From positions 1 to 36,653 of the forward strand of contig WGMF01000042.1 in the NCBI GenBank assembly GCA_016125215.1: DNA of 36,653 bases, read 5' to 3'. Positions within the stretch are counted from its first letter, which is position 1; each line of letters opens with the position of its first letter. The translations under genes were made by a program, and so were the position numbers. This stretch comes from Phycisphaera sp. GTDB lineage: Bacteria > Planctomycetota > Phycisphaerae > Phycisphaerales > Phycisphaeraceae. The notes beneath the pieces are model-generated. The model saw nothing but the letters and a program-made list of their open reading frames with translations, did not search any database and had not been told where the DNA came from. Below, piece by piece: positions 1 to 36,653 of this stretch.

Positions 1-298
1 AATTCTGCCCGGCCGATTAAAACCAATGGGCTAATCCCCATGATTGACACCCTTGACCGCGTTCCCTTGTATTTCTGCGTGTGACCAGGCTCGCGCGCTA
101 CCCGAATCATCCCCAAGCCGTCGAGAATGTCCCAATAATGATATAAAAAATTACAATATTGATATTGACAAAGCAGATTATTATGGCACACTATATTCTA
201 TCGTATTAGGTACATTCCACGGGCGGTCCGTGAATGTCGTTGAGGTTAAATCCGCTTAATTGAGATTTAGCAGTCTGTATACCAAGGAGGACAAAGCC
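1..298. other. Gene-free AT-rich leader upstream of the first PEP-CTERM gene
   Basis: I see no supportable gene here. Positions 130-205 are clearly more AT-rich than the rest of the window, as expected for a promoter region. A TTGACA box lies at 165-170 and a TATATT at 192-197, but their 21-bp spacing is too long for a standard promoter, so I do not call one. The 71-codon open frame at 44-259 has no recognisable protein character. Confidence 0.5.
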
Positions 299-1006
299 AT
301 GACACATTACAGAACTCTCGCAGCCGTCATCACAGGAACGGCTTTGATCGCGGGTGTCACGACAGCCGCAAACGCAGGCGTGATCACCGTTTCGACCAGC
401 GCCCCGACGGTCGATGGGGCCGACGTGGCCAACCTTGTCTCCCCGTCCGGCTCGACGTTGATCTACGGCGACCGTCCCGTCCAAGGCCAGACCTTCACCA
501 CCAGTGCCGCCGCGGCCCAACAACTCGTCTCATTGACCGTCATGATTTCTGAAGGTACGGGATTGGTGTTTGACGGATGGAAAGACTATCGCATCCGATT
601 CGGCACCCCTGATTCACCGCTGACCACGCTGGCTCCGACCATCAACGAAGTCGTGCGATATAACCCCGATCTCGACGTCAGCACGCAGTATTACTTCACC
701 TTTACCTTCGACACCCCGATCGCACTGGCTGCCAGTACCGTCTATATGTTCGACGTGGGCGTGAACGGTTCCCAGGAAGGTTGGGGGAACGGCATTCCGA
801 GCATCTATCAATCCGGCAACACCTACGCTGGCGGCACTAGAACCCAGGGCGCCAAAACCACGTTGGCCGCCTCGGACTATGGCGTCAGCGGTGCGTCCGG
901 CAACGACCTGATCTTCCACGCTGACATCGCCATCATCCCCGAGCCGGCCTCCGTTGCCCTGCTTGCCCTCGGCTCGACGATGCTCCTGCCACGCCGACGA
1001 AAGTGA
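299..1006 (+). CDS. PEP-CTERM sorting domain protein
   Basis: Exported protein of 235 aa that should be anchored or processed by an exosortase; its extracellular role is unknown. The ATG at 299 is preceded by a near-perfect Shine-Dalgarno AAGGAGG (284-290, 8-bp spacing), which favours it over the in-frame TTG at 260. The N-terminus has a signal peptide ending near TTAANAG. The C-terminus has the full sorting signal: PEP motif, a short hydrophobic helix, then the basic tail PRRRK. The middle is rich in Thr, Ser, Ala and Tyr and predicted to be beta-rich, with no named domain I recognise. A hairpin with a T-tract follows the stop. No exosortase (EpsH/XrtA-like) gene is in the window, so the enzyme must be elsewhere. 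The PEP-CTERM call is secure; the function is not known. Confidence 0.9.
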   Translation: MTHYRTLAAVITGTALIAGVTTAANAGVITVSTSAPTVDGADVANLVSPSGSTLIYGDRPVQGQTFTTSAAAAQQLVSLTVMISEGTGLVFDGWKDYRIRFGTPDSPLTTLAPTINEVVRYNPDLDVSTQYYFTFTFDTPIALAASTVYMFDVGVNGSQEGWGNGIPSIYQSGNTYAGGTRTQGAKTTLAASDYGVSGASGNDLIFHADIAIIPEPASVALLALGSTMLLPRRRK

Positions 1007-1100
1007 CTGCAACCCGAGCCTTCTGGATCGGTCGGGAAAATCACAGCCGGGTAAAGGCCCGGATGAATGAACTTGACAGACACACCTGAATCTCCTCCAA

Positions 1101-1135
1101 CGGCTGTGCGGGCTAAAGTACCACGCAGCCGTTTT
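1101..1135 (+). terminator. Rho-independent terminator after the PEP-CTERM gene
   Basis: CGGCTG (1101-1106) pairs with CAGCCG (1126-1131) with an imperfect inner stem, followed directly by TTTTA. It sits about 95 bp after the stop of the upstream gene and before the start of the next gene. Confidence 0.55.
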
Positions 1136-1186
1136 ACGGTTCAGAGGGGTCTACAGACTCGGCATCGCAGCATAGAATCACCAGAC

Positions 1187-2119
1187 ATGGATGCATTGCA
1201 CCCACGACGCGTCTACCGGCTCAGAACCCCAAACGGGTTCACCCTGCTTGAACTTCTGGTGGTGGTGACGATTATCGTCCTCCTGATCGCGCTGCTGTTG
1301 CCCGCGTTACAAGCCGCTCGCTTTGCAGCCAACCACGCGGCGTGCGGAAGCAACCTGCGTCAGATCGCCATTGCCTCGATCACCTACACCCTCGACCACA
1401 ACAAACGCTACCCCATCGGAAACACCCGCCCGGGAATCGAGACCTACACCCCGGTCAGGCACCAGTCGTGGACGTTGCCCGGTGGTGCGGACGTATCGGG
1501 CAACACGATGTTCTACCGTTCGTACAACGCCTTTGCCGGTTATTTCTCCGCCGGGAAATACGGCGATTACCGGGACCTGGGTTTTCGTGCGTCGGGGACA
1601 TGGACCTGCCCGCAGGGGCTGCGCGAGGTGGATCGCAACCATTCCATGCCTTACTCCTACTACCCGGGCATGGCCATCGCACATACCTATTGGGACACCC
1701 CCGCGGATCAGTACAACCCGCAAAGCCCCAACAACAGGCTGTTGGCAAAATACACGTTGCTGAAGCTGCAGGACCCCTACGCATTCAGGCATTTCGGCAG
1801 TGGCGGTCAGTGGGTGCTCTACGACGTGCCGGCCCCAATTGCATCGGACCACTTCCAAGGCACCAACGGCTCGGTCACCAGCGCCCACATGATGGGGGGT
1901 GATCGTATCGCGGCCGGTGGACCATCAGGCGTGGGCACGACGACGGGTGTCGGTTCAGCCAACTTCGTCCTGAGCGACGGCAGCGTCAAGCGGTGGGACA
2001 ACGCGACCGCGTCGAACCTGGCCACCACAACCTATTACCGTGGAAACCTGGGCAACGGACAGGACTACCATCGCTTTCCAAGAGACTGGTCCAGTTACTA
2101 CGGCCCTTTGAGTTACTGA
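1187..2119 (+). CDS. Pseudopilin-like protein, prepilin-type N-terminal methylation motif (DUF1559 style)
   Basis: Protein of 310 aa with a type IV pilin/type II secretion prepilin signal: a short basic leader, then [11 protein letters not shown] with the expected cleavage after Gly and a Glu at position +5, followed by a hydrophobic helix through IALLLPAL. The C-terminal part carries the H-X(n)-DG feature of the planctomycete family, ending in [10 protein letters not shown]. The family is hugely expanded in Planctomycetota, with mostly unknown individual roles; members are presumed pseudopilins or surface proteins exported by a type II-like system. I chose ATG 1187 because it puts 17 residues before the GFTLLE motif; the in-frame codon at 1067 would give an unusually long leader. 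The Shine-Dalgarno is weak. The gene is convergent with the next one, 17 bp apart. Confidence 0.85.
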
Positions 2120-2136
2120 CCCGCGTTGTTCGTATT

Positions 2137-2985
2137 TCAACTCTGACGGATATGTTCGACGATCCGGTCGAAGTGGTCAGCCACGCCCTTGTAGACGCGC
2201 TGCCGAAGCCACATGGATTCGAGCGCCGCCGCGAGGCTTGCGCGTTGCGTGGAGCTGAGCGTCACCAGGTCGTGCAGTGTCAGGCGGATGATGAAAAGGG
2301 CGGCACGCACACGGGGGAAGCCGACGATGATTTGCCGTTCGTGACGGACGACGACGCGGGGCGATGCGGGATCAAAGGGGGTCATGCTGGCGCGTGCGGG
2401 GTGCTTGTCGAGCTGGTCATCGAACTGCAAGCCCCAGACGGCCCGCTCCATCGCGGGCTTTTCGATCATCATCTTGACGATGGACGCCCCCGCGAGATTG
2501 AGCTTTTCCATCCCCGGCACCGGCGCGTGGACCTGGGCAAAACTCCGCCCGATCTTCCCTTCCGGGGCTTGCGGGGCTTGCGGGGCTTCCTGGGGTTCCG
2601 GGGCTTGCGGGGCTTCCTGGGGTTCCGGGGGCCAGCCGCTGGGAAGTCGCACATCGAGCATGGCTACCCAGTCACGGTCGTTTTCCAAACAAACAATTGC
2701 CAGGTCCTCCGCGATCTGTCCGCCGAGTGACTCGAACGTGCCGGTGTGGTATTGCTCCGCAAGTTGCAGGCCGTACGCCTTGCCGACTTCGCTGCGCACG
2801 AACGACCAGACATGTTGTAAGACTTCCGTCGAGCAATCGTGGTAAAGCGTCGTGGCACGACTTGCCGACTTGGCAACGCGGTAACGCTCAAGCTCCCCGT
2901 CACGCACAAACGCCGGCCCGTCAAGCGCCCGAACTCCCATCGCGGTCTCGTAACGCCCGGACTCGAAGGGGAAATGCCTCGGCAT
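2137..2985 (-). CDS. DUF3445 / heme-dependent oxidative N-demethylase-like protein
   Basis: Protein of 282 aa resembling the DUF3445 family. The characterised members are heme-dependent oxidative N-demethylases acting on small methylamines. Matching elements in order: FPFE..RYETAMGVRALD at the N-terminus; QIAEDLAIVCLE; RLPSGWPPE; a KIGRSFAQVHAPVP segment; ERAVWGLQFDD; and VRHERQIIVGFPR with a following FIIRLTL, where the family has R.ERQ...LP..GA..FTIR. ATG 2985 is preferred because it begins just before the conserved FPFE; upstream codons run into repeat DNA. Odd point: between the SGWPPE and KIGRSF blocks lies an EPQEAPQAP repeat encoded by a 27-bp tandem DNA repeat (2572-2625), placed in what should be a surface loop. 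The substrate is not predictable. The family call rests on motif resemblance from memory. Confidence 0.72.
   Translation of the reverse strand: MPRHFPFESGRYETAMGVRALDGPAFVRDGELERYRVAKSASRATTLYHDCSTEVLQHVWSFVRSEVGKAYGLQLAEQYHTGTFESLGGQIAEDLAIVCLENDRDWVAMLDVRLPSGWPPEPQEAPQAPEPQEAPQAPQAPEGKIGRSFAQVHAPVPGMEKLNLAGASIVKMMIEKPAMERAVWGLQFDDQLDKHPARASMTPFDPASPRVVVRHERQIIVGFPRVRAALFIIRLTLHDLVTLSSTQRASLAAALESMWLRQRVYKGVADHFDRIVEHIRQS
2572..2625. repeat. 27-bp tandem repeat, two perfect copies, inside the DUF3445 gene
   Basis: Copies at 2572-2598 and 2599-2625 are identical, and a partial unit (CGGGGCTTG) precedes them. On the coding strand they give a Gln/Ala/Pro/Glu repeat of 9 residues. The length is a multiple of three, so the frame is kept. 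Confidence 0.9.
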
Positions 2986-3076
2986 CAACCTATGGTGTGT
3001 CGCGTAGCTGCGGGGGTCAAGTCTGCGCAGCCCACCCCACACACGCACGCCGGGTGCTACTGGAGGATTTCGCCGG

Positions 3077-3148
3077 GTGCCACTGGCGGCTTGTCCGCCA
3101 GTGCTTGAAACGCACCGTTTTCACTGGCGGGCGAGCCGCCAGTGGCAC
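3077..3148. repeat. REP/BIME-like palindromic element, copy 1
   Basis: Two hairpins, CACTGGCGG (3081-3089)/CCGCCAGTG (3095-3103) and CACTGGCGG (3122-3130)/CCGCCAGTG (3136-3144). They are arranged head to head so that the whole 72-bp unit is itself an imperfect inverted repeat bounded by GTGCC and GGCAC. A near-identical unit lies at 4206-4279, so the secreted-protein gene between them is bracketed by direct copies. Confidence 0.9.
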
Positions 3149-3173
3149 ACAAACATTTTGTAAGAATACACTC

Positions 3174-4190
3174 CTACTGCCTCTGGGGTTCGGGGTGGGT
3201 GTCGGTGTAGACCGGGCCGGTGTCGACGACCTCGAAGTCTTGGCCTTTGACGTGATTGAGCCAGTGCAGGTTGTCAGCGTTCCAGCGGTTGTCGGGACAG
3301 CCGGTGATGAACCAGTCGCTGCCGTTGTCAGCGAGCATCAGGCCGTATTTCTTCAAGCCTTCGAGGATGACGCGCACCTCCGGGGGGGCTTGTGTGGTGT
3401 CGAAGTCGGCCCGGAGGCGGACGCGCATGCCCATCGGGGGGAGGTTTTCATCGCGTGATCGGCTGGCAAAGTGCGTGGCGGGGTGGATGTAGCCGCGCTG
3501 GGTCATGCGACAGGAAAAACGCAGCGCGTGGCGCAGCTCGCCCTTCTCCACGATCTCGTCGTATCTTGCAAGGCCGGGGAAGATCGGCAGACCCGCGGCG
3601 TCGGCGCTGGTCCATCGTGGCGGGCGCAGGGTGTTGCTCGTGAGGTCCCACACCGCGCCCGAGCCGGCGGTCCAGCCATCGGGGGTCTTGATGGCCTGGT
3701 ATAGCTCGTAGAGTTTTTTGTGGTCGTAGTCGATCATGAGGATGTGGCGGTCGCTGTCGAGCGGGGCGTCGGGGCCAAGCTCGATGGGCGGGTCGGGCGG
3801 GATCGGGTAGGCGACGCGGTCGGTCTCGTCGGGGTAGGTCCAGTGGGTGATGGTGATTTTCGTTTGGTCACCGGGGACAAGCGCATAGGGGATGCCGATC
3901 GGGTGGCCGTTCCACGGTGGGCCGAAGTCTGGGTGCAGACCTTTGTCCAGACCGATCGTGGATAACCATTGATTAGACTTAGGATGTACGGGCAGGCGTG
4001 AGATGTCGGTGTTCCACGCGTTGTCGGGCGGGAAGATCGCAAGAGGCCCGCGCGGGGTTTGGATCGTGGGCGCGGTCGTCGCCGGCTCCTGGCCTTGCGT
4101 CACACCGACCGCGGGACCGCACGCATAGCCGACGGCCATCATCCACAACGTCACACGCCACGACAGACGGAGAACGTACATACACTTCAT
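3174..4190 (-). CDS. Secreted conserved protein of unknown function
   Basis: Protein of 338 aa with a signal peptide (basic start, hydrophobic stretch, cleavage near AVGVTQGQ), then a single globular region. Recognisable blocks are PPDNAWNTDIS, PVHPKSNQW, LHPDFGPPWNG.PIGIPY, YPIPPDPPIE, GSGAVWDLTSN, WTSADAAGLPIFPGLARYDE, ALRFSC..TQRGYIHPATH, PPMGMRVRLRADFD and YGLMLADNGSDWFITG. I recall such secreted proteins from several phyla without an assigned function, so I give none; no catalytic motif is evident. ATG 4190 is chosen because it has GAGG upstream; the earlier in-frame start at 4238 would translate the palindromic repeat 4206-4279 into the spurious peptide HWRASRQWH. The gene sits between two direct copies of a REP-like element. 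Confidence 0.75.
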   Translation of the reverse strand: MKCMYVLRLSWRVTLWMMAVGYACGPAVGVTQGQEPATTAPTIQTPRGPLAIFPPDNAWNTDISRLPVHPKSNQWLSTIGLDKGLHPDFGPPWNGHPIGIPYALVPGDQTKITITHWTYPDETDRVAYPIPPDPPIELGPDAPLDSDRHILMIDYDHKKLYELYQAIKTPDGWTAGSGAVWDLTSNTLRPPRWTSADAAGLPIFPGLARYDEIVEKGELRHALRFSCRMTQRGYIHPATHFASRSRDENLPPMGMRVRLRADFDTTQAPPEVRVILEGLKKYGLMLADNGSDWFITGCPDNRWNADNLHWLNHVKGQDFEVVDTGPVYTDTHPEPQRQ

Positions 4191-4205
4191 GATGAACCTC
4201 GCGGG

Positions 4206-4279
4206 GTGCCACTGGCGGCTTGCCCGCCAGTGCTTCAAACGTAAGGCATTTTCACTGGCGGGCGAGCCGTCAGTGGCAC
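4206..4279. repeat. REP/BIME-like palindromic element, copy 2
   Basis: Same structure and orientation as 3077-3148: hairpins CACTGGCGG (4210-4218)/CCGCCAGTG (4224-4232) and CACTGGCGG (4253-4261)/CCGTCAGTG (4267-4275), bounded by GTGCC and GGCAC. The spacer between hairpins differs slightly from copy 1. It lies between the CDF gene stop and the secreted-protein start. Confidence 0.9.
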
Positions 4280-4307
4280 ACGGACTCTGTCCATATCGGC
4301 ATGCGTT

Positions 4308-5240
4308 TCAATCCTTGTCCTCTGCCTGTGGATTGGATTCTGCAGCCCCCGGCCCGAAGGGTTCGACGTGCGCCGTCGCGTTGGCCTGGCCGAGCAGCGT
4401 TTCGATTCGGCCCTCGATCCGGCTGGCCAGAGCGTGCGAGTCGCGTACGTTCATGTCTGGGTCGACCTGGATGTGCATGTCGACCCAATGGAACGAGCCG
4501 CTGTGGCGGTGGCGGACTTTGTGGTAAGCCTTGATCGAGCCTGACGAGACTTCCTCGTCGAGGATGGTGCGGATGGCCTTGTCGTCGGCGGTGTCCTGTT
4601 TGTCCATGAGGCCACCGATCGAGTGCCAGAGCAGCCGCCAGCTTGTGAAGAGGATCAGCGCGGACATGAAGATCGCCACGAGCGGGTCGAGCCAGCTCTT
4701 GCCGGTCCACTGCACGAGGACGAGGCCGGCTAAAACACCGAGCGTCGAGAAGGCGTCGGTGAAGAGGTGCTTGGCGTCGGCGAGGATGGTGGCGTTGTCG
4801 AACTTTTTGCCCATGACGTGGACGTAGATCGCCAGTCCGAGCGTGAGCAACGCGATGCCGGCCATGCAATACGAACCGAGCTCGAGGCGGTCCTGCGGGT
4901 AGTGGCCGGTGACAAGTCGGCGGGTGGCCTCGAAGGCAATGACGACGCCGGCGATGAGGATCATCCATCCTTCAAGACCCACAGCCATGAACTCGACCTT
5001 GCCGTGGCCGTAGGGGTGGTCGCGGTCGGCGGGGCGGTTGGCCAGGTGGATGGAGTAAAGCATCATCCCGGCGGCGGCGACGTTGATGATCGACTCGAGC
5101 GCGTCGCTGAGCACCGCGGCCGAATCGGTGAGGATGAAGACGCCGGCCTTGAGCAGCATGACCCCGAGGCCCGCGATGAGCGTATTGCGTGCGACCTTCT
5201 TGATCTGCGGCAGTTGCGGGTGGGCCTGCGGCTCGGGCAT
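4308..5240 (-). CDS. Cation diffusion facilitator (CDF) family metal efflux transporter
   Basis: Inner-membrane protein of 310 aa that should export a divalent metal (Zn, Fe, Co, Ni or Mn) by proton antiport. Six membrane helices occupy about residues 18-210, with a cytoplasmic metallochaperone-like ferredoxin fold at the C-terminus (about 215-300) containing HRHSGSFHWVDMHIQVDP. Family motifs: LSDALESIIN in helix 2, HPYGHGKVE in the loop after it, and ADAKHLFTDAFSTLG in helix 5 (the H..TD metal ligands). Helix 2 has E and N where zinc-specific members have H/D and D; this DALESxxN form is shared by a common CDF subgroup, so metal choice is uncertain. The start lies 12 bp after the purC stop, consistent with a pheS-purC-CDF transcript. 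Family call secure, substrate open. Confidence 0.92.
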   Translation of the reverse strand: MPEPQAHPQLPQIKKVARNTLIAGLGVMLLKAGVFILTDSAAVLSDALESIINVAAAGMMLYSIHLANRPADRDHPYGHGKVEFMAVGLEGWMILIAGVVIAFEATRRLVTGHYPQDRLELGSYCMAGIALLTLGLAIYVHVMGKKFDNATILADAKHLFTDAFSTLGVLAGLVLVQWTGKSWLDPLVAIFMSALILFTSWRLLWHSIGGLMDKQDTADDKAIRTILDEEVSSGSIKAYHKVRHRHSGSFHWVDMHIQVDPDMNVRDSHALASRIEGRIETLLGQANATAHVEPFGPGAAESNPQAEDKD

Positions 5241-5252
5241 GGGACCATCGTA

Positions 5253-6194
5253 TCACGCCTGCGTGAGCAGACGGTATGCGTCGAGGTAGCGTTTGAGCGT
5301 CTGTTGCACGACCTCGGCGGGAAGCTCGGGGCCGGGCGGGCTTTTGGCCCACTTGCCCTGAGCGACGAGGCCTTCGAGATAGTTGCGGACGTATTGCTTG
5401 TCGAAGGCGTGCTGGTCTCGTCCGGGTTCGTATTGGTCGGCCGGCCAGAAGCGTGAGCTATCCGGTGTGAGTACTTCGTCGATCAGGATGGGGTCAGATG
5501 AACCACCGACGGGCAGCCCGAACTCGAACTTCGTGTCCGCGACGATGATGCCCCGCGTCGCGGCGTAGTCGTGCGCCATCGTGTAGATCGCAATCGACCA
5601 GTCATGCAATTTCGTCATCAGGTCACGCCCGACAATCTCACACGCACGCTCGAAGTCGATGTTTTCATCGTGCCCGGATGCCGCCTTGGTCGCCGGGGTG
5701 AAGATCGGCCCCCCCGGAAGTTTTTCAGACTGGCGTAAGCCGGATGGGAGTTTCACGCCGCACACGCTCTGGGTCTTTTGGTATTCCTTCCAGCCCGAGC
5801 CGGCCAGGTAGCCCCGCACCACGCATTCGATGGGGACGACCCGCGTCTTCACGCCGACCATCACGCGGTCTTTGAGCATGGCACGTTGTTCGTCGCTCAG
5901 CCCCGCGACATGCGTCGCGTCGATGGCCATCAAGTGGTGCTTGAAGAAGTGCCCGAGTTTCTTGCCGATCATCTCGAACCAGAACCGGGACACCTGCGTG
6001 AGGATTTTCCCCTTGCCCGGCACCGGCGTGGGCATCACCACGTCGAACGCGCTCAAGCGATCCGTCGCCACCAGCACCACAACCTCACGCCCGTCGTCGA
6101 GCTTGGCGTCGTAGACATCGCGCACCTTGCCCTGCCTGCGGTTGGCAAGGGGCAGGTCGGTCCGCATCACGCTCTGTTCGTTTTGCATGCTCAT
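5253..6194 (-). CDS. purC: Phosphoribosylaminoimidazole-succinocarboxamide (SAICAR) synthase
   Basis: Cytoplasmic enzyme of 313 aa joining CAIR and aspartate with ATP to make SAICAR in de novo purine synthesis. Visible blocks: RRQGKVRDVYD near the N-terminus (nucleotide loop), DRLSAFDVVMP, GKGKILTQVSRFWFE, ECVVRGYLAGSGWKEYQ, SEKLPGGPIFTPATKA and LIDEVLTPDSSRFWP. The length and block order are those of the long, yeast-like/actinobacterial form (about 300 aa) rather than the short E. coli form (about 237 aa). ATG 6194 begins 5 bp after the pheS stop; ATG 6188 is an alternative start two codons in. One copy of the recurring CCCCCGGAAG motif (5711-5720) falls exactly on the conserved KLPGG segment, where it is functionally constrained. 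Confidence 0.95.
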   Translation of the reverse strand: MSMQNEQSVMRTDLPLANRRQGKVRDVYDAKLDDGREVVVLVATDRLSAFDVVMPTPVPGKGKILTQVSRFWFEMIGKKLGHFFKHHLMAIDATHVAGLSDEQRAMLKDRVMVGVKTRVVPIECVVRGYLAGSGWKEYQKTQSVCGVKLPSGLRQSEKLPGGPIFTPATKAASGHDENIDFERACEIVGRDLMTKLHDWSIAIYTMAHDYAATRGIIVADTKFEFGLPVGGSSDPILIDEVLTPDSSRFWPADQYEPGRDQHAFDKQYVRNYLEGLVAQGKWAKSPPGPELPAEVVQQTLKRYLDAYRLLTQA

Positions 6195-6199
6195 GGTTT

Positions 6200-7246
6200 T
6201 TAGAACTGCCGGAGGAATCGCACGTCGTTCTCGAACAGCCAGCGGATGTCGCCTATGCCGTACTTGCGCATCGCCAGGCGTTCGATGCCCAGGCCAAACG
6301 CAAAGCCGGTCCACTCTTCGGGGTCGTAACCGACCGCTTTGAAGACATTGGGATCGACCATGCCGCAGCCGCCGATCTCCATCCAGCGCATCTGGCCCTG
6401 CAGCTCGATCTTGACTTCAAGCTCCGCGCTAGGCTCGGTAAAGGGGAAAAAGCTCGGGCGCAATCTTACGTCGGCCTCCGGGCCGAACATCGCGTGGGCG
6501 AACTGGATGAGCGTCGTCTTCAGGTCGACCATGCTCACCTTGCGGTCGACGTAAAGGCCCTCGACCTGGTGGAACATCGAGTAGTGCGTGGCGTCGTGGG
6601 CGTCGGGGCGGTAAACCCGGCCCATCGCCACCACGCGCACCGGGGGTTGGGTCTTCTCCATCACACGGACCTGGATCGTCGAGGTCTGCGAACGTAACAA
6701 GTGATTAGAGTCGAGATAGAAATTATCGAGCGGGTCACGCGCGGGGTGCTCGGGGGGGATGTTCAGAGCAACGAAGTTGTGCCTCTCGTCCTCGACCTCC
6801 GGCCCGGTGGCCACGTCAAAGCCCATGCGCCCGAAGACCTCGACGAGTTCATCGATGGTCTGCGTGATGATGTGTTCCCGCCCAAGACGCGGCGGCAACC
6901 CCGGCTCGGTAATATCCACCCCCGGAAGTTGTTCCCCCGGAAGTCGCCCCCCCGGAATTTTCCCTTGGGCATTCGGTGTCGATACCGAGGGTTTCCCGTC
7001 CGATCCCGTCATGTTGGCCTTTTTGTCCTCGAACGCCGCTTCGAGCTTCTGACGCAGTGCATTGGCCCCCTGCCCGAACGCGGGCTTCTGCACCCCGGGC
7101 ACGTCCTTGAGCAGGCCCATGAGCGTCTTCACCGCGCCCTTCGAGCCGAGGTACTTGATGCGGAAAGCCTCAAGCCCGGCGGCGTCCTGGACCTGCGCCA
7201 GGTCGGCCTGCGACTCGCGGTCGAGTTGTTCGATGCGTTCAAGCAT
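6200..7246 (-). CDS. pheS: Phenylalanine--tRNA ligase alpha subunit
   Basis: Catalytic alpha subunit, 348 aa, of the class II (alpha-beta)2 synthetase that charges tRNA-Phe. An N-terminal coiled coil covers about residues 1-85, followed by the catalytic core with TQTIDELVEVFGRMGF, GPEVEDERHNF, motif 2 around RVVAMGRVYRPDAHDATH, FHQVEGLYVD, SFFPFTEPSAE and the motif 3 region GFAFGLGIERLAMRKYGI. ATG 7246 gives the normal coiled-coil start; upstream codons read through a dyad repeat. Odd: between the coiled coil and the core, where family members have a short linker ending in DVTLPG-like sequence, there is an extra Pro/Gly-rich segment (IPGGRLPGEQLPG) encoded by three tandem copies of the CCCCCGGAA motif (6919-6958). 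The pheT partner is not in the window. Confidence 0.95.
   Translation of the reverse strand: MLERIEQLDRESQADLAQVQDAAGLEAFRIKYLGSKGAVKTLMGLLKDVPGVQKPAFGQGANALRQKLEAAFEDKKANMTGSDGKPSVSTPNAQGKIPGGRLPGEQLPGVDITEPGLPPRLGREHIITQTIDELVEVFGRMGFDVATGPEVEDERHNFVALNIPPEHPARDPLDNFYLDSNHLLRSQTSTIQVRVMEKTQPPVRVVAMGRVYRPDAHDATHYSMFHQVEGLYVDRKVSMVDLKTTLIQFAHAMFGPEADVRLRPSFFPFTEPSAELEVKIELQGQMRWMEIGGCGMVDPNVFKAVGYDPEEWTGFAFGLGIERLAMRKYGIGDIRWLFENDVRFLRQF
6919..6958. repeat. Three clustered CCCCCGGAA motifs in the pheS linker
   Basis: CCCCCGGAAG at 6919-6928, CCCCCGGAAGT at 6934-6944 and CCCCCGGAAT at 6949-6958, spaced 15 bp start to start and so in one reading frame. They encode the repeated (L/I)PG of the PheS linker. 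Confidence 0.85.
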
Positions 7247-7280
7247 GGGCAAAACAGCATACCCGGTGCGTGGAAATTGA

Positions 7281-7364
7281 ACCACCGAGACGCCGAGGAC
7301 ACCGAGGACACCGAGAAGAAGTGCCGGCCCTTGCCTTTCTCGGTGATCTCGGTGTCTCGGTGGT
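7281..7364. repeat. Intergenic dyad of period-9 CCGAG repeats between clpB and pheS
   Basis: The left arm 7281-7317 is ACCACCGAGAC followed by ACCGAGGAC-type units; the right arm 7336-7364 is its inverse complement with one unit fewer. It would form a long hairpin in the transcript between clpB and pheS. It could act as terminator, attenuator or RNA-processing site; no T-tract follows. Related dyads with other cores lie at 13911, 28327 and 30699. Confidence 0.8.
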
Positions 7365-7401
7365 GATGTCCTTTTGATGATTCTACGGATCATCGCCGGA
7401 G

Positions 7402-10044
<2,643 letters not shown>

Positions 10045-10167
10045 GCCAATACCACGGCAATCCGTGTACCCTACAGGGTGTTGTGAATAATAGACTTACG
10101 ACATGATCGGCTGTCGATTTGGCAGATAGCGCGGTGTGGGCTGCTTAAAGCTACGCCGGGTCGTAGA

Positions 10168-11058
10168 TCAAGCGGGGCTTTGATGTAACCGTGCGATGGC
10201 GATCCCGCTTTCACCTGCGGTGGTGTAGAGCAGGTAGGTCTGGCCATCGTCATCCACAAAAATGGCCGGGTCGCGCAGTTGGTTGACCGGGCCGGCTACC
10301 GCGCCGTTGAGGCTGATGTGCAACGGTTGATTAGAGCCTTCCCACTCGTGTTCGGGGCGCAGCAAATCGTATCGTTGCGTGATGGTCCACTTCCGGGGGT
10401 CCGCGGGGGTGCGGGCACAGAGAATTCTCTCCGGGCAGTCGCCCCATCGTGAGTAGAACCAGTCGATGGAATCTTGATTGACGAGCACCGCCCAGTGTCG
10501 GCCGCTGCGGTCGAGGCAGTCGAAGCGCTCGAAGTTGTGTAAGCCGTCTTGCGAACGGTAGAGGACCCCGCCCTTGGCAATGGCGTAGGTTGTGCCGTCG
10601 ATCTCGAACGCGCGGAAGTAGGACTCGCCGAGGTCGCCGTGTTGGCTCTCCCATGTCAGGCCGTCGGTTGATAAGGCGACGCGGGTCGGCTGTTCCCACT
10701 CGCCGGTGGGCGACTTCGGGCAGCAGCCGTGGTAGTACATGCGCAGTCGGCCGAGTGATTCATCGACGATCACGTCGGGCGAGGCGATGTGCCGGTTGAA
10801 GGTTGTCTGGCCGATGTGAAGCGGCGGCTGGTCGTGGATGCGCCACGGGCCGATGAGTTCGTCGGCAAAAGCCAGTCGGATGTGTTTGCCGTTGTGCGAC
10901 GCAAAATAGAGGTAGTACCTGCCCAGCGGGTTCCTGACGAATCCCGGGACGCGGATGAGCGAGGGGCCGTTGATGTTGGTCCCGAGCGAAGCAACATCGT
11001 AGCCCGGTGTTTGAGGGGTGATGATCGGTGCGTCGAGCGGTCGGGTGGCTTGCCACAT
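10168..11058 (-). CDS. GH43/GH32-like five-bladed beta-propeller protein
   Basis: Protein of 296 aa without a signal peptide, resembling the five-bladed propeller glycosidases and phosphorylases (GH43, GH32/68, GH130). It has repeating blade-like motifs: GPSLIRVPG.....GRYYLYFASHNG.HIRLAFAD, SPDVIVDESLGRLRMYYHG, TRVALSTDGLTWE, GVLYRSQDGLHNFERFD, and RDPAIFVDDDGQTYLLYTTAGESGIAIARL. The last block (DPAIF-DDDG-YLLY) is typical of such propellers. No intact catalytic triad can be assigned by eye, so it may be an enzyme or a binding protein. ATG 11058 lies 12 bp after the dnaJ-like stop, so the two are probably cotranscribed; a TTG two codons upstream is an alternative start. What a sugar-active protein does in a chaperone cluster is unclear. 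Confidence 0.6.
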   Translation of the reverse strand: MWQATRPLDAPIITPQTPGYDVASLGTNINGPSLIRVPGFVRNPLGRYYLYFASHNGKHIRLAFADELIGPWRIHDQPPLHIGQTTFNRHIASPDVIVDESLGRLRMYYHGCCPKSPTGEWEQPTRVALSTDGLTWESQHGDLGESYFRAFEIDGTTYAIAKGGVLYRSQDGLHNFERFDCLDRSGRHWAVLVNQDSIDWFYSRWGDCPERILCARTPADPRKWTITQRYDLLRPEHEWEGSNQPLHISLNGAVAGPVNQLRDPAIFVDDDGQTYLLYTTAGESGIAIARLHQSPA

Positions 11059-11070
11059 GACCAACGTATC

Positions 11071-12090
11071 TTAGCTTTCCTTGCGTGGGTCGTGCCCCGA
11101 GATATCAGCCAGCTTATCGTAGAGTTTTTTCTCTTCGTCGGAGAGGGTCTTGGGCATGACGATGCGAAGGCGAGCGTAGAGGTCGCCCCGTTTCTTCGGG
11201 GATTGCCGGTCGGGCATGCCCTTGCCAGTTAGACGCAGGCGTGAGCCGCTGGAACTGCCGGGGGGTACGGTCAGTGTCACGTCGCCGTCGAGGGTCTGGA
11301 GCGTGACCTTCGCACCCAGCGCCGCCTCCGGGGGTGTGACGGGCAGGTCCACGGTGAGGTCGCGGCCGTCTTGGGAAAGTTCGTAGCGAGGGTGGGGCGT
11401 GATGCGCACATGCAGCAGCACCCCCTCGTCCTTGAGGCGGACCTTCGCATCGTTGTGGATGCCCGCGGGGACTTTCACGTCGATACGCTTGCGACCGTCC
11501 GGCCCCTGCAGGTCGAGCGACCGTGTCGAACCGTGGAACGCCTCTTCGAGAGAGATGTCGAGCACAGCCTCGGCGTGCGTGGGGTGCTGGGGCTGAGCGG
11601 GACGCGATCGACCGTGTGCTTGGCGTAGATGCTCAAAGACCCCGCCCCCCCCGGAAGCCCCGCCCCCGGAAGTCCCTCCGCTGCGCATCGTCTGACCGCC
11701 TATGCCGCCGAAGAGCGCCTCGAAGAAATCCGAAAACCCCCCGCCCCCGCCCCCGGATGTGTCAAATGAGAATGTGGCACCTTGACCACGTCGCCCGGCA
11801 GTGCCCCGGCCGAAGTTAAAATGCATGTTCTCGAAGCCCGGCGGTGGCCGAAACTCCTGCCCCTCTTTCCAGTTCTCGCCCAGCTCGTCGTATCGTTTGC
11901 GCTTGTCGGGGTCGCCTAACACCTCGTAAGCCTCGTTGACCTGGCGGAACTTTTCCTCCGCGCCCGGGGCCTTACTCACGTCGGGGTGGTATTGCCGCGC
12001 CAGCTTGCGAAACGCCTTGCGGATTTCATCCTTCGAGGCGGTGCGCGAGACACCGAGCGTCTGGTAGTAGTCCTGGAATTTGACAGCCAT
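11071..12090 (-). CDS. DnaJ C-terminal domain co-chaperone, CbpA type
   Basis: Hsp40 co-chaperone of 339 aa that stimulates DnaK ATPase. The J domain spans residues 5-72 with the HPD triad at 35-37 and [19 protein letters not shown] Gly/Phe-rich linker (about 85-160) is unusually Gly/Ser-rich and overlaps two CCCCCGGAAG motifs. The C-terminal substrate-binding beta domains (about 168-320) include [17 protein letters not shown] and [19 protein letters not shown]. The CxxCxGxG zinc-finger repeats of true DnaJ are absent, which makes it class B (CbpA/DnaJB-like). ATG 12090 gives the standard start, with AGGA about 10 bp upstream. It is followed by the propeller gene and then clpB on the same strand. 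Confidence 0.93.
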
Positions 12091-12282
12091 AGTCGTTCAA
12101 TCCTAGCCCATCCGGGGCGCGGGGATGCCCGGCCAAGTCAATACAGGTGCAAAAAAGACGCCGAGGCCAGCACGAATAAAGTATTGACGATCATACACAT
12201 AACGCAACAGGCCCACTTCCGGGGGTGTCTGTTTGGCAGGTTGGATGTTTGGGGGGTGACTTTGCGTCAGCCGATCGGTGCG

Positions 12283-13887
12283 TCAATTGAGTTCGGTGCT
12301 GACCCACGTCGTGTCGCGTCCGAGTGTGACACTTTGTAAGAGGTGCAGCTTCACGAACGAGCCGAGGCGACCGACCAGGGCGACCGCGGTCTTGGCGTCT
12401 TCGGTGAAGAGGTGGAGCACGGGCTGCGTTTGTGAGTCGAAGCGCATCTGTCGCTGGGTGAGCTGCAGGAGGGCAAGGTGTTCGTTGACCCACGAACGCG
12501 CTTCGATGAGGTCGATCACCGCGTCGCGCAGCGAACCCGAGCCGACCTTTCGCAGCAGGTGGAGGGCGCCTTGCTGGTCGAGGATGATCTGCGTCTGCGG
12601 GTGACGCGGGCAGCGAGCCTGCAGGGGGACACTCCCGGGTGCGGAGGTGAGGAACTGAGCCAGGTCGGAGTCGGCGGGATGGGAGTGCGGGTCAATCGGA
12701 TTCGGGGCGGGCGCGTCATTGGGGACCGGCGATGCCATCGCCGGCTTGATGTCTTGAACTTCCGGTGTGACTTCCGGGACCACTTCCGGGGGCGGGGTTA
12801 CTTCCGGGGGCGGGGGTGGGGTTTTTTGTGTGGCGTTGGCAACAGGGGACGCGGTGGTGTTTGCGTTATCACGTTTGCCGAAGACCTTGTCGAACGCCTC
12901 AGCGAATGCGGGGGCTTCGATGGCTTCGTCGAGCACGTCCTGTGCTCTTGCGGTTCGCTGGGTTTCCGCGCGGGGTGTCTGGCTCTGGAAGAGGCTCAGG
13001 ACTTCGGGCCAGTGGTTGTCCGCATTGTCGAACGTGCCCAGGTCTTCACGACCCACGGGGGTCATCTGTCGGAGCGTGCCGACCAGCGCGATGGGCGTGG
13101 CCAGGAAATGGCCCGCGGCGGTGTTGAGTTTGTCCGCGGCACGTTGGGCCGGTTCGCCCTCCGTGCCCATGACCATGACGCCGAGCTTGTGCAATGAGGC
13201 GTTGGTCTGGTCGAGCAGTTGTTTGATGAGTCGGTAGCCCGCCACGACCGCGGCGTCGTCCGCACCGGTGACGAGCGTCCAGCGTGTGACCTGTTTGGCA
13301 ATGCGTTTGGACAGCGCGGAGTCGGGCTCGGAGAGGTGGACGAGCCAGTTGAGCACGGGGTTGTTGCCGTGCGCGAGGATGCGGACCGCCTGGGCCACGG
13401 TTTTGGGGTTGGCTTCACGGATGACCTGGGCCAGCTTGACCTCGCGTACCGGCGCGTCGCTGGCGGTGATGACTTCCATGTCGATGGTCTGGCCGTCGGC
13501 GTGGAGCAGGCCGATCGGCCCGTTCTTTCGTGCGAGGTGGTGTGCGTATTGCGTGAGCCAGGGTGCGCCGAAGCCGGGCAGGTTGCCGAGCACGACCGCT
13601 TCGACGTTCACGGTGGCGTTGCGGGGTTCGCGTCGGACGGGCGGGGCTTCGTCAAGCAAGTCACTGTTGTGCAGGCGGAGCGTGGGGGCCTCTTGAAATT
13701 CGCGCGGGGTTGCGGTGTCACGGGAGGCCTGGGGTCGGGCATACTGGGCGGGCTTGGGAGGCAGGCGCAGCGGCGCGGGGCCTTCGAGCGACGTCGACGA
13801 GAGCGGCGCCGCGGTGCGCGGGTGCGTCCCGGTGAGGAACAGGTCCGCAAGGTCGTCGAGCGTGTTTTTCGTGCGTGACTCGTCCAT
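12283..13887 (-). CDS. Degenerate MinD/FlhG-like protein with proline-rich linker
   Basis: Protein of 534 aa with no assigned function. Residues about 1-90 look disordered. About 90-300 resemble the SIMIBI MinD/FlhG/ParA fold: a strand VVLGNLPGFGAPWLTQYA, then a region (TGADDAAVVAGYRLIKQLL, with following LGVMVMGTEGEPAQRAADKLN and FLATPIALVGTLRQM) like the distal half of FlhG/MinD proteins, where DAY.LIK and a later FL...LG.I occur. The Walker A KGG.GKT is absent, so ATP hydrolysis is unlikely. A Pro-rich linker about 355-420 (PPPPEV/PPPEVVPEV) is encoded by repeated ACTTCCGGGGG motifs, and about 430-534 form a separate helical domain. It lies downstream of the ParA-CBM48 gene on the same strand. 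The relation to MinD/FlhG is my inference. Confidence 0.55.
   Translation of the reverse strand: MDESRTKNTLDDLADLFLTGTHPRTAAPLSSTSLEGPAPLRLPPKPAQYARPQASRDTATPREFQEAPTLRLHNSDLLDEAPPVRREPRNATVNVEAVVLGNLPGFGAPWLTQYAHHLARKNGPIGLLHADGQTIDMEVITASDAPVREVKLAQVIREANPKTVAQAVRILAHGNNPVLNWLVHLSEPDSALSKRIAKQVTRWTLVTGADDAAVVAGYRLIKQLLDQTNASLHKLGVMVMGTEGEPAQRAADKLNTAAGHFLATPIALVGTLRQMTPVGREDLGTFDNADNHWPEVLSLFQSQTPRAETQRTARAQDVLDEAIEAPAFAEAFDKVFGKRDNANTTASPVANATQKTPPPPPEVTPPPEVVPEVTPEVQDIKPAMASPVPNDAPAPNPIDPHSHPADSDLAQFLTSAPGSVPLQARCPRHPQTQIILDQQGALHLLRKVGSGSLRDAVIDLIEARSWVNEHLALLQLTQRQMRFDSQTQPVLHLFTEDAKTAVALVGRLGSFVKLHLLQSVTLGRDTTWVSTELN
12758..12810. repeat. Cluster of ACTTCCGG motifs encoding a PPPEV linker
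   Basis: ACTTCCGGTG at 12758-12767, ACTTCCGGGA at 12770-12779, ACTTCCGGGGG at 12782-12792 and ACTTCCGGGGG at 12800-12810. They have 12-, 12- and 18-bp spacing, so all are in frame. On the coding (minus) strand they give PPEV-type repeats, a different reading frame from that used in pheS. Confidence 0.85.
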
Positions 13888-13910
13888 GGTCGGGCCTGGT
13901 CAGAATCATC

Positions 13911-14055
13911 ACCGCAGAGAGCGCAGAGGACGCGGAGAAATCCATTAAACCGGTGGGGAGAAACACAGTACAAGGAGATCCATTTGATGATCCGTCTTTT
14001 CTATTACCTAGTCTTCTCTGCCTTGTCTTCTCCGCGTTCTCTGCGATCTCTGCGG
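13911..14055. repeat. Long dyad of GCAGAG repeats between the parA-like gene and its downstream gene
   Basis: The left arm 13911-13940 (ACCGCAGAGAGCGCAGAGGA...) and the right arm 14027-14055 are inverse complements with few mismatches; each holds three units about 9-10 bp long. The loop is about 86 bp. It lies wholly in the gap between two co-directional genes. A single-arm relative with ACAGAG cores lies at 26086-26120. Confidence 0.85.
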
Positions 14056-14070
14056 CAAGTTAGTGAGGGC

Positions 14071-15531
14071 TTACTCGATGCCGTACTCCACAATGTTGTT
14101 CAGTTCCCCGAACGGGTTGGATTCGACGTATCGGTTGTGGGGGTCCTGCATCCATCGTCCGTCGACGACGATGCGGTATCGGTATCGCCCCGGGGGGACC
14201 GCCACGCACGTCTGCCAGACGCCCAGTTCGTCGTCGCGTTTCATCGGCGTCTGTGTCGGGTCCCAGTTGTTGAACTCGCTGGCGATGGCCATCGTGATCG
14301 CCTTGCCGATGGGCTGGACAAAGAGTAACCCCTGCGAGGTGGCCCGCACGCCAAAGAGCCTTGATGCACGGGTCCTGGTCACGGTGCCGCCCGGGCTCTC
14401 GTGATGATCGACATCGGATTCGTCTGCGGGGTGTGCTCTTTGCGTGGGCGATTCGATCTCGAGGATCGAAGCGCGGTCGCTGGGCCTGGGCGAGACCGAC
14501 GGCAAACGGGACACCACAGGCTCCAGTGGACGCGGAGCCTGCGGCGTGGGTTTGCCGTCCCGTTTGTCATCGTCTGACTCTTCGACCTCCATCGGCGGGA
14601 GCAACGAGGGCTCCGCCAGCATGTCGGGGTCGGAGGCGAGTTTTGCGGAGAGCGCCGCGGTGCGAGCCGACAGCGCCCGGGCACGCTCGACCAGCTCGGC
14701 GGCACGGGTCATGGCGGGGTTGGTCGTGGTGGCCGGCGGGGCGTCGGGGCTGGAGGACGCGGGCGTCGGCGGGTTGCTGATTAACCAGGCCGCGAGCTTG
14801 TCGAAGTCCTGCATCCCCCGGCTGGCGGCGTCGTATTCCGTGATCGGTTGGCCGAAGCTCGCCGCCTCCTTGAGCTTCGAGTTGAAGTTGACCACCACGG
14901 GCAGGAGCTGGTCCGCAAAGTGGCGTCGCATCTCGGAGAGGATCTCCCGCGCGAGTTTCGTTCTTACGTCGTACATCGTGGCCAGCACCCTGAAGCGCGT
15001 GTGGTGGCCGGCCCGGCGCGCGAGCATCTCGATCGTCGCTTCCTGACGCACCGCGCCCTGCAGCGCGAAATAGCCCGTCTCGACGGGGATGATGACTTCC
15101 TCCGCTGCGCGCAGCGCGTTGAACGTGAGCAGCCCGATCGAGGGCGGACAATCGATCACACAGAAATCGTAATCCGCCGCGACCGTCGAGAGCACCTGCA
15201 CGAGCCTGCGGTCCTTGTCGCTGACCGTGGCCAGTTCGTGCTCGACACCCGCCAGGGACATGGTCGAGGGCGCGAGGTCGAAGTTGCGTGCGATCTGCCA
15301 GACGATGTCGGGGAACGCCAGCGTGCCGTTGAGGCCCGCCATGAGCATGTCGCCGATCGATTTGTCGATCTGCGTTTCGGGCACCGCCAAGCCCAACGAA
15401 CAATGCGACTGCGGGTCGACGTCAACCAGCAACGTCTTGTGGCCGAGCTTCGCAAGCACAGCTGACAGATTGATAGAGACCGTGGTTTTCCCACAGCCGC
15501 CTTTCTGGTTGATGATCGCAATCGTCCGCAA
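14071..15531 (-). CDS. ParA-family ATPase fused to a C-terminal glycogen-binding (CBM48/AMPK-type) domain
   Basis: Protein of 486 aa. Residues 1-255 are a complete ParA/Soj ATPase: deviant Walker A KGGCGKTT (about 10-17), DVDPQ, Walker B CVIDCPPSIGLLT, and VVVNFNSKLKEA. Residues about 255-395 are a Pro/Ser-rich linker. Residues 409-486 match the AMPK beta/CBM48 glycogen-binding fold: SEFNNWDPTQTPM, GVWQTCVAVPPGRYRYRIVVDG, RWMQDP and a terminal NPFGELNNIVEY, keeping the family's W, Y and DG..W positions. ParA proteins form ATP-dependent gradients on DNA or membranes to position cargo; CBM48 binds alpha-glucans. I chose TTG 15531 because it has AAAGGA 5 bp upstream and gives the classic ParA start RTIAIINQKGG; a TTG at 15624 is possible but adds residues outside the fold. 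No parB is nearby. The domain calls are strong; the combined role is inference. Confidence 0.88.
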   Translation of the reverse strand: MRTIAIINQKGGCGKTTVSINLSAVLAKLGHKTLLVDVDPQSHCSLGLAVPETQIDKSIGDMLMAGLNGTLAFPDIVWQIARNFDLAPSTMSLAGVEHELATVSDKDRRLVQVLSTVAADYDFCVIDCPPSIGLLTFNALRAAEEVIIPVETGYFALQGAVRQEATIEMLARRAGHHTRFRVLATMYDVRTKLAREILSEMRRHFADQLLPVVVNFNSKLKEAASFGQPITEYDAASRGMQDFDKLAAWLISNPPTPASSSPDAPPATTTNPAMTRAAELVERARALSARTAALSAKLASDPDMLAEPSLLPPMEVEESDDDKRDGKPTPQAPRPLEPVVSRLPSVSPRPSDRASILEIESPTQRAHPADESDVDHHESPGGTVTRTRASRLFGVRATSQGLLFVQPIGKAITMAIASEFNNWDPTQTPMKRDDELGVWQTCVAVPPGRYRYRIVVDGRWMQDPHNRYVESNPFGELNNIVEYGIE

Positions 15532-15691
15532 GGCGGTCCTTTCATCCTTGAAAGTGACCCGGCCGGTGCCGGCTAACGCCCCCTCGCCGGCTGTCCATCG
15601 TTCATTCTTATCGGGGTCTGTCAAGTCAAAACTTGAATACCAGTATTGATACGCGGGTTTCGAACACGGCCGCCGGTATCATGCTCTGGCC

Positions 15692-16297
15692 ATGCAAGGC
15701 CGACCACGCCTGATCCTTGCCAGCCGATCCGCACGCAGGGCGCAGCTCCTGCGCGACGCGGGCATCCCCTTTGTCCAGATCGATCCCCCCTACGAAGACC
15801 CGCCCCAGCCATCGGGCAGTGACGGGCGTTCACTCGCGGTGGAACTGGCCATTGCAAAAGCCCGCAGTGTCCTATCCAACATAGGCTTAGGTGTACGGAA
15901 GGTCGATGTCGTTCTCGGGGCGGACACGCTCTGTCTCGGGCACGACGGCTCGCTCATCGGCCAGGCCGCCGACCGTGACCACGCACAAAAAATCCTGCTC
16001 GGCTTCATCAACCAGACCCACACCGTCGTGTCCGGTGTGACCCTCTGGCGTGCGGGAGACACCCAACCCACGCACGCCTTTGCCGACGACGCCGGGGTCC
16101 GATGGGGGAATATCTCACCCGAACAAATAAAAAAATATCTCGACAGCGACCTTTGGATGGGCAAGGCCGGGGCCTACAACCTCTACGAGCGTCAGGCAGA
16201 TAGCTGGCCGATCACCGTCGAGGGCGACCCAACCACCGTCGTGGGTTTGCCGATGCAAAAAATCATCCCGTTACTCAAAGAGTTGGCCTTTATCTAA
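15692..16297 (+). CDS. maf: Maf family nucleotide pyrophosphatase
   Basis: House-cleaning enzyme of 201 aa that hydrolyses non-canonical or excess nucleoside triphosphates (dTTP/UTP or m7GTP, depending on subfamily) to monophosphates. Family landmarks: LILASRSARRAQLLRDAGIP at the N-terminus, ELAIAKA, the VLGADTLCL strand with catalytic Asp, the HTVVSGVTL block, a Y(L/I)DS-like helix KKYLDSDLWMGKAGAYN, and GDPTTVVGLPM. GKAGAYN corresponds to the GKAGAYGIQG region of the family, though IQG is replaced by LYE, so the subfamily specificity is uncertain. It is divergent from the ParA-CBM48 gene with a 160-bp gap that should hold both promoters. Start ATG 15692 is the first possible. Confidence 0.9.
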   Translation: MQGRPRLILASRSARRAQLLRDAGIPFVQIDPPYEDPPQPSGSDGRSLAVELAIAKARSVLSNIGLGVRKVDVVLGADTLCLGHDGSLIGQAADRDHAQKILLGFINQTHTVVSGVTLWRAGDTQPTHAFADDAGVRWGNISPEQIKKYLDSDLWMGKAGAYNLYERQADSWPITVEGDPTTVVGLPMQKIIPLLKELAFI

Positions 16298-16358
16298 TCC
16301 CGCCTTCCCGGATCCCGCCCCGCGCTATCCGCGACCCCCGCGTGAAACCTTCTTCGGA

Positions 16359-19028
16359 TCACTCCGAGATAAACCGCGTGACATCCACACTTGGGTCGAG
16401 CTTCCTGGCCTTCTCGGCCGCGGCCTTGGCGTCGTCCGGCCGACCGAGTTTCTGATACATCGCAGCCAGCCGGACAAAATGCACCGCGCGGTCGGGTTCG
16501 AGGATCGTCAGGTTTTCCATCTCCCGCAACGCAAAATCGCTGTCGCCGTCCTGCAGCGCCAATGTCGCGGAGAGTTCACGGTACGTGGCGTTGTACGGGT
16601 CACGACGGAGTGCCGATGCGATGGCGGCACGGGCGCTGGGCAGTTGATCCTGTGCCCGGTAGAGCTTGGCAAGCTGGTAGCCCCAGTCGCCGTTGTTCAC
16701 GTCCTGCGCCGCGAGGGTTTCGAGTGACGCGATCACACGCTGCGTCTGACCGAGTTTGATTGCCAACGGAACGATCATCCGATCGCTCCACGTGTCCACC
16801 GGCCGGGCACCGGCGTACCTGAGCACCGCGGCCAGGGCGCGGCCCGCGTCGCCCGACTGGATCACCTTCTCCGCGTTGATCTTGAGCAAGTCCGGCTGAT
16901 TGGCAAAGCGCTCGAGTTGCGCGTTGACCTCATCGACCGCGGCACCGCTGCCCTTGGCCAAAACCTTACGCAACGCCTCGTCTTCCGGGGGCGGGTTCAA
17001 GCCCCACTGTGTCACCTGCCTGCCCGCCCAGACCCGGAAGTTGTCCATGAAGGTCTTGGCGTCTTCGCCGGTGACCTCTTCGATGGCCGCCACGTCGCCC
17101 ACGCCGCGGCGGTAGAGCGACAGGACCTTGAGCACCGCGTCGTGCCCGAACGTCGCGGTGAGGTATTCGAGCATCCAGTGCGCCTGCGCGTACGCCAGCG
17201 GGCGGTCCATCTTGGTCTTGGGCCGGATGAAGCCCCAGTTGATCTGGTCAAGATCGAAGAGCTTCTTGCCGTGGTAGGCCTTGGCTAACAACATGTAAGT
17301 GTTGAAGTCGCGCCCGCCCGGCTCCTGCCCCACGGCGCACGCCTCCGTGAACCAGTGCGCGATTCGGTTGTCGGTCTGGTCGAGCGTGACGGTGTGGGTG
17401 AACTCGTGACGCACGACGCGCATCCAGTCGAAGGTGCCCTTCTGGTGGCTGCCCTCACGCGGAGGGGTCAGCGCGATCACGTCACCCGTCGACGCGGCGA
17501 TCGTCCACAACTCGGGCAAACCCGTGATCCGCACCGCAAACCACTGCGCGTCGGGCATGATCTCGATGAGCGTCTTGCGCCGGGGCCTGTGGTTGAAGGC
17601 CGACGTGACCTCGCGGTACATCGGCTCAAGCTGCACCGCCATGTCCCGCGCCAACACCTCGTCCCCCCCGGCCCCCGGGAGGTATTTGATGATGAAGTTC
17701 TCCGTGCGGATCGTGGCGTAGTCCTTGAGGTGCTCAACGAGCTTGAGCTGGTTCACCGCGCGGGTCTGGAACGGGTCGAGGTCCACCGCCTTACGCAGCT
17801 CGACCAGCGCGTGCTCTTCAGCACCCGACTGCATGAGCAAGAGGCCCAGTTCGGTGCGCGGCTCGGGCCAGTTGGGCTCGCGCTCGATGGCCCTGCGGAG
17901 CATCTTCTCAGCCGCGTCGTACTGCCGCGCGGACGAGAGCGACTCGCCAACGACCGCGAGCGCCTTGGCGCTGCCGGGGCTGAGTCTGTCGTAGCCCGCC
18001 AACATCGTTTCGAGTTGGTCGGGGTCTTCACTCAGAGCCTCGGCGGCACAGGCCAATGCCAGCAACTCTCGCTGCTTCGGGTAACGCGACAGGCCGGAGC
18101 GCGTAACCCCGGCGGCCTCGTCGGGGTCTTTCTGTTTGAGCAGCGACGTGGCCTGCACAATTTCCGCGTAGGGATGGAACGGATCGATCTTGAAGATTTC
18201 CTCGACGCACTTGCCGGCTTTGTCGAAGTTGAAGCTCGTCGCGGTGATCTGCCCCAATAACAGCCACGCCTCGGCACATCGCGGGTTGAGCGACAGCGCC
18301 TGCGACAGCGCCTCGACCGCCTGCTGCCGGTTGCCCTTGTCCGCCAACAAGCCGGCCTCCGCCACGAGCGCCGGCCAGTAGAATCGGTCCACCGTCTCGT
18401 GGGCCTTGGTGAACAGCGACAGCGCGAGCTGGTAATCGTGGGCGGGCAGGCCTTCGAGCGTCGCAAGCATCGCCAGAGCCTCGCCCGCCGCGGTGAGGCT
18501 GGGCGCGTCGGTGATCGTGCGCTTGAGCATCACCTCACGGATCGGCGTCAGCCTTGCAACCGCTTCGGGCAATCGGCCCAGATCGACCAGCGCCTTGGCG
18601 TCGAGCACCGCCGCGGGCGCGGAGTCTTGGTGCTCTAACAACCTGTGAGCCTCGTCGGCGTCACCACGCCGCCACGCCGCCGACGCACGGGTAAGCGGAT
18701 CGACACGCTCATCGCGCAGCACGCTTGCGTTCCAGCGCCCACGCGCCAGCGCCAAGTCCGCCTGCTGCTGCGGCGTGAGCGTGCTTTCATTCAACCCGTC
18801 CCACTGGCCGTGGAAAATACGCAGGGCGGTCTTCGTCTCGGGTGTGTTGAGCGGGTCGTCGATGAGCTTTTGAACCACGGGCAAGAGCGTCGGCGCAGCG
18901 TCCTCGCGTTCGGGGTCCACCTGGGCGTGTGCCCGGCCAGCCCAACCCCACGACGCCAACACGATAGCCGCGACCCCCACCCGCCACGCCCGGCTGATTC
19001 CGGACACGCTCTGAAGGCAATGACTCAT
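16359..19028 (-). CDS. Exported TPR protein with a gluzincin-type (peptidase MA-like) metallopeptidase domain
   Basis: Protein of 889 aa with a signal peptide ending near GRAHAQ (residue 36). Tetratricopeptide repeats fill about 120-430 and again about 690-889 (for example ALSQALSLNPRCAEAWLLLGQ and LRRAIEREPNWPEPRTELGLLL). Between them, about 435-670 is a zinc peptidase domain of the MA-like kind. HEFTH at 541-545 supplies two His ligands and the catalytic Glu, and WFTEACAV supplies a likely third ligand, Glu 562. LIEIMPDAQWFAVR and the preceding NFIIKYLPG are typical of the start of this domain. It probably works in the periplasm or at the outer membrane on unknown substrates. The last residues VTRFISE end close to the convergent maf gene. 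Domain assignment is firm; activity is inferred from the intact motif. Confidence 0.85.
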   Translation of the reverse strand: MSHCLQSVSGISRAWRVGVAAIVLASWGWAGRAHAQVDPEREDAAPTLLPVVQKLIDDPLNTPETKTALRIFHGQWDGLNESTLTPQQQADLALARGRWNASVLRDERVDPLTRASAAWRRGDADEAHRLLEHQDSAPAAVLDAKALVDLGRLPEAVARLTPIREVMLKRTITDAPSLTAAGEALAMLATLEGLPAHDYQLALSLFTKAHETVDRFYWPALVAEAGLLADKGNRQQAVEALSQALSLNPRCAEAWLLLGQITATSFNFDKAGKCVEEIFKIDPFHPYAEIVQATSLLKQKDPDEAAGVTRSGLSRYPKQRELLALACAAEALSEDPDQLETMLAGYDRLSPGSAKALAVVGESLSSARQYDAAEKMLRRAIEREPNWPEPRTELGLLLMQSGAEEHALVELRKAVDLDPFQTRAVNQLKLVEHLKDYATIRTENFIIKYLPGAGGDEVLARDMAVQLEPMYREVTSAFNHRPRRKTLIEIMPDAQWFAVRITGLPELWTIAASTGDVIALTPPREGSHQKGTFDWMRVVRHEFTHTVTLDQTDNRIAHWFTEACAVGQEPGGRDFNTYMLLAKAYHGKKLFDLDQINWGFIRPKTKMDRPLAYAQAHWMLEYLTATFGHDAVLKVLSLYRRGVGDVAAIEEVTGEDAKTFMDNFRVWAGRQVTQWGLNPPPEDEALRKVLAKGSGAAVDEVNAQLERFANQPDLLKINAEKVIQSGDAGRALAAVLRYAGARPVDTWSDRMIVPLAIKLGQTQRVIASLETLAAQDVNNGDWGYQLAKLYRAQDQLPSARAAIASALRRDPYNATYRELSATLALQDGDSDFALREMENLTILEPDRAVHFVRLAAMYQKLGRPDDAKAAAEKARKLDPSVDVTRFISE

Positions 19029-19109
19029 GTCACAAGTTTAGCCGGCTCGACCGCGGACTCAACGAGAATCGGCCCATGAGTCTGAGGATTTTCAGCTAAG
19101 CCGCCCGCG

Positions 19110-19490
19110 TCACTCGGGCTTGCCGGGGCCACAGTAGTAAAACTCCTCCCTCACAATTTTACCCGCCTTCACCGTGTAGAACGCCATCTCGGTCATCTGC
19201 ATCCGCCTGTTGGCAGGTTTGAAGGTCACGTCGTAGTGAAACTTCACCGCAAAGTGATCCCCGCCCACCATCGGACCGACCGCTGAGTGGCTGTGAACTT
19301 CGTGGTTGTCGTACCACCATTTCGCCTTGCCGAGCACCGCCTGCGTGCCCTTCTGTTCCGCGGGCATGTTGGGCATCGGCGTCGGCTCGACGCTGACGAT
19401 GTCGCTGGAGTAGAGCGTGTTAATCGCCTCGATATTCTTGCCCTCACGGCAGAGCTGGACGAGCTTGTCGGCGACTTGCTGGGTGGTCAT
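19110..19490 (-). CDS. SnoaL-like / NTF2-fold protein
   Basis: Small cytoplasmic protein of 126 aa with the cone-like alpha+beta NTF2 fold pattern: an N-terminal helix pair (VADKLVQLCREGKNIEAINTLY), then SVEPTPMP, GTQAVLGKAKWWYDNHEVHSHS and the strands DHFAVKFHYDVTF, MTEMAFYTVKAGKIVREEFYYC. Very similar SnoaL-like proteins, with the EGK..EA...LY opening and an EEFYY ending, are common in bacteria and mostly of unknown function. ATG 19490 is chosen over the codon at 19514 because AAAGGA lies 6 bp before it. A promoter-like pair is found upstream. Confidence 0.8.
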   Translation of the reverse strand: MTTQQVADKLVQLCREGKNIEAINTLYSSDIVSVEPTPMPNMPAEQKGTQAVLGKAKWWYDNHEVHSHSAVGPMVGGDHFAVKFHYDVTFKPANRRMQMTEMAFYTVKAGKIVREEFYYCGPGKPE

Positions 19491-19546
19491 ATTCAGTCCT
19501 TTCTGGTTGGTCAAGATTGCTGACGGACGGCCCGTTCAGATACCGT

Positions 19547-19575
19547 ACAATACCCAAACATCATTGCCGCCGCAA
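19547..19575 (-). promoter_or_regulatory. Sigma-70-type promoter of the SnoaL-like gene
   Basis: Reading the minus strand: TTGCGG (19575-19570), a 17-bp spacer, TATTGT (19552-19547). This is about 55 bp upstream of the start codon. Confidence 0.45.
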
Positions 19576-19631
19576 GGGCCTGTTCGTTAGTTTTTCGCAA
19601 GGTCAGCCGCCGGAGTGCGGTATTTTTTTGG

Positions 19632-20162
19632 CTACAGCGTGATGGCCGCGTCGGGGTTGTCCCACTCGCCTTTTTCCTTGTGGAACTTGCGTGTGGGGTC
19701 GACGTGGACGGTTTTGACTCCGTTCACGTCCACCGTGGTGATGGCCAGGCGTTCGAGGGGGGTCTTGGCCTTGACGCCGGGCGCGTTGATGCCCTCGCGC
19801 GAGAACGTGCTGCCGTGACAGGGGCATTTGAAGCCGTCATACTCCGGCTTCCAATAGACCGTACACGCCAAGTGCGGGCAGACGGCCGCGAGGGCGACGA
19901 GGGTCTTGCCGTCACTCACCAGATAGACATCTTTGTCATCGTGAAACTGTGTGTAGACGTTCGCTTCTTTGAAACCCTCCACGGGGCCGGCGTCGAACGG
20001 TTCCGTGGCAAGGTGGCTCTTGCTGCGCGGGCGAGTCGATGATCCTGCGCTGGAAGATGACTCACCGCAACCGAGCACGGTGAGGCTGACCACGGTCGAC
20101 GCCGCGGCGAGCGTGAACTCTCTGCGGCTGAGGCTGATGGGGTCTTGATCCGTGTTGTGCAT
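19632..20162 (-). CDS. Rieske [2Fe-2S] protein with Tat and lipobox-like signal
   Basis: Protein of 176 aa. The N-terminus has the twin-arginine motif SRREF (12-16), a hydrophobic stretch and a lipobox-like LTVLGC with Cys 32, so it is probably exported folded and lipid-anchored. The Rieske domain (about 60-165) has the complete cluster motif: C95, H97, C113 and H116 as ligands, with C100 and C115 placed for the stabilising disulphide of high-potential, bc1-type Rieske proteins (CPHLAC ... CPCHGSTF). The sequence VKAKTPLERLAITTVDVNG is also typical. It is likely an electron-transfer subunit on the periplasmic face. No cytochrome b gene is adjacent, so its partner is unknown. Confidence 0.92.
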   Translation of the reverse strand: MHNTDQDPISLSRREFTLAAASTVVSLTVLGCGESSSSAGSSTRPRSKSHLATEPFDAGPVEGFKEANVYTQFHDDKDVYLVSDGKTLVALAAVCPHLACTVYWKPEYDGFKCPCHGSTFSREGINAPGVKAKTPLERLAITTVDVNGVKTVHVDPTRKFHKEKGEWDNPDAAITL

Positions 20163-20230
20163 GATCGAGAATCATACCCATGCATGGTGCGGACGGCACA
20201 CAGGTGTCACGGATAAAAAACTCGAGACAA

Positions 20231-21064
20231 TCAGGCTTCCCGTCTGCGTCGGGTGAGGCAGGCCAGGGCGATTGTGACCAGCGCTGAGGCGGCGGGTTCG
20301 GGGACAATGTTGATGTTGTCGAACGCCTGGATGCCTTTGTTGGTCTGGAAGCCAAATCGGACGTACGGGGTGACGAGTTGGGGTGAGTTGGTCATTGTTG
20401 CGGTGCTAATGGCTGTGAGCGGTGCGCCGAGATTGCCGCCGTCGATGACGGTGCTGGTGCGGAGTTGGTTGGCGGGCAGACCTTCGAGCAGGAGTGAGAA
20501 GTGGTACCAGACCGCCTCGGTTTTATCGAGGAGGCCGTCGTCCGCGCTTTCGATTTTTGAAGCACCGCCCGTGGGCTGGGTCAGGGCTGCGAATCGGAAG
20601 CTGCCGACGGGGTTGGTGTCGGTGGTGAAGTGCAAGCCACCGAACGCACCGAAGCCGCCTAGCAAGGCGTCGTCAGCCTGCGTGGAGGGTTTGAGCCCGA
20701 CGAGCAGCGCGTTGCTCAACGTTGAGTTTTTGATGCCCGAAGCCAGGAAGTCGAGTTCGATTTTGACGGAGTTGCCGTTCGTCAGCCAGGGGATGGTAAA
20801 GGACGTGAGCGTGAAGGCGTCGCTGAAATCGTTGTTGCGGACGATGCCTCCCGTTCCGCCGTAGCCGCCGCCGGCACTGTAAATGAATGACGAAGTATTC
20901 GGCCCGAAGTTGCTGGTGTAATCGCCGGCACCGCCGTTGAAGTCGATCACAAACGCGGAAGCGGTGGCGACGGGAAAAATCACCGCCGCGGCAAGCGTTA
21001 GCGTGACACGCGCAACACGACGGATCGAACTGTTGCTGATGAAGCTTGTTGCAGATACTCGCAT
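20231..21064 (-). CDS. PEP-CTERM sorting domain protein
   Basis: Exported protein of 277 aa. It has a signal peptide (RVARVTLTLAAAVIFPVATASA), a Gly/Asn/Thr-rich beta-type body including FVIDFNGGAGDYTSNFG, and the C-terminal sorting signal with PEP, a hydrophobic helix (ASALVTIALACL) and the basic tail TRRRREA. FDNINIVPEP just before the motif is a common ending of LamG-like or choice-of-anchor PEP-CTERM proteins. ATG 21064 has GAGGA 7 bp upstream; the earlier codon at 21115 would translate a 12-bp tandem repeat in the leader (FTGLFTGLFT). A well-formed promoter lies upstream. The role is unknown; it is not a close copy of the PEP-CTERM protein at the left end. Confidence 0.88.
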   Translation of the reverse strand: MRVSATSFISNSSIRRVARVTLTLAAAVIFPVATASAFVIDFNGGAGDYTSNFGPNTSSFIYSAGGGYGGTGGIVRNNDFSDAFTLTSFTIPWLTNGNSVKIELDFLASGIKNSTLSNALLVGLKPSTQADDALLGGFGAFGGLHFTTDTNPVGSFRFAALTQPTGGASKIESADDGLLDKTEAVWYHFSLLLEGLPANQLRTSTVIDGGNLGAPLTAISTATMTNSPQLVTPYVRFGFQTNKGIQAFDNINIVPEPAASALVTIALACLTRRRREA

Positions 21065-21074
21065 GATTATCCTC

Positions 21075-21107
21075 GTGAATAGCCCGGTGAATAGCCCGGT
21101 GAATAAC
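21075..21107. repeat. 12-bp tandem repeat in the leader of the PEP-CTERM gene
   Basis: GTGAATAGCCCG at 21075-21086 and 21087-21098, then a partial unit to 21107. It abuts the Shine-Dalgarno (complement of CCTC at 21071-21074), so copy number could alter leader length or structure. Confidence 0.85.
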
Positions 21108-21123
21108 TCTCTCAACGTTTCCT

Positions 21124-21147
21124 GTCGGGCATGGAATGACGCCCGAC
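21124..21147 (-). promoter_or_regulatory. 5'-leader hairpin of the PEP-CTERM gene
   Basis: GTCGGGC (21124-21130) pairs with GCCCGAC (21141-21147) around a 10-base loop. It lies between the predicted promoter and the start codon; no T-tract follows on the transcribed strand. Confidence 0.45.
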
Positions 21148-21171
21148 GTACAACCCGGTAAAGAGTTGCAT

Positions 21172-21200
21172 ATTATGGATAATTGCGTTTGATCGGTCAA
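21172..21200 (-). promoter_or_regulatory. Sigma-70-type promoter of the PEP-CTERM gene
   Basis: Reading the minus strand: TTGACC (21200-21195), exactly 17 bp, CATAAT (21177-21172), in a locally AT-rich stretch. This is the best promoter match I find in the window. Confidence 0.65.
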
Positions 21201-21261
21201 TGGTTTTTTATATCCATTTCGTAAAATTAGCCGCTTACCCAGATTGACTTTGCCGCGCAAA

Positions 21262-21295
21262 GGAAAGCCCCCGCGAGGTCGCACGGGGGCCTTCC
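21262..21295 (-). terminator. Terminator hairpin after amtB
   Basis: GGAAAGCCCCCG (21262-21273) pairs with CGGGGGCCTTCC (21284-21295) apart from one bulge. On the minus strand it is followed by a short TTT. It lies about 60 bp beyond the ammonium transporter stop. Confidence 0.6.
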
Positions 21296-21357
21296 CTGCT
21301 CACGGCCACAAAGGGCCGCTTCGGGTGCTGGGTTGTGTTACAGGGTTATGCTCAATC

Positions 21358-23025
21358 TCAGGCGTCGGCCTCCACGCGTTCGCGGACGTAGCCGACGTAG
21401 CCCTCAGCTCCCATCTCGTAGTAGTCCAGGCCCTCGATCTCGACCTCGGGCTTGACGCGCAGGCCCACGAGGGCGTCGATGACCTTGAATACGATGAAGG
21501 AGATCACGCCGATGTAGACGACGTTGGCAATCACGCCGATGCACTCGGCCACGAGCTGCCCGCCGTCGCCGTAGAAGAGCCCTTTCACCGGGCCGGCCAC
21601 GCCGTTCCAACCGTCGCCGTATGCGCCGTCGGCAAACAGGCCCAAGGCGATGACGCCCCAGGCGCCGTTGACGCCGTGGACCGAGATCGCGCCGACGGGG
21701 TCGTCGATCTTGACGACGCGGTCGATGAAGAAGACGGACTCGACGACGAGGATGCCGGCGACGATACCGATGATGCACGCGCTGATGGAGGTGACAAAGG
21801 CGCAGGGCGCGGTGATGGCAACCAGGCCGGCCAACATGCCGTTGCACATCATGCTGGTGTCGGGCTTGCCGCCGCGGACGAGCCAGACCCACAGCACGGC
21901 AAAGAGCGCGCCTGTGGCCGAGGCCAACATAGTGTTAGTTGCCACGACGGCGATGCGCAGGTCGCCGCCGGCCAGCGTTGAGCCGGGGTTGAACCCGAAC
22001 CACCCGAAGGCGAGGATGAACGTGCCGATGACGGCCATGGCGATGTTGTGCGCCGGGATGACGTTGACCGAGCCGTCCTTGTTGTACTTGCCGATGCGTG
22101 GCCCGACGATCCACCCGCCGACGGCCGCGATGACGCCGCCCGTGAGGTGGACGACGGACGAGCCTGCAAAGTCGACGTGCCCGTGTCCCAGGCCGAAGTT
22201 CGACCCGAGCGTCGCCAGCCAGCCGCCGCCCCAGACCCACATGCCGTAGACCGGGTACATGATCGTGCCGACGCACGCACCATACAACATGAAAGAGCTG
22301 AACTTCCACCGCTCGGCCATCGTGCCGGTCGGGATCGTCGCGGTCGTGTCCATGAAGACCATCTGGAAGAGGAAGAGCGTGAAGATACCCACGTCGTAGA
22401 CGCTCGGCCCGAGGAAGAAGCCCTTCCACCCGATCAGGCCCAGGTCGTGGCCGAACAGGTGAACGGTGATGGACGAATCGAGCAGCGCCGGCCCGCCAAA
22501 CGTGCCGATGCCCCCGAACCCGCCGAACATGAACGCAAACCCGCAGACGTAGAACCCGAGCATGCCCAGCGGGTAGATCATGAAGTTCATCGCCATGGTG
22601 TGCGAGATGTTTTTCGCACGGGTCAGCCCGCCCTCGACCATCGCGAAGCCGGCCTGCATGAACATGACCAGAAAGCCGGTGATGAGCGTCCAGACGATGT
22701 TGATGGCAATCTTGTTGTGGCCGACGTCGTTGGCCAATTGGAGCGCCAGGGGTTCTTTCTCGGCGCTGGCGGTGTAGTCCTGGTAAGCCTTGACCGCGTC
22801 CTCGTGCTCCTTGAGCAGGGCGGGGTCTTTGGCGTCGGCCTCGGAGAGCGGGGCGGGCTCTTCGACCGGCGCGATGCTGGTGTTGGCGATCGTGCCTGCG
22901 TTTGACCCGGTGGGGTCGGGCTGCGGCGTGTCGTCCGCCAAAGCCGGATGGGGGAGCGTGAGGATCAGGGCGACGAGCGCCGGTGTGATCCACTTGAGAA
23001 ACCTGAATCGACTCAGAGAAGCCAT
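21358..23025 (-). CDS. amtB: Ammonium transporter, Amt/Rh family
   Basis: Inner-membrane ammonium channel of 555 aa with about 11 core helices. Family blocks: MFMQAGFAMVEGGLTRAKN, WVWGGGWLATLG, DFAGSSVVHLTGGVIAAVGG with the first pore His, FGWFGFNPGS, NGMLAGLVAITAPCAFV, and ISVHGVNGAWGVIALGLFADG with the second pore His. The C-terminal tail ends in GLRVKPEVEIEGLDYYEMGAEGY, the conserved cytoplasmic arm. Unusual: residues 1-30 form a cleavable-looking signal peptide and about 30-100 are a charged, Asp/Glu/Pro-rich extension before the first core helix. ATG 23025 is preferred over 23031 because AAGGA then has 8-bp spacing. No glnK is adjacent. Function secure. Confidence 0.95.
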   Translation of the reverse strand: MASLSRFRFLKWITPALVALILTLPHPALADDTPQPDPTGSNAGTIANTSIAPVEEPAPLSEADAKDPALLKEHEDAVKAYQDYTASAEKEPLALQLANDVGHNKIAINIVWTLITGFLVMFMQAGFAMVEGGLTRAKNISHTMAMNFMIYPLGMLGFYVCGFAFMFGGFGGIGTFGGPALLDSSITVHLFGHDLGLIGWKGFFLGPSVYDVGIFTLFLFQMVFMDTTATIPTGTMAERWKFSSFMLYGACVGTIMYPVYGMWVWGGGWLATLGSNFGLGHGHVDFAGSSVVHLTGGVIAAVGGWIVGPRIGKYNKDGSVNVIPAHNIAMAVIGTFILAFGWFGFNPGSTLAGGDLRIAVVATNTMLASATGALFAVLWVWLVRGGKPDTSMMCNGMLAGLVAITAPCAFVTSISACIIGIVAGILVVESVFFIDRVVKIDDPVGAISVHGVNGAWGVIALGLFADGAYGDGWNGVAGPVKGLFYGDGGQLVAECIGVIANVVYIGVISFIVFKVIDALVGLRVKPEVEIEGLDYYEMGAEGYVGYVRERVEADA

Positions 23026-23200
23026 GAGCATTTCCTTTCCGCGCGTGCGGAAGTTAGCGGGCACGGCGCAACGGGCGCGCGGCCCTGGGGACGGGATAGC
23101 GGGGTAAGTGATCGCGGTGCGATGGGGAACGGGGCGCGTGGAGTTGCCGACTCACAGACCGCGCAACGGTCGGCGAGTGCGGGTTGCGCCGGGACGGGTT

Positions 23201-23605
23201 TTACGGATCAGCCGAGGGAACCGCGGGGGGGAGGTGCAGGTTGGTATTCACCGCGTTGGAGTGCGGCGCGGTCCGCGTGGGGTTGGTGGCAAGGGGTTTG
23301 AGCGGTCTTGTGTGTAACGGAACCGATGCGCCGCTGGGATCGTCGCGTTCGGTTTCGTAGCTGTCACGGCCGGCATCGATCAAACCGACCGAGGTGTCGG
23401 AGTCGTCCCGATCTAACAAAGCGTAGGGGTCATCGGTAATAGGTGACGGTGAAGCTTGAGTCGGATCGAGATGCGTGCCGCTCGAGATCGAGGGCTGATG
23501 GGCCGGCCGACACGCAACGCCCGCCTCGGCCCGGGGTTGCATCACCCCGAAACCGCACGTAAGCACGGTCAGAACGGTCAGTGTTGTCGTGATCCAATTC
23601 TTCAT
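23201..23605 (-). CDS. Small secreted protein of unknown function
   Basis: Predicted protein of 134 aa. ATG 23605 opens a convincing signal peptide (MKNWITTTLTVLTVLTCGFG, cleavage near AEAG), followed by about 105 low-complexity residues rich in Pro, Asp, Ser and Thr with no domain I recognise (DPYALLDRDDSDTSVGLIDAG is the most structured part). Upstream in-frame codons to 23776 lack signal character and are probably non-coding. The Shine-Dalgarno is weak. It is divergent from the zinc-ribbon pair. It is supported mainly by the signal peptide, so it could be spurious. Confidence 0.45.
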   Translation of the reverse strand: MKNWITTTLTVLTVLTCGFGVMQPRAEAGVACRPAHQPSISSGTHLDPTQASPSPITDDPYALLDRDDSDTSVGLIDAGRDSYETERDDPSGASVPLHTRPLKPLATNPTRTAPHSNAVNTNLHLPPAVPSADP

Positions 23606-23810
23606 CGGTGTCCCGTGCCGCAGCCAATACGGCGGTCGATGCGGGGGATATGCAAAAGTGTTGCCGAACCGCTGAGCATCCGCTAATCCCCTGTTTTTCG
23701 TGCTTGCTCGGTGGCTGCCCCTTTTCGGACGCATGGGAATTAGGCAGTTGACCCGGCCTGCATATTTTTCGATCACCGGCTTGCCCTACGCCAAAGCGAT
23801 CTATGATTTC

Positions 23811-24692
23811 ATGATGGCCCCGGCAACCGCACAACTCACCGGCAACCCACACGACCCTGTCCCGTCCGACGAACCGATCCGTTGTTGCGATTGCGAATAC
23901 GACCTGCGTGGCCTGCCGCGCGGGGGGGCCTGCCCGGAGTGTGGAAGGAGCGTGGCGTCGTCGGTCGAGCACATCCTCATCAACGACCGTCAGACCACGT
24001 GGGTGCTCACACTGGCGTCGGGTTCGCGGTGGGTCTTCATCGGCATCCTCGTCACCTCGGTGGCGGCGGGGCTGGCGCAGCTCGTCCACGTGTTCGATTC
24101 CGTGCCTGTGACGGTGGTCTATATGCTGGGGGTCGCGTCGCTGCTTCCGCTGGTTGTGGGCATCTGGCGGGTCACCGCTCCGCGCAGTCCAGACGGGGTC
24201 GACGCCGGTGACGGGGCCACGGTGACAAGGGGGCTTGCACGGTATGCGCTGCCTTTGGCGATGGCGGGTTGGCCACTGGCCGCCGTGCGGGTATCTAATC
24301 ATGTGTTATACTTCAACACGGCCCTGATCGTGGCGGACGCGCTCACACTCGTCGGGCTGGTGTGCCTGCTCCTCTACGCACGGACGATCGCCCGGCGGGT
24401 GCCCGACCTGCGCCTGGCCAGGCAGACCACCTGGTGCATGGCGCTGATGGTCGTGGCCTACCTGGTCTCCGCCGTCTTTCGCCAACCGTGGAACGACATG
24501 CTCATCAGGCACCTCCCCGCGATGACGGTCGGCCCGACCCGCACGGATCGGCTGCTCTTTCGCATCGGCACCGAGGCGGTCCTCACCATGATCCTGCTCG
24601 CGGTCTTGTGGGTACTGGCGCTGCTGGTGATGTACCGTGATCGGCTGCGTAAGGCCGCGGCGGTGATCGAACGGCGGAACCAGAACCCGTAA
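23811..24692 (+). CDS. Zinc-ribbon membrane protein (first of a pair)
   Basis: Protein of 293-294 aa (start at ATG 23811 or the next codon). The N-terminus is a compact zinc ribbon, C25/C28 and C41/C44, with the characteristic C..C.YDLRGLP....CPECG spacing, followed by about six hydrophobic segments. This N-terminal motif occurs on many otherwise unrelated membrane proteins in Planctomycetota; I know no function. The open frame extends 37 codons upstream but those residues do not resemble the paralogue, so I trimmed it. The next gene encodes a paralogue with the same layout, 69 bp downstream, so the two may act as a heteromeric pair. Confidence 0.75.
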   Translation: MMAPATAQLTGNPHDPVPSDEPIRCCDCEYDLRGLPRGGACPECGRSVASSVEHILINDRQTTWVLTLASGSRWVFIGILVTSVAAGLAQLVHVFDSVPVTVVYMLGVASLLPLVVGIWRVTAPRSPDGVDAGDGATVTRGLARYALPLAMAGWPLAAVRVSNHVLYFNTALIVADALTLVGLVCLLLYARTIARRVPDLRLARQTTWCMALMVVAYLVSAVFRQPWNDMLIRHLPAMTVGPTRTDRLLFRIGTEAVLTMILLAVLWVLALLVMYRDRLRKAAAVIERRNQNP

Positions 24693-24703
24693 CGCCCGAC
24701 CCT

Positions 24704-24730
24704 CTTGGCCCGACACGGTTGTGGTATAGT
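24704..24730 (+). promoter_or_regulatory. Possible promoter before the second zinc-ribbon gene
   Basis: TTGGCC (24704-24709), a 15-bp spacer and TATAGT (24725-24730), about 30 bp before the start. The -10 box is good but the spacing is short. If real, the second gene can be transcribed independently. Confidence 0.35.
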
Positions 24731-24761
24731 CCCCCGGCACCTCCAGCCGGGATCACTCACC

Positions 24762-25673
24762 ATGTCAGAGCCCTACACGCTGCCCTCCACCGCGGTCGAC
24801 GACGCGGGGTTTATCGTCGATGAAGTCCCCTGCCTGGCGTGCGGGTACAACCTGCGCGGCACAAACCTCAACGGACGCTGCCCCGAGTGTGGCACCGCCG
24901 TCGGACGCTCGGCGCACGGCGACCTGCTGCTCTACTGCGAGCCGACGTGGGTCAGCCAACTGGCAAAGGGGATGAATTTTGTGCTCGTGTCGATCCTCGT
25001 CGGGTTCCTGATCGGGTGCCTGTCCAGCTCGGCGGTGGCTTATTCCGCCTCGCAACACGCTCAGCCGCAGGTCCAGTGGGTCCAGCTCCTGCACCTCGTG
25101 CCCAACATCATCGCGCTGGTCGGGTATTGGCTTCTCACCACGCCCGAGCCGCGGCAGCAGATGACCGAAGCCGGCCTCAGTGCCCGGTCGCTTGCGAGGG
25201 GGTGCCTCGTGGCGGCGCAGGGGCTCGGCGTGATGCAGATCGGCGTGTCGCTGGGTCAGCCCTTCGTGGCACAAATCCTGGCCATGCCCGGCGCCATCCT
25301 TTCGATCGTCGGCCTGGTGGCGCTGCTGGTTTATCTGCGACGCATCGCGCTGCGCATGCCCGACACCAACCTGGCAAGCCAGACCCTGGTCGTGATGTGG
25401 GGCACCGCGGCGCTCTATGCGTTTTTGGTGTTGATCGCCGTGGTGGTTCTGGTGATCGGCGTGAACATCTCACGTGGAAGTCAATCGGGCCAGTTGTCCG
25501 CGGGGGTGGGGGTGATGGCGGCCTTGGGCTGCGTGGTCGGCGTCCTGGCGATCGTGTTCGGCATCTGGGCGCTGGTGCTGGTCTTCTGGTACCGCAAACG
25601 CCTGATGACCGCCTCCAGCCAGGCAAAAGAAACCTGGGCACGCGAGGCCGAGCCCATCACGGTCACGCCCTGA
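24762..25673 (+). CDS. Zinc-ribbon membrane protein (second of a pair)
   Basis: Protein of 303 aa, paralogous in layout to its upstream neighbour: zinc ribbon C24/C27 and C40/C43 (PCLACGYNLRG ... CPECG), then about six hydrophobic helices, ending in a short basic/Ala-rich cytoplasmic tail. Shared features with the neighbour include ARS/TRGLARY- and SLARGCLVAAQ-like helix starts, a LVALLVYLRRIALRMPDTNLASQT segment that matches LVCLLLYARTIARRVPDLRLARQT in the first protein, and a final VLVFWYRKRL/LVMYRDRLRK match. The repeated R(I/V)PD..LA.QT element looks like a family signature. Function unknown. Confidence 0.78.
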   Translation: MSEPYTLPSTAVDDAGFIVDEVPCLACGYNLRGTNLNGRCPECGTAVGRSAHGDLLLYCEPTWVSQLAKGMNFVLVSILVGFLIGCLSSSAVAYSASQHAQPQVQWVQLLHLVPNIIALVGYWLLTTPEPRQQMTEAGLSARSLARGCLVAAQGLGVMQIGVSLGQPFVAQILAMPGAILSIVGLVALLVYLRRIALRMPDTNLASQTLVVMWGTAALYAFLVLIAVVVLVIGVNISRGSQSGQLSAGVGVMAALGCVVGVLAIVFGIWALVLVFWYRKRLMTASSQAKETWAREAEPITVTP

Positions 25674-25686
25674 CGTTATCACACTT

Positions 25687-26070
25687 TCATTTCGGGGGAC
25701 GGTCGGCGGTCTTGCGCAATGCCGCCCGGTAGAGCGCGTCGAACTCCCGCTCGGGCAGGCCCAGCCGATCGGCGAAGTGACACAGGATGATCCGCTCGTT
25801 GTCACCAAGCTTCCCGTCGGCTACCGCCACAGCGAAGAGCGCGGTCATCGTCGCCTTCGGGTCGGTAAGGACGATCTTGAACTGGTCTTCGTAAAAGTCC
25901 TCGTCATTCTTCGCGCGATCGATCATGGCGCTCAGCGAGGCCTTGCCGACGCCGGCGTAATCCGCGATGCGTTCGAGTAGTTTCAGCTCCTGCTCGTCGA
26001 TGTGCTTATCCAGCCCCGCAATACAGCAGGCCGCCCGGAGCACCGCGACGTTGGCCATGGGACTGGGCAT
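25687..26070 (-). CDS. TerB-like protein
   Basis: All-helical protein of 127 aa resembling the TerB (tellurite-resistance associated)/DUF533-like fold. LRAACCIAGLDKHIDEQELKLLERIADYAGV and ALFAVAVADGKLGDNERIILCHFADRLGL are two copies of the family's 'a...aDG.id..E...l..ia..lg' motif with acidic residues suited to metal binding. ATG 26070 has AAAGG upstream at about 8 bp; ATG 26058 is an alternative. It is the last gene of the co-directional DUF3467/HlyD/M50/SecA run, 194 bp after the SecA-like stop, with a GCAGAG-type repeat in between. TerB-like domains often accompany membrane or stress complexes, so a link with the export-like operon is possible but not shown. Confidence 0.75.
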   Translation of the reverse strand: MPSPMANVAVLRAACCIAGLDKHIDEQELKLLERIADYAGVGKASLSAMIDRAKNDEDFYEDQFKIVLTDPKATMTALFAVAVADGKLGDNERIILCHFADRLGLPEREFDALYRAALRKTADRPPK

Positions 26071-26085
26071 GATGGGAACCTTTTT

Positions 26086-26120
26086 ATCACAGAGAGCACA
26101 GAGGACACAGAGAGAAGAAG
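26086..26120. repeat. Single-arm CACAGAG repeat between the SecA-like and TerB-like genes
   Basis: ATCACAGAGAGCACAGAGGA continuing to 26120: three ACAGAG units about 9-10 bp apart, the same family as the arms at 13911-14055, but I see no matching second arm nearby. Confidence 0.7.
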
Positions 26121-26264
26121 TGGCCGAGTGGTCAAGTGGTCCAGTGAAGACTCAGCGACGCAGGTGACAAAGTGTAAATCGGATTTCCCGCAAACGGCAA
26201 ACACGAGTCTGAGATCATCAATCATCAATGGTTTTTCTCTGACATCATCCATCGTCCATTCCCC

Positions 26265-28301
26265 CTAGTCTTCTCTTCCCGCGAAGCCCAGGTACTCTTC
26301 CAGCCAGTCGTCGTGTTTGAGCACGCTCTTGCGTTGACGCAGCGAGATGCGTGAGGCGCGACGCTGGGCCGCGTGGAAGAGCCTGCGCGCCGACGGGCTG
26401 CGCAGCTCGCCGGCGTCGTCAGCCTTGATGCGCCCGAGCATCCACTTGAGCCACTGCCACGCGTAACGCACCACAAGCTCGTCATCCAGACTCACGTACA
26501 CACTCACGCTCCCAGGGTCGCCCTGTCTGGCACATCGGCCAAAGAGCTGTCGGTCGACCCGGCCCGAGTCGTGACGCTCACACGCGATCACGTGCAGGCC
26601 ACCCGCTTCATTCACACTCTTGGCCAGCTTGATGTCCGTGCCGCGGCCGGCCATGTTCGTGGCTACCGTCACCCGGCCCGGCTGCCCCGCCTCCGCGACG
26701 ACCTGCGCCTCCTTTTCGTGATGCACCGCGTTGAGCACCTGATGAGACAAGCCCTGCTCGGTGAGCAGTCGGCTCAGCTGCTCGCTCTGTGCCACGCTGC
26801 GCGTCCCCACGAGCACCGGGCGCTGGGCTTCGTGGACCTTGCGCACCTCCTGGGCCACCGCGTGCCACTTGGTTTGGGCATCGACGAACACGCGGTCTTT
26901 GTTGTAGCTCCGGACGCACGGGCGGTGTGTCGGGATCGTGACGACAGGCAGGTCATACACCTGCCAGAACTCTCTCCACGCCTCGGCCGCGGTGCCCGTC
27001 ATGCCCGCGAGCTTGCGGTACATACGGAAGAACCGCTGGAAGCTCACACGTGCCAAGGTGTCCTTGGGCGCGTTGACCTCGACGCCCTCCTTCACCTCGA
27101 CCGCCTGGTGCAGCCCGTCGCGCCACGTGCGGTCGGGCATCACGCGCCCGGTGTATTCATCGACGATGACGATCTTGCCCTCCTGCACGACGTATTGCCG
27201 ATCCCGCTCGAAGAGGATGAGCGCCGAGAGCGCCTGGCGCACGAGTTCCTCCCGCCGACGTGCGCCCTGCCAGAGGCCCGCCTTGCCCTCGCACAGACCG
27301 TGGACTGTTTCACGGCCGGCGTTCGTCAGTTCAATCTCGCGGTACTTGAAGTCGACCTTGTAGTGTTTGCCGCGTTCGAGTTGGCGGGCCAGTTCCGCGG
27401 CGACACCAAAGGCGTCGGACTGCTCCTTGTTCGTGCCCCCACCCGAAATGATGAGCGGTGTGACCGCTTCGTCGATGAGGATCGAGTCCGCCTCGTCGAC
27501 GATCGCGCATTCGAGGCCACGCATCACAAGCTGCCCACCCGTCAGGCCCCGCGAAAGGCCCGTGACTTGCCTGACGAGTTCGGACGCCAGCGTCTTGGAT
27601 GCCCCCATGACCAGTCGATCACGCAGGAAGTCCGCGGTGACTTCCTTGTTGGTGCAGTAGGTCACGTCGGCAAGGTAGGCGCTGCGGCGTTCGTTGTTCT
27701 TCATCTCGCCCTGCACCGCGGCGACCGACAGGCCGCAGCGCTTGTAGAGCGGAGCCATCCACTGCGCGTCGCGCTGGGCGAGGTAGTCGTTGACGGTGAC
27801 GACGTGGCAGCCGCGCCCGCGCCACCCCGCGATGGCGGCCGGCAGCGTGGCCACGAGCGTCTTGCCCTCGCCGGTTGCCAGTTCGGTGATGCAGCCGGCC
27901 TCGATCGCCGACGCCGCGGCCAGTTGCACCACGTAAGGCTCCATGCCCAGCTCGCGCTTGGCCAATTCACGCACGACGGCAAACGCGCGGTCCACGTCGC
28001 TCTTCTTCTCACGCTCCCGGCAGAACAATTCACGCAAGGAGGCGACTTCTTCGTTCATCCGCGCGTCGGAGAGGTTGACGTATTTTTTGGAGAGTTCCGC
28101 GATGCGTCTGGCGCGGCGCATGTGGATCGACCGGCGGGGCCAGAGCGGAACAAAGTACCCCACCAGCCCGTGCCAGAACGCATCAACGCCCGTGGGTTGC
28201 TTGACACTCACCCCCGAGCGCGACAGCGTCCGCCACAGCCCACTGGGGATCGGTTGCGGCTGCGACACAGTCTGCGAAGTTGGGAGCGATGCGGATGTCA
28301 T
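26265..28301 (-). CDS. SecA-like translocase motor lacking the canonical C-terminal region
   Basis: DEAD-motor ATPase of 678 aa homologous to SecA, the cytoplasmic engine of protein export. Landmarks: Walker A ATGEGKT (142-148), VTVNDYLAQRDAQWM (168-182), Walker B IVDEADSILIDEA (267-279), a shortened preprotein cross-linking domain (about 288-375), DEYTGRVMPDRTWRDGLHQ (381-399), LAGMTGTA (431-438), ATNMAGRGTDIKL (547-559) and RQLFGRCARQGDPGS (584-598). Typical SecA has 800-950 aa. This protein stops about 70 residues after the last motor motif, so the helical wing, most of the scaffold/two-helix finger and the zinc-binding tail are missing. It is therefore a paralogue, not the housekeeping SecA. 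It lies downstream of the M50-HlyD and GAF-HlyD genes, suggesting a dedicated export role. Confidence 0.9.
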   Translation of the reverse strand: MTSASLPTSQTVSQPQPIPSGLWRTLSRSGVSVKQPTGVDAFWHGLVGYFVPLWPRRSIHMRRARRIAELSKKYVNLSDARMNEEVASLRELFCREREKKSDVDRAFAVVRELAKRELGMEPYVVQLAAASAIEAGCITELATGEGKTLVATLPAAIAGWRGRGCHVVTVNDYLAQRDAQWMAPLYKRCGLSVAAVQGEMKNNERRSAYLADVTYCTNKEVTADFLRDRLVMGASKTLASELVRQVTGLSRGLTGGQLVMRGLECAIVDEADSILIDEAVTPLIISGGGTNKEQSDAFGVAAELARQLERGKHYKVDFKYREIELTNAGRETVHGLCEGKAGLWQGARRREELVRQALSALILFERDRQYVVQEGKIVIVDEYTGRVMPDRTWRDGLHQAVEVKEGVEVNAPKDTLARVSFQRFFRMYRKLAGMTGTAAEAWREFWQVYDLPVVTIPTHRPCVRSYNKDRVFVDAQTKWHAVAQEVRKVHEAQRPVLVGTRSVAQSEQLSRLLTEQGLSHQVLNAVHHEKEAQVVAEAGQPGRVTVATNMAGRGTDIKLAKSVNEAGGLHVIACERHDSGRVDRQLFGRCARQGDPGSVSVYVSLDDELVVRYAWQWLKWMLGRIKADDAGELRSPSARRLFHAAQRRASRISLRQRKSVLKHDDWLEEYLGFAGRED

Positions 28302-28326
28302 GGGCGTCCGTTCGTTCTGATACAGA

Positions 28327-28408
28327 AACCGCAGATTGCGCAGAGATACGCAGATTCAGATGAGGGGTGTTTGTATTGAATCTGTGCCATCTGCGAAATC
28401 TGCGGTTA
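28327..28408. repeat. Dyad of GCAGAT repeats between the M50-HlyD and SecA-like genes
   Basis: The left arm 28327-28362 (AACCGCAGATTGCGCAGAG...) and the right arm 28377-28408 (inverse complement with mismatches) can form a long hairpin in the 195-bp gap. A single-arm relative is found after hflX at 34895-34922. Confidence 0.8.
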
Positions 28409-28496
28409 CGGATCGGTACGTTCGATGGAAACACACGTTCCCGATTTCACTTTCACCCTCCCGCCGCAAGCGGCGGGGCTAAATGGTTGCGGAGGG

Positions 28497-30692
28497 TCAG
28501 ATCCTGAATCGGCTCTGGAGTGTCTGCAGGATCGAACGGTACCACTGGACGCCGAGCGGGCGTTGACCCAGGTCGAAGCGCACCACGACGCGCTGGCCGC
28601 TGCGCAGGGCCTTGATCGCTTCGGGGTCGGGGCGGATGTGGACCTCGGTGAAGGGTTCGACAGCGGTCTTTCCGTCCCTGTCGTCCTTGCTCACGGCGAT
28701 GTTCCCGCCGACTCGGTAGCCCAGCGCCGCGGAGGGCAGCTCCGTCTGGCCCGCACGCAGGATTTTTTCTATGCGACCCTTGAAGTGTTCCGTCGGCACG
28801 CCACGCACGCGCAATTCGACCTGTGCCCCCTCATGCAATTCGTGTGCGATGCGAGGCCCTAGCCGTTGGTCCGCCACCGCGCGGATGAAAAGGTCCCCGT
28901 CGCTGGCAACCATGCCCACGGTCTGCCCACGGTCAAGGTACACGCCCTTGCTGCTCTCGATCTGTGGCGAGACCCACAGGCCCTTGAACGGCGCGTGGAT
29001 CGTGAGCGAGGCGAGTTGCTCGTTGAGGTGGCCGAGCTTGGTGTCGAGCGCTTCGAGTTTTTGCCGAAGGCTCTGTTGGAGTGATGGTTCGTCCTGCATC
29101 GCCTGTTGCAGTTCGTAGTAGGTCTTGTCGCGTTCGGAGCGGGCCTGGTCGCGTTGGGCTACGAGCTCGGGGTTGGACGCCACGATGAGGGGCTGACCGT
29201 CCGGCGTGACATAGGACGTGTCGGGCAGGTAGCCCTCGATAAAACCGTTGGCGCCCATGGCGATCATCGCAAAACGCACCGGCTCGACCACGCCCTCGGC
29301 CCGGCCTCGGTCCGGCGCGGGGATCACCGCCAGCCCCAGCACCCCCGCCGTCAACGACGCGACGATCGCCCCGATCGCGCGCGTGCGCACACGGTCGATC
29401 TCGTGGCTGGTCGCCAGGTAGTTGACGAACTTGCCCATCGGCACGACGACCCACCCGACGATCCCCGCAATGGCCATCAAAGCGCCGATAAAGAAAAACT
29501 TGTCTGCGATGAAGAGGATGATGCGGATGCTGATGAAAAAGCGGTAGACCGTCGAGAGCATGGCGTAGATGAGCAACCACACGCGCTCGGTGGGCGTCTG
29601 CGTCCTGTCGATCGCGCGCTTGACCCCGAAGGCGTAGCGCTTGACCAGGTAGTAAAAGTATTCGCTGCTTCGCTGCGCCAGGTTGGGGATCTCGAGCAGG
29701 TCGGAGAGGATGTAATACCCGTCGAACCGCAGCAACGGGTTGGCGTTAAACAGCAGCGTGGAGACGCTGGCAATGAACATGACGTTGAAGGCCACGGCGT
29801 TGACGACCGAGCCCTGCCCCGTGATGGCCCAGACATACGCGGCGATGGCGGCAAAGAAGAGTTCGACGTACATGCCGGCCATGCCCACGACCGCGCGGTG
29901 CCACTTGCTTCGGAAGGCCCAGGCGCTCGAGGCATCGACGTAAGGCACGGGCATGCCGACGAGAAACATGATGCCGATCGTGTGGACCTCACCGCCCGAA
30001 TGCGTGCGATTGCCGAACGTCTTGCACGAAAAGCCGTGCCCCAGTTCGTGGATGGCCTTGATACCGATGAAACTCAGGTAGAGCAAACCCAATCCCTCGG
30101 CGTCCCAGTTGACCATGTCGAGCAGCCCGCCGGCCATCGCGATGCGGTCGGCGTGGGTGACCACCTGGTATAGACCCAAACCCACCACGCACACCCACAG
30201 CGCAAAGCCGATCGGCGAGAAGAACCAGCCGACCCACTTCACCCACCGATCCAGAAAACGGTCGGGGTCCAGGAGCGGGATGCGTGCAAAGAGGATGTTC
30301 ATCAGGTACGAACCGATCTCGCGGTTCACACGCTTGCGGTATCGGTTGAACATGCCCTCGGCGTCGGGGGCCAGCTCGGCCTGGATGAGGTTGGAGGCGT
30401 AAAGCTGTCCGAGCAGTTGGATGACTTCGTTCTGCGTCGGGGCCTGGTCGCCAAGGCGTTCGTTGCACCTGTCCCACACCTGCCCGACGCTGCGCTGGCC
30501 GTCGAGCATGCCGATGAAGTGGTAAGCCGACGGCCCGACGCGGAAGAACGAGTTGTTGGTCGGGTCCTGCACGACGTGGTAGACCTGCCCCCGAAAGTGC
30601 TGGCGGTAGGTCTGCAGCGTCGAGCGCAAGCGCGGCCGAAGGCTCTCGACGCGGTACCACGACTCACTGAATGTCGGTCTTTCGGGGGGCAT
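28497..30692 (-). CDS. PqqD-like / M50 site-2-type protease / HlyD adaptor fusion protein
   Basis: Membrane protein of 731 aa. Residues about 30-108 resemble the PqqD-type winged helix (peptide-binding RRE): FRGQVYHVVQDP, FFRVGPSAYHFIGMLDGQRSV, EVIQLLGQLYASNLI. A polytopic M50 domain follows (about 155-460) with zinc motif HELGH at 215-219 and the second motif NPLLRFDG at 318-325. After a last helix near 440-458, residues about 465-725 are a HlyD-type periplasmic adaptor with coiled coil (508-562) and barrel-sandwich SLTIHAPFKGLWV. ATG 30692 is preferred over the upstream TTG, which lies in a repeat. Related M50-HlyD proteins accompany peptide/RiPP export in other bacteria; here the partner is a SecA-like motor. 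It could cleave and/or hand over an exported substrate. Domains are clear, the role is inference. Confidence 0.85.
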   Translation of the reverse strand: MPPERPTFSESWYRVESLRPRLRSTLQTYRQHFRGQVYHVVQDPTNNSFFRVGPSAYHFIGMLDGQRSVGQVWDRCNERLGDQAPTQNEVIQLLGQLYASNLIQAELAPDAEGMFNRYRKRVNREIGSYLMNILFARIPLLDPDRFLDRWVKWVGWFFSPIGFALWVCVVGLGLYQVVTHADRIAMAGGLLDMVNWDAEGLGLLYLSFIGIKAIHELGHGFSCKTFGNRTHSGGEVHTIGIMFLVGMPVPYVDASSAWAFRSKWHRAVVGMAGMYVELFFAAIAAYVWAITGQGSVVNAVAFNVMFIASVSTLLFNANPLLRFDGYYILSDLLEIPNLAQRSSEYFYYLVKRYAFGVKRAIDRTQTPTERVWLLIYAMLSTVYRFFISIRIILFIADKFFFIGALMAIAGIVGWVVVPMGKFVNYLATSHEIDRVRTRAIGAIVASLTAGVLGLAVIPAPDRGRAEGVVEPVRFAMIAMGANGFIEGYLPDTSYVTPDGQPLIVASNPELVAQRDQARSERDKTYYELQQAMQDEPSLQQSLRQKLEALDTKLGHLNEQLASLTIHAPFKGLWVSPQIESSKGVYLDRGQTVGMVASDGDLFIRAVADQRLGPRIAHELHEGAQVELRVRGVPTEHFKGRIEKILRAGQTELPSAALGYRVGGNIAVSKDDRDGKTAVEPFTEVHIRPDPEAIKALRSGQRVVVRFDLGQRPLGVQWYRSILQTLQSRFRI

Positions 30693-30698
30693 AAGGAT

Positions 30699-30787
30699 CA
30701 GCCGCAAATGAACGCAAATAGAACAGAGAACTATCTGGCACAGGGGATCGGTTTCATTAGCGTTTATTCGCGTTCATTTGCGGCTAA
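30699..30787. repeat. Dyad of GCAAATGAAC repeats between the GAF-HlyD and M50-HlyD genes
   Basis: The left arm starting at 30699 (TCAGCCGCAAATGAACGCAA...) and the right arm 30757-30787 (ending CGTTCATTTGCGGCTAA) are inverse complements over about 25 bp. They fill almost the entire gap between two genes of the operon and touch the next start codon region. Confidence 0.85.
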
Positions 30788-30792
30788 TGAGT

Positions 30793-32706
30793 TCAGATCC
30801 ACAGCTTCATCCGGACCCACGCGATGGCTTTGCGGGTCCACATCCAGGAGTAGAGGCGTTTGCCCAGTGCGATCTTGGCCACGCCCTTCGTGCCGTAGCG
30901 CAGGGTTTCGTCCGGCTGGTCGAGGCGGACGCGCACGTGGAAGACGTTTCGCGTGTCGACGACCTCCGCAACCGGGCTGATGTGCTCGACGGTGAAGGGG
31001 ATGTACCGGCCGGGATCGGCGGCGGTGGCCAGGTCGCCGCGGTCGTTTTCCTTGATGAGCGCGATATCGTCCTCGGCCACGGCGAGCACCGCCCGCTGCT
31101 GTTCCGGGGCGACTTCAAAGAGGACCTCGCCCGTTTTCACCGGCGCGCCGATGCGGGATTCAAGGTCGCCCTTGAGGACCTTGCCGTCGATCGGCGCGGT
31201 GATCTTTGCCTGCGCGATGTGGTGCTCGAGCAATCGGATATTGGCCGCGGCGCCCTCGGCCTGGGCCTGGGCGATCTTGTATTCGCCGGTCTTGCCCTCA
31301 CGCAGCGCCAGGTCGGCCTTGCCCTCGTAGGTGAGCTGCTCCTTCTGGGCGTTGACCAGTTCGTCCCGGAGCTGCGTGGTGTCGAGTTCCGCCATGACGG
31401 TCTGTTTGCCCACGACACTGTCGTTGGGCTCGACGTTGACCACGGCAAGGAAGCCGTCGTACGGCGCGGGGACGACACGCTTGTTGACCGGCTCGATCAC
31501 GAACGGGGCGTCGATGCGGAACGTGCCCTTGGCAAACGTGAGGAACATCACGAGCAGGAAAATCCCGATGGCGGCAAGCTTGGCCCAGGCGTGCTCCTTG
31601 CCCACGAGCATCGACGCTCCGTCCTTGATGCTGTGTGCCACACGCACGCCGATCCACCGGTCGTGCTCGGCCAGTTCCATCAGCCGCGCCGTCGCAAGGT
31701 CGCCGATCAGTCGCAAAGACTGGCACTCCGGCAGCGTGAAGGGCCTGTCGTTGGGACGCTCGAACGTGAGCACGCCCGCCTTGTCCGACCCGACACGCAA
31801 AGGCATGCTCAACAGGGCCATCGGCCCGTAACGGTCGGAGAGGTGCTCGGCGCTTCGGCTGACATAGCTCGCGCCCTCAGGCGGCGGGAAGACGATCTCC
31901 GCGTCCTGGTCGAGGCACTCCTCCATCGTGGCTTCGAGCTCCTGCACGATCCGCATCTTGCGCAGGATTTTTTCCGTGTGGCTCATGGCCATGAGCTTGA
32001 TGTACCGGCCCTTGAGCAAACCGACGCTGACGCGCTCGGAGTTGAAGCGGGTCGCCAGCTCGTTGCACAGCGCCATGCTCGCGCCGCGCATGCGCTGCTG
32101 CGCGTTGAACGACGCGAGCACCTCGACCACCGTCCCCAGCCGACCGAGGTCCGCCTGGCGCTGCTGGAGTGTCAGCCGCATCTCGTAGAGCGCAAGCAAC
32201 GCCGAGGTCATCGACAGAGGCTGCTTGGCACGGGCGACGGCGGTGGTATCTGCGGTCTGGAGCAGGTACATCGCCGCGGCGCTAGGCAGCGAGGTCGAGC
32301 GGATCGGGATGACGACGACGCTGCGTGAGGCGGAGGGTTCGTAGATGCCGTCACTCGACTGCACGACGACGGCGGCCGGCTGCTTGATCTGGATCACGCC
32401 GGGGACAGCCTGGATCGACCGCGCCATCCATTCGGGCAGGGTTTTCTGTGGCTTGCCCTCGGCGTCTTTTGTAGCGGGCACCGCGGGGTAGACGGCGATG
32501 ACCTCGATCTGTTTCTGGTTGTTGGCGGTGACAAACGCGCCGGCCGTCGCCCCGCCGACCTGACACTGGACCGCAAGCAGTTCGAGCAGGAAACGGTCGG
32601 GCGGCCCGTCGAATCGGATCAGGCGGTCGATGATGTCCCCCGGCCCCGCCGGCGAACCTGCGGGGGCCTGCGGGGCCGACGGGTTGACGGTGGTGGATTC
32701 GGGCAT
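30793..32706 (-). CDS. GAF-domain / HlyD-type membrane fusion protein
   Basis: Protein of 637 aa. Residues 1-25 are Pro/Ala-rich. About 30-180 and 195-345 are two cytoplasmic GAF-like regions, the second clearer, with FNSERVSVGLLKGRYIKLMAMSHTEK, MALLSMPLRVGSDKAGVLTFER and the helix LRLIGDLATARLMELAE. One transmembrane helix lies at 375-391 (KLAAIGIFLLVMFLTFA). About 395-625 is the periplasmic HlyD/RND-adaptor part: VVPAPYDGFLAVVNVEPNDSV, a helical hairpin (about 445-510), then KITAPIDGKVLKGDLESRIGAPV and VRLDQPDETLRYGTKGVAKI. A cytoplasmic ligand sensor joined to an envelope adaptor is unusual and suggests that export is gated by a small molecule or partner protein. It is downstream of DUF3467 and upstream of the M50-HlyD gene, both on the same strand. 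Confidence 0.87.
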   Translation of the reverse strand: MPESTTVNPSAPQAPAGSPAGPGDIIDRLIRFDGPPDRFLLELLAVQCQVGGATAGAFVTANNQKQIEVIAVYPAVPATKDAEGKPQKTLPEWMARSIQAVPGVIQIKQPAAVVVQSSDGIYEPSASRSVVVIPIRSTSLPSAAAMYLLQTADTTAVARAKQPLSMTSALLALYEMRLTLQQRQADLGRLGTVVEVLASFNAQQRMRGASMALCNELATRFNSERVSVGLLKGRYIKLMAMSHTEKILRKMRIVQELEATMEECLDQDAEIVFPPPEGASYVSRSAEHLSDRYGPMALLSMPLRVGSDKAGVLTFERPNDRPFTLPECQSLRLIGDLATARLMELAEHDRWIGVRVAHSIKDGASMLVGKEHAWAKLAAIGIFLLVMFLTFAKGTFRIDAPFVIEPVNKRVVPAPYDGFLAVVNVEPNDSVVGKQTVMAELDTTQLRDELVNAQKEQLTYEGKADLALREGKTGEYKIAQAQAEGAAANIRLLEHHIAQAKITAPIDGKVLKGDLESRIGAPVKTGEVLFEVAPEQQRAVLAVAEDDIALIKENDRGDLATAADPGRYIPFTVEHISPVAEVVDTRNVFHVRVRLDQPDETLRYGTKGVAKIALGKRLYSWMWTRKAIAWVRMKLWI

Positions 32707-32762
32707 GGGATGGCCTGTCGCTTGCCGTCCGGGCGGGCTGGGTGTGGGGACCTTACAGGGTG

Positions 32763-33155
32763 TCAGGCCTGCGTCTTGGTCCGCTTGCCGGCGTTGAGTT
32801 CGAGTTCACCGTATTGCGTTTCGTATTGACGCACGAGTTGGCCCAGCAGGATGGCCAGACGCTTGGCAGTGTAGTGGTTCATGATGACGCGGTGGTTGGC
32901 CTGGAAGATGATCTCGGCCTCGGGCTGGTTCTTCTTGTCCTGCTGCGGCTGGCCGGCCTGCTGTTGCACGGGCACGATCTGGTTGAAGCCGAAGTCCACA
33001 ACGACTTCCTCAGCCGAGGAGTTGGAGCGGAAGGCGTTGGAGTAGCTGGTCGTCAGGTTGCGTTCGTCGAAACGGACGCGGACCTGTCGGCCGGTCTGGT
33101 CGGTAGCCTGCTGGGTGATCTGGGGGTCGTGGGCGTGATTGGATTCGCTGACCAT
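32763..33155 (-). CDS. DUF3467 protein
   Basis: Protein of 130 aa of the DUF3467 type: VRVRFDERNLTTSYSNAFRSNSSAEEVVVDFGFNQIVP, then a Gln-rich insert, then EAEIIFQANHRVIMNHYTAKRLAILLGQLVRQYETQYGEL. The Y.N.......EE.V.DFG and R..M....AK.L...L....+.YE..+G elements are the family core. The molecular role of the family is unknown. The start is well supported by AAGGAG 8-9 bp before ATG 33155. It is the first gene of the run GAF-HlyD, M50-HlyD, SecA-like, TerB-like; the 56-bp gap to the next start has no repeat or terminator, consistent with cotranscription. In this context it may be a cytoplasmic partner or chaperone of the export-like complex (inference). Confidence 0.85.
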   Translation of the reverse strand: MVSESNHAHDPQITQQATDQTGRQVRVRFDERNLTTSYSNAFRSNSSAEEVVVDFGFNQIVPVQQQAGQPQQDKKNQPEAEIIFQANHRVIMNHYTAKRLAILLGQLVRQYETQYGELELNAGKRTKTQA

Positions 33156-33229
33156 GATGAAACTCCTTCTCGGGGTGTTGTGTGTGATGCGCTATCCCGC
33201 CACGTCGCGACGCGGGTCGGTCGGCCCCG

Positions 33230-33259
33230 GACATACCGGTACACAGTTTTCCCGTCCAA
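33230..33259 (-). promoter_or_regulatory. Weak promoter candidate for the DUF3467-HlyD-M50-SecA operon
   Basis: Reading the minus strand: TTGGAC (33259-33254), an 18-bp spacer, TATGTC (33235-33230), about 75 bp before the DUF3467 start. The match is modest. Confidence 0.3.
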
Positions 33260-33494
33260 AGCCCAGTCCCACCGGGCCCGCCGGGTCAAGTGCGGACAAC
33301 CCGTCCGCTCGAATCCTTAAGCATACCGGCTGGCAATCCTTACGGTCAACCCCGCTGATGGGTTCCCTGACCGCGATTGAACCCTATTGCCCTCTGGCCG
33401 AGCCGTGCCCCGTCCCCCGGCCCGCGCAACCGTTACAGACCGATTAACAAGCCGATCCAATCGCATCCCGCAGGGGGGGGCCCTTTCTACAGGC

Positions 33495-33500
33495 TATGAT
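33495..33500 (+). promoter_or_regulatory. Possible -10 box of hflX
   Basis: TATGAT, 35 bp before the proposed hflX start; the -35 position is a G-run with no recognisable box, so support is weak. Confidence 0.3.
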
Positions 33501-33535
33501 GTGGCGTTTCCTACTAAAAGCATCGGGATACCCCC

Positions 33536-34879
33536 TTGGCCAAAGACCTGCGTGAAAAACTGACCGTCGCCCGTGAGAAGGCGATCCTCGTCGCCTGCAT
33601 CCTGCCCCGTATGGGCCATGGAAACGGCGTCGCCTCGCACACGGACATCCACGACCCGCTGGGCGAACTCTCCGCTTTGGCGGACACCGCCGGGGCGGTC
33701 GTCGTGGACCAACTGATCCAGAACCGTGCCAAGGTCGAGCCGGCCACGTTCATCGGCTCGGGCAAGGTCGAGGAACTCGCTGCGCTCGTCGAAAAGCACA
33801 AAGCCCACGTCGTCATCTTCGACAACGACCTCTCCCCCTCGCAGATTGGCAACATCGAAGAAGTTATCAAATGCAAGGTCATCGACCGCAGCGAACTGAT
33901 CCTCGACATCTTTGCCGCCCGCGCACGCACCTACGAGGCCCAGCTCCAGGTCGAACTGGCGCAGCTCGAATACACCTACCCCCGCCTGACCGCGATGTGG
34001 TCCCACCTCGAACGCATCGTCGGCGGCGCACCGACCGGCATCGGCACGCGCGGCCCGGGTGAACAACAACTCGAAATCGACCGCCGGATCGTCCAGCGAA
34101 GAAAAGCCGAACTCAAACGCGAGATCAAGCTCGTGCAGGGTCGCAAGGAACGCGAGGTCGAGCAGCGCAACAAAGACTTCTTCACCGTAGGTCTCGTCGG
34201 CTACACCAACGCGGGCAAGAGCACACTCTTCAACACGCTCACCGCCGGCGACAGCTACGCGGACGACAAACTCTTTGCCACGCTCTCCACGCGCACCCGC
34301 CGATGGGACCTGGGCCACGGCGACAGCGTCATGCTCTCCGACACCGTCGGCTTCGTCCGCGACCTGCCCCACCACCTCGTGGCCAGCTTCCGTGCGACAC
34401 TTGAAGAAGCCGTGCACAGCGACCTGCTCATCCACGTCCTCGACACCTCGCACCCGCAGGCCGCGCAGCAACTCGCGGTCGTCAACGACGTGCTCGACCA
34501 GATCGGCGCGACCGAACAACCCCGGTTACTCGCGCTCAACAAGACCGACAAACTCGAACACAACGCCGACCTTCTTGCGTTCCAGGCCACCGACCCCGGG
34601 GCACTGGGCATCAGCGCCAAGACCGGCCGCGGCCTGGATCGCCTCGTCGAACGCGTCCGCTCCGACATGCACGGCGGGATGCAACAACTCGACATCCAGA
34701 TCGCCCTGGCCGACGGCAAAGCGACCCACTTCGTCGAGACCCGCGCCACCGTCCTCGACCGCCGCTACCCCGACAACAGCGTCGTCATGACCGTCCGCAT
34801 CGGCCAACGCCAACTCGACCAGTTGCACGCGATGAACACATCGGCCCGCGTGTTGACGACGACCGCCCGGCAGGATTGA
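33536..34879 (+). CDS. hflX: GTPase HflX
   Basis: Ribosome-associated GTPase of 447 aa that rescues or splits stalled ribosomes. The N-terminal HflX domain (about 15-190) has the family block TFIGSGKVEELAALVEKH, VIFDNDLSPSQIGNIE, DRSELILDIFAARARTYEAQLQVELAQLEY and GGAPTGIGTRGPGEQQLE. A coiled coil at about 175-205 is followed by the G domain: G1 GYTNAGKST, G3 DTVGF, G4 NKTD and G5 SAKTG. The start codon appears to be TTG 33536: an in-frame stop lies at 33515-33517, no ATG is available between it and the conserved region, and the Shine-Dalgarno is poor. ATG 33611 would cut into the N-terminal domain. Confidence 0.95.
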   Translation: MAKDLREKLTVAREKAILVACILPRMGHGNGVASHTDIHDPLGELSALADTAGAVVVDQLIQNRAKVEPATFIGSGKVEELAALVEKHKAHVVIFDNDLSPSQIGNIEEVIKCKVIDRSELILDIFAARARTYEAQLQVELAQLEYTYPRLTAMWSHLERIVGGAPTGIGTRGPGEQQLEIDRRIVQRRKAELKREIKLVQGRKEREVEQRNKDFFTVGLVGYTNAGKSTLFNTLTAGDSYADDKLFATLSTRTRRWDLGHGDSVMLSDTVGFVRDLPHHLVASFRATLEEAVHSDLLIHVLDTSHPQAAQQLAVVNDVLDQIGATEQPRLLALNKTDKLEHNADLLAFQATDPGALGISAKTGRGLDRLVERVRSDMHGGMQQLDIQIALADGKATHFVETRATVLDRRYPDNSVVMTVRIGQRQLDQLHAMNTSARVLTTTARQD

Positions 34880-34894
34880 CGGGGTGGGGAAGTA

Positions 34895-34922
34895 TCCGCA
34901 GATTTCGCAGATGACGCAGATT
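34895..34922. repeat. Single-arm GCAGAT repeat after hflX
   Basis: TCCGCAGATTTCGCAGATGA continuing to 34922 contains three CGCAGAT units about 9-10 bp apart; same family as 28327-28408. No second arm is seen. Confidence 0.75.
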
Positions 34923-34946
34923 CGGGTGACGCAGTCCCCCATAAAG

Positions 34947-34965
34947 CCGGCGATGTCATCGCCGG
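34947..34965. repeat. Perfect 9-bp hairpin after hflX
   Basis: CCGGCGATG (34947-34955) and CATCGCCGG (34957-34965) form a perfect stem with a one-base centre, so in RNA the loop would need to open. It could serve as terminator structure on the minus strand, where TTTAT follows, or be part of a repeat family. Confidence 0.55.
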
Positions 34966-34999
34966 TCTTCGCTGACGCGATGCAGGATGTGTGGTGTCC

Positions 35000-35039
35000 C
35001 ATCACACGGCGGCCTTCGCGGCCACGCCATGTGCCACCC
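35000..35039 (-). repeat. 40-bp terminal inverted repeat, left copy
   Basis: Its inverse complement matches 35699-35738 at 39 of 40 positions. Internally palindromic (CACATGGCG arm against GCC-GTGTG arm with GGCC...GGCC inside). Together the two copies bracket the Imm11-like gene. Confidence 0.92.
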
Positions 35040-35082
35040 GGCCTAAAGTATAAACTCGAACAGGGATTACTGACCATCAACA

Positions 35083-35691
35083 ATGCCAAGTAACCATCCA
35101 CATCAAGAACAATACGTAGGACCTATTTACAGGATCATTAGGAATCAGGATGATAATTATCCATACATCCATTGGTCCTCGCACCGCAACAAGCCGCTCG
35201 ATTGGGAAAAGCTGATTGGCATGTTCATGGGGGAGGTCCCGCTGGATACCGCGTATACCTCGGGAGTGGACATCCACCTGGTCACCAAAGGTCGTACCAT
35301 CGATGTGGTTGACTGTCAGCTTCACCTGCTTATCAGTCAACGTGCCCGAGTCTGTTTAGAATCGCTGGGATTGCCCGGCGTGGCTTTTATTCCCGTCAAG
35401 ATTAATGGTGAGCGGTGGTGGTGTCTGGACGTCGACCGTTACGTTGACGCCTTGGATCGTAATCGCTCCACCATCCTCTATTTTGACGACAGCGATGACA
35501 TTATGGAGGTTTCCAAGTATGTCTTCATCCGCGATCACCTCGCAGACCCCATAATATTTCGTATCTTTGAGAAGCGAATACCGGGTGTGTTTGTCACCGA
35601 GTCCGTGAAGCAGGCGGTGTTGAAAGCAGGTCTGGTGGGATTCTGGTTTATAGACTACGAGAATCCTCCGAAGGGGTATTTGGTTTGCTGA
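35083..35691 (+). CDS. Imm11-like (DUF1629) putative immunity protein
   Basis: Protein of 202 aa. The second half resembles the Imm11/DUF1629 family of immunity proteins for polymorphic toxins: WWCLDVDRYVDALDR, a SKYVFIRDHLADPIIFRIFEKR strand-helix region, then GVFVTESVKQAVLKAGLVGFWF, which matches the family ending 'FvT+.lk..ve.agltG..F'. The first half (YRIIRNQDDNYPYIHWSS) is also as expected. The base composition is visibly less GC-rich than in neighbouring genes, with many A/T-ending codons, suggesting recent transfer. It lies between two 40-bp inverted repeats and just upstream of a toxin fragment. No toxin gene precedes it, so it is an orphan or solitary immunity gene. Family call is from pattern memory. 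Confidence 0.65.
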   Translation: MPSNHPHQEQYVGPIYRIIRNQDDNYPYIHWSSHRNKPLDWEKLIGMFMGEVPLDTAYTSGVDIHLVTKGRTIDVVDCQLHLLISQRARVCLESLGLPGVAFIPVKINGERWWCLDVDRYVDALDRNRSTILYFDDSDDIMEVSKYVFIRDHLADPIIFRIFEKRIPGVFVTESVKQAVLKAGLVGFWFIDYENPPKGYLVC

Positions 35692-35698
35692 TTCAGGC

Positions 35699-35738
35699 GG
35701 GTGGCACATGGCGTGGCCGCGAAGGCCGCCATGTGATG
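35699..35738 (+). repeat. 40-bp terminal inverted repeat, right copy
   Basis: Inverse complement of 35000-35039 with one mismatch (A for G near the inner end). It starts 8 bp after the Imm11-like stop codon. It begins GGGTGGCAC, as does the REP-like unit at 35799, so the two palindrome families are related. Confidence 0.92.
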
Positions 35739-35751
35739 ATGCCTTTCGACA

Positions 35752-35763
35752 TTGAACGTTCAA
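35752..35763. repeat. Perfect 12-bp palindrome
   Basis: TTGAACGTTCAA between the right inverted repeat and the next REP-like pair. It could be an operator-like site; no regulator gene is nearby. Confidence 0.4.
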
Positions 35764-35797
35764 CGTAGTCGTCTCCCTCACCGGCCAAGTGCACGGC

Positions 35798-35944
35798 GGG
35801 TGGCACTGGCGGCTCGTCCGCCAGTGCAATAGCCGTGCGACGTTGCAAATCTCAACATGCCATCCGAGTCGGCACTTCGGTTTTCATAGGTTTCCGTCAA
35901 TCGGTCGTCCTCTCCACTGGCGGACAAGCCGCCAGTGCCACCCG
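35798..35944. repeat. Composite REP-like element (two inverted hairpin units)
   Basis: Hairpin CACTGGCGG (35804-35812)/CCGCCAGTG (35818-35826) preceded by GGGTGG, and hairpin CACTGGCGG (35915-35923)/CCGCCAGTG (35929-35937) followed by CCACCC. The units are inverted to each other and separated by about 88 bp. Same core as the elements at 3077 and 4206, but with a longer centre. Confidence 0.88.
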
Positions 35945-36653
35945 CCGACGGCCCCGGGGGTTGGCAGAGTTATATTCCCGTATGGAGCTTTATCCGTGAA
36001 GCGTACTGGCATGCCCGGCAGGGTGAATACACCATCGGCTTCTTCGTGGGGTTGGCCGCGGCGGGGGATGCTTTTACACTGGGGGGTGAAGGTCTTGTGG
36101 CCAAGTTGTTGGGCAAGGCCGCGCTCGAGACCGCCGCGAAGGAGTTGGCAGAACAAACCGCAAAGGTTGTCGCCCGTGAGGTGGTTGGACAGGCGGCCGC
36201 CCGGTCTGAGCGGGTTGTGCTGAGCAAACTTGCGGGTAGGTTAGGCGAAACGGCTGCGGAAGTCGCGGCACGAGAGGCGGGCTACACCGTGCTCGAGTCG
36301 GCGGGCGTCCGAGGGGCGGTCAAGCTCGGCTTTGACCTGATCGCCTTCAAGGGTGTTGGGGCGGAGGCTAAACTTTTGCTCGGTGAGGTGAAGAACGTGG
36401 CGGGGAATGTCAGCCGAAGAAGCCTCAGGACACTACTCAACTACGGTAAACGTCTGCAGGCAAACGATATCCTGGGAAAAACACTGCAAGAAGCGTTTAA
36501 TAAAGGGGTAATGGCGGATTCAAATCCGAAGCGCAACACCGGGCAAGCGGTTGAGGACCTCGGCGGGGGTGCGGTATTTGAGGCACTTGCGGGGGCGATT
36601 GTTGAGCATCTTCTCGACACGTGCAAGTCGAGCGGGTGTGATCGATCTAAAGT
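35935..36653 (+). CDS. C-terminal part of a polymorphic (Rhs-type) toxin with nuclease-like domain, runs off the window
   Basis: This frame is open from 35890 to the window end. It starts inside the REP-like element with no ATG (GTG 35935 is the best candidate), so the N-terminal part is missing. The sequence from about 35965, QSYIPVWSFIREAYWHARQG followed by EYTIGFFVGLAAAGDAF, resembles the pre-toxin segment that follows the RHS core in Rhs/YD toxins (pattern 'IPVWG..R.A...f..G.y..g....glAv.D'). An Ala-rich helical stretch follows. Then GFDLIAFKG (Asp at 36334-36336) and LLLGEVKN (Glu 36385-36387, Lys 36391-36393) give a D-X16-ExK pattern as in PD-(D/E)xK nuclease toxins. The frame continues to CKSSGCDRSK. 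It is either a displaced toxin cassette or the 3' part of a broken gene. The assignment is by eye and moderate. Confidence 0.6.
   Translation, partial: MPPADGPGGWQSYIPVWSFIREAYWHARQGEYTIGFFVGLAAAGDAFTLGGEGLVAKLLGKAALETAAKELAEQTAKVVAREVVGQAAARSERVVLSKLAGRLGETAAEVAAREAGYTVLESAGVRGAVKLGFDLIAFKGVGAEAKLLLGEVKNVAGNVSRRSLRTLLNYGKRLQANDILGKTLQEAFNKGVMADSNPKRNTGQAVEDLGGGAVFEALAGAIVEHLLDTCKSSGCDRSK

Follow-up and report, generated by a model that had tools for sequence, protein, structure and literature searches.

A short SecA and a protease-fused HlyD adaptor as the probable exporter of LEPR-XLL giant proteins in Planctomycetota and Alphaproteobacteria

Introduction

Four co-directional genes of Phycisphaera sp. 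place a shortened SecA beside two HlyD-type adaptors, one of them fused to an intramembrane protease, and raise the question of what such a set could carry across the cell envelope and by what motor. The window analysed here is the whole 36,653-nucleotide stretch of contig WGMF01000042.1 (assembly GCA_016125215.1), in which an initial annotation had proposed a candidate undescribed export and processing system of Planctomycetota. The module had in fact been reported by Kamneva, Poudel and Ward in 2015 (PMC4452313) as a secondary SecA_DEAD/HlyD/Peptidase_M50/GAF module of several phyla, and its authors propose the SecA_DEAD protein as the ATPase that replaces an ABC transporter and call the role of the module completely unknown. 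Nor is the unit confined to Planctomycetota, as we find it in Alphaproteobacteria too and the 2015 paper lists further phyla; an operon of Methylobacterium extorquens is among those it names. Linking this module of unassigned role to the LEPR-XLL proteins, which are among the longest in bacteria, gives a test that is feasible in cultured bacteria, and if SecA truly works outside SecYEG here, the view of what a SecA motor needs changes.

The Gene Set and Its Conservation

The four core genes, assigned from Pfam matches and open reading frames, occupy 26265-33155 on the minus strand and are transcribed in the order DUF3467, GAF-HlyD, PqqD-M50-HlyD and SecA-like (Table 1), so the SecA paralogue and its two adaptors are present as first described.

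Table 1. Features of the locus, in window coordinates, with the evidence for each.
Feature	Coordinates	Strand	Evidence
TerB-like protein, 127 aa, neighbour	25687..26070	-	Pfam PF05099 2e-11
Short SecA paralogue, 678 aa	26265..28301	-	Pfam SecA_DEAD 1.7e-99, SecA_PP_bind 4.3e-29, P-loop_SecA 1.6e-60
PqqD-M50-HlyD protein, 736 aa from TTG	28497..30707	-	NCBIfam; Pfam PqqD 1.4e-4, Peptidase_M50 4.7e-6, HlyD_D23 4.2e-7, each just below its family gathering score
NPLLRFD, second M50 motif	29721..29741	-	N323 and D329 identical across an alignment of 47 sequences
HELGH zinc motif of M50 domain	30036..30050	-	H220, E221 and H224 identical across an alignment of 47 sequences
PqqD-like domain, residues 44-108 of M50-HlyD	30384..30578	-	Pfam PF05402 E 1.4e-4, 22.5 bits against a gathering score of 23.4
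Inverted repeat, 24-nt arms, between GAF-HlyD and M50-HlyD	30697..30788	.	One copy of an interspersed repeat
GAF-HlyD protein, 637 aa	30793..32706	-	Pfam GAF 4.8e-6, HlyD_3 1.5e-12, HlyD_D23 8.2e-10
DUF3467 protein, 130 aa, transcribed first	32763..33155	-	Pfam PF11950 E 6.7e-17

Failure of these genes to co-occur elsewhere would have refuted the initial annotation, and they do co-occur: M50-HlyD is present in 33 genomes of a 41-genome panel, 32 of which also have the short SecA, and none of the remaining eight has it. The sole exception among the 33 (G018) is a genome whose contig ends right after M50-HlyD. Across 40 planctomycete loci (L012-L051), M50-HlyD is adjoined by a GAF-HlyD homologue in 36 and by the short SecA in 25 (the two not being adjacent in the other 15), while DUF3467 is recognisable in 15. 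This recurring gene order is more than chance, and the data support the genes as a conserved unit. Many relatives carry a third small HlyD protein and some a TolC-family protein, with OEP (TolC-family) genes adjoining the unit in L056 and L065; in the source genome, OEP matches fall in five frames, none on the contig of the window. The unit also resides on alphaproteobacterial plasmids, where we count 14 loci with a close M50-HlyD in 13 records, and the operon of NZ_CP024200.1 is without SecA.

The short SecA does not serve as a marker across the phylum: with a limit of E <= 1e-90 it matches in 243 of 294 genomes when used as query, many of the frames being near 870-1000 aa, and also catches the canonical SecA of distant classes. 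We therefore took M50-HlyD as the marker, which is present in 42 of the 156 genomes of a Planctomycetota sample.

Two neighbours are judged to lie outside the system. The TerB-like gene, initially listed as a possible component, is left out because tblastn finds a match in none of 41 related loci. The inverted repeat belongs to an interspersed family with 49 copies (at most three mismatches) in the source genome, against none for a reversed-pattern control, and is not part of the machine.

The Component Proteins

In the short SecA, the two nucleotide-binding folds are retained together with the preprotein cross-linking domain, and wing, two-helix finger and C-tail are missing. An alignment pairs its residues 63-669 with 25-608 of the solved SecA 3jv2, with GEGKT, DEADSILIDEA and TNMAGRGTD conserved, and the canonical SecA of the source genome is a single copy elsewhere (C3, a 1385-aa frame). 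The remark in the initial annotation that neither an ABC exporter nor SecY lies beside the SecA-like gene is borne out, and the protein looks intact as an ATPase.

The M50-HlyD protein probably starts at the ATG at 30692 (731 aa), because homologues such as L012 suggest that start. The site-2-protease core first noticed as HELGH and NPLLRFDG is there, with both the HExxH and the NPxxxxD-type motif in membrane helices, and the Peptidase_M50 score is 26.6 against a Pfam gathering score of 27.2. HExxH is kept in all 54 homologues and the NPxxxxD-type motif in 53, L065 being the exception by a regular-expression test. In the structure model (pLDDT 90), membrane helices are followed by a HlyD/MacA/MexA-like part. 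The PqqD-like domain, for which the protein's profile matches the solved PqqD 3g2b at E 0.004 over residues 17-104, is a candidate reader of cargo leaders.

In the GAF-HlyD protein, the GAF region of the N-terminal part (residues 213-340) is combined with a single hydrophobic segment and a C-terminal HlyD adaptor (411-605). The DUF3467 protein is small and probably cytosolic; relatives lie at the equivalent position in L003, L012, L013 and L023 and on alphaproteobacterial plasmids, and 3' of M50-HlyD in L050, L051, L126 and L127. Its AlphaFold2 model (pLDDT 80) has three strands and a long helix, a pattern that prompted the idea of a SecB-like chaperone. Foldseek with this model gives no match at E <= 0.001 (best 0.45), a sequence search of solved structures gives chance-level matches only (E 0.36 and worse), and VIA-align scores are low, the best (Z 3.9) being a COMM domain, with no SecB chain among the matches listed. 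The SecB idea was set aside, the fold being neither proven nor excluded.

LEPR-XLL Giant Proteins as Cargo

The genes next to the unit point to its cargo. On the alphaproteobacterial plasmids, a giant-protein region lies directly upstream on the same strand in all 14 loci (near-copies among them being L058/L063, L060/L064 and L061/L062/L073), and the N-termini of all 14 regions score 25.2-34.9 bits with LEPR-8K (NCBIfam NF012209), above its cut-off of 17 bits. A single unbroken frame or annotated CDS spans leader to operon in 11 of these loci, and in NZ_CP049813.1 and NZ_CP140822.1 the giant gene and the operon share a 4-base stop/start overlap. In Planctomycetota, a LEPR giant gene adjoins the unit in seven of the 51 loci whose upstream sequence extends for at least 3 kb (L015, L018, L020, L048, L049, L135, L144), six exceeding the LEPR-8K cut-off and L020 recognised by motif only. 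The window itself has no LEPR-XLL gene adjacent to the unit; the source genome holds eight LEPR-XLL frames at E <= 0.01, all on other contigs, which are its candidate clients. Giant LEPR frames here run from 9,000 to over 12,000 residues.

Genome content points the same way, with the proviso that members of a single family are not independent data points in these counts. M50-HlyD is found in 17 of 18 LEPR genomes of the 156-genome sample (G123 lacking it), compared with 42 of 156 for the sample as a whole (Fisher p 1.7e-10). In the 41-genome panel, 26 of the 33 M50-HlyD genomes have LEPR and none of the other eight does (p 6.7e-5), and within one family of the panel the figures are 20 of 21 against none of four. 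There is no LEPR match at E <= 0.005 in seven of the 33 M50-HlyD panel genomes (G016, G027, G029, G033, G036, G038, G040), and none at 0.01 in 25 of the 42 M50-HlyD genomes of the phylum sample, four of which have LEDRTLL arrays. Taken together, adjacency and genome co-occurrence make the LEPR-XLL cargo assignment well supported. The initial annotation had offered very large surface proteins as possible clients, a suggestion that the present data favour, with a specific LEPR-XLL tag that had gone unnamed there.

The leader consists of a basic stretch followed by a LE[P/D/Q/S]RxLLS-like core. Judged by hydropathy (1.9 over 12 residues) on guessed starts rather than by a trained predictor, a signal-peptide-like stretch occurs in 0 of 36 distinct leader regions versus 25 of 38 small HlyD proteins.

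Two leader variants were also followed. Six genomes, all with M50-HlyD, have 4-15 LEDRTLL sites each, against none for the reversed pattern in those six, and LEDRTLLS genes adjoin the short SecA in G175, a genome that is not independent here because the variant was taken from it. LEDRTLL, a lineage-specific variant, proved useful for a single genus plus a neighbour. The variant LEDRx[L/M/I]LA is common in some planctomycetes; as a leader marker it proved uninformative, with one to four matches in each of 55 of 156 genomes and a similar reversed-pattern background.

A Model of Export and Its Alternatives

Secretion, as first proposed, is the most likely role of this conserved unit with its intact-looking SecA ATPase. 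We consider it probable that the unit is a SecA-energised exporter with a HlyD conduit for very large, repeat-rich surface proteins with a LEPR leader, and we infer motor, channel and leader-cleavage roles. Recognition of the leader would take place in the cytosol, with the PqqD-like domain of M50-HlyD as its most likely reader. M50-HlyD and GAF-HlyD would form an inner-membrane complex that stands in for an ABC exporter, and the short SecA, which retains the ATPase and preprotein-clamp domain and has lost the finger that works with SecY, would drive the cargo chain into this complex. The periplasmic HlyD parts, joined by a third small HlyD in many relatives and by a TolC-family protein in some, may guide the chain outwards, the family-invariant site-2-protease core may clip or free the leader, and the GAF domains may gate the system.

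The short SecA could instead act as an accessory SecA2, passing LEPR-leader proteins to SecYEG and leaving M50-HlyD and GAF-HlyD to trim the leader later and guide the chain across the periplasm. In other bacteria, SecA2 proteins carry cargo that is free of signal peptides through SecYEG; here too there is a second SecA with cargo that is without a classical signal peptide, the preprotein cross-linking domain is retained, and the M50 helices are the sole evident inner-membrane channel candidate in the unit. The short SecA also scores well with the curated SecA2 NCBIfam models, yet far below every cut-off (578.8 against 1085, 518.9 against 930, 477.6 against 725 and 433.8 against 1100 bits). 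It is tied to HlyD adaptors, the matched solved SecA2 proteins are longer (778-786 residues), and no SecY gene lies in the annotated loci. The absence of the wing, two-helix finger and C-tail likewise speaks against SecYEG as partner, and wing-scaffold loss is also described in PMC4452313. We regard this route as rather unlikely.

Two further readings deny the unit the export of giant proteins. According to one, an ordinary ABC-driven type I system exports the LEPR-XLL proteins and the unit only processes or regulates them, through site-2-protease signalling and GAF sensing. Type I systems typically include HlyD domains, and signalling proteins often have GAF and site-2-protease domains. A Vibrio LEPR-XLL protein is reported to carry RTX and seralysin domains, with RTX at the C-terminus (PMC10868602), so other export routes may exist. 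However, within a search limited to the LapB/LssB-type ABC family TIGR03375, a match at E <= 1e-100 occurs in only one of 41 genomes (G006; not in G000), above cut-off in none, and that genome is without the unit and without a LEPR match at E <= 0.005; the giant gene, moreover, adjoins the unit at every plasmid locus, twice with the overlap noted above. This makes the type I reading very improbable. Still harder to sustain is the idea that the unit exports small modified, RiPP-like peptides, as PqqD-M50 proteins do elsewhere, with the giant genes as chance neighbours. The NCBIfam model daptide_HExxH does match residues 44-427 of M50-HlyD at E 5.4e-43, although below its cut-off (147.6 of 300 bits), but in the opened loci neither precursors nor modifying enzymes of RiPP pathways are repeated neighbours of the unit, whereas the LEPR-leader giant gene is.

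The SecA-energised exporter that we prefer has features in common with several known systems. With type I secretion (HlyB-HlyD-TolC, LapBCE) it shares HlyD-type membrane fusion proteins and very large adhesin-like cargo, and the TolC-family genes beside it in some loci may belong to it; it differs in having SecA as its proposed motor, with no HlyB/LapB-kind ABC ATPase/permease in the window set, an N-terminal cargo tag and an adaptor fused to an intramembrane protease. The PqqD/RRE-M50 proteases of RiPP pathways (daptide, YydH/LiaK) likewise combine a PqqD-like domain with M50, and the HlyD fusion, the SecA partner and the giant-protein link set the present protein apart. The Kamneva module matches in its four protein kinds, in a SecA_DEAD protein distinct from canonical SecA whose wing-scaffold domain is partly or wholly missing, in its M50/HlyD and GAF/HlyD neighbours, in having no ABC transporter and in an occasional OEP protein; its description names no client, and DUF3467 and LEPR are absent from the main text of PMC4452313. 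To that account we add the LEPR-XLL clients, DUF3467, the PqqD domain, the conserved protease motifs and a SecA-less branch. The term LEPR-XLL, whose motif is the N-terminal motif of the proposed clients, occurs in PMC10868602 and PMC9611531; the papers found assign these proteins no exporter, and searches of the open-licence literature turned up none that links them to the SecA/M50-HlyD module, so the client link appears to be new.

Going further, and only tentatively, since we hold this wider reading to be somewhat doubtful, the unit could represent an uncharacterised type of secretion in Planctomycetota and Alphaproteobacteria. PqqD would read a signal-peptide-free LExR leader, a finger-less SecA would drive the chain straight into a HlyD conduit with no ABC transporter and possibly no SecYEG, and a protease built into the conduit would cut the leader, while a SecA-less branch with a LE[P/A]RxxFDxA leader would use the same adaptor-protease with another energy source.

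A SecA-less Branch of M50-HlyD

We had expected M50-HlyD relatives without SecA to have no giant gene alongside, and three of the four that we opened (all weaker matches) contradict this. Their plasmid loci have large upstream genes (Ig-like, VCBS, or a DUF4347/Ig-like gene pair) with the related N-terminal tags LEPRFMFDAA, LEARLMFDAA and LEPRMLFDGA. With LEPR-8K the first scores 13.5 bits and the third 13.3 bits, both below the 17-bit cut-off, and the second is not among the matches listed; the fourth locus, from Phyllobacterium, has no such motif. SecA is therefore not always needed, and the leader goes with M50-HlyD, SecA being an addition in one branch. In an M50-HlyD tree built by a quick method, the four SecA-less relatives form one group with support 100.

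The Window Locus Belongs to a Known Module

The system that the initial annotation called undescribed is a member of a known, functionally blank module: in Kamneva et al. 2015 (PMC4452313), we found the module itself, its spread across phyla, the idea of SecA in place of an ABC ATPase, and a possible M50 pore, together with a description of its wider role as completely unknown. Neither LEPR nor DUF3467 appears in the main text of that paper, and our literature search of open-licence papers found none tying the module to LEPR-XLL. The assignment of a cargo is the real gain of this analysis.

The four co-directional genes of the set (see the table) are present as annotated, separated by gaps of 56, about 100, and 195 bases, whereas the TerB gene proposed as a further member, though genuine downstream of the set, was found at none of the 41 related loci searched. 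The genome holds one other SecA, of canonical length. Two of the gaps are filled by inverted repeats, of which repeat A (GCCGCAAATGAACGCGAATAAACGC) belongs to an interspersed family with 49 copies in the genome at up to 3 mismatches (reversed-pattern control, 0 copies).

Features in the window and SapC-family genes in three plasmid loci
Feature	Sequence	Position	Strand	Size
DUF3467	window	within 26265-33155	minus	130 aa
GAF-HlyD	window	within 26265-33155	minus	637 aa
PqqD-M50-HlyD	window	within 26265-33155	minus	736 aa from TTG, 731 aa from likely ATG
SecA paralogue	window	within 26265-33155	minus	678 aa
Inverted repeat A	window	30697-30788		
Inverted repeat B	window	28327-28407		
Membrane-protein pair, gene 1	window	23700-24692		
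Membrane-protein pair, gene 2	window	24705-25673		
Unassigned frame	window	12283-13887		534 aa
Imm11-family gene	window	35083-35691		
SapC-family gene	L055	13956-14777		
SapC-family gene	L070	2557-3354		
SapC-family gene	L075	12069-12848		

Anatomy and Co-Inheritance of the Short SecA and M50-HlyD

Residues 63-669 of the short SecA align with 25-608 of the solved SecA 3jv2, retaining GEGKT, DEADSILIDEA, TNMAGRGTD, and the preprotein cross-linking domain. In the same alignment, it lacks the region that carries the wing and two-helix finger in canonical SecA, the borders of which we take to be those of established SecA knowledge. Kamneva et al. (PMC4452313) likewise noted that this SecA clade has lost its wing-scaffold domain.

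The AlphaFold2 model of M50-HlyD (pLDDT 90) has an N-terminal strand-helix domain, then long helices, then a C-terminal part that matches MacA, MexA, and AcrA (Foldseek, best E 4.6e-14). The PqqD call combines a Pfam score just under gathering with a profile match to a solved PqqD (E 0.004). HExxH is found in 54/54 homologues and the second M50 motif in 53, while H220, E221, H224, N323, and D329 do not vary across 47 aligned sequences.

The two proteins are inherited together. In a panel of 41 genomes (our own and 40 relatives), M50-HlyD is present in 33 (E <= 2.1e-78) and gives no match in the other eight except for a weak HlyD-type one in G001; the short SecA (E <= 1.6e-100) accompanies M50-HlyD in 32 genomes and is found in none of the other eight. 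The sole exception is G018, where the contig stops right after an M50-HlyD fragment. The two genes adjoin in 25 of 40 fetched loci and are distant or on different contigs in, e.g., G002, G004, G007, G010, G012, G016, and G017; the SecA near M50-HlyD in locus L032 is the canonical one (1237-aa frame).

LEPR-XLL Proteins as Probable Cargo

The cargo of the unit is very probably the set of proteins with a LEPR-XLL leader; adjacency and co-occurrence favor the very large surface proteins that the initial annotation listed among possible clients. The first clue was L003, a Phycisphaerae MAG contig with a gene starting with the LEPR-XLL motif beside the unit, which led us to search with NCBIfam NF012209 (LEPR-8K, 24 positions). 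In the panel, the best match reaches E <= 0.005 in 26/33 genomes with M50-HlyD vs. 0/8 without (p 6.7e-5) and, inside one family, in 20/21 vs. 0/4 (p 4.0e-4); the seven M50-HlyD genomes lacking a match at this threshold are G016, G027, G029, G033, G036, G038, and G040. In a sample of 156 genomes from the phylum, each at least 90% complete, 42 carry M50-HlyD (E <= 1e-30) and 18 carry LEPR-8K (E <= 0.01); 17 of those 18 have M50-HlyD as well (p 1.7e-10), G123 alone lacking it. There, 25 M50-HlyD genomes have no LEPR-8K match at that threshold. Our own genome has eight matches at E <= 0.01, all outside the window's contig; the frames that contain them span 1013-2648 aa, and in the six N-termini inspected the motif falls within residues 32-57.

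A variant, LEDRTLLS, starts two long frames adjoining the short SecA of G175. The LEDRTLL DNA pattern matches 14 genomes of that sample. Eight of them have a single site each, and the other six have between 4 and 15, no reversed-pattern matches, and, in every case, M50-HlyD. With these six added as tag-positive, 21/22 have M50-HlyD (p 1.9e-13), a figure to be read with caution, the variant having been derived from one of the six.

The adjacency is most regular on plasmids. A tblastn search of PLSDB with the window's M50-HlyD gave two groups among the best 60 of 67 records: 13 above 290 bits, all Alphaproteobacteria among the matches listed, and the rest at or below 181 bits. The 13 records yielded 14 loci (NZ_CP085155.1 has two; a second place in NZ_CP049813.1 was left out). 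A giant-protein region lies directly upstream on the same strand in 14/14, its N-terminus scoring 25.2-34.9 bits with LEPR-8K, near-copies among these loci making them fewer than 14 independent cases. The giant coding sequences measure 38.8 and 38.2 kb (Pseudosulfitobacter), 31.8 kb (Pontibrevibacter), 31.6 kb (Mesorhizobium), 30.2 kb (Rhizobium johnstonii), 26.5 kb (Methylosinus), 24.4 kb (Alisedimentitalea), and 12.1 kb (Thalassospira), or, as frames, 10175 aa (Rhizobium WSM1274), 9028 aa (Ensifer), and 9027 aa (Sinorhizobium). In three loci the gene is not a single frame: it is two frames in R. beringeri, several spanning the record start in Rhodobacteraceae M382, and extends to the record's end in Pseudohalocynthiibacter. 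SecA adjoins M50-HlyD in 13/14; the Thalassospira locus has none beside it, with a third HlyD and TolC present. Adjacency is less regular in Planctomycetota (7 of 51 loci with at least 3 kb of upstream sequence), as expected if several clients share one machine.

Near the unit, we also observed a third, small HlyD (about 260-340 aa, in many with a hydrophobic N-terminus; L013, L015, L016, L020, L055-L057, L060, and others) and TolC genes (L056 and L065). In three Rhodobacterales plasmid records, a SapC-family gene (Pfam PF07277, checked for L055 only) adjoins either the exporter or the giant gene, and is a possible accessory.

Export Route and Alternatives

LEPR-leader proteins seem unlikely to use an ordinary Sec signal peptide, because their leader regions never reach a hydrophobicity of 1.9: the top 12-residue value in 36 distinct regions is 1.8 (0/36 reach 1.9), compared with 25/38 third-HlyD proteins of the same loci that do. 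Median net charge ahead of the motif is +4 and median motif position 51, positions being rough as starts were guessed. Another exporter, the large-adhesin type I ATPase (TIGR03375, E <= 1e-100), occurs in 1/41 panel genomes, and that one lacks both the unit and a clear LEPR-8K match.

Export by the unit could proceed as follows. The idea of a SecA-like motor replacing the ABC ATPase, raised in the initial annotation, was already in PMC4452313; that the short SecA would drive the chain directly into the HlyD conduit strikes us as evenly balanced. The PqqD-like domain might read the leader, a step for and against which we lean equally, and cutting of the leader by M50 would be a toss-up. An outer-membrane exit appears available in our own genome, since five frames match the TolC family as candidates.

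Of the plasmid loci where the M50-HlyD match was weaker and SecA lacking, we opened four. Three have a large Ig-like or VCBS gene upstream, and in these three (L146, L148, and L149, on plasmids of Azospirillum, Eleftheria, and Kosakonia) LE[P/A]RxxFDxA lies near the N-terminus of the large protein or of a gene overlapping its gene; these tags fall below the LEPR-8K cut-off, their likeness to LEPR-XLL being judged by eye. Because SecA-less loci also carry the tag, it seems to go with the adaptor-protease, SecA being an addition in one branch.

Other Genes in the Window

The 534-aa frame has no Pfam match at 0.001. The adjacent, related-looking membrane proteins start with a CxxC...CPECG zinc-ribbon-like N-terminus and match nothing in Pfam or NCBIfam; among the loci searched, weak relatives occur in L048 only. 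An Imm11-family immunity-type protein (Pfam 2.5e-14) is encoded beside HflX.
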